A stretch of DNA of 64,000 nt from Trichlorobacter thiogenes (GTDB lineage Bacteria; Desulfobacterota; Desulfuromonadia; Geobacterales; Pseudopelobacteraceae). Below the pieces are notes generated by a model that worked only from the letters and a program-made list of their open reading frames with translations, made no database searches and was not told the origin of the DNA. Within the stretch, counting starts at the first letter, position 1; each line of letters starts with the position of its first letter. The stretch is from NCBI RefSeq assembly GCF_900167465.1, contig NZ_FUWR01000001.1, positions 1-64,000 of the forward strand, given 5' to 3'. Below are positions 1 to 64,000 of the stretch, piece after piece. Both the position numbers and the translations under genes were made by a program.

Positions 1-297
<297 letters not shown>

Positions 298-362
298 ATG
301 TTACTACTTGACAGAGAACACAGTTGCTCTGTGCACTCTGTGGCCAACTGTTGTTTTGCGGT

Positions 363-1196
363 TTAATTTTTTAGCCTGATACCATCCTCTGCCATATTGA
401 TCAGACCTTCGCGGTACAGCCCGCCCACCGCTTTTTTGAAGCTCTTTTTGCTTAACTTCAGCAGTTCAGAGATGGATTCCGGGCTGCTTTTATCGTTTAA
501 GGGCAGAAAGCCGTCTACAGCACTATTCAGTGCAGCCAGCACCAGACCCCTATCAGAGCGGGCCTCCTGGGCGCCTCCCCTGCGCAGGGTGATATCAATC
601 TTGCCGCCGTCCCGAATCTTTTTTACATAACCCCGCAGCTGCTCCCCTGCCTTTGGTTTGCCATACAGTTCACTGCTAAACAGCATCCCGACGTAGCGAC
701 CATTAACCACCACCTTGGCCCCCAGATCGGTGTAGGCATAGATGAACAGATCAACGGCATCCCCTTCAGACAGAGAGCTATCTGCAGGCTTCAGAAACCG
801 GTCCAGCCTGGCTGTGGCGGCAATCCTGCCACTGCTGTCCTGATAAACCCTGACCAGCACCTGCTCACCTTTTTTGACCGGAGCAAGCTGCTCGCTAAAC
901 GGCAGCAGCAGGTCTTTGTCCAGGCCCCAATCCAGGAAGGAACCGACCTTGGCGTTGGTGACCTTTACCTTTAGGAGGGCAAACTCACCCACCACCGCAA
1001 ACGGCCTCTGGACCGTTGCCACCGGCCGATCCTCTGAATCAAGATAGACAAACACCTCCAGCTCGGTTCCGATCTTTGCGCCTTCAGGAATAAACTTGCC
1101 CGGCAGCAGGATATCTCCCTCATCAGAGGTTAAAAAGGCACCTGACGGAGTAATTCTGGCAATTTTAAGATGGTGATACTGGCCAATCAACTGCAT
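363..1196 (-). CDS. S1 RNA-binding domain protein, CvfB/YitL-like
   Basis: Predicted 277-residue cytoplasmic protein with three successive S1-like OB folds (about residues 1-60, 65-130 and 140-205) and a C-terminal winged-helix region (about 215-277, with SISELLKLSKKSFKKAVGGL). This is the architecture of the CvfB/YitL family, which binds RNA and influences gene expression in Firmicutes; no substrate can be inferred here. A longer frame reaches 1265, but it would overlap the upstream pqiC stop. The ATG at 1194-1196 lies just past that stop (1207-1209), has a GAGAG upstream, and begins MQLIGQYHHLKI, which fits the first S1 strand. It is the last gene of the leftward pqi block and may be co-transcribed with it. 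Confidence 0.8.
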   Translation of the reverse strand: MQLIGQYHHLKIARITPSGAFLTSDEGDILLPGKFIPEGAKIGTELEVFVYLDSEDRPVATVQRPFAVVGEFALLKVKVTNAKVGSFLDWGLDKDLLLPFSEQLAPVKKGEQVLVRVYQDSSGRIAATARLDRFLKPADSSLSEGDAVDLFIYAYTDLGAKVVVNGRYVGMLFSSELYGKPKAGEQLRGYVKKIRDGGKIDITLRRGGAQEARSDRGLVLAALNSAVDGFLPLNDKSSPESISELLKLSKKSFKKAVGGLYREGLINMAEDGIRLKN

Positions 1197-1206
1197 AGGG
1201 ACGCTC

Positions 1207-1806
1207 TCATTCTTTTGTTTGTAGGCTGCGTAGGGATTGGACCACTTCTTTGGACAGGGTTGCAACTGCCCGGCTGTAGCCAGCCACTACAGCTTCATAA
1301 TCAGCAGCAGCAACCGGTTCAACCAGCTTTGAGCGGCCTGTTACCGGCTTGGCACCTTTTGCGCTGCGAATCTCCCAGAGCGCATCAACCACAACCGCGT
1401 TACCCGCCTGTTCAAAACGCTGAATATCCACAAACAGCCGATACTCTGCACTGTTTGCCGCATGTTGAGGGTAGGCTGAGACACGGTCACTGTTCATCAA
1501 GCGGGAAATATTTTCTGCCAACAGCCGTGGTAGTGCCGACTTTAACGGTTCTGCCCAACGCTGGGTTTCAAGGATGGCAACCCGTGTGCCTGCATCCGGC
1601 ACCACCAACTGGGGCCGGTCCACCAGCTCTGGCAATGTTACTGATGCAATGGCGATGCTGGGACTTGCCCCCCTGGGGGTCGTCGCCTCTGCCACCAACG
1701 GTGTCAGGGTATAAAAGGTAGTCTGGGGTGATCTACCGCATCCGCCCAGCAGAAACAAGCCGGACAGGCCGCACATCATGGCGGTAAGCAGGGGTTTGAC
1801 ACTCAT
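1207..1806 (-). CDS. pqiC: PqiC/YmbA-like ABC-transport auxiliary lipoprotein
   Basis: 199 residues with a lipoprotein signal ending LLGGC (Cys23 is the predicted lipidation site), then the DUF330/PqiC fold (FYTLTPLV near the mature N-terminus; VDIQRFE mid-protein). In E. coli, PqiC is an outer-membrane lipoprotein that forms a ring docking the PqiB needle, giving a route for lipids across the envelope. The ATG overlaps the pqiB stop in an ATGA junction and is preceded by AAGGAGG, so translation is probably coupled. Position directly after pqiB supports the assignment over other ABC-type auxiliary lipoproteins. Confidence 0.85.
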   Translation of the reverse strand: MSVKPLLTAMMCGLSGLFLLGGCGRSPQTTFYTLTPLVAEATTPRGASPSIAIASVTLPELVDRPQLVVPDAGTRVAILETQRWAEPLKSALPRLLAENISRLMNSDRVSAYPQHAANSAEYRLFVDIQRFEQAGNAVVVDALWEIRSAKGAKPVTGRSKLVEPVAAADYEAVVAGYSRAVATLSKEVVQSLRSLQTKE

Positions 1807-3470
1807 CGCAGATCCTCCTTCTTGCCACGGAGCAGAGCTTCAGGGTTACGCTCCAGATACTCACCCAGTACCCGTAACGACTGGGCTGCCCGCCCCAGTT
1901 CACGCAGGGTGTCACGCAGGTCAACCTGCAGCGGCGCATCAGCCGACATGGTCTGTTTGACCTCTGCCAGGGCCTTATTGGCACCGTCCAGGGTCTTGCG
2001 GACATCCTCCATCATCAGCCGCGTTTCCGGCACCACCGTTGTATCAATATTCTTCAGCAGTTTATCAGCACTCTTCAGGGTGACATCCAGCGACTGTACG
2101 GTTTTGCGTGCATCACCGGTCAGTTCTTCAAGCGGCATCTTCTCAAGCTTTTGTACTATCTTCATCAACGAAGTCTGGAACTGCGCCATATTGCCGCTAA
2201 TGGTAGGCAGTACGGCAGGATTTCTGCCCCAGTTGATTCTGGCCGGGGCTGCTTCAGGAAAGAAATCCAGGGCCACATAGAGCTGGCCGGTGAGCAGGCT
2301 GCCACTTTTAAGCTGCGCCCGGAAGCCTTTTTTTACCATGGCATCCAGCAGTTTATGCGAGTCTGCGAGCGATTTCTGATCAGTGGAAGAAGAGGAACGG
2401 GGCTTGAGCCGTTCTGGGTAGAACCGGATCTGGACCACCATGGTTACATTCTTACTTGCCGGGTCCAGTTCAGCCTTGATTTTGGCAACCTCTCCCACCG
2501 TGATGCCACGCAGATCCACCGGGGCGCCAATCGTCAGGCCACGAACTGACTCTTTGAACACCAGGATATAGTTTTCAACAATATTATCCGGGCGTTTTAA
2601 CGCCTCTTCCTTATTGCTGAACAGGGTAAAGTTCCTGCCCTGCTCTGCCTGGGGCGCCTCATCAAAGTCATCGGGGGTCTGGAAGGCGATCCCCCCCATC
2701 ACAATTGAAAGCAGTGATTCGGTATTAACCGTCATGCCATTGGCGTCCAGCTTGAAGTCAATACCACTGGCATGCCAGAAAAGGGTGCTGTTTCTGACAA
2801 ATTTATCGTAGGGGGCCTGTACAAAGACCCGCAGCGTGACCGTCTCACCATCTTTCTCCAGATCAGAAGAGACCACTTCCCCCACCTGCAGATGCCTGAA
2901 AAATATCGGCGACCCCACAGAAAGTGATCCAATGTCAGTTGCATGCAGCACAAACTGGCGGCCCGGCATATCCATGGTAACCACCGGCGGGGCTTCAAGG
3001 CCGGTAAAGGCGGTTTTATCCTCCTTTGACTTACCCGCATCCATACCGATATAGGCCCCCGCGGTCAGAGTCCCCAGACCTGAAACACTGCTGCCGGTAA
3101 TCCGTGGGCGCACCACCCAGAAACGGGTATCAGACTTGAGGAAATCAGCCGCCTCCTTGGCCAGATCTGCAGTAACCAGAACACTGGAACGATCCTTGGC
3201 AATGGTGATTGATCTGACCAGGCCGATCTGGACATCCTTGTACTTGATCTTGGTCTTACCCGCCTCGATCCCCTCACCACTCTTGAAGCTGATGGTAATG
3301 ACCGGACCTTTTTCGACATACGCCTTGACTGCCAGTGAAAGGCCGACGATCAATGCAACGATCGGTATCAGCCAGATCAGCTGTGCTGAACTTCGGCGAC
3401 GTCGATCAATAATGGCATCGGGAATATCAGCCGGTTGTGCAGCTTCTTGCTTAGAGTCTGTTTCACTCAT
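1803..3470 (-). CDS. pqiB: PqiB-like MCE-domain lipid transport protein
   Basis: 555 residues from the chosen start. It has a short cytoplasmic N-terminus, one membrane helix (about 28-50, QLIWLIPIVALIVGLSLAV) and three MCE/MlaD domains (starting near 55, 170 and 300; each shows a GxxVxxxGxxVGxV-like strand, e.g. GAPVDLRGITVGEV), followed by an alpha-helical region (about 440-540). This matches E. coli PqiB, which forms a periplasmic tunnel for lipid transfer between inner and outer membranes. The frame opens at 3500, but the ATG at 3468-3470 overlaps the upstream stop in ATGA and has AGAGAG upstream, so it is preferred. Confidence 0.88.
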   Translation of the reverse strand: MSETDSKQEAAQPADIPDAIIDRRRRSSAQLIWLIPIVALIVGLSLAVKAYVEKGPVITISFKSGEGIEAGKTKIKYKDVQIGLVRSITIAKDRSSVLVTADLAKEAADFLKSDTRFWVVRPRITGSSVSGLGTLTAGAYIGMDAGKSKEDKTAFTGLEAPPVVTMDMPGRQFVLHATDIGSLSVGSPIFFRHLQVGEVVSSDLEKDGETVTLRVFVQAPYDKFVRNSTLFWHASGIDFKLDANGMTVNTESLLSIVMGGIAFQTPDDFDEAPQAEQGRNFTLFSNKEEALKRPDNIVENYILVFKESVRGLTIGAPVDLRGITVGEVAKIKAELDPASKNVTMVVQIRFYPERLKPRSSSSTDQKSLADSHKLLDAMVKKGFRAQLKSGSLLTGQLYVALDFFPEAAPARINWGRNPAVLPTISGNMAQFQTSLMKIVQKLEKMPLEELTGDARKTVQSLDVTLKSADKLLKNIDTTVVPETRLMMEDVRKTLDGANKALAEVKQTMSADAPLQVDLRDTLRELGRAAQSLRVLGEYLERNPEALLRGKKEDLR

Positions 3471-4102
3471 AATTCTCTCTCTTTTCTCAGCGGGTCCCAC
3501 ATCAAACGCGGGTCAAACTCCATGGCTGCAAACATGGTCAGCACCACCACCGCACCAAAGGCGATGGCTCCGGTACCTGCCCTGACCGTAGCAAAGGACT
3601 GGATCTGCACCAGGGCTGCCAGCAGCGTTACCACAAAAATATCCAGCATGGACCAGCGGCCCACCAGCTCCACAATCCGGTAGAGCAGAATCCGGTGTTT
3701 AATCCCCCAGGTTGAACCTCGGCGGACTGAGACAAGTAACAGGGTTAATACCACCAGCTTAAAGAGCGGCACCAGGATACTGGCAACAAAGACTATCACA
3801 GCAATACCGGGGTTACCGTTATGCCAGAGGTGAATCACACCACTGAGAATGGTATCCTTGCGGTAACTTACCAGGGTGCCGGTTTCCATCATGATCATCA
3901 GGTTTGCCGGAATGTAGAGAATGTATGCTGCGATCAGAAACGCCCAGCAACGGTGCAGGCTGTCTGGTCTGCGGAAATGGAGCCGCGTATTGCAGCGAGG
4001 GCAGCGGGCCGCCAGATCACCCTGCTCAAGCCTGGAAACCAGACCACAGACATGGCAGGCGCAGAACCCCTGGCCTGCCGCTGACCGGCCGGGCCATGCC
4101 AT
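3467..4102 (-). CDS. PqiA-domain membrane protein, second half
   Basis: 211 residues. An N-terminal zinc-ribbon-like CxxC pair (CHVC near 14-17, CPRC near 36-39) is followed by four hydrophobic segments, the fold of one PqiA repeat. E. coli PqiA carries two such repeats in one chain; here each repeat has its own gene. The start ATG directly abuts the TAG of the upstream pqiA half (TAGATG), so the two products are probably made in equal amounts and associate in the inner membrane to feed PqiB. It resembles the C-terminal half of PqiA/YebS by position. Confidence 0.82.
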   Translation of the reverse strand: MAWPGRSAAGQGFCACHVCGLVSRLEQGDLAARCPRCNTRLHFRRPDSLHRCWAFLIAAYILYIPANLMIMMETGTLVSYRKDTILSGVIHLWHNGNPGIAVIVFVASILVPLFKLVVLTLLLVSVRRGSTWGIKHRILLYRIVELVGRWSMLDIFVVTLLAALVQIQSFATVRAGTGAIAFGAVVVLTMFAAMEFDPRLMWDPLRKEREL

Positions 4103-4732
4103 CTACAGCCCCTCCCGGCGTTGTTTCAGGTCCAGATGCATCCAGACATCCCGTGGATTAAACGAAGAGGCCAGCGCCGCCAGCAGCAGGGTTAAGCCAC
4201 CAAATGACCAGAGCGCCACCCCCGGTATAATCTTGAAATCCTGCACCAGCTTGACCAGCGAAACCAGGATCCCCAGCATGAATACCTCAACCATCCCCCA
4301 CGGTTTGATGGTCTGTAACAACCGCATGACCTGGCTGGTTCCTGGCAGCAGATGTCCACGGTACAACGGCAACAGCAGATAGAGCATCAAGCACAGCTCC
4401 AGGGCCGGCACCAAAATAGCGGTTATAAAGGTAAGGCTGGAGACCAGCGGCATATCCTGATTCCAGAGGTCATGTACCGCCTGCAACAGGGTGACCGCAT
4501 TGCCGTTACCCTGCAGGTTGATCCCCAGAATGGGAAAGCTGTTGGCAATCAGGTACAGGATGGAAGCAGCCACCGTCAACGCCAGGCTGCGGTTAATGCT
4601 GTCTGGAAGATTGCGATACAGTGTTGCTCCGCAACAACAACAGCAGGCCGCCTTCCCTTGCGGCAAAGGGATTTCACGCAGCAGCAGATCACATTCATGG
4701 CAGGCTATCAATGTTTTGTGAGGTTCAGGCAT
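4103..4732 (-). CDS. pqiA: PqiA-domain membrane protein, first half
   Basis: 209 residues: N-terminal CHEC (about 11-14) and a run CCCCCG (about 31-36) forming a zinc ribbon, then four membrane segments (for example SLALTVAASILYLIANSFPIL). First gene of the pqi operon. An inner-membrane role in lipid transport with PqiB/PqiC is known for E. coli PqiA. No Shine-Dalgarno is visible before the ATG, and a good promoter lies so close that the mRNA may be leaderless (see the promoter entry at 4741-4768). Confidence 0.83.
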   Translation of the reverse strand: MPEPHKTLIACHECDLLLREIPLPQGKAACCCCCGATLYRNLPDSINRSLALTVAASILYLIANSFPILGINLQGNGNAVTLLQAVHDLWNQDMPLVSSLTFITAILVPALELCLMLYLLLPLYRGHLLPGTSQVMRLLQTIKPWGMVEVFMLGILVSLVKLVQDFKIIPGVALWSFGGLTLLLAALASSFNPRDVWMHLDLKQRREGL

Positions 4733-4740
4733 AGTCGAAA

Positions 4741-4768
4741 ACTATAAACGACAGCCAGAGAAAGTCAA
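4741..4768 (-). promoter_or_regulatory. Predicted sigma70 promoter of the pqi operon
   Basis: On the minus strand TTGACT (4768-4763), a 16-base spacer and TATAGT (4746-4741). A start site 6-8 bases downstream falls at about 4733-4735, within three bases of the pqiA ATG at 4732. This predicts a leaderless or nearly leaderless transcript, which agrees with the lack of a ribosome-binding site. Prediction from sequence only. Confidence 0.55.
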
Positions 4769-4873
4769 TCAGTCGTAACACTCTGCACAGGTATGTCTGA
4801 CGGCTTTTTTGTGGCACGAACAGGGCCGATAATGCTATAGTGCCGCCGTTTCCAGATCTGCGAGGTATATACC

Positions 4874-5896
4874 ATGAACAATCGTTTTCTAGATGCCTGT
4901 TGGGGCAAGCCGGTGGACCGCACTCCGGTCTGGCTGATGCGTCAGGCTGGCCGTTATCTGCCTGAGTATATGGCTGTCCGTTCCCGCTGCAGCTTTCTTG
5001 AGCTGTGCAAAACCCCTGAACTGGCTGCGGAAGTTACCATCCAGCCGGTGGATATTCTGGGGGTGGATGCAGCCATCCTGTTCTCCGACATCCTGACTCC
5101 GGTTGAGCCGATGGGGCTGAAGCTGGACTTTGTGCCGGGTCCGGTCTTTGAAAATCCGGTTCGCACCATGGCTGATGTAGAGAAACTCCGCATTCCAGAT
5201 CCTGAAAGCGACGTTCCCTATGTGCTACAAGCGATCAAGATCCTGCGCAAGGAACTGGCCGGCAAGGTGCCGCTGATCGGTTTTGGCGGGGCTCCCTTCA
5301 CCCTGGCCTGCTACATGGTGGAAGGCAAAGGCTCCAAGGACTGGGCCACCATCAAGCGGATGATGTATGCCGCGCCAGAGGTCTATGCCGCCCTGATGGA
5401 AAAGGTGACCATGATGGATATGGAATACCTGAATGCCCAGATCAAGGCCGGTGCCCAGGCGATCCAGATCTTTGATACCTGGGGCGGGGTACTCTCACCA
5501 ACCGATTATGAAAAATATGTCCTGCCCTATACCACCAAGCTTATCAACGGACTGAACCGCAAGGAGACTCCGGTCATCCATTTTGTGAAAGGTTCCGGCA
5601 CCATGCTGCCTGTTGTACAAAAGGCTGGCGGTGATGTGATGGGTCTGGATTGGCACATTAACCTTGGCGCTGCCCGCGATATTCTGGGGCCGGAGATGGC
5701 GGTACAGGGCAACCTTGATCCAACCACACTCTATGCCCCCCATGCCGTCATTGAACAGGAAGTCAAGCGGGTGCTGGATGAAAACGGGGGACGCCCCGGC
5801 CATATCTTTAACCTGGGCCACGGCATTCTGCCCACCGTACCGCCAGAAAATGCCAAATTTATGGTTGACTGCGTACACAGACTTTCACAGAGGTAA
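4874..5896 (+). CDS. hemE: Uroporphyrinogen decarboxylase
   Basis: 340 residues, the usual length. It decarboxylates the four acetate side chains of uroporphyrinogen III to give coproporphyrinogen III in cytosolic heme synthesis. Diagnostic motifs: PVWLMRQAGRYLPEY near residue 19 (substrate-binding Arg pair), ILFSDILTP with the essential Asp near 70-75, GFGGAPFTLACYMVEG mid-protein, and NLGHGILPTVPPEN near the C-terminus with the conserved His. GCGAGGT sits upstream of the ATG. First of four rightward genes; its link to the three small genes downstream is positional only. Heme demand would be high in a cytochrome-rich organism. Confidence 0.97.
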   Translation: MNNRFLDACWGKPVDRTPVWLMRQAGRYLPEYMAVRSRCSFLELCKTPELAAEVTIQPVDILGVDAAILFSDILTPVEPMGLKLDFVPGPVFENPVRTMADVEKLRIPDPESDVPYVLQAIKILRKELAGKVPLIGFGGAPFTLACYMVEGKGSKDWATIKRMMYAAPEVYAALMEKVTMMDMEYLNAQIKAGAQAIQIFDTWGGVLSPTDYEKYVLPYTTKLINGLNRKETPVIHFVKGSGTMLPVVQKAGGDVMGLDWHINLGAARDILGPEMAVQGNLDPTTLYAPHAVIEQEVKRVLDENGGRPGHIFNLGHGILPTVPPENAKFMVDCVHRLSQR

Positions 5897-5902
5897 GCGA
5901 CC

Positions 5903-6262
5903 ATGTCCGTTTCCATGAAAAATATTGTACTGTTTGTGACTGACCTGCAAAAGGCCAAGACCTTTTATGCTGATCTGCTGGGTCTGCCCCTGGCTGGTGA
6001 AAGCCAGATGATGATGGAGTTTTTTCCCGGCTCCGGCACCACCCTGGGGATCGCCTTGGCGCTGCAGGATGATGCCCGGGCCCTGGTGGGGCGCTATACC
6101 GGCATCTCGCTTAACGTAAAAGGGATTGATAAGCTCTGTGATCGCCTAAAGGGTGGCGGTGCAACCTTTATTGAACCTCTGGAAGAATCCCCCTGGGGAA
6201 AGATGGCGGTGGTGGCTGATCCTGACGGCAATCAGTTTGCATTGGTGGAAATGCCCAAATGA
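5903..6262 (+). CDS. VOC (glyoxalase/bleomycin-resistance fold) family protein
   Basis: 119 residues with two beta-alpha-beta-beta-beta modules of the vicinal oxygen chelate superfamily: NIVLFVTDLQKAKTFYADLLGLPL at the start (split here as NIVLFVTDLQ and FYADLLGL) and VVADPDGNQFALVEM at the end. The first metal-binding position is Val rather than His, so a metal-dependent activity is doubtful. Starts 6 bases after hemE with AGAGG upstream and ends in an ATGA overlap with the next gene, so it is co-transcribed with both. Substrate unknown. Confidence 0.8.
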   Translation: MSVSMKNIVLFVTDLQKAKTFYADLLGLPLAGESQMMMEFFPGSGTTLGIALALQDDARALVGRYTGISLNVKGIDKLCDRLKGGGATFIEPLEESPWGKMAVVADPDGNQFALVEMPK

Positions 6263-6732
6263 TCACCGTAGATAGCCAGCTGCTGAATCAGTTGACTGAA
6301 AAGGCCAAGGCATCGCCCCGCCTGCGGATGAACCACAATTTTCATCCGGCCAACGAATCCGCCTGCCATCGTCTGCTGAATGCTATTGAGCCTGGCTCGT
6401 ATATTCGCCCCCACTGTCACCTTGATCCTGAAAAGGATGAGAGCTTTGTCTTGTTGCGTGGCCAGCTGGGGGTGATCTGTTTTGACGCTAACGGTGCGGT
6501 ATCCGAGAAAGCCCTGCTGATTGCAGGCTCAGATCAGGCCGTTATCACTATTCCCCATGGTGTCTTTCATACGGCTGTCAGCCTGTCACCGGGCACCATT
6601 TTCTTTGAAGCAAAGGCAGGCCCCTATATCCCGTTTTCTGAAGCAGAGGTCGCTCCCTGGGCGCCACTGGACACAGACCCTGCCTCACCTGCCTACCTGC
6701 AACAGTTATGCGCGCTTTTCAACTCACACTAA
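6259..6732 (+). CDS. WbuC-family cupin-fold metalloprotein
   Basis: 157 residues. The N-terminal helix and NHNFHPANESACHRLLNA, then a cupin core with HCHLDPEKDESFVLLRG (His-x-His ... Glu) and HGVFHTA, match the WbuC family, often found in polysaccharide-synthesis loci but of undefined reaction. Metal ligands of the cupin are present, so it may bind Fe, Mn or Zn. Start overlaps the preceding stop (ATGA). No sugar-nucleotide genes are adjacent, so context does not specify the substrate. Confidence 0.75.
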   Translation: MITVDSQLLNQLTEKAKASPRLRMNHNFHPANESACHRLLNAIEPGSYIRPHCHLDPEKDESFVLLRGQLGVICFDANGAVSEKALLIAGSDQAVITIPHGVFHTAVSLSPGTIFFEAKAGPYIPFSEAEVAPWAPLDTDPASPAYLQQLCALFNSH

Positions 6733-7295
6733 TTACCTTCCTGCTGTTTTTAAGCACCACGAGTCAGGCCGCCCCTAAAATGCGCCCCTACAGTGGTATC
6801 GGTGTATTGCAGATCTCCTCTGTTGGTGTTACCGACGCACTTCAGCTCTATGGCGATCCTGGCGTCGCCCGCTGTTGCAAGGTTGAGGCATCTGCCATCA
6901 CCCATCTCAACAGCTGGCTGTTTGGCAATGACCAGCCACCATCCTTGCTGGTGACAGCCCGTAAAGGCGAATGGCTTGAGGTGGAGCATGACGATGCTGG
7001 CAGAACCGGCTGGATCATGCAGGAGCGCCGCTGGAGCTACACCCCCTGGGAGCAGTACCTGAAAGGCAAGCTGATTTTGTTTCTCCGCAACAGCCCCAAA
7101 AATCAGATTCAGGTTGTCGCCCGCCCCGGTGTCAGCAAAGGGGTACCAACAACAACCAAACAGCCGATGAAGGTGATTATGGCACAGGGCGACTGGGCCT
7201 ACGTACTACTTGATCAGACCAGCGCAGGCTGGATCAGATGGCGCGACGCCGATGGACGCCTGCTGGTCGGTTTTGAGTCTTCTTTGCCCAAATAA
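6708..7295 (+). CDS. Secreted SH3-like domain protein
   Basis: 195 residues beginning with a signal peptide (hydrophobic LTLITFLLFLST, predicted cleavage after SQA near residue 22). Two bacterial SH3-like segments follow: about 60-110 (LLVTARKGEWLEVEHDDAGRTGWI pattern of a KGEWLxV...TGWI repeat) and about 135-180 (MKVIMAQGDWAYVLLD...AGWIRW). Such domains usually bind cell-wall or periplasmic peptides. It overlaps the wbuC-like stop by 25 bases in another frame, so translational coupling is likely. No enzyme domain is visible; function unknown. Confidence 0.7.
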   Translation: MRAFQLTLITFLLFLSTTSQAAPKMRPYSGIGVLQISSVGVTDALQLYGDPGVARCCKVEASAITHLNSWLFGNDQPPSLLVTARKGEWLEVEHDDAGRTGWIMQERRWSYTPWEQYLKGKLILFLRNSPKNQIQVVARPGVSKGVPTTTKQPMKVIMAQGDWAYVLLDQTSAGWIRWRDADGRLLVGFESSLPK

Positions 7296-7337
7296 TCCGT
7301 TGACGGCCCGTTACTGCACATGTTAAGAGAGCAGTCT

Positions 7338-7424
7338 ATGTATTCTTTAACTACTATCAATGCAGCAGCACGAGCTATCACCGCCGCGGCAGACGCAGCC
7401 GCGGAGATCTCTGCTGCCCGCTGA
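7338..7424 (+). CDS. Possible small Ala-rich ORF (28 residues)
   Basis: ATG at 7338 preceded by AAGAGAG (7324-7330) opens 28 codons ending TGA 7422-7424. An upstream in-frame ATG at 7320 would give 34. The peptide has a repeating Ala pattern (INAAARAITAAADAAAEISAAR) that would form an amphipathic helix. A strong terminator starts 23 bases after the stop, so a short dedicated transcript is plausible. It matches no family I know and could instead be part of a small RNA. Confidence 0.35.
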   Translation: MYSLTTINAAARAITAAADAAAEISAAR

Positions 7425-7447
7425 TCGTTTCGACACAACCGTTACTG

Positions 7448-7486
7448 AACAGCCGTAGGCATGCAGCCTGCGGCTGTTTTTTATTA
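7448..7486 (+). terminator. Intrinsic terminator after the small ORF
   Basis: A near-perfect stem AACAGCCGtAGGC / GCCTgCGGCTGTT around an ATGCA loop, followed by TTTTTTATTATT. It ends whatever transcript covers 7300-7450 and isolates the downstream aminotransferase gene. Confidence 0.85.
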
Positions 7487-7521
7487 TTAGTCGTCAATTT
7501 AGATACTGGAGGAGCTAAATC

Positions 7522-8826
7522 ATGCGTGTGCAGCTTGTACCGGCCGGAACCGGTGAACTGACCTATGAAATCAGAAACATTGTCAATGTTGCCGAGAAAC
7601 TTCAGAAGTGCGGCGTCACCATCAATTGGGAAAACATCGGTGACCCGATTGTCAAAGGGGAGCAGATCCCTGGCTGGATGAAAGAGATTGTCTCGTCAGC
7701 GGTGATGGACAACGAGACCTGGGGCTATTGCCACACCCGTGGCGTTCTGAAGACCCGTGAGTTTATCTGTGAAACCACCAACCAGCGTGGTGGCGCACAG
7801 ATTACCCCTGAAGACATCATCTTCTTCAACGGCCTGGGTGATGCCATAGCCAAAATTTACGGCTGCCTGACCCCTGATGCCCGCGTCCTGATGCCGTCTC
7901 CTTCCTACACTACCCATACCCTGGGTGAAGTCGGACACGCCAATGCCCCATCGGTACATTTCCGTCTTGACCCGGAAAACGGCTGGCGCCCGGATCTTGC
8001 AGAGCTGCGCAGTCAGGTCCAGAACAACCCATCGGTCTGCGCCATCATGATCATCAACCCGGACAACCCCACCGGCATGGTCTACAGCAAAGAGACCCTG
8101 CAGCAGATCGTTGCCATAGCCAAAGAGTTCGGTCTGTTTATCATCTCTGACGAAGTCTATAATAACGTCGTCTATAACGGAGAAAAAACGGTTCCGATCA
8201 GTGACGTGATTGGCGATGTGCCGGCCATTTCGCTGAAGGGGATCTCCAAGGAGTTCCCCTGGCCCGGCTCACGCTGCGGCTGGATTGAGGTCTACAATGG
8301 TCAGTCAGATGAGCAGTTCCGCAAGTATATCAATTTGATCCTGACCAGCAAGATGAACGAGGTCTGCTCAACCACCCTGCCGCAGACCGTTATCCCGGCC
8401 ATCATGCAGCATCCCCAGTATCAGGTCTACCTAAAGGAACGGATCAGCCTCTACGAAAAATCCAGCAACATCACCTACAACTTCCTTAAGGACGTGCCTG
8501 GGCTGCTGGTCAACCGTACCAACGGTGCCTTTTACATGGCTGTAGCCTTCAAGGAAGGGGTTTTGAACAGCAGCCAAAGCCTTCCTATTGCAAATGACGA
8601 AGTACGCAATCTGGTTGAATCGCTGGTTAACCAGCCTGGCGTGTCTCCAGACAAACGTTTTGTCTATTACACCCTGGCAGCCACCGGCATCTGCACGGTA
8701 CCACTTTCATCCTTTGCCACCAGCCTCCAGGGCTTTCGGGTTACCCTGCTGGAACGTGATCCTGCCGAGACTGAACGGATCTACAAGACACTGGCCAGCA
8801 AAATCAAAGAATATCTGGCATCCTGA
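7522..8826 (+). CDS. PLP-dependent aminotransferase, class I/II
   Basis: 434 residues, somewhat longer than most class I/II enzymes. Conserved points: NGLGDAIAKIYG (cofactor phosphate region near 110), INPDNPTG near 178-185, SDEVYNNVVY near 215, and SLKGISKEFPWPGSRCGW near 238-255, where the Lys of SKEF is the likely Schiff-base residue and GSRCGW supplies the phosphate-binding Arg. Such enzymes transfer amino groups between amino acids and 2-oxoacids; the sequence resembles AlaT-like enzymes, but substrate specificity cannot be read from it. GGAGGAGC lies upstream of the ATG. It is a single-gene unit bounded by terminators on both sides. Confidence 0.9.
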   Translation: MRVQLVPAGTGELTYEIRNIVNVAEKLQKCGVTINWENIGDPIVKGEQIPGWMKEIVSSAVMDNETWGYCHTRGVLKTREFICETTNQRGGAQITPEDIIFFNGLGDAIAKIYGCLTPDARVLMPSPSYTTHTLGEVGHANAPSVHFRLDPENGWRPDLAELRSQVQNNPSVCAIMIINPDNPTGMVYSKETLQQIVAIAKEFGLFIISDEVYNNVVYNGEKTVPISDVIGDVPAISLKGISKEFPWPGSRCGWIEVYNGQSDEQFRKYINLILTSKMNEVCSTTLPQTVIPAIMQHPQYQVYLKERISLYEKSSNITYNFLKDVPGLLVNRTNGAFYMAVAFKEGVLNSSQSLPIANDEVRNLVESLVNQPGVSPDKRFVYYTLAATGICTVPLSSFATSLQGFRVTLLERDPAETERIYKTLASKIKEYLAS

Positions 8827-8835
8827 AACAGTAAA

Positions 8836-8855
8836 GGGAGGCGTAAAGGCCTCCC
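8836..8855 (+). terminator. Hairpin downstream of the aminotransferase gene
   Basis: Stem GGGAGGC / GCCTCCC with a short loop, ten bases after the stop codon at 8826. It is followed by TAATATTTCTT, an imperfect U-tract, so termination may be partial and completed by the next hairpin. Confidence 0.55.
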
Positions 8856-8870
8856 TAATATTTCTTGGAC

Positions 8871-8901
8871 AAAGTCCTCGCCTCTGGCGGGGACTTTTTT
8901 A
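8871..8901 (+). terminator. Intrinsic terminator, second of tandem pair
   Basis: Stem AAAGTCC-CGCC / GGCG-GGACTTT followed immediately by a T run (8895-8900). Classic rho-independent form for rightward transcription leaving the aminotransferase gene. Confidence 0.8.
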
Positions 8902-8908
8902 TTGTCAC

Positions 8909-8942
8909 ACAAACAGAAAAGCCCACGATTGCTCGTGGGCTT
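8909..8942 (-). terminator. Intrinsic terminator of the tRNA transcript
   Basis: On the minus strand a ten-base perfect stem AAGCCCACGA / TCGTGGGCTT with a four-base loop (8919-8942), then TTTTCTGTTT. It lies 36 bases past the tRNA-Glu 3' end and would end the purA-tRNA or tRNA-only transcript. Confidence 0.8.
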
Positions 8943-8977
8943 CTGTGCTCAAACCGGACAATGTCCGGGATTTTAAT

Positions 8978-9055
8978 TGGCGTCCCCAGCCGGATTTGAA
9001 CCGGCGTCGCCGCCGTGAAAGGGCGGTGTCCTGGGCCGGGCTAGACGATGGGGAC
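8978..9055 (-). tRNA. tRNA-Glu (anticodon TTC)
   Basis: The reverse complement reads GTCCCCATCGTCTAG at the 5' end, an anticodon stem-loop CCGCC-CTTTCAC-GGCGG (anticodon TTC), a T arm GCCGG-TTCAAAT-CCGGC and an acceptor GGGGAC with encoded CCA. All four arms pair. It is the standard bacterial glutamate tRNA that also feeds heme synthesis. Seven bases separate it from the tRNA-Lys gene, so both are processed from one precursor. Confidence 0.97.
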
Positions 9056-9061
9056 GCATGA

Positions 9062-9137
9062 TGGTGAGCCGCGCCGGGGTCGAACCGGCGACCACCTGAT
9101 TAAAAGTCAGGTGCTCTACCAACTGAGCTAGCGGCTC
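9062..9137 (-). tRNA. tRNA-Lys (anticodon TTT)
   Basis: The reverse complement reads GAGCCGCTAGCTCAG at the 5' end, an anticodon loop CTTTTAA (anticodon TTT), a T arm GCCGG-TTCGACC-CCGGC, an acceptor GCGGCTC and encoded CCA. Fully paired cloverleaf. It starts 46 bases after the purA stop on the same strand, with no terminator evident between, so it may be read from the purA transcript as well as its own promoter. Confidence 0.97.
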
Positions 9138-9183
9138 AAGGAATCTCTATTTACAACAGATCGATCGGCGATGTCAATGCTTT

Positions 9184-10476
9184 TTATTCACCAAACGGAT
9201 TTTTTAACATCATGGTCTGATCACGACGTGGACCAACCGAGACCATCACGATCGGACAACCAGCCAGCTCTTCCAAGCGCTTGACATATTTCTTTGCATT
9301 ATCAGGCAGTTGATCAAATGACCGCACACCGGTAATATCAGTATTCCAGCCTGGCAGCTCTTCGTAGACCGGCACACAATTTTCAAAGGTCTCAAGCTTC
9401 GCAGGGAGGGTTTCAAGCGCCTGCCCCTCAAAGGTATAGCCGGTACAGACTTTAATGGTCTCAAAATCGCTCAGCACGTCCAGCTTGGTCAATGCAATAC
9501 CGGTCAGACCATTGATGCGCACGGCATACCGAATCACCATGGCGTCAAACCAGCCGCACCGACGGGGACGACCGGTGGTGGCACCAAACTCGCCGCCCAC
9601 CTGACGCAGTTTCTCGCCGGTTTCCTCCAGCAGCTCTGTAGGAAACGGCCCGCTACCGACACGGGTCACATAGGCCTTGGAGATACCGACAACCTCGTGG
9701 ATCTCACGGGGGGAAACACCGGTACCGGTTGCAGCTCCACCAGCGCAGGTTGAAGACGAGGTAACAAAGGGATAGGTACCATGATCAACATCAAGCAGCG
9801 TACCCTGGGCACCTTCAAACAGCAGCTTCTTACCGGCAGCAACCGACTTTGACAGCACCAGTGAAGTATCAGCCATATACTTCTTCAGGATCTCAGCAAA
9901 GTCCTGATAGGTACGATAGATCTCATTATAGTTCAGCGCTTCTTCGCCAAGCCGCTCAAGAATGGCATTTTTCTCGTCAAGGTTTTCACGCAGCTTGCGA
10001 CTAAACGCCACCGGATCAATCAAATCCATCAACCGGACACCGCGACGGCCAATCTTGTCTTCGTAGCAAGGGCCGATACCACGACCGGTGGTGCCGATCT
10101 TCTTGTCACCACTCTTGGCTTCACGGGCAATATCAATCGCCTTATGGTACGGCATAATGATATGCAACGATTCAGAGAGCAGCAGAGTGCTGTCATCTTC
10201 AAGGCGACCAGCCGCCTTCAGACGGTTGACCTCCATAATAAACACTTCAGGATCAAGCACCACGCCATTACCGATCACGCAACGCTTGCCAGCATGCAGC
10301 ACACCGGAAGGGATCAGGTGCAACACCACCTTCTCATCACCAACCACCAACGTATGTCCGGCATTGTTGCCGCCCTGGTAGCGGACAATCTCGTCTGCAT
10401 ACTCGGTATAGATATCAACAACCTTGCCCTTGCCTTCATCGCCCCACTGGGCGCCTACCACTACCACGTTTGCCAT
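9184..10476 (-). CDS. purA: Adenylosuccinate synthetase
   Basis: 430 residues. It joins IMP and aspartate using GTP, the first step from IMP to AMP. Diagnostic motifs: GAQWGDEGKGK at the N-terminus (Asp and GTP-loop), GRGIGPCYEDK near 125, EGAQGTLLDVDHGTYP near 220, TTGRPRRCGWFD near 300 and GPRRDQT near the end. AGGAG is 9 bases before the ATG at 10474-10476 but only 3 before the ATG at 10482, so the shorter start is chosen. It lies 21 bases after the hisZ stop and is probably co-transcribed with it. Confidence 0.97.
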   Translation of the reverse strand: MANVVVVGAQWGDEGKGKVVDIYTEYADEIVRYQGGNNAGHTLVVGDEKVVLHLIPSGVLHAGKRCVIGNGVVLDPEVFIMEVNRLKAAGRLEDDSTLLLSESLHIIMPYHKAIDIAREAKSGDKKIGTTGRGIGPCYEDKIGRRGVRLMDLIDPVAFSRKLRENLDEKNAILERLGEEALNYNEIYRTYQDFAEILKKYMADTSLVLSKSVAAGKKLLFEGAQGTLLDVDHGTYPFVTSSSTCAGGAATGTGVSPREIHEVVGISKAYVTRVGSGPFPTELLEETGEKLRQVGGEFGATTGRPRRCGWFDAMVIRYAVRINGLTGIALTKLDVLSDFETIKVCTGYTFEGQALETLPAKLETFENCVPVYEELPGWNTDITGVRSFDQLPDNAKKYVKRLEELAGCPIVMVSVGPRRDQTMMLKNPFGE

Positions 10477-10497
10477 TGTCATGTACTCCTGATTGTT

Positions 10498-11787
10498 TCA
10501 GCTTCGTGGCAAAAACTGCTGCCAAAGCTGTTCACGCGTTATATTTTGCTCTGTGCGGCCTACTGACTGTATCAGCCTGTACTGTCCCTGCTCTTGCACA
10601 CTGCCACCAATTACCAGCACAGCCCGTATGCCGGATTGAGCAGCGTAGCTGAGTGATGAATCAAGATCCCGTTTGATGATATCTCGAGCCACAGCATAGC
10701 CGCGCTGCCGGAGTTCACGGGACAGCTCAAGCGCCTCGCGCCGATCATCAGCTGCGTTAAAGATCAGCAGATCACGCTGTTCGTGCTGCACCTCGCCCTG
10801 AAGCTCAAGCGCCTGCATCAAGCTGAAGAGGCTACAGGTAAAACCGGTCGCAGGGGCATCAAAACCGTAACGGCCGATCAGGTCATCATAGCGCCCACCA
10901 CTGAACAGAGCATCACCAATCCCCGGCACAAAACCTTCAAAGGTCAGACCGGTATGGTAATCAAGGCCTCGGGTTTCTCCCAGGTCGATGGTCAAGCAGT
11001 CACTCACACCGTGGAGAGCCAAAATTTCAACTACCTCAACAATATTCTGCAAGGCCTGCCTTGAACGCTCATTCCGAACAATTCGCGCAGCCTCTTTAAG
11101 CACCTCACAGCCACCAAACAATCTCGGCAACGCCATCAGCTCTGAACGAGACGACTCAGACACGGGATAACGACCAAGCAACATCTCCACCGAAGAAACA
11201 TCCTTTAACGCAACCGCCTGCTGAATAGCCCGCAACGGCTCGCCAACAAGGCCTGAAGCCTCAAAGACCCCCTGGCAAAAGGCAACCTGCCCCAGATCCA
11301 CCTTAAAATCGCGCAATTTGGCAGTTGTCATCACCTCAACCGCCATGGCCACCATCTCGGCATCTGCCTCAGGCGAATCAAGACCGATAAGCTCAACACC
11401 GGCCTGCATGATCTCACGACTACGACCACTCTGCAGCTCTGCGTGACGCAGCACCCGTCCGGCATAACTGATCCGGTGCGGTAGCGGTTGATCTTTCAGA
11501 CGAGTGGCAACAATCCGCGCAATCTGCGGGGTGCTGTCTGGTGGTATGGCCAGCAATCGACCGGTCTGCCAGTCGTCAAAGCGGAAGGTTCGGGCCCGTA
11601 ACCCCTCACCCATACCAATTGCCAGCACATCCTCAAACTCAAGTGCGGGCGGCAAAACCTGCTGGAACCCCCAGGCAGCGGCAACCCTCAGAACCTGCTG
11701 TTCAAGCTCCGACAAGCGGGCAGCACGGCCCGGCAGGTAATCAGCCACGCCACGGGGCAGGCTGGTATCTATTTGTTTAGCGATCAA
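10498..11787 (-). CDS. hisZ: ATP phosphoribosyltransferase regulatory subunit HisZ
   Basis: 429 residues with a histidyl-tRNA-synthetase-like class II fold (LPRGVADYLP at the start, LEFEDVLAIG, RTFRFDDWQTGRLLAIPPDSTPQIARI split over motif 2, and ETRGLDYHTGLTFEGF near 265). HisZ lacks aminoacylation activity and forms an octamer with the short form of HisG for the first step of histidine synthesis. HisG is not in this window. The first codon appears to be TTG with AAGG eight bases upstream. The hisZ-purA pairing links histidine and purine pathways that share ATP and AICAR. Some ambiguity exists with a HisS-like protein, but the C-terminus and the purA neighbour favour HisZ. Confidence 0.9.
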   Translation of the reverse strand: MIAKQIDTSLPRGVADYLPGRAARLSELEQQVLRVAAAWGFQQVLPPALEFEDVLAIGMGEGLRARTFRFDDWQTGRLLAIPPDSTPQIARIVATRLKDQPLPHRISYAGRVLRHAELQSGRSREIMQAGVELIGLDSPEADAEMVAMAVEVMTTAKLRDFKVDLGQVAFCQGVFEASGLVGEPLRAIQQAVALKDVSSVEMLLGRYPVSESSRSELMALPRLFGGCEVLKEAARIVRNERSRQALQNIVEVVEILALHGVSDCLTIDLGETRGLDYHTGLTFEGFVPGIGDALFSGGRYDDLIGRYGFDAPATGFTCSLFSLMQALELQGEVQHEQRDLLIFNAADDRREALELSRELRQRGYAVARDIIKRDLDSSLSYAAQSGIRAVLVIGGSVQEQGQYRLIQSVGRTEQNITREQLWQQFLPRS

Positions 11788-11865
11788 TTGACTCTACCTT
11801 CTTTTCTGTAAGCACAGACGCACAAAAGCCGGAGGAGTATGCCATATCCCCCGACAGGTGTCAAA

Positions 11866-11896
11866 ACAAAGGCGGCATGGTTTCCCAGGCCGCCTG
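11866..11896 (-). terminator. Hairpin downstream of the VCBS-like gene
   Basis: On the minus strand AGGCGGC / GCCGCCT with a loop of about 12 bases, followed by TTGTTTTG. It sits 25 bases after the stop of the gene at 11921 and is a probable rho-independent terminator with a modest U-tract. Confidence 0.6.
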
Positions 11897-11920
11897 TATG
11901 TATATCAATTTACAAAACGA

Positions 11921-13456
11921 CTATTCAACCTTCTTAATCTGCAGTGCTGTCGCGCCCTTGCTACGCATTAGTACATCTTCACGCTGGGTCAACTGAAGCA
12001 AAAGCAGCTCACTCTTGCCCTCATCAAACCAAAAATCAGGCATGTAATTCTGTGTATCTTTGGTACGCCAGACCTCTTCCAGAGCAGCGCCATTCCAGTA
12101 CAGACTGTAAACTGCCCCGCGCTTGTACATACGGGCATTGCCCAGCACCCAAAAACCATCATTCTTTCCAACCAATACTTCTTGTTTTGAGGTAACCTGG
12201 ATACGCTGATTCATAAAGAACCACCGATATTTATCCCCATATGTTCTGACACGGTCCAGATCTTCTACCTGATAATAAAGCTCAGAACCACCAAAGGCAT
12301 CATTGCTCCGCCAGAGTTCTTTATGTTCCTTGTCGTAGACGATCAGGTAGTTATTCTCATGGTATACGACTGTCAGTAGTTCTCCGCTGGGATGTTTAAA
12401 CTGGTTAAAACTATAAACATTACCGTAACGAGGCATTGAGATTTTATTCTTCTTAATGATCTTCTTACCCTGCCACACCACTTCAAACACATCACCGTAG
12501 AACTGATCGTCTCCACGTCCCTGTTCCTGCGCATACAGCTTTAGAGGGCCGCCAGCGAGCGCAATAGCCCTAAAAAAATAGGGAAGACCTTCAGCAATCT
12601 TCACTAACTTATTATTTTTTAGCGCCCAGGCCTCTGACGACAGCTCCCCACCATTCATAATGGTTACATATAGTTCCGGCGCTCCATTTGCGTCCGCATC
12701 AATATAATCGAGCCCGACAATTCTCTTGCTGCCATCCAAGCTGAATCCTGTGAATGGGCGACCTTCTCCCTCGTAGAGTGCAGCCACAGATTGGTTCTGG
12801 GCCATAAACAATAATCGCTTACCGTCTGCTTTCATTTCTCCCATTGCCAGCAGATTATACATACCGTCCAGCCGCTTGATCTCACCCTTGTTAGGCGCCC
12901 CACGATAAAAAGCCTGCGGCCTAACGATGTCGCCTTGTGGAGCTCGCTGTAGATCCCCTTGATCGCCAGGCATAGCAGCACGAACAATATCGCCGCCATG
13001 CTGACGTACCGGCACTGTTGTCAACGGCACAGCTACGACCTGAGCTATACGAGGAATACCGTTTGCTGACAGCTTAGCCTCAAGATCAGTTATCAGCTTC
13101 TGAGCCAAGCTTGCTGCTGCCGCAAACAGAGCATCCTGACCACCGTCACCACTAACAAAGGTCCTCGTCACCGTCTGACCACCTGTGGTCTTGACAACCG
13201 CATCAATATTATACTGCTTGCCGATGCTTATGTAAGTACCATTTACCACCACCTCAGCCTCGGCAGCAGTTGCCACTGAAAGCAATTTGTCACTGGAAAG
13301 CCGCGATGCCAACAAAGACTGTACAGCAACTTTTGTTTCATCTTTGGCAGCAGCACCTACGGCGTTCATCTCACCCACATAGACCCGTAATGGCGCAGCA
13401 GCAAAGCAGGGCACAGCAGTTAATAAAACAACAAGTAGCACCAGTAGTTTTTTCAT
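11921..13456 (-). CDS. Secreted VCBS/FG-GAP-like repeat protein
   Basis: 511 residues with a signal peptide (KKLLVLLVVLLTAVPCFA, cleavage near residue 20). Residues about 22-130 resemble a periplasmic domain made to assemble a variable number of paralogues (SLLASRLSSDKLLSV, VVVNGTYISIGKQYNIDAVVK). Residues about 190-510 contain repeated beta-blade units with DADANGAPELYVT-like calcium-loop residues, typical of VCBS/FG-GAP propellers. GGAGG precedes the ATG. Function unknown; the location is probably the periplasm or cell surface. It is flanked by terminators and so probably forms its own transcript. Confidence 0.65.
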   Translation of the reverse strand: MKKLLVLLVVLLTAVPCFAAAPLRVYVGEMNAVGAAAKDETKVAVQSLLASRLSSDKLLSVATAAEAEVVVNGTYISIGKQYNIDAVVKTTGGQTVTRTFVSGDGGQDALFAAAASLAQKLITDLEAKLSANGIPRIAQVVAVPLTTVPVRQHGGDIVRAAMPGDQGDLQRAPQGDIVRPQAFYRGAPNKGEIKRLDGMYNLLAMGEMKADGKRLLFMAQNQSVAALYEGEGRPFTGFSLDGSKRIVGLDYIDADANGAPELYVTIMNGGELSSEAWALKNNKLVKIAEGLPYFFRAIALAGGPLKLYAQEQGRGDDQFYGDVFEVVWQGKKIIKKNKISMPRYGNVYSFNQFKHPSGELLTVVYHENNYLIVYDKEHKELWRSNDAFGGSELYYQVEDLDRVRTYGDKYRWFFMNQRIQVTSKQEVLVGKNDGFWVLGNARMYKRGAVYSLYWNGAALEEVWRTKDTQNYMPDFWFDEGKSELLLLQLTQREDVLMRSKGATALQIKKVE

Positions 13457-13562
13457 ACTTCCTCCAAGTCATTGCAACCTTCAAAGCGCACAGAGTATGT
13501 CATATTGGCAGAGACCTGTCAAAACAAAGCCTTTACGCAGCACCACCTACAGACTTCACATA

Positions 13563-13596
13563 AAAAAACGGCACAGTTTCCTGTGCCGTTTTCAAC
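13563..13596 (-). terminator. Intrinsic terminator of the porin-like gene
   Basis: Stem AAAACGGCACAG / CTGTGCCGTTTT with a four-base loop, followed on the minus strand by TTTTTTTA. It lies 19 bases beyond the porin-like stop. Confidence 0.85.
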
Positions 13597-13614
13597 CATC
13601 TAATCCAAGTTAGA

Positions 13615-15111
13615 CTAGAATGTGTATGAAGCCTGCAGACGCATGGTGTATGGGTTCTGCGGTGTGGTGGCAGAAACACACGTTGCTGCAGTTGATGCAG
13701 CATCATTACATGCAGAATTCTTGTAGTAACCACCAAGCACCATATAAGCTGCCTGAGCCTTCAGGGTCAGGTTCTTGTACAACTTGTAGCCAACTTCCAT
13801 GTTCATTTCTGTACCCATGAAGTCGCTATTGTTATTTCTAGAACCAGCACCTGCAATTGCCTGTGCCAAATCAATGTGCTGCTCAGCCTGAGATGCTGGC
13901 GCCCATGCAAAGCCTACGTTTGCGTTAGTAAAGAATTTTTCAGTAATGTCTGCATCAACACCAAACGTAGCCAGAGCAATGTTGCTAACCGGCTTACGGA
14001 TGGCGTTATCAGTACCGGTACCGCCCATGGAGGTGTTACGGGCAACAATCATCATGCCGCTCTCATTGTAGCTGTTTACGCCGGAGGTAACCCAGCCACG
14101 GTTCTGTGCATCAGGAGCAGTGTTGTTATTACCGGAAGCATACAGCAGGGCGGTCTTCAGCTTGCTTGAGCCCATCTTCATGTCTGCTGCCACGTTAGCA
14201 GCATAGCCATGATAATTAGTCTTTTTCCCAGCAGAAGCAACAGTACCTGCTGCGCTATAACCGGCCTGCATTGCAGCAAAACCGCTTAGATTCAGACCAC
14301 CCATTTTAGTTTGGCCGGAAAGACCAAGGGTGTGAATGATGATTCTGTCACGTGCCGAAACAGAAGCAGCCGTTGCGGTAGCAGCAGCAGCAGCAACATT
14401 TTTGTAGTTTGCCAAAAGGTAGTAGGACAGCGCAACCTTAGTATCTTTATTGACAGCATAGGTGTTGTCCATGATGAACAGATCTGCTGCCTGGTCACCG
14501 AGACGGGTTGTTGTCGTAGCTTTTTGCTCATTCTCATCAAAACGGCTGAAGCCCAGACCCAAGGAATAGGCACCCAGCTTAGTGGTTGTGTAGATGGCAG
14601 GAACATCTGCGTCAATCAAGAGACCTTTGATGGTATCTTTGTACGGCATCAGACCGACTTTGGTATTGAAGTTCTTGCCAACGTTGAAGTCAAGATACAG
14701 ATGCTTGGTCCAGATGTTGGTACCATCGGTATCAAGCGTACCACCGTCAGACTTGTTTGCGTATGCATTGGTAGTAACACCACCGAAGCGAGTGTTCATC
14801 TCAAACTGGGTAACCATCTTCAGGTCATCACTGGCCTTGGCAATGTACTGAATCCGTGCCCGCTGATCCATGTAGTTGTTTACTTTACGTTGTTTGTTAA
14901 AGTTACTAATAACACTCACTGGGCCATCATTAGAGAAAACGGTAGCTGGGTTAATTGCTGCTCCATCACCCTTGTCAAAGTTTGAGAAATAGGTCTTAAA
15001 GGTATACATCCCGTGGAACTCGTTCTCAAAGGCCATTGCAGGAAGGGCAGTTACGGCGGTCAGGGCACCGGCTGCGGCGATGGTTAACATCTGCTTTTGA
15101 AACTTAGTCAT
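13615..15111 (-). CDS. Outer-membrane porin-like beta-barrel protein
   Basis: 498 residues with a signal peptide (LTIAAAGALTAVTALPAMA, cleavage before FENEFHG). The mature chain has alternating hydrophobic strands, many aromatic belt residues, and a C-terminal strand ending in Phe (MRLQASYTF), the outer-membrane assembly signal. It resembles the abundant, ion-poorly-defined porins of Geobacter; its substrate is unknown. The frame could start at 15129, but AAGGAGG lies inside that extension, 8 bases before the ATG at 15109-15111, which is therefore the start. The strong RBS, consensus promoter and terminator suggest high expression. Confidence 0.82.
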   Translation of the reverse strand: MTKFQKQMLTIAAAGALTAVTALPAMAFENEFHGMYTFKTYFSNFDKGDGAAINPATVFSNDGPVSVISNFNKQRKVNNYMDQRARIQYIAKASDDLKMVTQFEMNTRFGGVTTNAYANKSDGGTLDTDGTNIWTKHLYLDFNVGKNFNTKVGLMPYKDTIKGLLIDADVPAIYTTTKLGAYSLGLGFSRFDENEQKATTTTRLGDQAADLFIMDNTYAVNKDTKVALSYYLLANYKNVAAAAATATAASVSARDRIIIHTLGLSGQTKMGGLNLSGFAAMQAGYSAAGTVASAGKKTNYHGYAANVAADMKMGSSKLKTALLYASGNNNTAPDAQNRGWVTSGVNSYNESGMMIVARNTSMGGTGTDNAIRKPVSNIALATFGVDADITEKFFTNANVGFAWAPASQAEQHIDLAQAIAGAGSRNNNSDFMGTEMNMEVGYKLYKNLTLKAQAAYMVLGGYYKNSACNDAASTAATCVSATTPQNPYTMRLQASYTF

Positions 15112-15292
15112 GAAACTTTCCTCCTTCATGTGGTGTATGTACTGCCTAATAAAATGAAATTTCTTCCGATAAACTACTTTTTTGATTGCTTGGGAGTCTC
15201 ACCACCCTTCATATAAATTTATGAGCAATTAAAGCAACTTACAATCATTATCTTAATATTCAACTACTTATATGTTCTACTAATTGCCGGGA

Positions 15293-15320
15293 ATAATACA
15301 ATAAATATAACAGCTGTCAA
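15293..15320 (-). promoter_or_regulatory. Consensus sigma70 promoter of the porin-like gene
   Basis: TTGACA (15320-15315), a 16-base spacer and TATTAT (15298-15293) on the minus strand. Transcription would start near 15286, giving an unusually long leader of about 175 bases before the ATG at 15111. Start site not verified. Confidence 0.7.
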
Positions 15321-15364
15321 GCCTAAATCTGTAATTACTCTCATCTACTTCTCTCAAGCCCTTG

Positions 15365-15769
15365 TTAATGCCCGCTTTGGCACAGCTCAGTCAGAACCCC
15401 GTTACTGCTTTTAGGATGCACAAAAGCTATCCTGGTTCCATGGGCACCGTTACGTGGTGTCTCATCAATCATCCGTGCCCCCTGTACCAACATATGGGCA
15501 ATTGCAGCCTCAATATCCTCCACCTCATAGGCAACATGATGGATGCCGGGGCCGTTCTTTTCCAGGAACTTGGCTATGGGGCTATCCGGGCTGGTAGGCT
15601 CCAGCAGCTCAATCTTGGACTCACCAACCTGCAGCATGGCAACCTTTACCTTCTGTTCGGCAACTTCTTCTTCGCCCTTGAAGGCCATGCCAAGCGCATC
15701 GCGATAAAACGGCAGAGTAGCATCCAAAGATTGCACGGCTATGCCGATATGGTTAATTTTTTGTAGCAT
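15365..15769 (-). CDS. mce: Methylmalonyl-CoA epimerase
   Basis: 134 residues of the VOC fold with two modules: INHIGIAVQSLDATLPFYRD at the start (metal-ligand His) and GIHHVAYEVEDIEAAI mid-protein (second His). Conserved PKSSNGVLTELCQ supplies the C-terminal Glu. It interconverts (R)- and (S)-methylmalonyl-CoA between the carboxylase and the mutase. The ATG at 15767-15769 has GAGAGGTG 6-8 bases upstream; an in-frame GTG further up would consume that RBS. It lies at the end of the methylmalonyl gene set, 190 bases from meaB across a repeat element, so co-transcription is uncertain. Confidence 0.93.
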   Translation of the reverse strand: MLQKINHIGIAVQSLDATLPFYRDALGMAFKGEEEVAEQKVKVAMLQVGESKIELLEPTSPDSPIAKFLEKNGPGIHHVAYEVEDIEAAIAHMLVQGARMIDETPRNGAHGTRIAFVHPKSSNGVLTELCQSGH

Positions 15770-15821
15770 TTTAGCACCTCTCACTTACTGCTCAGATCCG
15801 TATTGTAAAAATCGTATAATC

Positions 15822-15917
15822 TTTAACGCAGAGGTGCAGAGTAGCAGGGACGCAGAGTTGGTACAGAATAAAATCAATATTTGCTGCGCCTTTGCTCCTC
15901 TTGCCGCTCTGCGTTAA
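15822..15917. repeat. Inverted-repeat element with TTAACGCAGAG ends (copy 1)
   Basis: The left end TTTAACGCAGAG (15822-15833) is complementary to the right end CTCTGCGTTAA (15907-15917). Interior tracts are rich in short CGCAGAG / CTCTGCG-type motifs that could fold into a long imperfect hairpin. The same ends bound a second copy at 26041-26195. It sits between meaB and the epimerase gene. It contains no ORF and so resembles a non-coding interspersed repeat. Confidence 0.75.
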
Positions 15918-15960
15918 GGTTTAAAAGAATCTCCGTACCTACGTTGTTAACAAATCCATC

Positions 15961-16929
15961 TTACCGCCTAAAAACATCCAGCAGACGCCTGGACGCTGCA
16001 GACGGAGTGGTAATCCCTTGTGATACTGCTTCCTGCAATTGCGGGAAGATCCCCTTCACATCCTTGTGATTAAGAAACAGCCCCTTCAGGTCATCCATCA
16101 ACAAAGCCCACATCCAATCCACTGACTGGTGTTTACGGGCCTCGTCAAACTCTCCTGATTGCTGCATGGTAGTACGGAAGCTGTCCAGCATCTCCCAGAC
16201 TGCCGACACCCCTTCGTTGCGCAGTGCGCTGACGGTGAGTACCGGCACAATCCAGTTGCTACTTTTGGGCCGCAGGATATGTAGGGCGTTTTCATACTGC
16301 TGCCGGGCAAGTGCCGTCTTTTGTTGGTCAATATCAGACTTGTTGATGATGATGGCATCGGCCAGCTCCATCACCCCTTTTTTGATCCCTTGCAGTTCAT
16401 CACCGGCGGTGGCCAATTGTAGCAGCATGAAGAAGTCTACCATGGATGCCACGGTGGTTTCAGACTGCCCCACCCCGACGGTTTCTACAATAATGATATT
16501 GTATCCGGCGGCCTCGCAAAGCAGCATGGTCTCACGGGTCCGCCGGGCAACGCCCCCCAGGGTGTCACCGGCTGGAGATGGGCGGATAAAGGCATTGGGG
16601 TCACGGGACAGTTCTTCCATCCGGGTCTTGTCACCCAGGATACTGCCACCGGTAATCTGTGATGATGGATCAACCGCCAGTACCGCAACCTTATGCCCCT
16701 GTGCGGTCAGGTAGCTGCCAAAGGCCTCAATAAAGGTAGACTTGCCAACCCCCGGCACACCGGTAATGCCAACCCGTAAACTGTTTCCGGTATGGGGCAG
16801 CAGGATGTCAAGTAGCTGTGCAGCCTTTTGGGCATGCTCAGGTTTCTTGCTTTCGATCAGGGTAATCCCCTTGCCCATGGCACGGATGTTCCCTTTTCGG
16901 ATGTTATCGGCGAGTGTGTGCAACTCCAT
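15961..16929 (-). CDS. meaB: Methylmalonyl-CoA mutase-associated GTPase MeaB (ArgK)
   Basis: 322 residues of the G3E GTPase family: Walker A GVPGVGKST near 58-66, AVDPSSQITGGSILGDKTRM near 90-110, ETVGVGQSE near 150, and an NKSD base-specificity motif near 200. MeaB loads and protects adenosylcobalamin in the mutase. It begins 9 bases after the mutase stop, so the two are in one operon. Family length and neighbours agree fully. Confidence 0.95.
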   Translation of the reverse strand: MELHTLADNIRKGNIRAMGKGITLIESKKPEHAQKAAQLLDILLPHTGNSLRVGITGVPGVGKSTFIEAFGSYLTAQGHKVAVLAVDPSSQITGGSILGDKTRMEELSRDPNAFIRPSPAGDTLGGVARRTRETMLLCEAAGYNIIIVETVGVGQSETTVASMVDFFMLLQLATAGDELQGIKKGVMELADAIIINKSDIDQQKTALARQQYENALHILRPKSSNWIVPVLTVSALRNEGVSAVWEMLDSFRTTMQQSGEFDEARKHQSVDWMWALLMDDLKGLFLNHKDVKGIFPQLQEAVSQGITTPSAASRRLLDVFRR

Positions 16930-16938
16930 ATAAATTGT

Positions 16939-19080
<2,142 letters not shown>

Positions 19081-19105
19081 GGTGATTACCTCGCTTGTAA
19101 GCAGT

Positions 19106-19137
19106 AAAGGCTCCAGATAGCGATACCTGGAGCCTTT
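19106..19137 (-). terminator. Hairpin between the biotin carboxylase and mutase genes
   Basis: Perfect 11-base stem AAAGGCTCCAG / CTGGAGCCTTT with a ten-base loop. No strong U-tract follows on the minus strand (only TTT, then ACTGC), so it could act as a weak terminator or attenuator that sets the ratio of upstream carboxylase to downstream mutase. The stem is symmetric and cannot be oriented by itself. Confidence 0.5.
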
Positions 19138-19162
19138 TAGTTGGAATTGTTGTAGAGGCTAG

Positions 19163-19221
19163 CCACCCCCACTCGCTCCGCTCGTTTCCCCTGCCTGAAT
19201 CAGGAGGGGGTCAGGGGGTGG
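19163..19221. repeat. GC-rich palindromic REP-like element
   Basis: The outer arms CCACCCCC (19163-19170) and GGGGGTGG (19214-19221) pair, with an inner palindrome CCTGAATCAGG flanked by CCCC and GGGG, and an imperfect CGCTCCGCTCG palindrome in the left arm. It lies in the 146-base gap between the mutase and biotin carboxylase genes and resembles REP-type units. Confidence 0.55.
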
Positions 19222-19226
19222 TATCG

Positions 19227-22124
19227 CTACAGCACCGCCTTCAGATAGGTAGCGGTACGCTCCCGCTTTTCTTTCTCAATAACCGCAGCATCCACCTCAA
19301 CAAACTTCTCATCCGGGGTGATCTTGAACAGCGGCTGGCCCTTCTGGACAATGGTGCCATCGCCACCTTCCATGATGATCTTGTCAATGGTACCGGAGAA
19401 CGGTGCCCGAATGGTGTTGAACATCTTCATGACTTCGATGATGTAGAGCGGCTGATCCTTCTCAAAGTGCATCCCTTCGGTGACAAAAGGAGGCAGACCA
19501 GGTGCTTCCTGGCCATAGTACATGCCGCCGCAGACCGCAACAATCTCGTCTGCCTTGGTGGCTGGCGGTGGTACCAGAATCTTCTTCATCCGGGCCTGCA
19601 GGTCCAGATCAGTCAGATAGTCAGGGATCACCACTTCCAGGTCATCCAACACCTTCATATCCCAGAACTTGGTGTTTTCGCCGATCAGGAACAGCATGCC
19701 CAGCATCTCAAGGCCAACCTCAAAGCCGTAATGGGCAGAACGGATCTGGTCCCACATCTCCTGATCAAAACCACCTTGCGGCTTATCCTTGTGCAGGATC
19801 TCGTTCAGTTTGTCATATTCGTCCTTGTGCAGGCCGAAATGTTCACGGATCTTACGTGAGAAATCAAGCCCTTGCTGGAGCAGCTCATTATCGTGATCCC
19901 AGATGATCTCTGCAGCCGGCTTATGGGGGCGGTAATCCATATGCAGATAGTCGTAGGTGTCACGCAGCACACCCAGCGGGTTACGCAGCCAGATTACCTT
20001 GCCCTTCTCAATCTTGAAGTTCTTGGTATTGACCGAAAGCCAACCGGACAGCAGATGGGGATCATCCAGCAGCCGCTCCATCGGACGGGTGATCAGGGTG
20101 CCTTTACGATCCAGCAGGGCTGACATGTTCTTCAGCTCTTTTGCCAGCACGTCTGGTTGATCACCAAACTGCTCGGTTACCAGCTTGGCATAATGCTTCT
20201 TCATCTGGAAGAAGGCGTAGACCACATCCAGCTTGTTGGCCTCTTCCTTCAGGGTACCCACCAGAGTCAGGTACGGTACCACAAAACGGGTGGTTGGTTT
20301 GGCCATAACATTGCGGCCCAGAAACCAGTTAACCAGACCATAGTGGAATTCCAGGTTGGTGGCCAGTGAGCTGCCCCGCAGGGTGGTGCTGCGCAGCACC
20401 TCAGACAGACGCTCGTAGCTGCAGAGGCGGTCTTCACCTTTGGTCAGCAGCAGGGCGATATTGGAGTCATAGGCACCGGCCACCTTGTACTTCATGAACT
20501 GATGGGTATCAGGGTTCAGCATGCTGATCCCCTGATCATCCCGCACCTCACCCTTGATCGGCTTGGACCAGTAACGGATCATACCACCGGCATGGGGGGA
20601 GAGGGAGGCATCAGTGGCGTTCAGGCGGGCTTCCACTGAGGCATTGAAGCGCACGACCCGCTCCGGCTTGGGCAGGTTTTTCTTATGTTGTGCCAGCAGG
20701 GCCATCGCCTCAACCAGCGACTCAACCATGAAGAAGTCGTTCTTGTCCTTGGGGTTGGTGAATTTCAGGGAGTAGCAGAGCTCGGTTACCCGGTGCTCCA
20801 CCTGAATCCGGGTGTTAACCTCCATGAAATAGTGACGGTCACGGTCCACGATACACTCAAAGGTGGAGGCGGAGTCCAGACCAACGGCCTGGCCAAAGCG
20901 GGCTGATTCTTCTTCCATCCGCTGCAGCACCTTCAGATCTGACTCAAGTGCAGCAACCTCTTCCTTTTTCTTCTCTGCCTTGGCCTTGGCAATGGCGGCC
21001 AGCAGACCTTCCTGGGTTACCGACACTTCCAGCAGTTTCTGCTCATGCATCTGCAGGGAACAGTCACGACCGCCAAGAGAGATACACCAGTCACCGTTAC
21101 CCAGCAGCTGGATCTCGTTATGGCGGGTCTGCTCAATGTTCAGTTCGATCAGGACGTTCTTGTTATCACCAACGCCGTTGGCCTTAACCTCCTGCAGCAC
21201 CTCACGAACCATGGCAGGGGCCTCTGCAGCAGCCTTGGCAATCGCCTTTTCATCGGCATTCTTGGTTCCCAGCAGAGAGGCGCCAAGAATACGTTGACCT
21301 TTACCACCGCCACCACCAATCGCCTTGATCCTGAAACGACTTTGGGGATACTTGCGGAACAGCTCTGTCACCTCTGCCTGCACCTGGGCACAGAGTTCCT
21401 CAATGGTGTAGAGGTCAATTCCCTTGGCGTAGGAGGTCATCAGGATATGGTCAGCCAGGGTCTCCAGCGGCAGCTTGGTATCTTTCAGAATCTTGGCATC
21501 GCACTCCAGCCCTTCTGCCTTGACCAACGCCAGCAGCTTTTCGCGGCTGTCATGCTTCTTGACCAGGGTACGGGCAGTCACGTTATCAATACCAGGTGTT
21601 ACCGAAACATTTACCAGCAGGGCGGTCCGCTTGGCTTCGTCCTTTTTACCGGCCCGGGCCTGGGTTGCAGCACAGGGACCGATAAACTTGAGACCGGCCT
21701 TTTCAATGGCAGCCACAAACTCTTCATCTTCAGCCATAAAGCCATAGCCGGCAAAGATGGAGTCATAGCCGTTATCCTTGGCAATGCCGATAATCTGGTT
21801 GATCCGCTCAACCCGCTCTTCCTTGCTGGCGCCGGAATAATCAGGTACCCGGTGTACGCGGTTTGAATCGGTCAGCTGGCGCAGTTCAGGGGCCAGGGCA
21901 TTGGGGTAGACAATGGAGTCTTTCTCTGAGAGCAGGATGCCGTAGTGGCTGATCCCCATCTCTTGATAGACATCCATGGCTTCCTTACGGATTGGACCAC
22001 GGCAGACAATCAGCGGCTTCAGCTCTTCGCAGGAAAAGGAACGGACCCACTCGGATGAAGACTTGCTCAATCGGCGATCCCGGTGAATCAGGGGGTTATG
22101 CTTGTAGTAGTCGGTCTGAGGCAT
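19227..22124 (-). CDS. Atypical biotin carboxylase / biotin carrier protein (propionyl-CoA carboxylase type)
   Basis: 965 residues. The ATP-grasp biotin carboxylase core is recognisable: IFAGYGFMAED (about 123-133), AIGGGGGKGQRI (268-279), TRHNEIQLLG (333-342), GGRDCSLQ (351-358), EVNTRIQVEH (435-444, with catalytic Glu, Asn and Arg). A biotinyl domain ends the chain, with EVMKMF and biotinylated Lys near 900. It differs from AccC/PccA in three places: an extra segment at about 182-262, an insertion of charged helix at about 370-415, and a 300-residue region (about 560-880) between the carboxylase and biotin domains. It has no pyruvate-carboxylase carboxyltransferase barrel. With the adjacent carboxyltransferase (22170-23894) it probably carboxylates propionyl-CoA, or runs in reverse. 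Substrate is inferred from neighbours. Confidence 0.85.
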   Translation of the reverse strand: MPQTDYYKHNPLIHRDRRLSKSSSEWVRSFSCEELKPLIVCRGPIRKEAMDVYQEMGISHYGILLSEKDSIVYPNALAPELRQLTDSNRVHRVPDYSGASKEERVERINQIIGIAKDNGYDSIFAGYGFMAEDEEFVAAIEKAGLKFIGPCAATQARAGKKDEAKRTALLVNVSVTPGIDNVTARTLVKKHDSREKLLALVKAEGLECDAKILKDTKLPLETLADHILMTSYAKGIDLYTIEELCAQVQAEVTELFRKYPQSRFRIKAIGGGGGKGQRILGASLLGTKNADEKAIAKAAAEAPAMVREVLQEVKANGVGDNKNVLIELNIEQTRHNEIQLLGNGDWCISLGGRDCSLQMHEQKLLEVSVTQEGLLAAIAKAKAEKKKEEVAALESDLKVLQRMEEESARFGQAVGLDSASTFECIVDRDRHYFMEVNTRIQVEHRVTELCYSLKFTNPKDKNDFFMVESLVEAMALLAQHKKNLPKPERVVRFNASVEARLNATDASLSPHAGGMIRYWSKPIKGEVRDDQGISMLNPDTHQFMKYKVAGAYDSNIALLLTKGEDRLCSYERLSEVLRSTTLRGSSLATNLEFHYGLVNWFLGRNVMAKPTTRFVVPYLTLVGTLKEEANKLDVVYAFFQMKKHYAKLVTEQFGDQPDVLAKELKNMSALLDRKGTLITRPMERLLDDPHLLSGWLSVNTKNFKIEKGKVIWLRNPLGVLRDTYDYLHMDYRPHKPAAEIIWDHDNELLQQGLDFSRKIREHFGLHKDEYDKLNEILHKDKPQGGFDQEMWDQIRSAHYGFEVGLEMLGMLFLIGENTKFWDMKVLDDLEVVIPDYLTDLDLQARMKKILVPPPATKADEIVAVCGGMYYGQEAPGLPPFVTEGMHFEKDQPLYIIEVMKMFNTIRAPFSGTIDKIIMEGGDGTIVQKGQPLFKITPDEKFVEVDAAVIEKEKRERTATYLKAVL

Positions 22125-22169
22125 GGGCTTATATCTCCAATTAAAATCAATAAGTTAAATAGTGACAGA

Positions 22170-23894
22170 TTAATGGAACTCGCGCTGGATCGCCTGCATC
22201 GGACCGGGCTTATAGTGCCGCAGCAGGAAGTTCATGTTCTCGCCCAGGACCTTACGCAGATCGGTAGGCATTACCAGCGATGAGATGGAGCCCAGAGCCA
22301 GGCCTTCCTTCGGATTCATCAACTCTTTTTCATAGCGCAGGTTCAGAGCGGCCTCTTCAATCCTCAGCCAGTCAGCCACATCCTTCTCGGCATCCTTGGT
22401 GGCCTCACCGGCATCCATACCGGCTGCAACCCGCTCCTGGACCCCTGACTTGACCTTATCCTTAACAGCGCCACGCAGCTTACGCAGCTCGTCCTTGTAG
22501 ACAAACTCTTTACCGGCCGGCCCCATAACCGCCAGACGGGTGGTAGGCAGCGCCAGAACTAGATCTGCGCCGGTTGGGTAGTTATTATAGGAGGCATAGG
22601 CCCCGCCGTAGGCGTTCCGGATGATCAGCAGGATGCGGGGGGTGCGGATATCAACGATGGAATCCAGCATGGCTCGGCCAGCCTGGACAATACCGCGGGA
22701 CTCCTGCTCACGTCCGGGCAGGAAGCCGGTGGTATCTTCCATAAAGATCATCGGGATATTGTAGATGTTACAGAAACGGTTGAAACGGGCGATCTTATAG
22801 GCAGAATCCACTGAAATCTGGCCGGAAGCCACGGCAGAGTTGTTGGCCACAAAACCGACCACGTTGCCCCCCAGACGACCAAAGGCGGTCACTGCCTCAC
22901 GGGCACGGTCCGGTTGCATCTCAAAATAGTCACCATGGTCACAGATCTGCTGGATCATGATTGAGACATCAAAGGGGGTGTTGAAACCGGTGGGGGAGTT
23001 AAAGGCCTTCTTAAGCAGTGTGTTGATCTCCCAGGTCTTACGATCAAGGGGATCGCTGGTCTTCTGGAAACGGGCCATGACGCTATTGTTGTCAGGCACA
23101 TAGGAAAGCAGTTGCAGAGCCGAACGCAATGCACCGACCTCATCCTCAACGGTCAGGTCAGCCACCCCTGATCCACCGTGGACCTTGGGGCCGCCCAGAT
23201 CTTCAGGGGTAACATCCTCACCCAGTACCGACTTGACCACACCAGGACCGGCCAGACCGAAGAAGGTGTCGTTGGGCTGGATCACAAAGCTGCCCTGACG
23301 GGGCAGATAGGAACCGCCACCGGCATTGAAGCCGAACATACACATAATGGAAGGGACCACGCCGCTGATCTTGCGCAGGGCGGTAAAGGCCTCAGCATAG
23401 CCGTCCAGACCACCCACACCGGCAGGAACAAAGGCACCGGCAGAGTCGTTCATGCCGATGACAGGAATCCCTTTTTCGCCAGCCATCTGAAACAGCAGGG
23501 CCAATTTCCGGCCGTTGGTGGCATCAATAGAACCGGCACGCACCGTAAAGTCATGGCCATACAGTGCCACGTCACGACCGTTTACATTCAGGATACCGGT
23601 AACCAGCGAGGCGCCGTCAAGGTTCTTGCCCCAGTTCTGGAACAGGACATTGGGCTCTTTCTCAGTTAATACCTTGATCCGCTCCCAAACGGTCATCCGC
23701 TTCTTGAAATGCTGCTTTTCAATCTGGGCAATGCTGACCGACTTGATCGGGCGCTGAATCAGGTCATGACCTTCCTTCATCGCCTCTTCATAGCCGCCCT
23801 TTTTGCCAGGAATCTCACCGGGAATGGTGAATTCAACGGTTTCCTGGGGAGCAAACGGGTTCTTCAGTGAGGGCTTGATCGCTTTCTTGGACAT
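22170..23894 (-). CDS. Acyl-CoA (propionyl-CoA) carboxylase carboxyltransferase subunit
   Basis: 574 residues with N and C crotonase-like lobes: [10 protein letters not shown] and [16 protein letters not shown] in the N-lobe, and [15 protein letters not shown] and NAYGGAYAS in the C-lobe, the two acyl-CoA pockets and oxyanion-hole glycines typical of PccB/methylmalonyl-CoA decarboxylase alpha. It moves CO2 between biotin and propionyl-CoA. The ATG at 23892-23894 has GAGGAAGG 8 bases upstream; the ATG at 23903 overlaps that SD. It starts 45 bases before the biotin carboxylase gene in transcription order and follows the XRE regulator by 65 bases. Confidence 0.9.
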
Positions 23895-23959
23895 CTGAAC
23901 CATCCTTCCTCTGCAGTGTAATATACGGACAAAACCTTCAGAATAAATAAATCAAACAG

Positions 23960-24526
23960 CTACCTGGCAACCACCGCCAGCACCTGCACTTCGGTGCCAT
24001 CCTTGGATAACAGGCGATGCCGCAGGGATGAGTCAAAGTAGACACAATCCCCCTCACCCAGCTCATGGCGTTGATCTTCCAGCACCAATTCGGCGGTTCC
24101 CTTCATGATAAACAGGAACTCTTCGCCATCATGGCTATAGGTATTCTCTTCCGAGACCTTCTCCATGACAGAAAGCAGGAACGGCTCCATTTTTTTGTTC
24201 TGTTTGCGCCATGACAGCGATTCGTACGAGTAGCCCTGGCTGGTACCGGCACGGGAGATGACACGCGGCATCATCTTGCGCTCATCGGCACGCACGATCT
24301 CGTAGCGGCACTCCTCCTCTTCTTCAGCAAAGAAGTGGCCAATCTTGACATCAAAAAAGCGCGCAATCTTGGAAAGGGTAGCTATGGGTGGGGAAACATT
24401 ATTGTTTTCGATTTGAGAAATCAGAGCAGGCGAAAAGCCGGTCTCCCGAGCAACGGCCTGGAGGGTCAGCTTCTTCGCCAATCGGAGTTTTTTGATTTTT
24501 GCACCAATATTGAATTCGTTGCTCAT
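23960..24526 (-). CDS. XRE-family HTH-cupin transcriptional regulator
   Basis: 188 residues: an N-terminal helix-turn-helix (about 9-64; LRLAKKLTLQAVARETGFSP then ALISQIENNNVSPP) and a C-terminal cupin (about 110-185; HDGEEFLFIMKG, GEGDCVYFDSSLRHRL). These proteins usually sense a small metabolite in the cupin and repress or activate adjacent catabolic genes. Immediate linkage to the carboxyltransferase gene suggests control of propionyl-CoA metabolism. A perfect palindrome overlaps its own promoter (24567-24578), suggesting autoregulation. GGTGGA lies 8 bases before the chosen ATG at 24524-24526. Confidence 0.88.
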   Translation of the reverse strand: MSNEFNIGAKIKKLRLAKKLTLQAVARETGFSPALISQIENNNVSPPIATLSKIARFFDVKIGHFFAEEEEECRYEIVRADERKMMPRVISRAGTSQGYSYESLSWRKQNKKMEPFLLSVMEKVSEENTYSHDGEEFLFIMKGTAELVLEDQRHELGEGDCVYFDSSLRHRLLSKDGTEVQVLAVVAR

Positions 24527-24566
24527 CACCTAATCCACCGGAATATAAACCTGTTTTGGTGCGGCG

Positions 24567-24578
24567 TTTGTATACAAA
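24567..24578. promoter_or_regulatory. Palindromic operator TTTGTATACAAA at the XRE promoter
   Basis: A perfect 12-base palindrome overlapping the -10 hexamer (TATACA, 24574-24569) of a minus-strand promoter whose -35 is TTGACA (24595-24590), with a 15-base spacer. Binding there would block RNA polymerase, the expected layout for XRE autorepression. Near copies TTGTAAACAA (26006-26015) and TTGTAAATAA (about 25992) lie upstream of the GlcF-like gene. Confidence 0.6.
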
Positions 24579-24669
24579 ACCAGTTATATTGTCAATAAAA
24601 TAGTTTTACTCGCAACAAAGTTGACAACAGTATCACTGTAACGATTTTAACAGCACTAAATCAGGCTTT

Positions 24670-25956
24670 TTACTCTCCCAAGAGCTGACGTGCCAGTAGT
24701 TCCACCGTATGGACCACCTCTACAGTAGAACCGTGTTGTTTCAGGCCGTCATCCAGCTGCATCATACAACCGGGACAACCGGTGGCTACGGCATCTGCGC
24801 CGGTGGCGATGATTGCCTCGCTCTTAAGGTCATTGATCTCCATGGAGGATCCGTAGTGATAGACATTGAAGGTACCGCCCAGGCCACAGCAGCGGTCCGC
24901 CCCTTCCATCTCCACCAGCTCAAGTCCGGGAGTAGCCTTGATCAGATCACGGGGTTGGGCAGTCAGCTTGCGGGTTCGCAGGTGACAGGGATCATGGTAG
25001 GTAATTTTGCCGGTTGCACCGGTGCCGGTTTCAGCAGGCTTCAGCCCCAGTTGGGCCAACAGCTGGGCAGCATCTACCGTCTTCGCGGCCAACCGGTCAA
25101 GTCGCTCACGCAGCTCAGGATTACGCTTGCCCACCACCAGCGGATAGAGCCGGTGCAGGGCACCGCCACAGGTGGCACAGGCACTCATCACATAATCAGC
25201 CTCGTAACGCTCCAGGGCTGCCAGGTTCCGCTCCGCCAGATCCCGGACAGTCTCGATATCTCCACCGGACATGCCGGGCAGGCCGCAACACTGCTGATCC
25301 TTGGGAATGATAATGGTACAGCCCAGGTGTTGGAACAACTTGACCGTGGCCACACCGACCCGTGGGTAGGCAAAGTTGGTCATGCAGCCCACAAAGAAGA
25401 TAACCCGCGGTTTACCCGGTTCTCCCTCGATCACCTCTGGATAACGCTCCATAAACGTGGTCTTGGCAATGGCCGGGATGTAACGTTTATTGCCCACAAA
25501 CGGTAGCGGAAAACGCAGACGCAGACCTGAGTTCTCCGGTACTTTCTTAAAGAACAACGGCCCCAACAGCGAGGCGGCCTTGGCACCCAGCTTCATCCGG
25601 GTACGGCTCTTGATCACCTGCCCCACGGCAGCATGGAAGGTGGTCAGGCCGCGCTTCTTTGCCAGTGCCTCACGGGCAGCAATCACAATCTCATCGGTAG
25701 GCACATCATTGGGGCAACGATCCACGCAACTACCACACAACAGACACTTGGACATGGCCAGATAGGTCTGGTCATCCAGATCTATGTCATCCTTCAGCAG
25801 ATGCTGAACCAGGGTCAGCTTGCCACGGGCCGTGGCCGGCTCACGTTGAAAGGCGGTAAAGGCAGGGCAGTTGGATCGGCAGGTACCGCATTTGACACAC
25901 TTTTTGAGTTCTTCTTCGATTCGCTGCAGGGTATCAGCAACTATTTGATCAGACAT
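24670..25956 (-). CDS. GlcF-like (Fe-S)-binding oxidoreductase subunit
   Basis: 428 residues. Two [4Fe-4S] motifs open the protein: CVKCGTCRSNCP (Cys20, 23, 26, 30) and CLLCGSCVDRCP near 72-83. Two CCG domains follow (FFVGCMTNFAYP ... QQCCGLPG near 205-250; CHLRT ... DRCCGLGG near 320-360), which bind a further cluster. This is the glycolate/lactate oxidase iron-sulfur subunit (GlcF/LldE-type) fold. The usual FAD partner GlcD/LldD is not adjacent in this window, so electron donor and substrate are unknown. GAAGAGG precedes the ATG at 25954-25956; a TTG start further up would destroy it. Confidence 0.88.
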   Translation of the reverse strand: MSDQIVADTLQRIEEELKKCVKCGTCRSNCPAFTAFQREPATARGKLTLVQHLLKDDIDLDDQTYLAMSKCLLCGSCVDRCPNDVPTDEIVIAAREALAKKRGLTTFHAAVGQVIKSRTRMKLGAKAASLLGPLFFKKVPENSGLRLRFPLPFVGNKRYIPAIAKTTFMERYPEVIEGEPGKPRVIFFVGCMTNFAYPRVGVATVKLFQHLGCTIIIPKDQQCCGLPGMSGGDIETVRDLAERNLAALERYEADYVMSACATCGGALHRLYPLVVGKRNPELRERLDRLAAKTVDAAQLLAQLGLKPAETGTGATGKITYHDPCHLRTRKLTAQPRDLIKATPGLELVEMEGADRCCGLGGTFNVYHYGSSMEINDLKSEAIIATGADAVATGCPGCMMQLDDGLKQHGSTVEVVHTVELLARQLLGE

Positions 25957-26005
25957 TTGGTAAAACCTCTTCAAACCTGATTATCAATCTTATTTACAAG
26001 TCACA

Positions 26006-26015
26006 TTGTAAACAA
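26006..26015. promoter_or_regulatory. Near-palindrome TTGTAAACAA upstream of the GlcF-like gene
   Basis: Differs from the core of the XRE operator (TTGTATACAA) by one base, and is followed about 10-20 bases later by TTGTAAATAA in the same spacing region. It lies 50 bases before the GlcF-like start. A shared regulator is possible but a chance match in AT-rich DNA is not excluded. Confidence 0.35.
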
Positions 26016-26040
26016 ACAAGGACAGGAAAAACAAACCATT

Positions 26041-26195
26041 TTAACGCAGAGGCTAAAGACGAGGCGCCAAGGCGCAGAGAAATTCAAAGGCAGCAAAAGG
26101 GGAAAAGCAGATTTTTTGAATAATTGCTCTCGTTCTCAGGTTTTTGAAAGCTTTTCTCCGCGTCTTTGCGTCTCTCATACATTTCTCTGCGTTAA
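26041..26195. repeat. Inverted-repeat element with TTAACGCAGAG ends (copy 2)
   Basis: Left end TTAACGCAGAG (26041-26051) and right end CTCTGCGTTAA (26185-26195) are perfect inverted repeats, with further CGCAGAG / CTCTGCG-like inner repeats. The right end overlaps the trmFO stop codon (TAA is 26192-26194 on the minus strand). It has no ORF. The ends match copy 1 at 15822-15917, while the interior length and order differ (155 versus 96 bases). Confidence 0.75.
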
Positions 26196-27496
26196 AAAAG
26201 TCTTTGTTTCCAGCCTTCCAGCGCAATCAGCGCCCGCTCTGCCAGCAACAGCTTTCGATCCTTTTTCTTAACCCTGCTTTCAAGGGAGGGGAACAGGCCG
26301 TAATTAACGTTCATCGGCTGAAAATGACGGACATCTGCATTGGAAATATGGTGAATCAAGGCACCTAGCGCAGTTTCCTGCGGAGGCAGCGGCGGCTGAT
26401 CCCCCGACACCAATGCTGCAGCCGTCAGGCCAGCCAGAAAACCTGAGCCTGCTGACTCAACATAGCCCTCAACCCCGGTGATCTGTCCGGCAAAGATGAT
26501 ACGGGGATCTGACTTCAGCTGCTGTGTGGGTAACAGCAGAGCCGGTGCATTAATAAAGGTATTGCGGTGCATAACCCCCAACCGGACAAAATCAGCCTGT
26601 TCCAGTCCAGGAATCATACGCAGTACCCGGCGTTGCTCCGGCCAGGTCATCTTGGTCTGGAACCCCACCAGATTATAGAGGGTCTTGTCATTATTCTCTG
26701 CCCGTAACTGCACCACGGCCCAGGGATCTCTACCGGTAGTCGGATCAGGAAGGCCAACCGGTTTCATCGGGCCAAAACGCAGGGTCTCATCACCACGCGC
26801 TGCCATCTCTTCAATCGGCATACAGCCGTCAAAGTGGACCACTTTCTCAAACTCGCGGGGTGCAACCTTTTCAGCAGCTTGCACGGCCACAATAAACGCC
26901 GTGTACTGTTCTTGATCCATGGGGCAGTTGAGGTAATCGTCGGGATCACCCTTGCCATAACGGGAGGCGGCGTAGATTTTGGACCGGTCAAGGGATTCTG
27001 CCGTAACAATCGGGGCTATGGCATCGTAGAAATAGAGCCGCTCACCCACCAGACGGGACAGCTCCTCAGCCAGGGCATCGCTGGTCAGAGGACCGGAGGC
27101 GATTACCACCAGCCCTTCGGCTGGAAGACAGGTCAGCTCTTCACGGATCAAGGTGATGTTGGGATGGGAGGAAATTCGTTCGGTTATCCAGGCAGAGAAC
27201 AGGTCACGATCAACAGCCAAGGCGCCACCGGCAGGAACCCTGGTGGCATCGGCCGCCTGCATAATCAGGGAACCACAACGCCGCAGCTCTTCCTTCAGCA
27301 GACCGACCGCATTACCCAGATCTGCCCCCCGCAGGGAGTTTGAGCAAACCAGCTCAGCCAGTCCCTCCAGTTGGTGAGCCGGAGAATAGCGGTGAGGTTT
27401 CATCTCGTACAGGCATACTTGTACGCCGCGCTCTGCGGCCTGCCAGGCGGCCTCACAACCGGCCAGACCGGCGCCAATGATGGTTACTGGTGTCAT
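26192..27496 (-). CDS. trmFO: Methylenetetrahydrofolate-tRNA-(uracil-54) methyltransferase TrmFO
   Basis: 434 residues with an N-terminal FAD Rossmann motif [17 protein letters not shown] and the conserved CSNSLRG near 50 containing a catalytic cysteine. It makes 5-methyluridine at tRNA position 54 with methylenetetrahydrofolate and FAD. The ATG overlaps the topA stop in ATGA (27496-27493), so the start at 27496 is preferred over 27529 and topA-trmFO is one operon, as in many bacteria. Its stop lies in the right end of a repeat element. Confidence 0.95.
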
Positions 27497-29769
27497 GCGG
27501 AAGTCCAGTCGCACCCTTCCTTCGGACACTTCAAGAACTCACCCTTTTTCTTGTAGACCTTCTTGACCAGCACCGGGAAGCCGCACTTGGGGCAGGGTTG
27601 GGTAACAGGGGGATCCCAAAGGGCAAACTTGCAGTCAGGATAGCGGTTGCAGGAGTAGAACAGCTTGCCGTAGCGGGACTTTTTCTCGGTCAGCTCACCT
27701 TCCTTGCATTCCGGACAGGTAACACCGGTGCCCTTGGGCTTGTTGAGCGGCTGGATATTTTTACAGGCCGGATAGCCGGAGCAGGCCAGATACTTGCCGT
27801 AACGACCCGACTTGATCAGCATTGGCTGGCCGCATTTGTCGCATTTTTCTTCTGAGACTTCCGGTTCTGCAGCCTCTTCTCCGCCACTGTTTTCAAGATT
27901 GCGGGTGTACTTGCAGCCCTCTTTGAAACCGGTACAGGCGATGAACTTGCCCCGCTTGCCCAGCTTGATAGCCAATGGCTTGCCACATTCCGGGCAGGCC
28001 TCGTCCAGAGTTTCGGTGGTCAGGTCGTCTTTCTTGACCTCTCCCTCTTTCTGCTGCAGCAGGGTGATGAACGGGTTCCAGAACTCACGCAGCAGTGGCT
28101 TCCACTGTTTTTCACCACGGGAGACCTGATCCAGCTCTTCTTCCAGCCCGGCGGTGAAGTTGTAATCCACATACTTGGGGAAGTGGGCGGTCAGCAGGTC
28201 GTTAACCACCATGCCGACATCTTCCGGGAAGAAACGCTTCTTGTCCAGGCGGGCATACTTACGTTCCACCAGGGTATTGAGGGTACTGGCATAGGTGGAT
28301 GGACGACCGATGCCGTACTCTTCCAAGGTCTTCACCAGAGTCGCTTCGGTATAGCGGGGCGGCGGCTGGGTAAAGTGCTGCTCCGGCAGCACTTCCAACA
28401 GCTTAAGCGCTTCACCCTCGTCCAGTGCTGGTAGCGTACCTTCTTTTTCCTCGTCTTCGTCATCCACCCCTTCAATATAGAGCTTCATAAAGCCGGGGAA
28501 GCGAATCACCGAGCCGGTTGCCCGCAGGGTAAAGCTGTCCTTTTTCTCACCGCTGACCGCGATATCAACCGAGGTCTGATCCAGTAACGCTTCAGCCATC
28601 TGGCAGGCAACGGTCCGTTTCCAGATCAGCTCATACAGCTTGAACAGGTCCGGGGTCAGGTACTTCTTCAGCTCTGTCGGGGTCTTGTCAATATAGGTCG
28701 GGCGAATCGCTTCGTGGGCTTCCTGGGCATTTTTTGACTTGTTCTTGTAAAAACGGGGTTTGGCCAGGGCGTATTCCTTGCCATAGGCCACACTGATCAG
28801 GTCATGGGCATCTTGAAGGGCCTGAGCCGAGAGGTTAACGCTGTCAGTACGCATGTAGGTGATCAGACCGACCGTGCCGCCTTCACCGATTGCCACCCCT
28901 TCGTACAGCTTCTGGGCCGTGGACATGGTCTTTTTGGCTGAGAAACCCAGCTTGCGGGAGGCTTCCTGCTGCAGGGTGGAGGTGGTAAAGGGGGGAGCAG
29001 GGTTGCGCTTCATCTCCTTGCGGGTTACCGATGCAACCTGGGCCTTGCCTTGTGCAATGGCAGCTTTAAGAGCATCGGCACTCTTCTGATCAGGAATATC
29101 AAACTTGCCCAGCTTCTTGCCATCCACCGCAATCAGACCAGCCTTGACAGTCTGACCACCCTGTTTTTCCAGCTTGGTAGCAATGGTCCAGTATTCCTGA
29201 TCCACAAAGGCCTGGATCTCTTTTTCACGGTCGCAGACCAACCGTAGGGCAACTGACTGCACCCGGCCGGCTGAAAGACCGTAGCGGATCTTCTTCCACA
29301 AAAAGGGAGAAAGGTTGAAACCAACCAGATAGTCCAGAATAGAACGAGCCTGCTGGGCATCCACCAGATCTATGGCAATGTCACGGGGATTCTGCACGGC
29401 ATGGATGATGGCATCCTTGGTGATCTCATGGAACACCACCCGTTGAATCGGAATCTTGGGCTTTTTATCCAGCCCCAAAGTAGCCAGCAGGTGCCAGGAA
29501 ATCGCCTCTCCCTCGCGGTCGGGGTCAGTTGCCAGCAACAGTCGATCCGCCCCCTTCAGCTCTTTTTTGATGGCATCAATATGCTTCTTGCTCTCCGGCA
29601 GCACATGGTACTTGGGTTCAAAGTCATTGGCCGTATCAACCGAGCCCTGTTTGCTGGGCAGTGCCCGCACATGCCCGAATGAGGCCAGCACCCGATAATC
29701 AGCACCGAGGAATTTTTCAATGGTCTTGGCCTTGGCCGGAGACTCGACAATTACAAGTTGATGCGCCAT
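27493..29769 (-). CDS. topA: DNA topoisomerase I
   Basis: 758 residues. N-terminal TOPRIM domain ([30 protein letters not shown]), a catalytic Tyr in LITYMRTDS, and four C-terminal zinc ribbons (CPECGKP, CDKCGQP, CPECKEG, CPKCGFP from about 600 on). It relaxes negative supercoils. The number of zinc fingers is at the high end of bacterial TopA. It is followed by trmFO with ATGA overlap. Confidence 0.97.
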
Positions 29770-29783
29770 AGGTTCTATAATCC

Positions 29784-30878
29784 TTAAGGGAGTGAATAGT
29801 ATGATCCGGGAAGCTGTAACAGCATCCCTTTTAGTTCAAGGCCAAGCACCATAGCCGAAACCTCTCCGGGCGTCAATTCCAGAGCCTGGGTAATCTCATC
29901 CAGATGCCGTGGCCCCTGGGCCACCAGTTCATAGACCGCTGCCTCGCGGGGAGTCAGGTTACAACGTGGCACAGCAGCGTTTTGATTAAACAATGGCAAT
30001 GAATGGTCTGACGTACCGATTCTGGTTGCATCAAGAATATCACTAACGCAGTCAACCAGTTGGGCACCTTCCTTGATCAGACGGTTACTGCCACGACAGG
30101 CAGGGGAACTGATCGGACCTGGCACCGCCATTACCTCACGCCCTTGATCCAGGGCGTAGCGGGCGGTAATCAGGGAGCCGCTCTTTTCAACCGCCTCAAC
30201 CACCAGTACCCCACGGGACAGACCGCTGATGATCCGGTTGCGGCGGGGAAAATGTTCTGCCAGCGGCTGAGTTGCCATGGGAAATTCGGAGAGGATACAG
30301 CCGCTCTCAGCAATCTGTTGTGCAAGCTGCCTGTTTTCAGGTGGGTAGTCAACATCAACCCCGCAGCCAAGCACCGCAACCGTAGCACCGCAACCTGCCA
30401 AGGCACCGCGGTGGGCCGCCGTGTCAATACCCCGGGCCAGACCGGAGACTACCAGCACGCCTAGTGCTGCCAGTTCAGACGAAAGTCGTTCTGCCGCCTT
30501 CAGCCCTTCACGGGTTGCCCGACGGGAACCAACCACCGCAATTGCAGGTTCCCAGGCCGGGATTGTTCCCCGCAGGTACAACAACGGTGGCGGATCGCCG
30601 ATCTCAAACAGTTGGCGGGGGTACTCAGCATCCAGAAAGGTAAGCAGCCGAACGCCGACATCTTCAATCCTGCGGCACTCCGCTTCTGCAAAGTGACGAC
30701 AAGCCGGGGCTGCAATGGCCTCCACAATCTGCGGCGTGATTCCCCGGACCGTAGCAAGGTCATCAGGAGCTGCAGAGAGGACATGATCCGGCGTATCAAA
30801 TCGTTCCAGCAGCCGCCGGAACAGGACCGGTCCAATCCCTTCCACTGTCCGCAATGCTATCCAGGACCAGTAGTCCAT
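29784..30878 (-). CDS. dprA: DNA-processing protein DprA
   Basis: 364 residues: an N-terminal SAM-like HhH region, a Rossmann-like DprA core (VVGSRRATREG near 115-125, VSGLARGIDTAAHRGAL near 145-160, FPRRNRIISGLS near 210), and a C-terminal winged-helix region (about 295-355). DprA loads RecA on single-stranded DNA during natural transformation. It lies 14 bases upstream of topA in transcription order, so it may be in the same unit. Whether this organism is transformable is not shown by this window. Confidence 0.95.
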   Translation of the reverse strand: MDYWSWIALRTVEGIGPVLFRRLLERFDTPDHVLSAAPDDLATVRGITPQIVEAIAAPACRHFAEAECRRIEDVGVRLLTFLDAEYPRQLFEIGDPPPLLYLRGTIPAWEPAIAVVGSRRATREGLKAAERLSSELAALGVLVVSGLARGIDTAAHRGALAGCGATVAVLGCGVDVDYPPENRQLAQQIAESGCILSEFPMATQPLAEHFPRRNRIISGLSRGVLVVEAVEKSGSLITARYALDQGREVMAVPGPISSPACRGSNRLIKEGAQLVDCVSDILDATRIGTSDHSLPLFNQNAAVPRCNLTPREAAVYELVAQGPRHLDEITQALELTPGEVSAMVLGLELKGMLLQLPGSYYSLP

Positions 30879-30896
30879 GCTGCTCCCTTAAAAAAT

Positions 30897-30925
30897 GAAG
30901 GCCGACTCAAGGTCGGCCTTCACCA
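30897..30925 (-). terminator. Hairpin between the LysM gene and dprA
   Basis: Stem GAAGGCCGAC / GTCGGCCTTC with a five-base loop, symmetric, 18 bases past the LysM protein stop. The minus strand then reads ATTTTTTAAGG, a U-tract typical of an intrinsic terminator. Confidence 0.75.
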
Positions 30926-30942
30926 TATCTGCCAGCTGCACT

Positions 30943-31959
30943 CTAGCGAGGAGCGCTGACAACCTCGTTGCCCTTAAAGATGGCATCAATACTCTTTACA
31001 ACAATTGCAGTTGAGGTGTTTTGGCCAGCTTCAACAATCACTACTGCACCGACAACCTCACTGGGCAACTGACCAACATACCGATCAACCAGCATCTTCT
31101 CAATTGCCACCTTGCGGATGACATACAACAGATTGCCCGGTTCAGCCCCTTGTGATATGCCAAGATCAAGGTAGACAACATCACCGGCAGCAATGGCAGT
31201 ATTCGCATTAGCACTTTCAACTATCACACCATGCAGCGGCTTGGAGGTCATCTTCAGGGAAACACTGCGTCGCTTAACCTGCTGGTAGGGAACCAGCAGG
31301 TCACCAGGCTCAACTTCCTTAAATGAAGAGCTGATAATACCACGGGAGTTCAGCTCTGTTACCTGAGTAAGCTGCACAGTCCCCAACGGGTACACCCGAT
31401 ACCCCAGCTCATCTCCAGTCACCGGATGCTTAACCTCTTTTGATTTACGCAAAATGGTATACTTGCTGCCATCAAGTCCACCATGACGTGTACCGATGTC
31501 AGTAAAAACTGTATCATCCTCACCAAGCACCAGGCGGCCATGCTGCCCTGCGATGATCCTGCCACTTGGGGCCAACTCTTTTTCCATCAGCCAACCTTCA
31601 TTGCCCCGCACGGTAAAAGCTTTTTCTTCAGCTATTTCGGCTTCAGCAGCCTTGACTAACTGACCAGCCGAGGCCTTTTGGCCGCCAGCCTCTGCCGGAG
31701 CATCAACAACCTCCAGCTTCCCATTCACGAAACGGACAGTTTGTCCAGGATAGATAAAGTGCGGGTTGGTAACCTCGGGATTTTTTGCCCAGAGATTCGG
31801 CCAATACCGGGGATTATTAAGAAATTTCCCGGAAAGACCCCAGAGCGTATCACCTTTCTGGATCACATAGACCGTTGACTCCTCTGCAGCCCAGATCATA
31901 CAGGGGACAAACAGCACCATTATCATCAGGGATATTACCAGCTGCATACGTGATTTCAT
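30943..31959 (-). CDS. Secreted LysM-domain protein
   Basis: 338 residues with a signal peptide (VISLMIMVLFVPCMIWA). A LysM domain spans about 32-75 (VYVIQKGDTLWGLSGKFLN ... VRFVNG), binding peptidoglycan-like glycans. The remaining region has strand-rich segments (ITSSFKEVEPGDLLV; EKMLVDRYVGQLPSEVVG) similar to Geobacter periplasmic LysM proteins; their role is unknown. GAGGTG lies just before the ATG at 31957-31959; an in-frame GTG at 31965 lies inside it. It follows the CpoB-like gene by 12 bases and is probably co-transcribed. Confidence 0.8.
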   Translation of the reverse strand: MKSRMQLVISLMIMVLFVPCMIWAAEESTVYVIQKGDTLWGLSGKFLNNPRYWPNLWAKNPEVTNPHFIYPGQTVRFVNGKLEVVDAPAEAGGQKASAGQLVKAAEAEIAEEKAFTVRGNEGWLMEKELAPSGRIIAGQHGRLVLGEDDTVFTDIGTRHGGLDGSKYTILRKSKEVKHPVTGDELGYRVYPLGTVQLTQVTELNSRGIISSSFKEVEPGDLLVPYQQVKRRSVSLKMTSKPLHGVIVESANANTAIAAGDVVYLDLGISQGAEPGNLLYVIRKVAIEKMLVDRYVGQLPSEVVGAVVIVEAGQNTSTAIVVKSIDAIFKGNEVVSAPR

Positions 31960-31971
31960 GGTCACCTCATC

Positions 31972-32718
31972 TTAATGTCGGCCCGAAGCCGGTTGGTCGC
32001 TGGACATCAGTCGTTCCCGCGCCTTGACAGCTGCGGGGCTGGCAGGATAGCTGCGAATAAGCCGTTCAAACGACGCCTTGGCTTTATCCGGCTGTTTCTG
32101 GGCAGCATAACTGTAGCCAATTTTTAGTAGTGCATCAGACGCCTTCAAATGACGGGGCCAGCCATCTACAACCTTCTGGAATGCAACCAGCGCCTTGGGA
32201 AGATCAGAAACACTGTAGTAACATTCGCCAATCCAGTACTGTGCATTAGGGACATATTCGCTGGCAGGCTGTTCCTTTAAAAACAGCTCAAACGCCTGAA
32301 TCGCACCGGAAAAATTATTGGTACTATAGAGACCAAAGGCCTTGACATACCCCTGCGGAGGACCGGCATCCCTGCCTTTGGGAGCTGGATCAGGATTAAC
32401 CACCTCTACTTTTGGCGTAGCAACAACCGCTGCAGTTTGAACCTTGGCCTGCAAGGCCTGATTCACTTCCTTCAGCTCACGCACACCATCACTCAGCTCT
32501 TTAAAGACTGCTGTGCGCTGGGCATCCCGTTCCTCCAGAGTTGCCAACCTTCCGGAAAGCTCGTTCAAACGAGCCTCGATCCCCCCCGCAATTTGGAAAA
32601 GATGCTCAACCTTTGTTTCAGTTTCTGTTTGACGTTTAACCGCCAAATCATTGGCTGCACAGCCGCCAAGCAACAATGTACCTAACGCCAGCAGTCCCAA
32701 TTTTTGCAGGTGGTTCAT
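31972..32718 (-). CDS. cpoB: CpoB/YbgF-like tetratricopeptide lipoprotein
   Basis: 248 residues. A lipoprotein signal ends LLLGGC (Cys19), a coiled coil follows (about 35-85, QTETETKVEHLFQIAGGIEARLN), and TPR repeats run about 125-240 (AFGLYSTNNFSGAIQAFELFL; YPASPAAVKARERL). CpoB coordinates peptidoglycan synthesis with Tol-Pal constriction. No tol/pal genes lie in the window, so the symbol is by domain match only. AGGAGAG precedes the ATG. The upstream 162-base gap is shared with the divergent U32-family gene. Confidence 0.8.
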   Translation of the reverse strand: MNHLQKLGLLALGTLLLGGCAANDLAVKRQTETETKVEHLFQIAGGIEARLNELSGRLATLEERDAQRTAVFKELSDGVRELKEVNQALQAKVQTAAVVATPKVEVVNPDPAPKGRDAGPPQGYVKAFGLYSTNNFSGAIQAFELFLKEQPASEYVPNAQYWIGECYYSVSDLPKALVAFQKVVDGWPRHLKASDALLKIGYSYAAQKQPDKAKASFERLIRSYPASPAAVKARERLMSSDQPASGRH

Positions 32719-32880
32719 GCAACTCTCCTGTTTTTTCTTGGGTTTCGCTGTAATTAAAGCCAGAAAAAACGCTTTGTCAAGTGAAAGTCAGGTTTTTCCG
32801 GTTTGCATTTTACAGACAGACCACTCATGTGCTAGCATTTCGCCCTCTATGACTTTATTACTATTCCAACTGGATTTAAC

Positions 32881-34122
32881 GTGAAAAAACCTGAATTACT
32901 GGCCCCGGCCGGCACCATGGAAAAGCTGAAATGTGCCATCAGATACGGTGCAGATGCCGTCTACATGGGCGGACCAGACTTTGGCCTGCGCAATATGGCC
33001 GGCAACTTCACCCTTGCCGAAATGCCTGAAGCCCTGACACTTTGCCATAAACACGGGGTCCGCTGCTACCTAACCATTAACAGTTACCCTGCCGACCACA
33101 CCCTGAACCGCCTTGAAAGCTATCTACAGGAACTGGCTCCGCTTCCCTTTGACGCCTATATTGTCAGCGACCCTGGCGTACTGCGAATGATCCGCCGGAT
33201 TTCACCAGAACGGGAGATCCACCTCTCCACCCAGGCCAATACCATCAATCACGAGAGCGTGCTTTTCTGGCAGGATCAGGGGGTCGGCCGGGTCAATCTG
33301 GCCCGGGAAATGACCCTGGAAGATATCAGTGCAACAGCCAGGGCGGTCTCAATACCCTGCGAGGTTTTTGTGCATGGCGCCCTCTGCGTCGCCTACTCAG
33401 GCCGCTGTCTGCTTTCCAGCGCCATGACCGGGCGCAGCGCCAATCTGGGGGAATGCACCCAACCCTGCCGCTGGAAGTACGCCCTGGTTGAGGAGCGCAG
33501 GCCCGGCGAATATCAGCCAATCGAAGAGGATTCAAGCGGTACCTTCATCTACAATTCAAAAGACCTCTGCCTGCTGGAGTATCTGCCTGACCTTGTCAGG
33601 GCAGGTGTTGGCTCCCTCAAGATTGAAGGCAGGATGAAGGGAATTCACTATCTTGCCGGTGTGTTGCGGATCTACCGCACTGCCCTGGACCGCTTTTACG
33701 CTAATCCCGATAGATACACGGCAGACCCGGCCTGGATGGAGGAACTGGCCACCATCAGCCACCGCGGCTATACCACCGGCTTCCTGCTGGGTGATCCCAA
33801 GGATGTTGGGCAATCCTATCAGGCCGGGTACCTGCGTAGCCACAAACTGGTGGGGACGGTTGAGTCGATGCGGGGACCAGAACTGGCAGAGGTGATGGTG
33901 AGAAACCGGTTTCAGGCTGGCGACCAGCTTTCACTGATGGGACCTGCCATGAAAAATGCTGATTTCATGGCCGCTGACCTGCAGCAACTGGACCAGCACG
34001 GGGAAGCAACACCAGTAGACATTGTTCATCCTAATATGCGTATTCTGATGCCGGTACCTGTCGGTACGGCCCCTGATGATCTAATCCGGCTACCTGCACC
34101 AATGCAGGAATTTGATTCATGA
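32881..34122 (+). CDS. U32 peptidase-family protein (TrhP/RlhA-like)
   Basis: 413 residues starting at GTG. PELLAPAG at the start and AIRYGADAVYMGG, then a cysteine cluster CVAYSGRCLLSS ... ECTQPCRWKY (four Cys within about 40 residues near 165-200), and SLKIEGRMKG near 245. These Cys bind an iron-sulfur cluster in the U32 proteins UbiU, TrhP and RlhA, which hydroxylate tRNA, rRNA or quinone rather than cutting peptides. The long single-domain form fits the TrhP group, so tRNA wobble uridine hydroxylation is the best guess. It overlaps the next gene by 4 bases (ATGA). Confidence 0.82.
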   Translation: MKKPELLAPAGTMEKLKCAIRYGADAVYMGGPDFGLRNMAGNFTLAEMPEALTLCHKHGVRCYLTINSYPADHTLNRLESYLQELAPLPFDAYIVSDPGVLRMIRRISPEREIHLSTQANTINHESVLFWQDQGVGRVNLAREMTLEDISATARAVSIPCEVFVHGALCVAYSGRCLLSSAMTGRSANLGECTQPCRWKYALVEERRPGEYQPIEEDSSGTFIYNSKDLCLLEYLPDLVRAGVGSLKIEGRMKGIHYLAGVLRIYRTALDRFYANPDRYTADPAWMEELATISHRGYTTGFLLGDPKDVGQSYQAGYLRSHKLVGTVESMRGPELAEVMVRNRFQAGDQLSLMGPAMKNADFMAADLQQLDQHGEATPVDIVHPNMRILMPVPVGTAPDDLIRLPAPMQEFDS

Positions 34123-35846
34123 GTCCACTTTACGAGCATCTCAACCAGCCCGAGGGACATTGGCTGCGGGATAGTACTGTGCTGCTGTTCCTGTTCGGCT
34201 TCCTGTTTCTGACAGGGCTTGGATCAGCGCCGCTGATTGATCCGGATGAAGGGCGCTATGCCGAGATCCCCCGCGAGATGCTGGTCCGGGGCGATTTTGT
34301 CACCCCCACCCTTAACTATGTCAAATATTTTGAAAAACCACCGCTATTATACTGGGTAAATGCCGGTTCCATGGCGATCTTTGGCCAGAACGAGTTTGCA
34401 GCCCGGCTCCCCTCTGCCCTGTCAGGACTTTTTACGGTCCTGCTGACCTACCTTGCAGGACGGCGCCTCTTTAACCGGCGAACAGCATTGACCGGGACGT
34501 TGATTCTGGGTAGTTGTGCCGCCTTCCTGTTCCAGTCACGGATCATTCTGACAGACATGCTGCTGACCTTCTGCCTCTCAGCAGCCCTGTTCAGCTTTCT
34601 GCTGGCTGTTCGTAGCAGCGAACGACACCGCACCCACCTCTACCGTCTCTTCTTCATCTGCTGCGGTCTGGCAGTATTGACCAAGGGGTTAATCGGAATC
34701 GTGCTACCCGGTGGCATCATCTTCTGGTATCTGCTGCTGAGCAGGCGCTGGCACCTGCTGAAGGGAATCCCCTGGTTCTCCGGCCTGCTGCTGTTCGCTC
34801 TGGTCACCATGCCGTGGTTTGTACTGGTGTCACAGGCAAACCCTGAGTTCCCGCATTTTTTCTTTATCAGAGAGCACTTCCAGCGCTACACCAGCACCAT
34901 CCATCGCCGCAGTCAGCCGTTCTGGTTCTTTTTACCAATCCTGCTGCTGACCATGCTGCCCTGGTCCTTTTTTCTGCCGGGCAGCCTGGGCAAGGCCTGG
35001 CAGCAGCGACAAAGTGACAGGGGGACCACCCTTTATCTGCTGATCTGGCCCTTAGTCATTATCTTATTTTTTTCGCTTTCCAGTTCAAAACTGATCCCGT
35101 ACATCCTGCCAACCTTTCCGCCTCTGGCGCTATTGCTGGCTCACCGGCTTACCGCTCACTGGCATACCCGCAGACCCGATTACACAGCTGCGCAGGCAGC
35201 CCTCGCCACCATACTGCTCTTGACCGGTGTAGCTCTGGCTATACTGCCGTTACTAACCTGGCTCCCACCGCTGCTCCATGCAAGCGGTCAAACCGGTCGG
35301 GATCTGGCTGCCATGCTGACCGGGCCGACACCGGTACTTACCCTGCGTCAGACCCTGCTGCCCGGCAGCCTGCTGGTTATCTTCGGCCTGCTGCTGTTCT
35401 GGATCATCCGCACCCGTTCCAGCCTGCTGCTAGTTGGGCTGCTCTGTTGTTTTGGTATCCTGCTTGACCTGCTGCTGCCCTGGGCCTTTAGTCAGTATGG
35501 TGCAGCTCGGCTCTCCTCCCGCAGCTTGGCCAAGGCCGCACTGCAGCACAGTGGCCCGGACACACTGCTGGCCCAGAGCGGCCCCCGCCAGGGGATGAAC
35601 TTTTATACCGGTAAACGTCTGATCACTGTAGGTGATGCCGATGAACTGAGCTTTGGCAGCAGCCAGGGCAATCAGTCCGGCTGGTTCCTCACCCAGGAAC
35701 AGTTCATGGGACTCTGGTGCTCAAACCGCCAGGTCATGATTGTTATTCCCCGCCATGAGGCAAGCCGGTATGAAGCAGCTCAAACCGGGCTCCCCCCCCG
35801 CACTCTGGCAGACAACGGGGCGTTGCTGTTGTTGTCCAACCGCTGA
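34119..35846 (+). CDS. ArnT-like glycosyltransferase family 39 protein
   Basis: 575 residues with about 12 hydrophobic segments. The N-terminal loop DPDEGRYAEIPREML (about 35-50) with the conserved Asp-Glu and FEKPPLLYW is the catalytic loop of ArnT/PMT-type transferases that use undecaprenyl-phosphate sugars. ArnT adds 4-amino-4-deoxy-L-arabinose to lipid A; the same fold serves other sugars. The gene is sandwiched between a U32 gene and an ArnB-like aminotransferase, which suggests an amino-sugar modification of lipid A or another surface glycan, but the exact sugar is not determined. Confidence 0.85.
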   Translation: MSPLYEHLNQPEGHWLRDSTVLLFLFGFLFLTGLGSAPLIDPDEGRYAEIPREMLVRGDFVTPTLNYVKYFEKPPLLYWVNAGSMAIFGQNEFAARLPSALSGLFTVLLTYLAGRRLFNRRTALTGTLILGSCAAFLFQSRIILTDMLLTFCLSAALFSFLLAVRSSERHRTHLYRLFFICCGLAVLTKGLIGIVLPGGIIFWYLLLSRRWHLLKGIPWFSGLLLFALVTMPWFVLVSQANPEFPHFFFIREHFQRYTSTIHRRSQPFWFFLPILLLTMLPWSFFLPGSLGKAWQQRQSDRGTTLYLLIWPLVIILFFSLSSSKLIPYILPTFPPLALLLAHRLTAHWHTRRPDYTAAQAALATILLLTGVALAILPLLTWLPPLLHASGQTGRDLAAMLTGPTPVLTLRQTLLPGSLLVIFGLLLFWIIRTRSSLLLVGLLCCFGILLDLLLPWAFSQYGAARLSSRSLAKAALQHSGPDTLLAQSGPRQGMNFYTGKRLITVGDADELSFGSSQGNQSGWFLTQEQFMGLWCSNRQVMIVIPRHEASRYEAAQTGLPPRTLADNGALLLLSNR

Positions 35847-35866
35847 TTGAAGGAGTATCTACCTGT

Positions 35867-37030
35867 ATGCGTGAAACATTTCTGCCCTTTTCCACCCCTA
35901 CTCTGGGAGATGAAGAAATCAACGAGGTTGTTGACTCGCTTCGTTCCGGCTGGATCACCACCGGCCCCAAGGTCAAACGTTTTGAGGATGCCTTCAAGGT
36001 CTATGTGGGCGCCCCCTTTGCTGTACCGCTCAGTTCAGCCACTGCCGGTCTACATCTGACCCTGCTGGCACTGAAGATCAAAGAGGGGGACGAAATCATC
36101 ACCACGCCAATGACCTTTGCCTCCACGGTCAGCATGATCATACTGGCCGGTGGTACGCCGGTACTGGCTGATATTGAACCCGGCACGCTGAATATTGATA
36201 TTGCCAAGGTTGCAGAGAAGATCACCCCACGCACCAGAGCGGTGATTCCGGTCCATTTTGCTGGGCAGTCCTGTGACCTGGACCCGCTGTTTGCCCTAGC
36301 CAGACAGCATAACCTGACCATTATTGAAGATGCTGCCCACGCAGCTGGCACTGAATACAAAGGACAGAAGATCGGTAGCCTTGATTCCATCTCCATCTTC
36401 TCGTTCCACCCCAATAAGAACATTACCACCGGCGAAGGTGGTATGGTCTGCACACCGGATGAAACCCTGGCTGAAGAAATCTCACTGCTGAAATTCCACG
36501 GCATGAGCCGTGAGGCCTGGAAGCGGTTTGCAGCCAGCGGCACCCCCAACTATGATATCATGCTGCCGGGCTACAAGTACAACATGATGGATATCCAGGC
36601 GGCCATCGGGCTACACCAACTGCCCCGTCTGGATGGTTTTATTGACCGTCGCAAAGAGATTGCCGAGCAGTACAATGCCGCCTTTGCCGGTCTGGCGGAA
36701 CTTGCCCTGCCCGGCTATGCGCCATATCAGCAACGCCATGCCTGGCACCTCTATACGCCTTTGATCAGGATCGAGCTTTTAACCATAGGCCGGGACCAGT
36801 TCATGGCAGAGCTGAAAAATCTGAACATCGGCAGTGGGCTGCATTACAAGGCGATTCACCACCACAGCTGGTACCGCGAGAATCTGCCAATGGCCGACAC
36901 GGAGCTGCCCAATGCCAGCTACGCCTCTGACCGGATTCTGTCGCTGCCGCTGTTCCCCACCATGAGCGACAATGATACAGTTGATGTGATAAGCGCAGTA
37001 ACCGACGTCATCACCCGGTTCAGGAGATAG
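35867..37030 (+). CDS. DegT/DnrJ/EryC1/StrS aminotransferase (ArnB-like)
   Basis: 387 residues. GWITTGPKVKRFE (about 25-37), PVHFAGQSCDLD (about 128-140), EDAAHAAGTEY (about 155-165) and SFHPNKNITTGEGGM with the PLP Lys near 182-185 define a nucleotide-sugar aminotransferase. ArnB converts UDP-4-keto-arabinose to UDP-4-amino-arabinose. Pairing with an ArnT-like enzyme supports an amino-arabinose or similar pathway. No ArnA or ArnC is visible here, so the assignment to lipid A modification remains an inference. GGAGT lies 10 bases before the ATG. Confidence 0.85.
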   Translation: MRETFLPFSTPTLGDEEINEVVDSLRSGWITTGPKVKRFEDAFKVYVGAPFAVPLSSATAGLHLTLLALKIKEGDEIITTPMTFASTVSMIILAGGTPVLADIEPGTLNIDIAKVAEKITPRTRAVIPVHFAGQSCDLDPLFALARQHNLTIIEDAAHAAGTEYKGQKIGSLDSISIFSFHPNKNITTGEGGMVCTPDETLAEEISLLKFHGMSREAWKRFAASGTPNYDIMLPGYKYNMMDIQAAIGLHQLPRLDGFIDRRKEIAEQYNAAFAGLAELALPGYAPYQQRHAWHLYTPLIRIELLTIGRDQFMAELKNLNIGSGLHYKAIHHHSWYRENLPMADTELPNASYASDRILSLPLFPTMSDNDTVDVISAVTDVITRFRR

Positions 37031-37032
37031 GT

Positions 37033-38409
37033 ATGTCCCAGGACCAGATTCACAAACTTCCCCCCCAGAGCCTTGAGGCAGAAATGTCGATCCTGGGTGG
37101 TATCCTGATCGATAACGACGCCATCAACCGGGTGCTGGAGATGCTGGAGCCGGAGGAGTTTTACCGGGAGGCGCACCGCAAGATTTTTGGTGCCATGCTG
37201 GAGCTGTCTGACCGGCGGGAACCCTGCGATCTGATCACCCTGACCGATGCCCTGAAACGTCGTGGCGATCTGGACAGCTGCGGCGGGGCCGCCTATCTGG
37301 CCACCCTGGTTGACTATGTCCCCACCGCCGCCAACATCACCTACTACTGCAAGATCGTAAAGGAAAAGGCCCTTAACCGGCGCCTGATCACTATTGCGAC
37401 TGATATCGCCACCAGGGGTTATGACGAGCAGGGAGATGTCAATGAATCGCTGGATGAGGCCCAGAAGGCGCTCTTCAGCCTGGCAGAAAACAAACTCCGC
37501 CCACAATACTATCCGGTCAAGGATGTCATTAAAGACACCTTCAAGATGCTGCAAACCCTGTATGAAAAGAAGGAACAGATCACCGGCACCCCCACCGGCT
37601 ATATTGATCTGGATCATATGACTGCCGGTCTGCAACCGGGGGACCTGATCATTGTTGCTGCCCGTCCTTCCATGGGCAAGACCACCCTGGCGCTCAATAT
37701 TGCCAGCCACGCCAGCGCTGAGGCCAAAGAAAAGGTCGGCTCAGTCATCTTTTCACTGGAGATGGGCAAGGAACAGCTGGTGATGCGCTTTCTCTCGTCA
37801 CTGGCCCGTGTTGATGCAGGACGGATGCGTACCGGCCATTTTCTGGACAGCGATTGGCCAAGACTGCAGCGAGCAGCAGCCACCTTGCATAATGCCAACA
37901 TCTTTATTGACGACACCCCGGCCATCAGCATCCTGGAATTGCGGGCAAAGGCCCGCCGTCTGAAGACGGAACATAACATCGGGCTGATCATCATTGACTA
38001 CCTGCAGCTGATGCGTGCCGGAGCCAATCCGGAATCCCGCCAGCAGGAGATTTCCGAGATTTCCCGTTCGCTAAAGGCCCTGGCAAAGGAACTGCATGTA
38101 CCGGTTGTAGCGCTGTCACAGCTTAACCGCAGCCTTGAAAACCGCAGTGACAAACGCCCCATGATGAGTGACTTGCGTGAATCAGGTGCCATTGAGCAGG
38201 ATGCCGACGTGATTATGTTTGTCTACCGGGAAGCGGTCTACTGTGAACATTGCCGCAAAAAGGATGGCAGCTGTACTGCCAACCATGAACGCAGCGCCGA
38301 GGTCATCATCGGCAAACAGCGTAACGGTCCGATCGGTACGGTAGAATTGGCCTTTATGGGTGAGCACACCAGGTTTGAGAATCTGGCCCGTTCTGGCACG
38401 AACGAATAG
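37033..38409 (+). CDS. dnaB: Replicative DNA helicase DnaB
   Basis: 458 residues. The N-terminal domain (about 5-110, PPQSLEAEMSILGGIL) binds primase, and a RecA-like C-terminal domain carries Walker A ARPSMGKTTLAL near 210, DYLQLM near 320 and ALSQLNRSLENRSDKRP near 355. It unwinds DNA at the fork. No intein. Co-directional with the aminotransferase gene only 2 bases upstream, an unusual pairing of a replication gene with surface-sugar genes. Confidence 0.97.
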   Translation: MSQDQIHKLPPQSLEAEMSILGGILIDNDAINRVLEMLEPEEFYREAHRKIFGAMLELSDRREPCDLITLTDALKRRGDLDSCGGAAYLATLVDYVPTAANITYYCKIVKEKALNRRLITIATDIATRGYDEQGDVNESLDEAQKALFSLAENKLRPQYYPVKDVIKDTFKMLQTLYEKKEQITGTPTGYIDLDHMTAGLQPGDLIIVAARPSMGKTTLALNIASHASAEAKEKVGSVIFSLEMGKEQLVMRFLSSLARVDAGRMRTGHFLDSDWPRLQRAAATLHNANIFIDDTPAISILELRAKARRLKTEHNIGLIIIDYLQLMRAGANPESRQQEISEISRSLKALAKELHVPVVALSQLNRSLENRSDKRPMMSDLRESGAIEQDADVIMFVYREAVYCEHCRKKDGSCTANHERSAEVIIGKQRNGPIGTVELAFMGEHTRFENLARSGTNE

Positions 38410-38410
38410 C

Positions 38411-38446
38411 AAAAAGGGTCCTGTATCAATTGATACAGGACCCTTC
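38411..38446. terminator. Bidirectional terminator between dnaB and flgL
   Basis: Perfect palindrome AAGGGTCCTGTATC / GATACAGGACCCTT with a short AATT centre. It is flanked by A-runs on the left and a T-rich stretch on the right, so it serves both the rightward dnaB transcript and the leftward flagellar transcript. Confidence 0.85.
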
Positions 38447-38471
38447 AGATTTCTACTTCTTGGTCAGCAAA

Positions 38472-39557
38472 CTAAAGGTAATCTAGCAATGACATCTGGC
38501 TAATCTTGGCAGTTGATGAATAGGTGGCATTTAATGCTGTTTCTTGCTGGCTCATCTCAATCCCCAGCTGAGCGTAGTCAACGTTCTGTATATTACCGTA
38601 TACTGTCTGCAAGGTACTGATAATCGTCTTGTTCATTGTATTGGCCGAATCAAGGCGTACCGTACGTGACTGAAGATCGCTCTGTGCTGCATTTAACTGT
38701 ATACCAGCCTGATACAACGCCTGTTTGCCTGCCTGAATGCCAGGTATATTGGATGCGGCAACATCTGCAATTAATTGATCCATGGTTGCCAGTATATCAA
38801 CACTTCCGTAGGGACTGCCCGGCGCCGTGGGGGTCAGCAGATGATTTCCTGGAAAATTGATTGCCTGAGTAACCCCCTGGTTGATCTCAATACTGGTAAC
38901 CCCGCTATCACCGGCATAGGTATTAAGCGCAGCTCCGGTTGCCGTTGCTGTTGCATTGGCACTAAGGGTCAATGAGGCTGGCGGCCCAGCGTTGATAGCA
39001 GCAATAGTAGTCCCGGCCGGTATACCAGCACCGCTGATTGCCATACCGGCACTCAGTCCGGTTACGCTATCAAGATTGCTGATCGTCGGTGACCCACTGG
39101 TGGTATCTCCGCTATTGATCAAAAAAGGCTTGGTGAGTGACTTTGTGCCGCTAAACAGATAGACCCCGTTCAGCTGGGTGTTGCCCATATCAACAATATT
39201 CTGCTTGATACTCTTCAGACTCATTAGTGCATTATTGATGACATTAGGATCTGTCTCGCCACCCGAAAGCGAAGAAACCGCTTTTTTTGCCATTTCAATA
39301 AAACTATTCATACCGGTCAGGGCAGTATTGCTCATCTTTAGCCAGGTATCTGATTTACTGATGTTGCTGGTATACTGATCAGCAACAGTCATCCGATCAT
39401 TCATATTGACCAGCAAACTGACCGAGACCGGGTCATCACTTGGCCGGTTATAGTTACTGCCTGATGCAATCTTCTCCTGAATGCTGTCCATACGGGCACG
39501 TGTGCTTTGAATATTATACAACGAGTTTTGCATGGTTATGTTTGGTGTTATTCTCAT
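38472..39557 (-). CDS. flgL: Flagellar hook-associated protein 3 (FlgL)
   Basis: 361 residues. The conserved N-terminus (MRITPNITMQNSLYNIQ) and C-terminus (MSQQETALNATYSSTAKISQMSLLDYL, as MSQQETALNATY and SQMSLLDYL) form the coiled D0/D1 domains at the hook-filament junction. Residues about 148-213 are an insertion with GAGIPAGTTIAAI and LTLSANATATAT, a beta-rich Ala/Thr/Gly module rather than the usual FlgL D2. It is the last gene of the flagellar transcript, 24 bases from flgK. Confidence 0.9.
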   Translation of the reverse strand: MRITPNITMQNSLYNIQSTRARMDSIQEKIASGSNYNRPSDDPVSVSLLVNMNDRMTVADQYTSNISKSDTWLKMSNTALTGMNSFIEMAKKAVSSLSGGETDPNVINNALMSLKSIKQNIVDMGNTQLNGVYLFSGTKSLTKPFLINSGDTTSGSPTISNLDSVTGLSAGMAISGAGIPAGTTIAAINAGPPASLTLSANATATATGAALNTYAGDSGVTSIEINQGVTQAINFPGNHLLTPTAPGSPYGSVDILATMDQLIADVAASNIPGIQAGKQALYQAGIQLNAAQSDLQSRTVRLDSANTMNKTIISTLQTVYGNIQNVDYAQLGIEMSQQETALNATYSSTAKISQMSLLDYL

Positions 39558-39569
39558 GGCTCACTCCTA

Positions 39570-41009
39570 CTACAACATTCCTATCAAGGTATCCATCATC
39601 TCAGTCGCTGTAGTAATCAACTTTGCCGAGGCCTGATATGAGCGTTGGTACTGAATTAAGTTAGCCAATTCCTCATCAAGCGAAACGCCCGAACTGGAAT
39701 CCCGCAGAGTCGTCAGCTGTTTCATAAACGCCGCATCCTGTTTTTCCACATTCTGGGCAGACTGCACATCTACCCCCACCTGCGCCACCAACGTATTATA
39801 ATAGTTACCAAAGGATGAGCTTGAAAGAGCCGTAAAGGTCTGTCCCTGAAGCTGCACCATACTCAACGCATTGGCATTGTCACCGGGAGCCGTTGCCGAA
39901 CCGGATGCCGCAATTCCTGACTGGGTCACCAGAGGATTCAATGCAATTGTTGATGCCTCGCTTCCAGCGGTAACCGTAAAGAGATCTAAACCGGCAGCTC
40001 CGTTCAGGTCAAAACCGGCATTATGAATTGCGTTTATACCGGGCTTGGCTGGCGGACCAGCCTCTCCATTGACCATTACATTTGCCAGATTGTTGATATA
40101 GGCTTGGTAGGCAGGAATAAAGGTATCCCGCATCTGCAGTGTCGCCCAGAGTTGTCCACCATTGGGCGCCGTGTACATGGTGCCATCAACCACCGCCGTT
40201 GTTGCCGGGTTAACGGCATCCACCGCCGTCACGGTGTAGTTTGTCGGAGGCTGTGTAGAAAGGGTTAAACTGCCGTACTGCGTTCCCTTGACCAGATTTA
40301 TTGTTGTGGCACCACGGGTGACATAGACATCTGTTGTGCCATCCGTATTTTCTGTGTACTGGACCCCCATCCGTTCAGCAAGGTCCCTGATCAGATAATC
40401 ACGCTGGTCGCGCATTTCATTGGCATTACCGGACACCTGTTCAGTAGTGTCAATCTGGCCGTTAAGAAGTGCTATTTGTTTTAAGGTACTATTGATATCG
40501 TTTGTTAATGAAGGCAGGGCATCGTTTTGTGCCGTAGCTGCATTACTCAGTGTTTTGTCAACATAGTGAAACTGATCAACCATGATCTGAGCCCGCGAAA
40601 GAACGGCCTGACGCTCAGGCTGACCGGTCGGATTTACCGAAAGATCCTGCCAGGCGTTAAAAAAACCGGCTATTGAGGCCCCTAGCCCCTCCTGGGCGAC
40701 CTCATTGAATACAGGCTGAATCTGCTGTAATACCTCTGCCTTTGTTGAGTCATAACTTCCGACAGTACCAGCATTAACCAGCTGTTTCTGCAGAAGGCTA
40801 TCATAGTATCGCTCTACCGTTGAAACCTTAACCCCTGACCCCAAAGGAAAACCATTATGCGTACTGGGGGGGGCAGACTCAAGAATGACACGTTGGCGGG
40901 AATAGCCCGGTGTGTTCACATTGGCTATATTTTCACTCGCCACCTCTGAGGCAACTTGAAAAATCTTGAGGCCAGCTTTTCCTATTTCAAAGGCTGCGCT
41001 CAGTCCCAT
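39570..41009 (-). CDS. flgK: Flagellar hook-associated protein 1 (FlgK)
   Basis: 479 residues. The N-terminus FEIGKAGLKIFQVASEVAS with NIANVNTPGYSRQRV (about 30-45) and the C-terminus SGVSLDEELANLIQYQRSYQASAKLI are the D0/D1 coiled signatures. FlgK forms the hook end before FlgL and filament. The flgN gene ends 2 bases before its ATG and carries an AAGGAGG that serves as its RBS. The mid region (about 140-330) is variable as usual. Confidence 0.93.
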   Translation of the reverse strand: MGLSAAFEIGKAGLKIFQVASEVASENIANVNTPGYSRQRVILESAPPSTHNGFPLGSGVKVSTVERYYDSLLQKQLVNAGTVGSYDSTKAEVLQQIQPVFNEVAQEGLGASIAGFFNAWQDLSVNPTGQPERQAVLSRAQIMVDQFHYVDKTLSNAATAQNDALPSLTNDINSTLKQIALLNGQIDTTEQVSGNANEMRDQRDYLIRDLAERMGVQYTENTDGTTDVYVTRGATTINLVKGTQYGSLTLSTQPPTNYTVTAVDAVNPATTAVVDGTMYTAPNGGQLWATLQMRDTFIPAYQAYINNLANVMVNGEAGPPAKPGINAIHNAGFDLNGAAGLDLFTVTAGSEASTIALNPLVTQSGIAASGSATAPGDNANALSMVQLQGQTFTALSSSSFGNYYNTLVAQVGVDVQSAQNVEKQDAAFMKQLTTLRDSSSGVSLDEELANLIQYQRSYQASAKLITTATEMMDTLIGML

Positions 41010-41010
41010 G

Positions 41011-41508
41011 TTACGCCTCCTTACTCACCATGACCGCTCCACTTTGGGCATTTGAGAGGTAGGTGCCGCGGACACCGTAGGTGTTAGAGGTGTTCAGTAT
41101 TCTCAAAATAAATCCCAAGGAATCATTTACGACCCCCAGAAAACGTTCCAGCATGCCACGATTTTGATTGGCCAACACAGAAACCTCTAAACCGGCCTGC
41201 CTGGCTGCCTGCTGTAATGGCTCTACCTGCCCCCTGATGGACAATGGCATTTTTTCAATAACCTCAGAAAGTGTTGACGATGAAGCCAGGCCATACTGGA
41301 CTGCAGTTGCCGACAGAACACCATGCAAGGTCTCAGTCATCAGGCGCTGGCGCTGAATCAGCTGTTCCTTTTGGCTATTTAATGCCTCCATTACCTGTGT
41401 ATTAAGGGCGGCAATCGCCTTTTGCTCATCCTGCAGCGTCTGCTGAAGTTCCTTAAGGATTTTAGTCTGTTCAATGAGTACATCCGTCAAGCGATGCGCT
41501 GTTGCCAT
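41011..41508 (-). CDS. flgN: FlgN-family flagellar chaperone
   Basis: 165 residues, predicted mostly alpha-helical, with a long coiled coil (LTDVLIEQTKILKELQQTLQDEQ and on) and a C-terminal VLSNSLGFILRILNTSN-like segment. FlgN binds FlgK and FlgL for export, and its place directly before flgK and after flgJ fits. The frame continues to a GTG at 41523, but that lies upstream of an AGGAG used by the ATG at 41506-41508. Family identity is by context and helical character. Confidence 0.75.
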   Translation of the reverse strand: MATAHRLTDVLIEQTKILKELQQTLQDEQKAIAALNTQVMEALNSQKEQLIQRQRLMTETLHGVLSATAVQYGLASSSTLSEVIEKMPLSIRGQVEPLQQAARQAGLEVSVLANQNRGMLERFLGVVNDSLGFILRILNTSNTYGVRGTYLSNAQSGAVMVSKEA

Positions 41509-41512
41509 GTCA

Positions 41513-41893
41513 CTACTCCTCACCTGCCGTTGCGGCTATCTTCTTCTGGGGCGGAACGGCATACCGTTTCAACAACTCTTTTTCAACCATCGACGCGAGA
41601 CTGTTTGGGCCACCACGTTTTGCCGCTGCTGCGGCATATTCCTGATCAAGCATATAGCGGTAGGTTTCTTCTGCCTTACCGCCGCCTGTCAGTTTATCTT
41701 CTGCGACGGTTTCACGCATGGACTTCAACATCATACCGGTAAACATTGCCTCAAAATCCTGCGATATCTTTTTCAGCTGTTTACGCTTTGCATCTGTCAG
41801 CTGTTCCCCGCGCACCTTTGCACGTGAGCCAAGTTGCTCGGCCTTATTGTCCTGCATCAGTAGATCTGGTGCTATGGTCAAAGTGCTATCCAT
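41513..41893 (-). CDS. flgJ: FlgJ-like rod-binding protein
   Basis: 126 residues matching the rod-binding domain of FlgJ (LKKISQDFEAMFTGMMLKSMRETV; GGKAEETYRYMLDQEYAAAAAKRGG). The muramidase domain found in enterobacterial FlgJ is absent, as in many other bacteria, so another lytic transglycosylase must open the wall. Fits between flgI and flgN. Confidence 0.88.
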   Translation of the reverse strand: MDSTLTIAPDLLMQDNKAEQLGSRAKVRGEQLTDAKRKQLKKISQDFEAMFTGMMLKSMRETVAEDKLTGGGKAEETYRYMLDQEYAAAAAKRGGPNSLASMVEKELLKRYAVPPQKKIAATAGEE

Positions 41894-41935
41894 TATGGTT
41901 ATCCTATCGGTAGTCTTATCTACTTACTAAAACGG

Positions 41936-43027
41936 TTAGATAATAACCAGCTCTGCCTGGAGTGCTCCAGCGGCTTTAATCGATTGCAGGATTGAAATCA
42001 GGTCCCGTGGTGTAACCCCCAACAGATTAAGCCCCCGCACCACATCACCAATGGTGTTACCCTCAGGCAGCAGTGAGAGCCGTTTCTGCTCTTCCTGCAC
42101 TTTCAGCTCGGTACGGGAAACCTCTTTGGTTTCCCCTTTTGACAGAGGCTTGGGCTGAGACACCTTGGGGGTCTCTTTAATGGTCAACGTCAGGTTGCCG
42201 TGGGATACAGCAACAGCTGCAATCTTGACCTTATCCCCCATGACGATGGTGCCGGTCCGTTCATTGACTACAACCCGTGCTGGCTGATCCTGTGTAACCT
42301 CCAGATTTTCTAGCTGAGCAATAAATTCAACCGGGCGAGAGGTAAATTCGTCAGGGATCTGCACCATGACAGAACCGCCATCACTACTACCTGCTACCCC
42401 TTTAAAGCTCTTATTAATGGCGGCAACAATACGCGAGGCTGTAGTGAAGTCAGATTGTGCCAGATTCAGGCGCAGGCTTGATTTACCGGCAAGCACGTTG
42501 GGGAGTTCCCGTTCAACCAGGGCACCTGCAGGTATTCTTCCTGCGGTGGGATGGTTTTTAGTTGCCGAAGCACCTTGGCCGCCAAAGGCAAATGAATTGG
42601 TCAGGATAGAGCCCTGGGCTACTGCATAGACCTGATTATCCGCACCTTTGAGCGGTGTCATAATCAATGTTCCACCTGCTATGGTCTTGGCATCCCCCAG
42701 TGACGAGACAAGCACATCCAGCTTGGTGCCCTGCTTGGCAAAAGGAGGGAGAGTAGCGGTTACCATGACAGCGGCAACGTTTTTAACCTTGATATCAGCG
42801 CGGTTGACCGTAACTCCCATCCGCTCCAGCATATTGACCAATGATTGTACCGGAAATTTTGTCTGGTCGCTGTCACCGGAGCCGTTCAGCCCCACTATTA
42901 GACCATAGCCAACCAACTGGTTGTCCCGTACTCCGTCAAATGCAGCAATATCCTTGATCCGCGTGGCATGCACCAGTGCTGGCACAAGCAGAACTGCACA
43001 GATAACAAACAGAGCTATTCGCTTCAT
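41936..43027 (-). CDS. flgI: Flagellar P-ring protein FlgI
   Basis: 363 residues with a signal peptide (ALFVICAVLLVPALVHA). FlgI signatures: RIKDIAAFDGVRDNQLVGYGLIVGLNGSGD (split as FDGVRDNQLVGYG and IVGLNGSGD), TIAGGTLIMTPLKGADNQVYAVAQG and ARVVVNERTGTIVMG. Forms the periplasmic ring around the rod. Next to flgH as usual. Confidence 0.96.
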   Translation of the reverse strand: MKRIALFVICAVLLVPALVHATRIKDIAAFDGVRDNQLVGYGLIVGLNGSGDSDQTKFPVQSLVNMLERMGVTVNRADIKVKNVAAVMVTATLPPFAKQGTKLDVLVSSLGDAKTIAGGTLIMTPLKGADNQVYAVAQGSILTNSFAFGGQGASATKNHPTAGRIPAGALVERELPNVLAGKSSLRLNLAQSDFTTASRIVAAINKSFKGVAGSSDGGSVMVQIPDEFTSRPVEFIAQLENLEVTQDQPARVVVNERTGTIVMGDKVKIAAVAVSHGNLTLTIKETPKVSQPKPLSKGETKEVSRTELKVQEEQKRLSLLPEGNTIGDVVRGLNLLGVTPRDLISILQSIKAAGALQAELVII

Positions 43028-43036
43028 ACTATCACC

Positions 43037-43711
43037 TCAGAATGGCCAGAGTTTATCCAGTACATTCATCAACCAGCCCGGTTTTTGCCGGTCTGTTATG
43101 ATGCCTTCGCCGGAATAGCTGATCTGGGCATCGGCTACATAAATTGAATTAATCGTGTTTTCCGCCGTTATATCACGCTGACGGATAGTTCCTTTAACCG
43201 TTACAATCTGATCCTCGTAGTTTACCTTTACATTGCGACGGCCTTCTACTTTCAGATTCCCGTTAGGGAGTACATCAATAACCTTGGCTGAAATGGTTGC
43301 AGTCAGTGTTTCCTTGCGGGATGTTGAGCCGCTTCCGTCAAAACTGGAACTTGCACTGGCGTTCAGCAGTTTTGACAAATCGGCAAAGTTGCTGGTGATG
43401 ATCTTCGACTCCTCAAGCCCCAGCATATTGGGGATACCGGCGCTGATTTGCGAGGAACGGCCGGTGGCTGTGGCTGCCTGTTTGCTGGCGCTGGCAGTTT
43501 CAGTCACGATAATAGTAACGATATCACCGATCCTGCGTGCCTTGCCGTCTTCAGTCAGTGCAATGGATGAGGCCTGCCAGATTGATCCGTTACCATAGCT
43601 TTGAACCGGCGGCTTTAACTGCTGGTCAAAGGTTGGGCTTACCACCTCCGTCTGTTGGACCACACAGCCGGACAGCAGTAGCGCTGAAAGTGCAACAAGA
43701 TACCGTTTCAT
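43037..43711 (-). CDS. flgH: Flagellar L-ring lipoprotein FlgH
   Basis: 224 residues with a lipobox LLLSGC (Cys16) and the FlgH core GDIVTIIVTETASASKQA and GNLKVEGRRNVKVNYEDQIVTVKGTIR (as GNLKVEGRR and TVKGTIR). The lipoprotein L-ring is inserted in the outer membrane, confirming a Gram-negative envelope. Confidence 0.96.
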   Translation of the reverse strand: MKRYLVALSALLLSGCVVQQTEVVSPTFDQQLKPPVQSYGNGSIWQASSIALTEDGKARRIGDIVTIIVTETASASKQAATATGRSSQISAGIPNMLGLEESKIITSNFADLSKLLNASASSSFDGSGSTSRKETLTATISAKVIDVLPNGNLKVEGRRNVKVNYEDQIVTVKGTIRQRDITAENTINSIYVADAQISYSGEGIITDRQKPGWLMNVLDKLWPF

Positions 43712-43726
43712 GCTCTTCTCCTCAGA

Positions 43727-44464
43727 TTAAAAACCGATCTCAACGGTTGAGGCATCCAGTATGCGAGCAGCAATCTCCTTATTAGAGACCATATTCTGGA
43801 CCCGGATCAGGTCACCAATACCACCGGCACTTCTGGCCCGACCTGAAACGGTGATCCTCACCCCTGCATTTTCAGCGATGATTGTTACCAGCTGACCGCT
43901 GACAATAACCGGCACGCTAACCAGCTGATTGCTCTTAATCGGCGCCCCTGCCCTGACTGTCATACGCAGCTTCTTACCTACTGCATCTGCCATATTTTTA
44001 ACCGGATGTCCGCCTGCCTGGGACAGGTCATGCTTTTGAAGCAGCAGATCCGCTTCAGTCAGTACGGTGCCTGCAAGCAGCTGTCGGGCTGCCGTCAGCA
44101 TTTCAGTTCGCGCATCAACCTGAACGCGCAGTGAAAAATTCTTTTCAACAACCCCGTTTACCCGCACAACCAATACAATTGTTGCTGCCCCCCAGCCATC
44201 CCATCCAGCCGGGGCAATCAGCTCAAGATCACGGGGGCCGTTTGAAACACGTATCCCCTGCGGGATGGTGAGTTGGCGCAGGGTGGTTTCCCAGCCTCGC
44301 CCCTCCATCTTTTCTGTCAGAAATCGCTCTACAGCACCCCTGACTTCCTGTTCCGAAAGCAGCACCGTTGCGGTTGTCGCTGCATGGCAAGATACAGCGC
44401 CCATCAGACAGTACAGACAGCTAATCGCCAGCAACCGGGTCAGTATCAGATTAACGAGGCGCAT
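43727..44464 (-). CDS. flgA: P-ring assembly chaperone FlgA
   Basis: 245 residues, with a secretion signal (LILTRLLAISCLYCLMGAVSCHA), then a SAF-like domain (about 120-245; GTVLTEADLL, MTVRAGAPIKSNQL, GRARSAGGIGDLIRVQN). FlgA helps FlgI polymerise. It has 3 bases between its start and the flgG stop; gene order flgG-flgA-flgH-flgI is common. Confidence 0.92.
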   Translation of the reverse strand: MRLVNLILTRLLAISCLYCLMGAVSCHAATTATVLLSEQEVRGAVERFLTEKMEGRGWETTLRQLTIPQGIRVSNGPRDLELIAPAGWDGWGAATIVLVVRVNGVVEKNFSLRVQVDARTEMLTAARQLLAGTVLTEADLLLQKHDLSQAGGHPVKNMADAVGKKLRMTVRAGAPIKSNQLVSVPVIVSGQLVTIIAENAGVRITVSGRARSAGGIGDLIRVQNMVSNKEIAARILDASTVEIGF

Positions 44465-44467
44465 CAG

Positions 44468-45256
44468 TTACCGCTTCAGGTTGTTAGCCAGCTGCAACAT
44501 TTCATCGGAGGTGGTGATCGCCTTTGAGTTGGCCTCATAGGCCCGCTGGCCGATGATCATGTTGACCATTTCCGTGGCCACATCAACGTTACTCATCTCA
44601 AGAAATCCCTGGGTAATCGTACCCAGACCGGTCTGTCCCGGTGTGCCGGTGGTTGCATTGCCGGAGGCATCGGTCTGCTGATAGAAATTCCTGCCCATGG
44701 AGGAAAGGCCGGCAGGATTGGTAAAATTGGCAAGCTGGATGTTACCCACGGTTGACGCGGTGGACTGCCCGGCCTGAACCGCCGATACCGTACCATCAGT
44801 TCCGATGGTTATCTTGGTGGAGTTGTTGGGAATCACAATCTCCGGCAGCATCGGATACCCCTCGGGGGTCACCACTCGACCATTGCTGTCCAGCTTGAAA
44901 GCGCCAGCCCGGCTGTACGCGGTACTACCGTCCGGCATCTGGATCTGAAAGAAACCATCCCCTTCAATAGCCATATCAAGCTGCCCGCCGGTATTTGAGA
45001 AATCACCCGGGGTAAACTGTTTTGATACGGCAGCCAGTTTTGCCCCCATACCAAACTGAATCCCGACCGGGATCTGCGCCGCATTGGTTGAAGGAGAACC
45101 GGGATTTTGTACTGTCTGATACATCAGATCCTGAAAATCAGCTCTGCTCTTTTTAAAACCTGTGGTGTTCACGTTGGCAAGGTTGTTGGCAATAACGTTA
45201 ATGTTGCTGGTTTGGGTATTCATGCCGGACGCTGCGGTCCATAGAGATCTCATCAT
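44468..45256 (-). CDS. flgG: Flagellar distal rod protein FlgG
   Basis: 262 residues. SLWTAASGMNTQTSNINVIANNLANVNT (as LWTAASGMNTQ and NNLANVNTTGFKK) at the start, and EMVNMIIGQRAYEANSKAI at the end, are FlgG hallmarks. AGGAG is 9 bases before the first ATG. Length fits FlgG well. Confidence 0.96.
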   Translation of the reverse strand: MMRSLWTAASGMNTQTSNINVIANNLANVNTTGFKKSRADFQDLMYQTVQNPGSPSTNAAQIPVGIQFGMGAKLAAVSKQFTPGDFSNTGGQLDMAIEGDGFFQIQMPDGSTAYSRAGAFKLDSNGRVVTPEGYPMLPEIVIPNNSTKITIGTDGTVSAVQAGQSTASTVGNIQLANFTNPAGLSSMGRNFYQQTDASGNATTGTPGQTGLGTITQGFLEMSNVDVATEMVNMIIGQRAYEANSKAITTSDEMLQLANNLKR

Positions 45257-45278
45257 GGCTTAGTACTCCTTGGTTGTA

Positions 45279-46055
45279 TTAAACACGTGCCAGATCGTTT
45301 ACTGCCTTGGCAGCCATATCATCAAAGTTACGCACCACACGCTGACAGGTTTCAAAGTAGCGGCTGGCCTCCACCATCTGCACCATTTCAGCGACTGAAT
45401 TAACATTCGACTGTTCAAGCGAGCCCTGTGCCACTGAGGTCAGGGGGCCGGCCACCTGTGGCGTAGCGCCTTCTCCGGCCACAAAAAGAGTCCCGGCAGC
45501 CTTGGTCAACTGATACGGTTTTTGAAAATCAAATAGTGCTAGATTGGCTACCGGCTCTCCATTGAGCGTGATTCCACCCTGGCTGTCCACCACCGGTTTA
45601 CCGCCTCCGGCCTGCCCGGCAATATCAATAACGATCGGCTGGCCCTCTTCAGGACGATCACCTGCCTTTGAGAGTACCGGATATCCGTCAGCCGTCACCA
45701 GGGTGCCGTCACTGGAAAGCCTGAAGTTGCCCTGCCGGGTGTAGGCAATACCATCAGGTGTCCTGACGGCAAAAAAGCCGTCCCCCTGCAGGGCAACATC
45801 CAGCGGATTACCTGTCTGGATCAGTGCGCCTGCAGAATAGTCTGTCAGCATCCGTTCCTGTAGCAGGACAGGGTCTGCTGTCTTGGCTGGTGGTACAGCC
45901 GGAGGATTTTGATTGCCTGCAAGCACTGACTCAAAAGCCAATCGATCTTGCTTAAATCCGTTGGTTGCTGCGTTTGCAAGGTTTGAGGCAATCACGTCCA
46001 GCCGTTTCATAGCGGCTAAATTGCCTGATAATGCTGAGTACATTCCGCTGTTCAT
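45279..46055 (-). CDS. flgF: Flagellar proximal rod protein FlgF
   Basis: 258 residues. MYSALSGNLAAMKRLDVIASNLANAATNGFKQ (split as MYSALSGNLAAMKRLD and NLANAATNGFKQ) and C-terminal EMVQMVEASRYFETCQRVV. It is 22 bases upstream of flgG in transcription order and is the usual partner of FlgG. Confidence 0.93.
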   Translation of the reverse strand: MNSGMYSALSGNLAAMKRLDVIASNLANAATNGFKQDRLAFESVLAGNQNPPAVPPAKTADPVLLQERMLTDYSAGALIQTGNPLDVALQGDGFFAVRTPDGIAYTRQGNFRLSSDGTLVTADGYPVLSKAGDRPEEGQPIVIDIAGQAGGGKPVVDSQGGITLNGEPVANLALFDFQKPYQLTKAAGTLFVAGEGATPQVAGPLTSVAQGSLEQSNVNSVAEMVQMVEASRYFETCQRVVRNFDDMAAKAVNDLARV

Positions 46056-46078
46056 TCGTTACCTCCTTCAGCGCTCCG

Positions 46079-46831
46079 TCAAGGCTTAAAGGGCTTAAGT
46101 TTACCCTTCAAACGAACCATGGCCTGACTGAGAATTTGACAAATCCGGGACTCTGTCAGCCCCAAAACCGCGCCGATCTCTTTCAAATTCATCTCTTCGT
46201 AGTAGTACAGGGTCACTGCAAGACGCTCTTTTTCTGGCAAGGCATCAATCGCTGCACCGATCGCATGGGCGACCTGCCCAGACATCACCTGATTCTGCGG
46301 CCCTTTATTCTCATCGTCACCAAGAATATCTGCCAGGCTTAATGAGTGCCCTTCATCATCATCCCAGCTATCGTCAATACTGATAAAACTGAACTCATGT
46401 ATTTCTTCCAGCATACAGTAATACTCTTCCAAGCTGACCTGCAGGGCTTCTGCCATCTCCGTGCCGGTTGGATTACGCCCCAGTTGATGTTCCTGGCGGT
46501 GCATCTCCCGCTCCACCATCTTGCACTTGTCACGCATGGTGCGGCTTAGTGGGTCACTGGCCCGTAACTCATCCAGAATGGCGCCCCTGATATGCTGTTC
46601 AGCAAAGGTCTTGAACTGCACTCCCCTGCCTGGGTCAAACCGGTCAGCAGCATGGATCAGACCAATCACTGCAGCGCTGGCAAGATCCTGCGGATCAAGG
46701 TGGGACGGCAGCTGGGCTGCAAAGCGATTGACCAGATAGCGCACCAGCGGCAGGTGCGACGTAATCATGGTTTCACGCAGTTGGCAGCTCCGTTCGCCGA
46801 CCTGTTCTTCATAGGCCCTGAGTCTGCTCAT
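46079..46831 (-). CDS. fliA: Flagellar sigma factor FliA (sigma28)
   Basis: 250 residues with sigma region 2 (DPQDLASAAVIGLIHAADRFDPGRGVQF split at DLASAAVIGLIHAADRFDP), region 3 and region 4 (YYYEEMNLKEIGAVLGLTESRICQI). It directs late flagellar genes including flagellin and perhaps motor genes. The flhG stop overlaps its ATG in ATGA. The anti-sigma FlgM is not seen in this window. Confidence 0.95.
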   Translation of the reverse strand: MSRLRAYEEQVGERSCQLRETMITSHLPLVRYLVNRFAAQLPSHLDPQDLASAAVIGLIHAADRFDPGRGVQFKTFAEQHIRGAILDELRASDPLSRTMRDKCKMVEREMHRQEHQLGRNPTGTEMAEALQVSLEEYYCMLEEIHEFSFISIDDSWDDDEGHSLSLADILGDDENKGPQNQVMSGQVAHAIGAAIDALPEKERLAVTLYYYEEMNLKEIGAVLGLTESRICQILSQAMVRLKGKLKPFKP

Positions 46832-47757
46832 ACCCCGCCTCCCCCTGACCCTTCCAGATAGCGTCGGAAGAAGAACTGGATATTTCCTTTCAAGCGGGTC
46901 TGACGTGAGTTTTCAATAACCCGTCTGGCCAGGGTGCTAAAACAGTTTGAGGCATCAGAATCCGGGTACAGCTCATAGACCGCCTTCTGTTTTTTTACCG
47001 AGTCAATCAATCGTTCATCCCGCACGACACAGCCCAAATAATCAAGGGAGATATCCAGAAAACGCCCGGCCACATTGGCCAGCTTGCGAAACACTTCAAG
47101 GGCATCTTCACTGTCACGGGCCATATTAATCAACACCTTGAAATGGTGTTCTGAATAGCGGGTGGCCAGTAACTTGATCAGGGCATAGACATCGGTGATT
47201 GAGGTCGGTTCCGGTGTCACCACCACCAGAATCTCCTGGGCTGCCACCGTAAAGTAGGTGACGTTTTCAGAGATACCGGCCTCAGTATCAATGATCATAA
47301 TGTCAAACTCTTCCTCCAGCATATCCAGCTCATCCAGCAGCTTCAGCTTCTCATGCTGACCAAGACTGGTGTATTCCTGCACCCCTGACCCGGCCGGGAT
47401 CAGCTTGATACTGGGGGTGACCTCGACAATAATCTCTGACAGGCTCTTCTCTCCGGACAGGACATGGTTCAGGTTGTACTGAGGCGAAAGTCCCAAAAGC
47501 ACATCCAGGTTACCCACCCCCAGATCCCCATCAATGATCAGGACCTTCTTCCCCTGGGCCGCCAGAGCCATGGCCAGATTGGCCACTACGTTACTTTTGC
47601 CGACGCCCCCTTTGCCGCTGGTGACTGAGATTACCCGTATCCCCTGTTGATCTGTCAGCGAAGCAGCACCAGATGGAGTCGGGCTGTTCTGCTTGGCAGT
47701 TCTGGCCATCTGACGCAGGGTATCGGCCTGATCACCGGTTCCGCGCACTGCACTCAT
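46828..47757 (-). CDS. flhG: MinD-like ATPase FlhG (FleN)
   Basis: 309 residues with a deviant Walker A GKGGVGKSNVVANLA near 48-60 and DGDLGVGNLDVLLG near 76-90. FlhG counters FlhF and sets flagellar number and location. The start ATG overlaps the flhF stop (ATGA), so FlhF and FlhG are translationally linked. Confidence 0.94.
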   Translation of the reverse strand: MSAVRGTGDQADTLRQMARTAKQNSPTPSGAASLTDQQGIRVISVTSGKGGVGKSNVVANLAMALAAQGKKVLIIDGDLGVGNLDVLLGLSPQYNLNHVLSGEKSLSEIIVEVTPSIKLIPAGSGVQEYTSLGQHEKLKLLDELDMLEEEFDIMIIDTEAGISENVTYFTVAAQEILVVVTPEPTSITDVYALIKLLATRYSEHHFKVLINMARDSEDALEVFRKLANVAGRFLDISLDYLGCVVRDERLIDSVKKQKAVYELYPDSDASNCFSTLARRVIENSRQTRLKGNIQFFFRRYLEGSGGGGV

Positions 47758-49076
47758 TGCGCACCCTCCTTCAGAATCAGTTCTGCCAGTTTTTCCGATG
47801 TTGCAACCTCAATATCCTCCGGCACCCGCTGTCCCGTCGTAAAATAGGCGATCTGCAGATTTGCCTTTAAAAGCAGATTTACAATGCAACCAACGCTTTC
47901 GCACTCATCCAGCTTTGTGAAGACCACTTTACTGATCGGGAAAATACTGAAGCGATTAAGGATTACTTCCAGTTCCCGATCTTTCGTCGTTGCCGAGAGG
48001 CAAAGATAGATATCGGACTGAATTGTTGTCTCAAGAAAGCCCTTCATCTCCTCCAGCTTGTCAGAATCTTTGTGACTACGCCCGGCAGTGTCGATCAGGA
48101 TCAGATCGCAATCGGAATGACGCTCAACCGCCCGCTCAAGTTCTTTGGGTGTAGAGGCGACCTCAAGGGGAATTCCCATAATCTTGGTATAGGTCTTCAG
48201 CTGCTCCACCGCCCCGACCCGAAAGATATCCATGGTGATCAAGGCAACCTTGTTGCCACGATTAAGCGCATACATGGCGGCAAGCTTGGCAGTCGTGGTG
48301 GTTTTGCCAACCCCTGTCGGGCCCACCAGAGCGATAATCCGTGGGGCATTTTTTTTCATCCGCAGGTTGCCGGCAAAGCGGATCAAACGGCCAAATGCCT
48401 CACCCAGGCGTCCCTTCAGCGTTTCTTCGCCCTGCCCCATCGGCAACGTATTAACGGTCTCGATAATTTTACCCTGCAGATCCGGTTCAATCCCCTGCCG
48501 TTCCAGCTCCCGTACCAATGGCGGTTTTTCTGAAGGCACCCCGATTCCGGCGCTTGTTTGAATCGCTGCATCTGGCCACTGTACTGACTTAACGCCACCT
48601 TCCTGGCTTCTGACCAGGGTATTCAACAGCAGCTTTTTGATCTCTTCCAGGTCCTGACGGGGAATATTATTAAGATTGATCCCCCCGTCACCTGTTTTAC
48701 TCTGTTGGTCAGCGGGTAACGAGGCCTGCTCGCTCTGACGCTGACGCAGCTCCTCATCCCGCTTGGTCATCACCTCAACTTTTTCACGCAGGTCACGCAG
48801 CTCACGGGCCAGAGGGGCCAGCATGGAATTCTCAAACTCTTCTTTGGTTGTCCGCTCACGCTCCGGTCGCTCACGCACCGGTGGTGGTGGCGGGGGCGCA
48901 GGCCGGTGGGGGTCAATTGCAGCGGTCACCTTGACCACCTGCTTGCTGAAAAAGCCCAGGATACCACCCTGTTTTTCCTTCTTGGTGGACAGGATCATTG
49001 CATCAGGACCCAGCTCAGCCTTTACCAGCCGCAAGGCTTCTGCCATGGTTGGAGCTTGAAAGGTTTTAACCAGCAT
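47754..49076 (-). CDS. flhF: SRP-like GTPase FlhF
   Basis: 440 residues: an N-terminal basic region, then an SRP-type NG domain with GPTGVGKTTTTAKLAA near 255, DIFRVGAVEQLKTY near 290 and DTAGRSHKD near 333. FlhF recruits the first flagellar components to the pole. Its ATG lies inside the last codons of flhA (11-base overlap), so it is translated in step with FlhA. Confidence 0.94.
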   Translation of the reverse strand: MLVKTFQAPTMAEALRLVKAELGPDAMILSTKKEKQGGILGFFSKQVVKVTAAIDPHRPAPPPPPPVRERPERERTTKEEFENSMLAPLARELRDLREKVEVMTKRDEELRQRQSEQASLPADQQSKTGDGGINLNNIPRQDLEEIKKLLLNTLVRSQEGGVKSVQWPDAAIQTSAGIGVPSEKPPLVRELERQGIEPDLQGKIIETVNTLPMGQGEETLKGRLGEAFGRLIRFAGNLRMKKNAPRIIALVGPTGVGKTTTTAKLAAMYALNRGNKVALITMDIFRVGAVEQLKTYTKIMGIPLEVASTPKELERAVERHSDCDLILIDTAGRSHKDSDKLEEMKGFLETTIQSDIYLCLSATTKDRELEVILNRFSIFPISKVVFTKLDECESVGCIVNLLLKANLQIAYFTTGQRVPEDIEVATSEKLAELILKEGAQ

Positions 49077-51156
49077 GGAAGGTCACCACTCCTAATGACT
49101 GAATTTTGACATTTTGGGGAATTTCATTATGGGACAGCACTGCAACATGGGGTACAAAACGTTCGATCATCTTTTTGACATGCCGTCTGATTGAGGGGGA
49201 GGCCAGAATAACCGGCTGGGCACCATACATGCCAAAACGATCCACCATGCCACGTACCGATGCAATAATCTGCTGGGCCGAACCAGGCTCAATGGCAAGA
49301 TAACTACCCTGGTCCGAGGGCTGGATCGCTTCGGCAATGGTATCCTCAACTTCACGATCAATGGTCACCAGATACAGTGTATCCTCATCCATCTTAAACT
49401 GGTCTACGATGAAACGTCCCAGCGACTGGCGCACAAATTCGGTCAGCACATCAGGATCTTTGGTCAGACCGGCATAATCAGCCAGGCTTTCCAGAATGGT
49501 ACGCAGGTCACGGATGGAAACCCCTTCTTTAAGCAGGTTTTTGACCACCCGCAGTACAACTCCCAAACCAAGCTGCCCAGGAATCAGTTCATCAACCACT
49601 TTAGGTGCTGTGGCCGCCACATTATCAAGCAGTTGCTGCATCTCCTGACGCCCCACCAGATCTTGAGCATACCGTCGAATCGTCTCACTGATATGGGTGG
49701 CAATAACCGTGGTGCTGTCCACCACCGTGTAACCATTAACCTGCGCCTGCTCACGATCCTCATTACGAATCCAAACCGCCGGCAGCCCAAAAACCGGTTC
49801 CTTTGCCGTGGGACCAGGCAGTTGCGCCATCACCGCACCGGAGTCCATGGCCAGGTACTGACCGGTCATCTCGCTACCACCCACACGGGCACCGCGAATC
49901 AAGATGTTGTATTCATACGGCTTCAACTGCAGGTTGTCGTGAATATGGATCGGAGGGACCACAAAACCCATCTTTTGAGCAAACTGGCGACGGATCGACC
50001 GGATACGCTCCAGCAGTTCACCATCCTGAGAGGCATCAACCATCGGCACCAGACCATATCCAACCTCCAGTTCAAGGGTATCCAGGGGACGGATGGCAGA
50101 GGCCTGGTCCTGGGCCTCTTCTTCGCCAGCTGCCTCAGCTGCCGCAGCCTCTTCTTCTACCACCTGAGCCATTTCACGGGACATCCGCCCCACCAGCCAC
50201 GAAATTCCCGACAAAAGCAAAAAGGCAAAATGAGGCAGCCCCGGAATCATGGCAAACAGGAACATAACACCGGAAACAACATAAAAGGCTTTGGGATAAT
50301 TCAGGAACTGTGCGGTCACTTCCTGACCGAAGTTATTTTCGTCGGCAGTCCGGGTTACAATAATACCTGCGGCGGTTGAAATAACCAGTGCTGGGATCTG
50401 GGCCACCAGTCCTTCACCAATCGTCAGCAGGGTATAGTTGGTTAAGGCCACATCAAGGGCCAGTCCCTGCTGCCAGACACCGATGATCAAGCCACCAAAG
50501 ATGTTCACCAGCATAATCAGGATACCGGCTACGGCATCACCTCGCACAAACTTGCTGGCACCGTCCATGGCCCCATAGAATTCTGACTCACGCCGAATCT
50601 TCTCGCGACGCTTTCGGGCCTCTTTTTCTGTCAAAAAACCGGCAGAGAGATCGGCATCAATCGCCATCTGCTTGCCTGGCATGGCATCCAGGGTAAAACG
50701 TGCCGAGACTTCTGCCACCCGGCCAGCACCCTTGGTAATAACCACAAAGTTAATGATGACCAGAATCAGGAACATGACCGCGCCAACCACGTAGTTGCCC
50801 CCGACAACAAAGGACCCAAAGGCCTTGATGACCGCCCCGGCGGCCTCCACCCCTTCCCGCCCATGCATCAGGATCAGACGGGTTGATGCAACGTTCAAGG
50901 CAAGTCGAAACAAGGTGGTGACCAGCAAGACAGAGGGGAAAACAGAAAAATCAAGGGGGTGGCGGGTATAGAGACAGACTAGTAGAATAGCAAGCGCAAT
51001 GGTAATATTGGCAGCCAGAAAGATATCCAGCATAAAAGCCGGCAAAGGAATAATCATCAACGCCAGCACGCCGATCAGGGCGATAGCAACGTAGATGTCA
51101 GAATTTTTTCTAAAATTGCTCAGTTCAATAGCCTGGGCAGTGGTTCCGTTTGCCAT
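49066..51156 (-). CDS. flhA: Flagellar export gate protein FlhA
   Basis: 696 residues: about eight N-terminal membrane helices (to about 320), with the FHIPEP motif RFTLDAMPGKQMAIDADLSAG (split as RFTLDAMPGKQM and AIDADLSAG) between them, and a cytoplasmic domain with VGYGLVPMVDASQ and PSIRRHVKKMIERFVP. FlhA is the nonameric proton-linked gate of the export apparatus. Starts after a 314-base gap from flhB. A weak SD AAGGAT lies 10 bases before ATG. Confidence 0.96.
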   Translation of the reverse strand: MANGTTAQAIELSNFRKNSDIYVAIALIGVLALMIIPLPAFMLDIFLAANITIALAILLVCLYTRHPLDFSVFPSVLLVTTLFRLALNVASTRLILMHGREGVEAAGAVIKAFGSFVVGGNYVVGAVMFLILVIINFVVITKGAGRVAEVSARFTLDAMPGKQMAIDADLSAGFLTEKEARKRREKIRRESEFYGAMDGASKFVRGDAVAGILIMLVNIFGGLIIGVWQQGLALDVALTNYTLLTIGEGLVAQIPALVISTAAGIIVTRTADENNFGQEVTAQFLNYPKAFYVVSGVMFLFAMIPGLPHFAFLLLSGISWLVGRMSREMAQVVEEEAAAAEAAGEEEAQDQASAIRPLDTLELEVGYGLVPMVDASQDGELLERIRSIRRQFAQKMGFVVPPIHIHDNLQLKPYEYNILIRGARVGGSEMTGQYLAMDSGAVMAQLPGPTAKEPVFGLPAVWIRNEDREQAQVNGYTVVDSTTVIATHISETIRRYAQDLVGRQEMQQLLDNVAATAPKVVDELIPGQLGLGVVLRVVKNLLKEGVSIRDLRTILESLADYAGLTKDPDVLTEFVRQSLGRFIVDQFKMDEDTLYLVTIDREVEDTIAEAIQPSDQGSYLAIEPGSAQQIIASVRGMVDRFGMYGAQPVILASPSIRRHVKKMIERFVPHVAVLSHNEIPQNVKIQSLGVVTFHAG

Positions 51157-51470
51157 GGTTCTATCATATCCTTACGGCCACAAAGGCCATTGGGTCAGGA
51201 GCAGCCGACACCACCCCACGGCGTATGTATGCAGATTTCATGCCGTCAAAATTCGGTCACACCCGCCCTGAGACACCAACGACGCCTCTGCAATTACAGC
51301 CACTTACCTAATCACCCCTTCCCGTAAAAAAACAGTCAAAGTCATATTATTGACTTTGACTGAATTATGACTCACTACACTCTCTTGTCATTAAGCTGCC
51401 GTCAAACCACCAACAGGCAGCAGACGGTTAAGACCTGGCACAAGGCAACTATCAGGTATACGCCCTGAGA
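51157..51470. other. Non-coding flhB-flhA gap
   Basis: 314 bases with no credible ORF: short frames only. It holds the terminator at 51326-51362 and, nearer flhA, TTGACG (a -35-like) with poorly matching -10 candidates and a small GGCC / GGCC hairpin just before the flhA SD. Any flhA promoter is therefore weak or uses another sigma factor; I could not match a sigma54 or sigma28 consensus. Confidence 0.6.
51326..51362 (-). terminator. Intrinsic terminator downstream of flhB
   Basis: Perfect 12-base stem CAGTCAAAGTCA / TGACTTTGACTG with a six-base loop (51333-51362), followed on the minus strand by TTTTTTT (51332-51326). It divides the flagellar cluster: flhB and upstream genes end here and flhA must have its own promoter or depend on read-through. 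Confidence 0.9.
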
Positions 51471-52544
51471 CTACATAGCACCCTTGAGCCGATAGACATA
51501 CGCCAACACTTCCGCAACAGCAGCATAGAGTGACTCTGGAATTTCCTGATTCTCTGACACCTGATCATAAAGCTCCCGGGCCAGAAAACGGTTTTCAACC
51601 AGCGTAACCTTGTTTTCACGCGCCATCGCCTTGATTGCAAGAGCCATCTCATCCATCCCCTTTGCGATTACCATCGGCGCAACCATCTTACTGCGATCAT
51701 ACTTAAGCGCTACGGCAAAGTGGGTCGGGTTAGTGATAACAACATCTGCCGTAGGAATAATCTTGGTCAGGCGCCTCCGGGCTGACTGAAACTGCATCTT
51801 CTTGATCTTGCCCTTTACTTCGGGGTTACCTTCCTGATCCTTATGCTCGTCCTTGACCTCCTGCTTGGTCATCTTGAGATTCTCGGTATAGCGCCATTTT
51901 ACGTAGAACATATCAAAGATCGAAATGATAATCATAATCCCACAGGTGTGGGTAACAATCTTAAATGCCACATGCCCAGTGTATGCCAGAATGCCATTTA
52001 CGTCAGATTCAGCAAGCACCATGATATTTTGTAATTCGTCCCGTAGCACCTGGTAGGCAATCCAGCCGATCACAAAAATCTTGAGTAACGACTTCAGAAT
52101 CTCTACCAAAGCCTCCTTGTTAAACAGCTTACCAAAACCGCTGATAAAATTAAGCTTATCAAAATTAAAGCTGATTCGTTCCCATTGGAAGTCTATACGC
52201 CCATTATCCTGAACAATATGGGCCAGCACTCCGGTTGCCATGATGGTCAGGATAATGGGCGCGATCAGCAGCAAAATTACACCAAAAATACGCAGCAGCA
52301 TGGTGTAGACATTCCGCTCGGTTAGTTCAAAACTACCAATCTGGGAATAGACCTGCACAGTCGTACTTTGCAACCCATTCATCAGATAACCGCCCAGCAG
52401 ATATAAAGCAATAATACCAGCCAACAGCGTAAGACTCTGGCTAAGCATCTGCGAAGCTGGAGGGGCCCCTTTCTCCCTGGCCTTCTCCAGCTTTCTACCG
52501 GTCGGTTGTTCTGTTTTAGAGTGTTTGTCGTCGTCTTCTGCCAG
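51471..52544 (-). CDS. flhB: Flagellar export switch protein FlhB (probable CTG start)
   Basis: The frame from the first ATG (52448) gives 325 residues and lacks the family N-terminus. Extending upstream to the fliR stop (52548-52550) adds 32 residues reading AEDDDKHSKTEQPTGRKLEK and on, the conserved FlhB start. No ATG, GTG or TTG lies between; the only likely initiator is the CTG at 52544-52542, with GGGGGGA 6-7 bases before it, giving 357 residues. Four membrane helices follow, then the cytoplasmic domain with the self-cleaving NPTH (ITNPTHFAVAL). FlhB switches export from rod-hook to filament substrates. Confidence 0.9.
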   Translation of the reverse strand: MAEDDDKHSKTEQPTGRKLEKAREKGAPPASQMLSQSLTLLAGIIALYLLGGYLMNGLQSTTVQVYSQIGSFELTERNVYTMLLRIFGVILLLIAPIILTIMATGVLAHIVQDNGRIDFQWERISFNFDKLNFISGFGKLFNKEALVEILKSLLKIFVIGWIAYQVLRDELQNIMVLAESDVNGILAYTGHVAFKIVTHTCGIMIIISIFDMFYVKWRYTENLKMTKQEVKDEHKDQEGNPEVKGKIKKMQFQSARRRLTKIIPTADVVITNPTHFAVALKYDRSKMVAPMVIAKGMDEMALAIKAMARENKVTLVENRFLARELYDQVSENQEIPESLYAAVAEVLAYVYRLKGAM

Positions 52545-52547
52545 GAA

Positions 52548-53345
52548 TCATCCCCCCTTTGCAAGCAGCCTGAAGATCGTTGCCACCTGGACCGCCAGAT
52601 TACCAAACGAGAGCTCCAGCACATGAAAGAAGAGCAAAAGGGTCATCCCCAACACCATAAACCCAAGCCCGATATTAAGCGGAAAGCTGACCATAAATAT
52701 GTTCATCTGGGGAAAGGCGCGGGCCATGATGCCAAGAACAACACTGGTTAAAAGCAGTGCTACCATAACCGGCGCGGCCAGCCTGATTCCCAGAATAAAG
52801 ACATCAGAAGTGGCTTTCACCAGAAAATGAATCAGCGCCTCGCTCATCTTCCAGCCACCCAGCGGTATGACCGTAAAGCTGTCAACAATAGCCCGGATAA
52901 ACACATGGTGAATATTCAAGGAGAGAAAAAACAGGGTAGCCAGCAGGCTCTGCATGACCGACATGATCTGCATCTGATTACCCATGGAAGGATCAATTAC
53001 CGATGAGATACTAAAGCCCATCTGAAGACCAATAATTTGACCGCTGAATTCAACGGCGGCAAAGATGATCTGGGTCACAAAGGCCAGCGTGAGACCGATC
53101 AGCATCTCGCGCATGACCAGCAGTCCCAGGGTAAAGGCATCACCAGGAATGGGTGGAGGGGCAATTTTCAGGATTGGATAGCAGACCAGCGTTATGGAGA
53201 GAACCGCTACAATCTTGATGCGGGTTGGCAGACGACGCCCACCGAACAACGGAAGGGCAGCGAACAGACCTCCAATGCGGCATAGTACCAAGGCGAACAG
53301 AAATACATCGGCTTGACTTGGCAGCGGTGATACAAAGGGGAACAT
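52548..53345 (-). CDS. fliR: Flagellar export membrane protein FliR
   Basis: 265 residues with about six hydrophobic segments typical of FliR (FLFALVLCRIGGLFAALP; GEALI-type loop; PLNIGLGFMVLGMTL). Part of the FliPQR export core. Its 3' end carries GGGGGGA that appears to act as the flhB SD. Confidence 0.93.
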   Translation of the reverse strand: MFPFVSPLPSQADVFLFALVLCRIGGLFAALPLFGGRRLPTRIKIVAVLSITLVCYPILKIAPPPIPGDAFTLGLLVMREMLIGLTLAFVTQIIFAAVEFSGQIIGLQMGFSISSVIDPSMGNQMQIMSVMQSLLATLFFLSLNIHHVFIRAIVDSFTVIPLGGWKMSEALIHFLVKATSDVFILGIRLAAPVMVALLLTSVVLGIMARAFPQMNIFMVSFPLNIGLGFMVLGMTLLLFFHVLELSFGNLAVQVATIFRLLAKGG

Positions 53346-53351
53346 GCCTGA

Positions 53352-53621
53352 CTAGCGCCGCATTACGGCAATCAGCGCATAAATCTCGCGAGTAAAATCA
53401 CTCATGTAGCTCATCATCCAGGGGAAAAATATAATGATGGCCACCATAACCGCAACAATCTTCGGGGCAAAGGCGAGCGTTGCTTCGTTAATAGAGGTAA
53501 CCGCCTGAAAGACACTGATGGCAAGACCGACCACCAGACTGAACAGCAGCAACGGAGCTGCCAAAAGCAAGGTAGCCTCAAAACTTCTACGTGCCAGTTG
53601 AACAACCAGTTCGGGGGTCAT
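53352..53621 (-). CDS. fliQ: Flagellar export membrane protein FliQ
   Basis: 89 residues with two membrane helices (LLLAAPLLLFSLVVGLAISVFQA and VAVMVAIIIFFPWMMSY). Typical FliQ size and position between fliP and fliR. Confidence 0.94.
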   Translation of the reverse strand: MTPELVVQLARRSFEATLLLAAPLLLFSLVVGLAISVFQAVTSINEATLAFAPKIVAVMVAIIIFFPWMMSYMSDFTREIYALIAVMRR

Positions 53622-53633
53622 GGCATATCCTTT

Positions 53634-54404
53634 CTAACCAAAACTCTTGACCAGAGAACTGATAACCAATCCCCATCCATCTACCAGTACAAACAGCAAA
53701 ATTTTAAACGGTAACGATATCATGACCGGTGGCAGCATCATCATACCCATAGACATCAGCACTGATGCAACCACCATATCCACCACAATAAATGGTATAT
53801 AGATCAAAAAACCGATCTGAAAGGCGGTACGTAGCTCCGAAATCATGAAGGCCGGAACAATGGTGAGGGTTGGGATATCATCGGCATTTTTGGGACGGGC
53901 CTGCTTGGAAAGACTGACAAACAGGGCCAAATCTTTTTCCCGCGTCTGCGACAGCATAAACTTACGTACCGGCTGTGTCGCTTTCTCAAAGGCCTGTTCC
54001 TGGGAAAGGACACCTGCCTTGTACGGCTGATACGCGTCTCGATCAACCTGCTGCCAGACGGGAGTCATGATGAAAAAAGTCAGAAACAGCGAAAGGGCCA
54101 GAATTATCTGGTTTGAGGGGGCTTGCTGAGTACCCAGGGCAGTTCGCAAAAACGAGAGCACGACAACGATACGGGTAAACGAAGTGGTCATGATCAGCAG
54201 GCTGGGAGCCAGTGAAAGCACCGTAAGCAACAAGAAAATCTGGATCGTTGTCGCCACTTCGCCTGGCTTTGTTGCCGTACCCACACCAATATTCAGCGAT
54301 GGCAACGGAACCGGTGCTGCCGTTGCAAAGGCTACGGTACCAACAACGACGGTAGCCAGCAAAAACAGGGTTCCCCAAAAACGTTTTCCTGCAAAAGAGG
54401 TCAT
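53634..54404 (-). CDS. fliP: Flagellar export membrane protein FliP
   Basis: 256 residues: a cleavable N-terminal signal (FWGTLFLLATVVVGTVAFA), then helices with the FliP signatures MTTSFTRIVVVLSFLRTALGTQQ (as TSFTRIVVVLSFLR) and FLIYIPFIVVDMVVASVLMSMGMMM. The ATG at 54402-54404 is preferred to an in-frame TTG at 54410. Forms the export core with FliQ and FliR. Confidence 0.95.
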   Translation of the reverse strand: MTSFAGKRFWGTLFLLATVVVGTVAFATAAPVPLPSLNIGVGTATKPGEVATTIQIFLLLTVLSLAPSLLIMTTSFTRIVVVLSFLRTALGTQQAPSNQIILALSLFLTFFIMTPVWQQVDRDAYQPYKAGVLSQEQAFEKATQPVRKFMLSQTREKDLALFVSLSKQARPKNADDIPTLTIVPAFMISELRTAFQIGFLIYIPFIVVDMVVASVLMSMGMMMLPPVMISLPFKILLFVLVDGWGLVISSLVKSFG

Positions 54405-54431
54405 AGTCAATCCAGAACGCGTAAAATCACC

Positions 54432-54866
54432 TTAACTACGCGATGTTGCTCGCTTCAACAAAGAGAAAAATGACAGCCTGTCAGGTGATTCATCAATCAC
54501 TTCAATTTCTTCCAGCATCGGCACCTGCTTAATCAGATTAAGGTTATCACCACTGCTTGCGAGCAAGAGATACTCTCCAGCAACCTCAATCAGAACAAGT
54601 GCCTTACGGGGCCCCAGTGCACGAACTTCGAGTATCCTGATATGCTGGCTACCAACTTTTAACGCAGGAATTTTACGCATCAACCGGGTTGCGAGATAGT
54701 ATGTCAACAGAATCAAACCGACAACCAGCAATAACGCAGCAATCATCTGAAGGAAACTGGAAAGAAAACTGAAATCTCCGCCGCCTGCCTGCCCTTCAGC
54801 TCCCTTTGCCAATGCAGGGAACAGCCCTATCCCCAAAAGTAACAGCAGGACAGACTGTCTGATCAC
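54432..54866 (-). CDS. fliO: Flagellar biosynthesis protein FliO
   Basis: 144 residues, with a signal/first helix and one further membrane helix (about 35-60, MIAALLLVVGLILLTYYLATRL), then a FliO soluble domain (LEVRALGPRKALVLIEVAGEYLLL). It stabilises FliP. Starts at GTG in a GTGA overlap with the fliN stop. Confidence 0.85.
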   Translation of the reverse strand: MIRQSVLLLLLGIGLFPALAKGAEGQAGGGDFSFLSSFLQMIAALLLVVGLILLTYYLATRLMRKIPALKVGSQHIRILEVRALGPRKALVLIEVAGEYLLLASSGDNLNLIKQVPMLEEIEVIDESPDRLSFFSLLKRATSRS

Positions 54867-55162
54867 AAAATTTTCTCCACCCGTTCATTCGGGCTGACAA
54901 TATCAACCAGACGGACACCGAATTTTTCGTTAACCACCACGGCTTCCCCCCTGGCAACCAGCTTAGAGTTGACGAAAATATCCAATGGTTCACCGGCAAG
55001 TTTAGTCAACTCTACCACTGCCCCCTGATTCAGTTGCAGGATATCCTTAACCAACAGCTTGGTGCGTCCCAGCTCCACCGTAACCTGAAGCGGGATATCA
55101 AGTATAAATTCCAGATTTTTCCGTTCCTGTTCAGCTTCTGCGGCATCAGGCTTGTCGTTCAC
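54863..55162 (-). CDS. fliN: Flagellar motor switch protein FliN (GTG start)
   Basis: 99 residues from GTG at 55160-55162, the start supported by AAGGGG seven bases upstream; longer frames to 55258 encode no FliN homology. The SPOA domain spans about 20-95 (DIPLQVTVELGRTKLLVKDIL; GEPLDIFVNSKLVARGEAVV; FGVRLVDIV). With FliG and FliM it forms the C-ring. It overlaps the end of fliM by 17 bases. Confidence 0.92.
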   Translation of the reverse strand: MNDKPDAAEAEQERKNLEFILDIPLQVTVELGRTKLLVKDILQLNQGAVVELTKLAGEPLDIFVNSKLVARGEAVVVNEKFGVRLVDIVSPNERVEKIL

Positions 55163-56141
55163 GTGGGTTCCCCTTGTTGGAGATGATATCGCTAATCTGC
55201 ATCGCTTTGTTGCCATGCCGTATTCCAGGAATGCCCTGATATTTTGGCACTCCTTCAACCTTCACCATAAGCTCGCTGGTGCAGGGTTTATCCAACATAA
55301 TAGTATCACCAACTTCAAGATCAAGAAGCTCTCTAAGTGAAATCAGAGAATTACCTAATTCAACCGTAAGCTCCATTGGCGCATCAAGTATTTCTGACGA
55401 AAGACGATGTGACCACTGCGGATCAATGGCCATCAGGTCAAACTGCATTCCCTCCTTAAGCTTGTCCCGAATCGGCTCTATGGTCATAATCGGGACGACA
55501 AAGATCATCGTACCGACATTTTCTTCTATATGTACCTTTACCGTCATGGTTACCACCTGATATTCAGGCGGCACAATAGTAACCAGACGGGGGTTCATCT
55601 CCATCCTCAAAATACTTAATTTAGCTGGATACAGCGGGGCCCAGGCCTTTTCAAGGTCTGTCATGACATCAGCCAGCACCATTTCAACCAGCCTCAGCTC
55701 AAGGGTAGTGAAAAGACGATTCAACGCCAATGCTGTACGGCTGGTCCCCCCCAGCACGCTGTCAACAATAGCAAATGCAAGGGAGCTGTCCATTGCTATC
55801 AGGGCAGCACCCTTAAGGGGATCAAGCTTGAAAATCGCCATACAAACCGGCGACGGCAATGTTTGCAGAAAATCATCAAATTTGTAGGAGCGTGCACCGA
55901 CCTTCTTGATCTCAACTACCTTGCGAAGACGGTTTGAAAGGGTAATCCGGTTAAAACGGATAAAGCCGTCATAGACGATATCCAGGTTCGGGACAAAACC
56001 GCGGTAGGCCTCTGTGTTAAAGAGGTCATAGCTGACGGCAGTACTTTCTGATTTGGAAAGTTCCTTTTCAGGCTCAATCCGTCCGTCAAAAACGGCATTC
56101 AGCAGCGCCTCAATTTCAGCTTTGGTAAGAATTTTCTCCAT
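55146..56141 (-). CDS. fliM: Flagellar motor switch protein FliM
   Basis: 331 residues. The N-terminal LTKAEIEALLN matches the CheY-P-binding peptide; a CheC-like middle domain (about 40-230) and a C-terminal SPOA domain (about 255-320; DAPMELTVELGNSLI) follow. Joins FliG to FliN. The ATG at 56139-56141 is chosen over a GTG two codons upstream. Confidence 0.95.
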   Translation of the reverse strand: MEKILTKAEIEALLNAVFDGRIEPEKELSKSESTAVSYDLFNTEAYRGFVPNLDIVYDGFIRFNRITLSNRLRKVVEIKKVGARSYKFDDFLQTLPSPVCMAIFKLDPLKGAALIAMDSSLAFAIVDSVLGGTSRTALALNRLFTTLELRLVEMVLADVMTDLEKAWAPLYPAKLSILRMEMNPRLVTIVPPEYQVVTMTVKVHIEENVGTMIFVVPIMTIEPIRDKLKEGMQFDLMAIDPQWSHRLSSEILDAPMELTVELGNSLISLRELLDLEVGDTIMLDKPCTSELMVKVEGVPKYQGIPGIRHGNKAMQISDIISNKGNPRERQA

Positions 56142-56164
56142 GGCCACCCGACGTCCCCGTTCAG

Positions 56165-56722
56165 CTACTGGACAACAAAGTCAGTGAAATAGACCTTGCT
56201 GACCTTACCTTGGGCCACGATCTTACTGATAGCGGTCAGTATTTCTTCCCTCAGCTGATTTTTGCCTTGGGCATCCTGAATCTCCTGCAACGTTTTGGTA
56301 GTCAGCACCACCAGAATAGCATCTCGAATCGCTGCAAGGCGTCCTTCCAGCTCTGGCTTGATGGCAGCATTCGACATCTCGAGCTCTACTTTTACCTTGA
56401 GATACCGCAGTTCCTGGCCGTCGTAGATATTCACAATAAAGGGCTCAAGCGTAAACACAGTAGAAACACCGGGCGCACCGGCAGCACCACCATGACCGCC
56501 ACCAGCAGCCGGAGCCGCAGCGCCATGCCCTCCCTCAGCAGCAGCCGGAGCGCCATGAGCATCAGCCCCTTCTTTTTTCTTATCGCCCTTACCCATCATC
56601 ATGAACACAACTACGCCGGCAATAACCAACACCAGCACTGCCGCCCCAATGATAATAAACAGCTTCTTCTTACCGCCACCCTCTTCCGGGGCTTCGGCCG
56701 CTGCCTGCTCTTCTTTTGCCAT
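56165..56722 (-). CDS. fliL: Flagellar basal-body protein FliL
   Basis: 185 residues. One membrane helix (about 20-43, KLFIIIGAAVLVLVIAGVVV) followed by a Gly/Ala/His-rich linker (about 52-86 with repeated GHG) and a FliL periplasmic domain (FTLEPFIVNIYDGQELRYLKVKVELEM, as LEPFIVNIYDG and RYLKVKVELEM). It supports stator function. Preceded by GGAGGAG and a terminator, so it starts a new transcription unit. Confidence 0.9.
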   Translation of the reverse strand: MAKEEQAAAEAPEEGGGKKKLFIIIGAAVLVLVIAGVVVFMMMGKGDKKKEGADAHGAPAAAEGGHGAAAPAAGGGHGGAAGAPGVSTVFTLEPFIVNIYDGQELRYLKVKVELEMSNAAIKPELEGRLAAIRDAILVVLTTKTLQEIQDAQGKNQLREEILTAISKIVAQGKVSKVYFTDFVVQ

Positions 56723-56839
56723 TCGCTCCTCCGGTATCTATCCACCATAAGCTGATCAGTTACTTCATAGCATATTTAAAACGAAAACGAAGTTTTTGCA
56801 ACCACTTGCAATCATTATTCTTGTAGTATTGAACAATTG

Positions 56840-56880
56840 CGCCCCCGTCCACCTGCAAAAATCTGCAGGCAAACGGGGGC
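56840..56880 (-). terminator. Hairpin terminator after the hook-protein gene
   Basis: The arms GCCCCCGT-CCACCTGCA and TGCAGGCAA-ACGGGGGC pair over about 15 bases with two mismatches, 30 bases after the flgE-like stop. On the minus strand the stem is followed by GCAATTGTTC, a poor U-tract, so it may be partial. Confidence 0.6.
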
Positions 56881-56910
56881 AGTATCAGCCTATAACGCGT
56901 TAACTAGCTA

Positions 56911-57813
56911 TTAACGCTTGAGATTCAGAACCTCCTGGGTCATCTCATCAGCTGTGGTAATGGTCTTTGAGTTGGCTGAATAGGCCCGCTGAGTCAGAAT
57001 CATTTTTACAAACTGGGCCGCCATATCAACGTTGCTCAATTCCAGCGAACTGGATTTAATTTCTTCTGAACTACCGTTGGCTCGGTTGATTGCTGCAGAA
57101 AATGCCGTTGTAGGAACGCCAGCATCAGCACTACTTCTAAACATGGTGCCGCCAACTTTCATCAGGCCAAGCGGATTTGTTGGGTTTACAACAGCTATGG
57201 TATGCCCAGCATCTCTTACAACAGTGTAGTTTGCCGTTGTTGCAGGAAGACTGGCTCCACTTCCGTTATAATAGTAAGCATTACCGTTATAGTCTGCATA
57301 GGTGATTACTCCCTGCGAATCAATTGCCGTTATCTTGGCAAAATCTCCCGCTGCCGGTGCGGCCGGAGCAACGGTATGCTGAAATAAAATTGGTGCTCCT
57401 GTAGCAGCTTCAAGCGACAAATAGCCATCAGGATTTGTCAGGTTATACGAGCTATTCACCCTGAGGGCACCGGCACGTGAGAGGTACGCCAAATCTTGTG
57501 AAGCGACTGCAGCGACAGTATTAGGAGCAGCAAAAGCAAAAAAACTGTTGCCCTGAATGGCAACATCAGAAACCACCTCAGTGTTTTCAAAGGCCCCCTG
57601 TGCATAGATGTTATCTACCTTTTGAATCTGGACACCACGACCAATCTGCGAATTGTTTGGACCAGTTGCCGAAAGCATATCTGAAAAAAGCATCCGTCCA
57701 CTCTTAAAACCTATTGTGTTGACGTTGGCCAGATTGTTACCAATTACGTTAATTCCTTCGGCATTGGCTAACAGGCCTGATACACCGGAATACATTGCTG
57801 ATGTAATACTCAT
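56911..57813 (-). CDS. flgE: Short FlgE-like flagellar hook protein
   Basis: 300 residues. N-terminal SAMYSGVSGLLANAEGINVIGNNLANVNTIGFKS (split as SGVSGLLANAEG and NNLANVNTIGFKS) and C-terminal ILTQRAYSANSKTITTADEM are the axial-protein signatures; the linker IQGNSFFAF and GRGVQIQKVDNIYAQGAFE fit FlgE. Gene order with flgD, a TIGR02530 gene and fliK supports FlgE, yet the length is close to FlgG and well below the roughly 400 residues or more of most FlgE, meaning the outer D2 domain is largely missing. Alternative: another hook-basal-body protein, with the main hook gene elsewhere. Confidence 0.8.
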   Translation of the reverse strand: MSITSAMYSGVSGLLANAEGINVIGNNLANVNTIGFKSGRMLFSDMLSATGPNNSQIGRGVQIQKVDNIYAQGAFENTEVVSDVAIQGNSFFAFAAPNTVAAVASQDLAYLSRAGALRVNSSYNLTNPDGYLSLEAATGAPILFQHTVAPAAPAAGDFAKITAIDSQGVITYADYNGNAYYYNGSGASLPATTANYTVVRDAGHTIAVVNPTNPLGLMKVGGTMFRSSADAGVPTTAFSAAINRANGSSEEIKSSSLELSNVDMAAQFVKMILTQRAYSANSKTITTADEMTQEVLNLKR

Positions 57814-57835
57814 TTTGTTGCCTCCTGTTCTTGGT

Positions 57836-57882
57836 GGAGTTGCGTCAGTCGGTCAGCAACTCCTTAGGCTTCCTCAAGAGGA
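57836..57882 (-). promoter_or_regulatory. Two hairpins in the leader of the hook gene
   Basis: Within the 86-base gap between the TIGR02530 gene and flgE: stem GGAGTTGC / GCAACTCC with a 12-base loop (57836-57863) and stem TCCTC / GAGGA (57871-57882). No U-tract follows, so termination is unlikely. They may protect or process the hook mRNA; role unproven. Confidence 0.4.
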
Positions 57883-57899
57883 CCAGCCCGTTAGGTTCG

Positions 57900-58283
57900 T
57901 TAGATAACTACTGCTGAGTCAATATTGGTAAAGACATTTCCTTTCATCTGGCTACGATCCATGGCGGTCACCACAGTACGATTCTTAACACTGACCACCA
58001 GAGCCGCATCACCCATCATAACCAGCGAATCTTTACCACCTTTCTGTGCTACACTGTTTACTGCTCCTTCCAGTTGCTTCAGCTGATCATTACTGAATGA
58101 GATGTTACGCGCCTTAAGGCGATCCTGGGCATGCTGTGAAAACTTGACACCTTGGGTCTGGTCAAGGACCTTTGAAAAAGGTGTTTCACCAACTGGCTGT
58201 GTTGGCTGACTTCTTGTCGGCTGAGTCGGTTTTCCAACCGGCTGAACCGGGTTGGGAAAATATAGCTGGTCAACCGCGCTCAT
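57900..58283 (-). CDS. Flagellar operon protein (TIGR02530 family)
   Basis: 127 residues. A Pro/Thr/Gln-rich N-terminal part (about 10-32), then the family core FSQHAQDRLKARNISFSNDQLKQLEGAV (as FSQHAQDRLKARNI and LEGAVNSVAQKGGKDSL) and VSVKNRTVVTAMDRSQM. This small family is confined to flagellar loci between flgD and flgE; its role is not established, but it is likely to act on the hook. The ATG overlaps the flgD stop in ATGA. Confidence 0.88.
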   Translation of the reverse strand: MSAVDQLYFPNPVQPVGKPTQPTRSQPTQPVGETPFSKVLDQTQGVKFSQHAQDRLKARNISFSNDQLKQLEGAVNSVAQKGGKDSLVMMGDAALVVSVKNRTVVTAMDRSQMKGNVFTNIDSAVVI

Positions 58284-58948
58284 GTTGTACTCACCCTCAT
58301 CACATCGGAAAATGGAACGAGCACAGACCCAATGGTGATATAGGCAACACCCTCTGCAAATGTAACTCCGTCAGCCCTGCCTGTTGTAAAGGTTGTTGCG
58401 GTCTGTGTAGCACCAGCGGCATCAGTACCGCTGATTGAAAAACTATAGGCACCCGCTGACAATTGATTACCCTGACCATCCGTGCCATCCCAAGCATATG
58501 TGCCTTTACCCGCTGCCTGTGCACCAAGGTCAATCGTACGGATAGTTGTTCCTGATGCATCCTTGATGGTAAGCGTAGTTGCAGTAGTACCAGACGGCAT
58601 TTGATAGCTTAGCTCCACCGAATTTGTTCCATCGAAGTTAAGCTGACTGCCAAGTGCAACAATATCCTTGCCAATCAATCCAACTGAACTTAAAGCCAGG
58701 TTGTTATTTTGAGCACTCAGCAAATTATTTAAAGCGGTAGTTGTGTTATAGGCCTGCTCTACCTGTGTCAGCTGAGCCAACTGCCCTAACATCTCTGTCG
58801 GGTCCTGGGGAGAAAGCGGATCCTGATTCTGCAACTGCGCAATAAACAGTTTCAGAAAATCATCCTTGTTCATACCAAGCTCTTGCTTCATTGCAGCAGC
58901 CGCAGTTGATGTTGTTGTACTTGTTGTACTTGTAACTGCTGTTGTCAT
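58280..58948 (-). CDS. flgD: Flagellar hook capping scaffold FlgD
   Basis: 222 residues. N-terminal Thr/Ser-rich lead, then MNKDDFLKLFIAQLQNQDPLSP (split as DDFLKLFIAQLQNQDPL) with EMLGQLAQLTQVEQ, the FlgD cap motif; a C-terminal FlgD Ig-like and Tudor-like region follows (YAWDGTDGQGNQLSAGAY). It caps the growing hook. AAAGGAGG lies before the ATG. Confidence 0.94.
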   Translation of the reverse strand: MTTAVTSTTSTTTSTAAAAMKQELGMNKDDFLKLFIAQLQNQDPLSPQDPTEMLGQLAQLTQVEQAYNTTTALNNLLSAQNNNLALSSVGLIGKDIVALGSQLNFDGTNSVELSYQMPSGTTATTLTIKDASGTTIRTIDLGAQAAGKGTYAWDGTDGQGNQLSAGAYSFSISGTDAAGATQTATTFTTGRADGVTFAEGVAYITIGSVLVPFSDVMRVSTT

Positions 58949-58962
58949 ATTAGCCTCCTTTC

Positions 58963-60582
58963 TTAGAATCGCACATCAAGTGTAGACTGATACTGTGGCA
59001 CAAAATATTTCATGGTTGTTTCAACCCCTTCAACAGCACCACCTTTTGCACGTACTGATGCGTAGTGTGGCTGATACTGACGTTGTTCCTGTGTCATCTG
59101 ACGCCAATCCATTGACTGTTGCTGTGATTGGTGGCCATTACCACCTGTCGTTACATTAAAAGAATCAACTTTGATATTCTGCCGTGCCAAGGTCTCCTTC
59201 AACTCATCTGCCTGCTGTAACAGAGCGTCACGCACAGTGCGATTTTCTGCTACGATCTCAAGCTTTAAACGGTTGTCATCCATCCGCATATTCAACTGCA
59301 AATTCCCCAAATTTTCTGGGGACAACTTAAGTGATATCTGGTCATTACCCTGCTTGATCTCATGGCTGGCCAGACGATCTGTGACTTGGCGGCCAATCAA
59401 TTCTTGTGGAACACTCTTAACGAGCTCCGTTGTTGTGCCATCTGTCGCAACAACCTGCGACTGCCCTGTATGCATAGCTACTGTCTGCGGTTCAGGTAAA
59501 CGGAAGGTCGTTCCTGCGTTTTCTACCAACTCTGGTTTTATCTGTTCTCCCTGTATAACAAGCTCTTTAGGCGTCTTAGCCAGCAATTGCGAACCCTGTT
59601 CTTGCTGATCAGAGGCAGTGTTTTTTTGGCCTTCTGATCCTGCTGCAGCTGCCATTACATCGGGGTGTTGAGCAAATCTAACCGGTTGCGGCACGACTGC
59701 TGCTGTGGTTTTAACAGCCCCTGCAACTTCTTGTGCTGCTGGCTGAGCTTCCGTTGTCTGCTGAGCTATTTGCTCTGCACTGACTTGATTTCTTTGAACT
59801 AGTTTCTCAGGTTCAGCATTCAGACTAATGTTTTGCTGTTGAACAGGTTTATCAGCAACACCTGTTGTTGCCATCTGTAATTTACTACTTGAAGCCACCG
59901 GGGGTAGTGTAGCAGCTACCTTTGCAGTTGCAACAGTCTCAAAACGGCCAACCACTGCTTGTTGTGCTTCATTTTGCATCACATTTAATTCTTGAGCGGT
60001 TTGAAGCACATCCTGAACAGTTGTCTGTTGAGCCGATGTTGTATCAGCTGACACTGACAATTGGCTTGTCAGGTTTTGAACAATTGCCTGTTCAGACTGT
60101 GCTGCGACAGCAACCATAGGCAACCCACCAGCCAAATCATCACCAGTCAGCTGAGTATTTAGCCGGACTGCTGATACGTCACCTATTGCTGGCAGTTCAT
60201 TGCCCTCTACCGTGGTGATACTTGCCGTTTGCTGTTGTTGTTGAGTGGGGATACTGGCTTGAATAACGGCCAACTGCGCATACGCTGCCAGCTGATTAAC
60301 AACGGTGGGATCTAAATCTGTCAGTGGAGCTTCTTTTTCGATAAGCTGCTTTGTGAGTACAGCCACACTATCGGTAGCACCAAATAGTGTTTCACTTTTT
60401 TGTGGCTGTCCTTGACCACACTGGTCTCCAACACCAAGCAAACCCAGCAAGTTCTGCCCAAGCATCTCACGAAACAAGCCGACTGAAACCGCCTGCTTTC
60501 CGACCGGATCGGTTACTGCAACTGCTGACGCTGATACATTAGTAACAGCAGTCGGCATCATCATAATCTGTCCTGCATCCAT
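58963..60582 (-). CDS. fliK: Flagellar hook-length control protein FliK
   Basis: 539 residues, Gln/Ala/Val-rich and mostly disordered up to about 420, then the C-terminal Flg_hook domain (about 430-510) with ISLKLSPENLGNLQLNMRM and ALLQQADELKETL. It measures the hook and triggers the FlhB substrate switch. AAGGAAAGGAGG precedes the ATG. Order flgD-fliK-(motE-like)-fliJ fits flagellar loci of this group. Confidence 0.9.
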   Translation of the reverse strand: MDAGQIMMMPTAVTNVSASAVAVTDPVGKQAVSVGLFREMLGQNLLGLLGVGDQCGQGQPQKSETLFGATDSVAVLTKQLIEKEAPLTDLDPTVVNQLAAYAQLAVIQASIPTQQQQQTASITTVEGNELPAIGDVSAVRLNTQLTGDDLAGGLPMVAVAAQSEQAIVQNLTSQLSVSADTTSAQQTTVQDVLQTAQELNVMQNEAQQAVVGRFETVATAKVAATLPPVASSSKLQMATTGVADKPVQQQNISLNAEPEKLVQRNQVSAEQIAQQTTEAQPAAQEVAGAVKTTAAVVPQPVRFAQHPDVMAAAAGSEGQKNTASDQQEQGSQLLAKTPKELVIQGEQIKPELVENAGTTFRLPEPQTVAMHTGQSQVVATDGTTTELVKSVPQELIGRQVTDRLASHEIKQGNDQISLKLSPENLGNLQLNMRMDDNRLKLEIVAENRTVRDALLQQADELKETLARQNIKVDSFNVTTGGNGHQSQQQSMDWRQMTQEQRQYQPHYASVRAKGGAVEGVETTMKYFVPQYQSTLDVRF

Positions 60583-60661
60583 GTTCTCACCTCCTTTCCT
60601 TAAGATTGTCCGAGCATTATGCCCGTATCACTCTTATCGGCAGAAGAGATGAACTCGTTAA

Positions 60662-61216
60662 CTATTTTTCTCCACGTTTTCGTAGGTTTTCGTTTACCCA
60701 CCGAATGGTTCTGGGCTGATTAAGATTAGGCACCAGTTTTGCCACTGTCTTGGTATCCAAGCGGTCTAGCAACAGCTTAACCTCGTCTTCCGCCATCTTA
60801 TCCAGTAGCTCGGCAGATTGAGCAGGCTTCATGGTTTTAAACAACTTTACCATCTTAGTGACCCGCTCGCTCTGGGCCTGCTTCCGACGTTCTTCTTCAG
60901 CCTTCACCATCTCGTCATAACTCTTCTTGGTTTCTTCCATAGCCTTCAGCTGGGCGTCAATTTTTGCCCCCAGCTTCTTCAGTTCTTCTTCTTTTGCCGC
61001 TAAAGCAGCCTCTTTTTCAGCTAACTGTTGCCGACGCGCCTCTTGAATTGCCCGTTCTTCCCGAGCAGCACGGGTTGGAGGCACCGGGTCTCCCTGCATA
61101 CTGCTCTGGGGAGTACGCACCGGCTCCGTAGTGCCTTGTGAAGCAGTTAAGGCCACCGTCGCAAAGGTACCCAGACAGCATGCCATGGCTATAATTGAGA
61201 TCCAGCGTTTGTTCAC
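60662..61216 (-). CDS. MotE-like protein with MgtE-N domain
   Basis: 184 residues from a GTG at 61214-61216 with AGGAG seven bases upstream (the first ATG of the longer frame falls inside fliJ). Signal/anchor helix about 4-24, a long coiled coil (about 50-115, rich in EEEL, KAEEERRKQAQ) and a C-terminal MgtE-N-type region (about 128-180; MKPAQSAELLDKMAEDEVKLLL). Proteins of this sort next to fliJ are annotated MotE or flagellar MgtE-like; they probably interact with the motor or export complex. No transport domain is present. Confidence 0.78.
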   Translation of the reverse strand: MNKRWISIIAMACCLGTFATVALTASQGTTEPVRTPQSSMQGDPVPPTRAAREERAIQEARRQQLAEKEAALAAKEEELKKLGAKIDAQLKAMEETKKSYDEMVKAEEERRKQAQSERVTKMVKLFKTMKPAQSAELLDKMAEDEVKLLLDRLDTKTVAKLVPNLNQPRTIRWVNENLRKRGEK

Positions 61217-61220
61217 CCGG

Positions 61221-61664
61221 CTACTCCTGACCTTTTTTCTGGGTGGCAATCTCATCCAGCAGCAGTCCCTCCTTATGGGCCTGCTCTTTCTGAAATGCTT
61301 CTTTTTGTTTTTCTTTCAATTGTTCCATCACTTTTTTCTCTTTGGTGGCCTGCACCAGCTCATCCCTGCGGTCTTCCAAAACACGATCAAGGGACTGGAC
61401 TCTACGTTGCTGTTCTTTTATCTCATCTCTTTTACGTGCAAAAAAATCGGCATACAGGCGCATCTCAAAGATTGAGTCGATCTGTTGCTGGCGACCATTA
61501 AACTCTTCCGCCAGTTTTGCAGCCTCATTTTTCTCCTGTTCAAGCCGATCTGCGGCGGCATCAAGATCTTGTCTGGCTGCAGCAAATTCCAGCTTTCTCA
61601 TCTTTTCCAGCTCAATCCGATAGTTGAGGACCTGCTGCATCTCAAACTTCTTTTTAACAGCCAT
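61221..61664 (-). CDS. fliJ: Flagellar export chaperone FliJ
   Basis: 147 residues of nearly continuous coiled coil (FEMQQVLNYRIELEKMRKLEFAAARQDL, as QQVLNYRIELEKMRKLEFAA). FliJ forms the central stalk of the FliI ATPase and delivers substrates. The gene lies 14 bases after fliI, in the standard order fliH-fliI-fliJ. Confidence 0.92.
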   Translation of the reverse strand: MAVKKKFEMQQVLNYRIELEKMRKLEFAAARQDLDAAADRLEQEKNEAAKLAEEFNGRQQQIDSIFEMRLYADFFARKRDEIKEQQRRVQSLDRVLEDRRDELVQATKEKKVMEQLKEKQKEAFQKEQAHKEGLLLDEIATQKKGQE

Positions 61665-61678
61665 GCCAGTGTCCTCAG

Positions 61679-62998
61679 CTAAGCCTCAAATATCTGCTGT
61701 AACCCCTCAATAGAATCAGCCAACGTAGACGGATCGGTAACGGCCTGTTTCTGATAGGCCGTCATAGGATCAATCTTGCGGATCGCCTGGTCTATTCCAG
61801 GGTTACTACCAGCCTTATAGGCACCGATATTGATCAAGTCTTCAGACTGCCGATAGGTGGCAAGCGTCTCCTTAAACTGGCCAGCCAGCTTTCGATGCCT
61901 GTCATCAGTTACATCGTTCATTACCCGGCTGGCACTGGCCATAACATCAATCGGGGGGTAGATATTCCGGGCTGCAAGATCCCGAGACAGCACAATATGC
62001 CCATCCAGTATGCTCCGCATGGCATCTGAGATAGGCTCGTTAAAATCGTCCCCTTCAACCAGCACCGTATAAAGGCCGGTGATACTACCTTCAGGAAAAT
62101 TCCCTGTTCTCTCAAGCAATTTTGGTAATGCTGCGAAAACAGAAGGGGTGTACCCCTTGGTGGTTGGTGGTTCCCCGATTGCAAGACCAACTTCCCGCAT
62201 AGCCATGGCAAATCGTGTCGCGGAATCCATCATCATCAACACTTTTTTGCCTTGATCCTTAAAATATTCCGCAATTGTTGTTGCCAGATAGGCACCACGC
62301 ATCCTGACCAGCGGCGGCTGATCAGAGGTTGCCACCACGACAACTGACTTGTGCAGCCCCTGCTCCTGCAGGTCTTTTTCAATGAATTCGCGCAGTTCTC
62401 GGCCCCGCTCACCAATCAGTGCAATGACGTTGACGTCTGCCTCAGTGTAGCGGGCGATCATCCCGAGCAGGGTTGATTTTCCAACGCCTGAACCTGCCAT
62501 AATTCCGACACGCTGCCCCTGACCGCAGGTCAAAAGCCCGTTGATTGAGCGAATTCCCAAGTCCAGCGGCTTCCTGATAGGCGGTCGTGTCATCGGGTTA
62601 ACCGGCGCCGCATAGATCGGGTACTCCTCATCCAGGTGTAGCAGACCTTTATCATCAATCGGATTACCCAAACCGTCTATTACTCGACCAAGCAATCCCG
62701 AGCCAACTTTCAGGGTCGCCTTATCACGCCTGACGGCAATCAGACTGTCCAGCCCGACACCTCGCAGATCCCCCAGCGGCATTAAAAGCGTCTTGTTATC
62801 CCTGAACCCGACTACTTCAGCAGGAATCGGTGCGCCATCCTTTGGTCGGATTTCACAGATTGCCCCAACCGACGTATCAGGACAATAGCCCTCTATTACC
62901 AGCCCCACAACCTGTGTCACTTTACCGTGCAAACGGATCGGATTAACCGACTCTACCGCACGCATATACCTGCTCATGTCCACTTTTTGACTTGGCAT
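61679..62998 (-). CDS. fliI: Flagellum-specific ATPase FliI
   Basis: 439 residues. Walker A GSGVGKSTLLGMIA near 165, GERGRELREF near 190, Walker B LMMMDSATRFAM near 245. A hexameric ATPase of the F1-beta type that, with FliH and FliJ, readies export substrates. Starts 7 bases after the fliH stop; a second ATG at 62977 is possible, but the first is used because the domain begins soon after. Confidence 0.95.
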   Translation of the reverse strand: MPSQKVDMSRYMRAVESVNPIRLHGKVTQVVGLVIEGYCPDTSVGAICEIRPKDGAPIPAEVVGFRDNKTLLMPLGDLRGVGLDSLIAVRRDKATLKVGSGLLGRVIDGLGNPIDDKGLLHLDEEYPIYAAPVNPMTRPPIRKPLDLGIRSINGLLTCGQGQRVGIMAGSGVGKSTLLGMIARYTEADVNVIALIGERGRELREFIEKDLQEQGLHKSVVVVATSDQPPLVRMRGAYLATTIAEYFKDQGKKVLMMMDSATRFAMAMREVGLAIGEPPTTKGYTPSVFAALPKLLERTGNFPEGSITGLYTVLVEGDDFNEPISDAMRSILDGHIVLSRDLAARNIYPPIDVMASASRVMNDVTDDRHRKLAGQFKETLATYRQSEDLINIGAYKAGSNPGIDQAIRKIDPMTAYQKQAVTDPSTLADSIEGLQQIFEA

Positions 62999-63005
62999 GA
63001 ATCGG

Positions 63006-63782
63006 TCAGCCCACGTCTACTACAGCTGTTCCAGCGGTGCGTTCTTCTAGCAATCGACGGTAGACCTCATCAAGTTGCGCTTCAAATCCAGCATCAACAG
63101 TTCCCCGGTCAGTTTCAATCTGACAACTGCCGATTTCCACGGTGGGATCTGCCTTCAGCTGAAAGCGTACCGTTGAAAGTTCCTTCTGGAGCGTCATACT
63201 GTTATTATTGGTCAGCAAGGCATAATCATCAGGATGGAGTCGAATAATCAGTTCATCCTGCTCGTTAAGCCCAGACAACGCAGTCTTGATCAGACGTAGT
63301 ACGATCTGACGATCCTGTGCAACCTCACGGGTAAGTATTTTCCCGGCAATTGCAAAGGTCAGATTTAGCAGATCGTCCTCTGAATCACGTAAAACCTTTT
63401 CCCGGAGCAGCTGTAGATCCTCTGCTGCAGTACGCAACCCTTTAAAGACGTTTAACAGACCACGTTCAGCCAGGTTCTTTCCATCCTGCAGACCGCGCTG
63501 ATAGCTTTCCTCCTGATATCTCTGCAGGTCTTCGTCGCTGATAAACGTGCCGGGGGGTAATGCTGGTTCCAGAGGCGAGGCTTCTTCTGATGCAACGTTT
63601 GGTATAAAGCTGGCTTTTGCCCCCAATTCAGAGGTATCGAACAGCGCCAGCGGCGTAAAGCCTTCTGTTTTTTCGTTGCTTTTAATATTTTGTTGCAGCC
63701 CACCCCGCAGAATATTCTGAAAGCTGAAGCTGCCAATTTGCAACTCATCGTCGCCTGCTTTAATAACCTTAGACGAGGACAT
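63006..63782 (-). CDS. fliH: Flagellar export regulator FliH
   Basis: 258 residues from the ATG at 63780-63782. N-terminal variable region, a glutamate/coiled segment (EDLQRYQEESYQRGLQDGKN) and a C-terminal V-type ATPase subunit E-like domain (about 130-250; FAIAGKILTREVAQDRQIVLRL). FliH binds FliI and holds it off. The longer frame to 63872 overlaps fliG extensively; the chosen start lies 11 bases inside the end of fliG. Confidence 0.88.
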   Translation of the reverse strand: MSSSKVIKAGDDELQIGSFSFQNILRGGLQQNIKSNEKTEGFTPLALFDTSELGAKASFIPNVASEEASPLEPALPPGTFISDEDLQRYQEESYQRGLQDGKNLAERGLLNVFKGLRTAAEDLQLLREKVLRDSEDDLLNLTFAIAGKILTREVAQDRQIVLRLIKTALSGLNEQDELIIRLHPDDYALLTNNNSMTLQKELSTVRFQLKADPTVEIGSCQIETDRGTVDAGFEAQLDEVYRRLLEERTAGTAVVDVG

Positions 63783-64000
63783 CTTCGCTGCCCCGTCCAC
63801 CAAGCACGATTTTGCCTTCTTCCTCCATCTTGCGGACGATTTTAATGATTTCAGATTGGGCCTTCTCGACATCAGAAAGACGCACCGGACCCATTACCTC
63901 AAGGTCTTCTTTGATCATATCTGCAGCACGACTGGAAATATTCTTGAAGATCTTATTCTTGACATCATCAGTAGATGTTTTCATGGCCAGCGTCAGAGTA
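63769..64000 (-). CDS. fliG: Flagellar motor switch protein FliG, C-terminal part (cut by window edge)
   Basis: Frame open to the window edge. The visible residues (TLTLAMKTSTDDVKNKIFKN then ISSRAADMIKEDLEVMGPVRLSDVEKAQSEI, as SSRAADMIKEDLEVMGPVRL) match the C-terminal torque-generating domain of FliG. Earlier codons lie beyond 64000. Its stop overlaps the fliH start. Confidence 0.9.
   Translation of the reverse strand, partial: TLTLAMKTSTDDVKNKIFKNISSRAADMIKEDLEVMGPVRLSDVEKAQSEIIKIVRKMEEEGKIVLGGRGSEDVLV

Follow-up and report, generated by a model that had tools for sequence, protein, structure and literature searches.

Near-cognate start codons in bacteria are mostly viewed as annotation noise or as a special case of infC, the textbook example, which starts at AUU in E. 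coli and at AUA in S. aureus. Automated annotation normally permits just ATG, GTG and TTG. PMC9845219 summarises a survey of 69 bacterial genomes in which about 0.024% of ORFs were annotated with CTG starts. In PMC5622118, switches from AUG to CUG account for 2 of 61,358 reconstructed AUG starts, and ACG is not among the start switches in the part of that study considered here. CUG initiation complexes in bacteria are less stable than those formed at AUG, GUG or UUG (PMC11497404). In S. aureus, the non-canonical starts of ccpN (AUA) and cvfC1 (AUU) are conserved, have extended Shine-Dalgarno sequences and yield about 10% of the AUG output (PMC13009471). FlhB, the subject of this analysis, is present as one copy per flagellar export gate, beside a single FliR (PMC7064499), and a natural FliR-FlhB fusion is found in Clostridium (PMC7064499; NCBIfam NF009411).

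The flhB gene in the window (i.e., the whole stretch of 64,000 nucleotides of Trichlorobacter thiogenes DNA that was analysed) resembles each of these systems in part. As in infC, a conserved near-cognate start is combined with a strong Shine-Dalgarno sequence, a combination that limits output in infC; the infC start, however, serves autoregulation by its own product, and the infC codons mismatch at position 3, whereas the CTG and ACG of flhB mismatch at position 1 or 2. We know of no role of FlhB in initiation. Like ccpN and cvfC1, for which the reduced yield was measured, flhB has a lineage-conserved start behind an extended Shine-Dalgarno sequence, but the codons and genes are different, the flhB site lies partly within the 3' end of fliR and, unlike in ccpN and cvfC1, the flhB codon has switched among CTG, ACG, TTG and ATG within one family. 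Either the Clostridium fusion or the flhB junction would tie FlhB output to FliR, although the two proteins here are separate and joined just by a neighbouring stop and start. The GUG/UUG starts with stronger Shine-Dalgarno sequences described in PMC5622118 follow the same compensation logic as flhB. A literature search, with most subscription journals outside it, found neither a core flagellar gene with CTG/ACG starts throughout a family nor any near-cognate start of flhB. As far as our searches show, this type of device is already known, and what is new is the gene concerned, the codons used and their swapping.

The flhB Locus

The window was analysed as genome G000, contig C29, which has Trichlorobacter and Geobacter MAGs as near named relatives, and the flhB locus was read on the minus strand, which carries a flagellar cluster including fliP, fliQ, fliR, flhB and flhA. 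The identity of fliR and flhB was established with family models, and fliP, fliQ and flhA were named from their translations. The fliR gene (positions 52548–53345, minus strand; 213 bits with TIGR01400) ends with TGA at 52550–52548, 3 nt upstream of and in the same frame as the start of flhB (51471–52544, minus strand; 357 codons, CTG to TAG). The minus-strand junction consists of the fliR end ...GCA AAG GGG GGA TGA, then TTC, then the CTG at 52542–52544, followed by GCA GAA GAC GAC GAC AAA CAC TCT AAA ACA GAA CAA CCG ACC... The first-pass annotation had proposed from this arrangement that flhB starts with CTG and that only TTC-CTG-GCA lies between the fliR stop and the conserved FlhB N-terminus. 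The three codons do follow the stop, but the TEQPT motif does not adjoin them, as 8 further codons (GAA GAC GAC GAC AAA CAC TCT AAA) intervene. It was right that the conserved N-terminus is encoded ahead of the first ATG (52448), which lies 32 codons downstream of the CTG, and a reading of the sequence confirmed that no near-cognate codon other than the CTG precedes TEQPT. The flhB frame contains no ATG, GTG or TTG from the fliR stop up to the ATG at 52448. The G-run noted upstream is indeed a good Shine-Dalgarno sequence, 7–8 nt from the CTG; the complete element, AAAGGGGGGA (52551–52560, minus strand), is located within the last codons of fliR.

Read from the CTG, FlhB scored 387.8 bits with TIGR00328, above the curated cut-off of 349.25, and 401 bits with PF01312, and its translation contains the NPTH autocleavage motif of the cytoplasmic switch (ITNPTHFAVALKY). 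Its residue 3 aligns to residue 3 of the solved FlhB in PDB 6s3l, so that the register is exact. The 32-codon stretch before any ATG, GTG or TTG (52449–52544, minus strand) shows coding-type conservation against the relative G005.

Start Codons of flhB in the Family and in Outgroups

Among 68 flhB genes read from the window's family, CTG was found in 34, ACG in 29, TTG in 2 and ATG in 3 at the start, i.e., a near-cognate CTG, ACG or TTG in 65 of 68 and CTG or ACG in 63 of 68. All 14 genomes with flhB in the window's genus have CTG, a sister genus has ACG, and TTG occurs in genus g8. In one ATG gene, that of G067, the junction is TGA CCT ATG GCT; the sister genes read TGA CCT ACG GCT, and the G067 gene is nested in the ACG clade. 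The other two (G020 and G066, the latter being L162) are flhB copies that have diverged and lack the conserved G-rich junction; on the tree, the G020 gene (L163) places with another family, which suggests replacement by transfer. G069 carries two flhB copies, one with ACG and a second one with CTG (L112, contig C55); this CTG copy may be foreign, because the assembly has 9% contamination.

Outside the family, order-level relatives had ATG at the homologous codon in 20 of 20 readable matches, obtained with a search pattern that would equally accept CTG, ACG or TTG. ATG was also found at this codon in 15 outgroup flhB genes that were read directly, a set overlapping with the 20 order-level matches. 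In other families of the phylum, 31 of 35 genes had ATG and 4 had GTG, with one further gene unread. Residue 2 of FlhB is Ala, Ser or Gly in almost every gene, as would be anticipated behind a starting Met. Thus, one position alternates between ATG and three codons that differ from it by a single base, and Ala, Ser or Gly almost always follows; such a pattern marks a start codon, and the conservation of the position in the family and the outgroups indicates that the CTG is not there by chance. Given the homologous position, the register with the solved FlhB, the family-wide conservation and the naturally occurring ATG of G067 at this position, it is near certain that the CTG at 52544–52542 is the flhB start, as the first-pass annotation had it.

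The 685-kb contig was set against about 738 kb of G005, and 373 conserved genes were scanned for coding-type conservation upstream of every ATG, GTG and TTG; the scan is blind to near-cognate starts with an ATG close behind. A first version returned 76 raw candidates, most of which were conserved leaders or overlapped upstream genes. The sole clear case was flhB (1 of 373). Its codons 1–32 differ from those of G005 by 10 synonymous and 2 non-synonymous changes (2/1/9 by codon position); the next-best candidate had 2 synonymous and 1 non-synonymous changes. A genome-wide relaxation of start choice is therefore unsupported. An altered initiator tRNA was likewise rejected, as the initiator tRNA anticodon is a normal CAT. 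Apart from flhB, this genome seems to have another near-cognate start: infC (encoding IF3; L165 at about 1469–1471, on contig C17 near 23700) reads AGGAGGTGCCGCC ATA GCT GCC CCC ACC, where the ATA, preceded by AGGAGGT, is apparently the start codon.

Conservation of the Start Codon and the Shine-Dalgarno Sequence

A tree of 40 flhB genes from the family can be reconciled with 3 start-codon changes, which fit one switch each from CTG to ACG, from CTG to TTG and from ACG to ATG. The steps per start-codon position are 2, 2 and 0, compared to a median of 15 (range 4–21) for 30 fourfold sites of flhB. The tree suggests that the CTG start arose once, and many of the 65 near-cognate genomes are therefore not independent. 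The ATG in G067 and the TTG in genus g8 show that a weak codon can be dispensed with.

The Shine-Dalgarno sequence sits in Lys-Gly-Gly codons of fliR and is nearly invariant: positions -13 to -10 are unchanged in the 40 genes vs. the fourfold median of 15, and its synonymous positions (i.e., the third base of AAG and that of GGG) are free of changes. The 16S 3' end was not found in the genomes examined, so the duplex energies were computed with a common 16S tail. With this generic tail, which was assumed for the organism, the predicted Shine-Dalgarno/16S duplex of the window's flhB is -16.3 kcal/mol; under the same assumed tail, predicted values are about -14 to -16 kcal/mol in the family vs. 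-3 to -12 kcal/mol in the ATG relatives without the junction. In the ATG revertant G067, a single case also calculated with the assumed tail, the AAAGG part is one base short and the duplex is -14.0 kcal/mol. Predicted RNA folding at the fliR-flhB junction was not above that of shuffled sequences (z of 0.18 and 0.94).

Alternative Explanations

Initiation at the internal ATG (52446–52448, minus strand) would yield a shorter FlhB. This is the first canonical in-frame start, and the shorter protein still narrowly passes TIGR00328 (351.6 vs. 349.25), but we consider the reading very improbable. Its product would lose the first 26 PF01312 profile positions, at a cost of 36 bits with TIGR00328 and 40 bits with PF01312. 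The first-pass annotation had named initiation at this ATG as a possible refutation of the CTG start; it would drop a conserved N-terminus worth about 36–40 bits of the FlhB models, and the refutation fails. The changes in codons 1–32 (10 synonymous vs. 2 non-synonymous) indicate constraint on the protein, and these codons align residue for residue with the solved FlhB and hold its conserved TEQPT..R.L..AR..G segment. The same annotation had asked for a check on sequencing error. An error in sequencing or assembly, the real sequence being ATG or an in-frame ATGA overlap, has some appeal in that ATG is one base change away and the GGATGA junction resembles the usual overlap; its probability is negligible, however. 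The arrangement is shared by tens of independent genomes, some of them assembled as a single contig, and the sequence around it carries third-base changes; this conservation of the CTG-type junction refutes an error.

Two further readings take translation from fliR into flhB. Because fliR and flhB share a frame with TTC alone between them, readthrough of the fliR TGA could produce a FliR-FlhB fusion like that of Clostridium, and the two proteins do match neighbouring parts of the fused model NF009411, albeit far below its cut-off. FliR and FlhB do not form a single continuous frame, as the TGA intervenes; moreover, L007, L008, L014 and L032 have tandem stops (TGA TAA, TGA TAG or TGA TGA) and the fliR stop of L030 is a TAG out of the flhB frame, which excludes readthrough as a general mechanism. 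Readthrough, to which we assign a very small chance, would also leave unexplained why the second codon is always near-cognate and why G067 has ATG there. Alternatively, the ATG overlapping the fliR stop (52551–52549), found as ATGA in most family members, could initiate and be followed by a +1 frameshift into flhB. In the window, this out-of-frame ATG opens 11 codons (52516–52551, minus strand) and then reaches a dead end; it directly abuts the G-run with zero spacer, no conserved slippery site is present, and GTG replaces it in L050 and G087. It is absent from G057 and the second copy of G069 (GGGGGGCTGA) and from L030 of G021 (GGGGGGATAG), and the genomes lacking it exclude the frameshift, which we regard as extremely improbable for the window as well. 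A different question is why the CTG persists. It could be a frozen accident, in which an early change from ATG to CTG was compensated by a stronger Shine-Dalgarno sequence and low initiation brought no gain. The single origin on the tree, the return of one lineage (G067) to ATG and the tendency of weak starts to pair with stronger Shine-Dalgarno sequences, as described in PMC5622118, are in line with this reading. It is nevertheless less likely than not: ATG is one substitution from CTG or ACG, yet there was a single return against a fourfold median of 15 changes, and the switch to ACG, a still rarer start, is hard to square with drift toward better starts.

Proposed Mechanism and Implications

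The reading that we prefer, with a probability of about 0.88, is that flhB is initiated with fMet at the CTG, where the weak codon, the strong Shine-Dalgarno sequence and the adjacent fliR stop together would keep FlhB at a low level linked to that of FliR. The ordinary initiator tRNA would start flhB at 52544–52542, and FlhB would thus begin with fMet rather than Leu. The weak CTG codon would set a low initiation rate, while the strong Shine-Dalgarno sequence and the fliR stop, at a distance of 3 nt that fits the geometry of termination coupling, would supply sufficient ribosomes, either re-initiating or recruited locally. Such an arrangement would hold FlhB scarce and coupled to FliR, its one-to-one partner in the export gate. 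The suggestion of the first-pass annotation that a CTG start may hold down the FlhB level is plausible, and the conserved CTG/ACG start is probably a setting of the FlhB amount.

We more tentatively suggest, at odds short of even, that the near-cognate codon is a selected dial, by which poor P-site pairing and the strong Shine-Dalgarno sequence would make the flhB start depend on ribosomes ending at fliR (and on IF3 activity), giving near one-to-one FliR:FlhB without a fusion. If so, the swaps from CTG to ACG, from CTG to TTG and from ACG to ATG would be natural variants of the dial. The value of flhB in this respect is that a core flagellar gene has held CTG/ACG family-wide while its fourfold sites changed many times, and that the ATG revertant G067 provides a natural control and thereby a clean test of whether weak starts are selected output settings. 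In the window's family, flhB is likely truncated by automated annotation, since CTG and ACG are outside the normally allowed ATG, GTG and TTG. Beyond the window, a separate 94-aa protein with an FlhB-like C-terminal domain (L002; G000:C29:79951-80181; 62 bits with PF01312) is encoded, and it is found in most relatives too.
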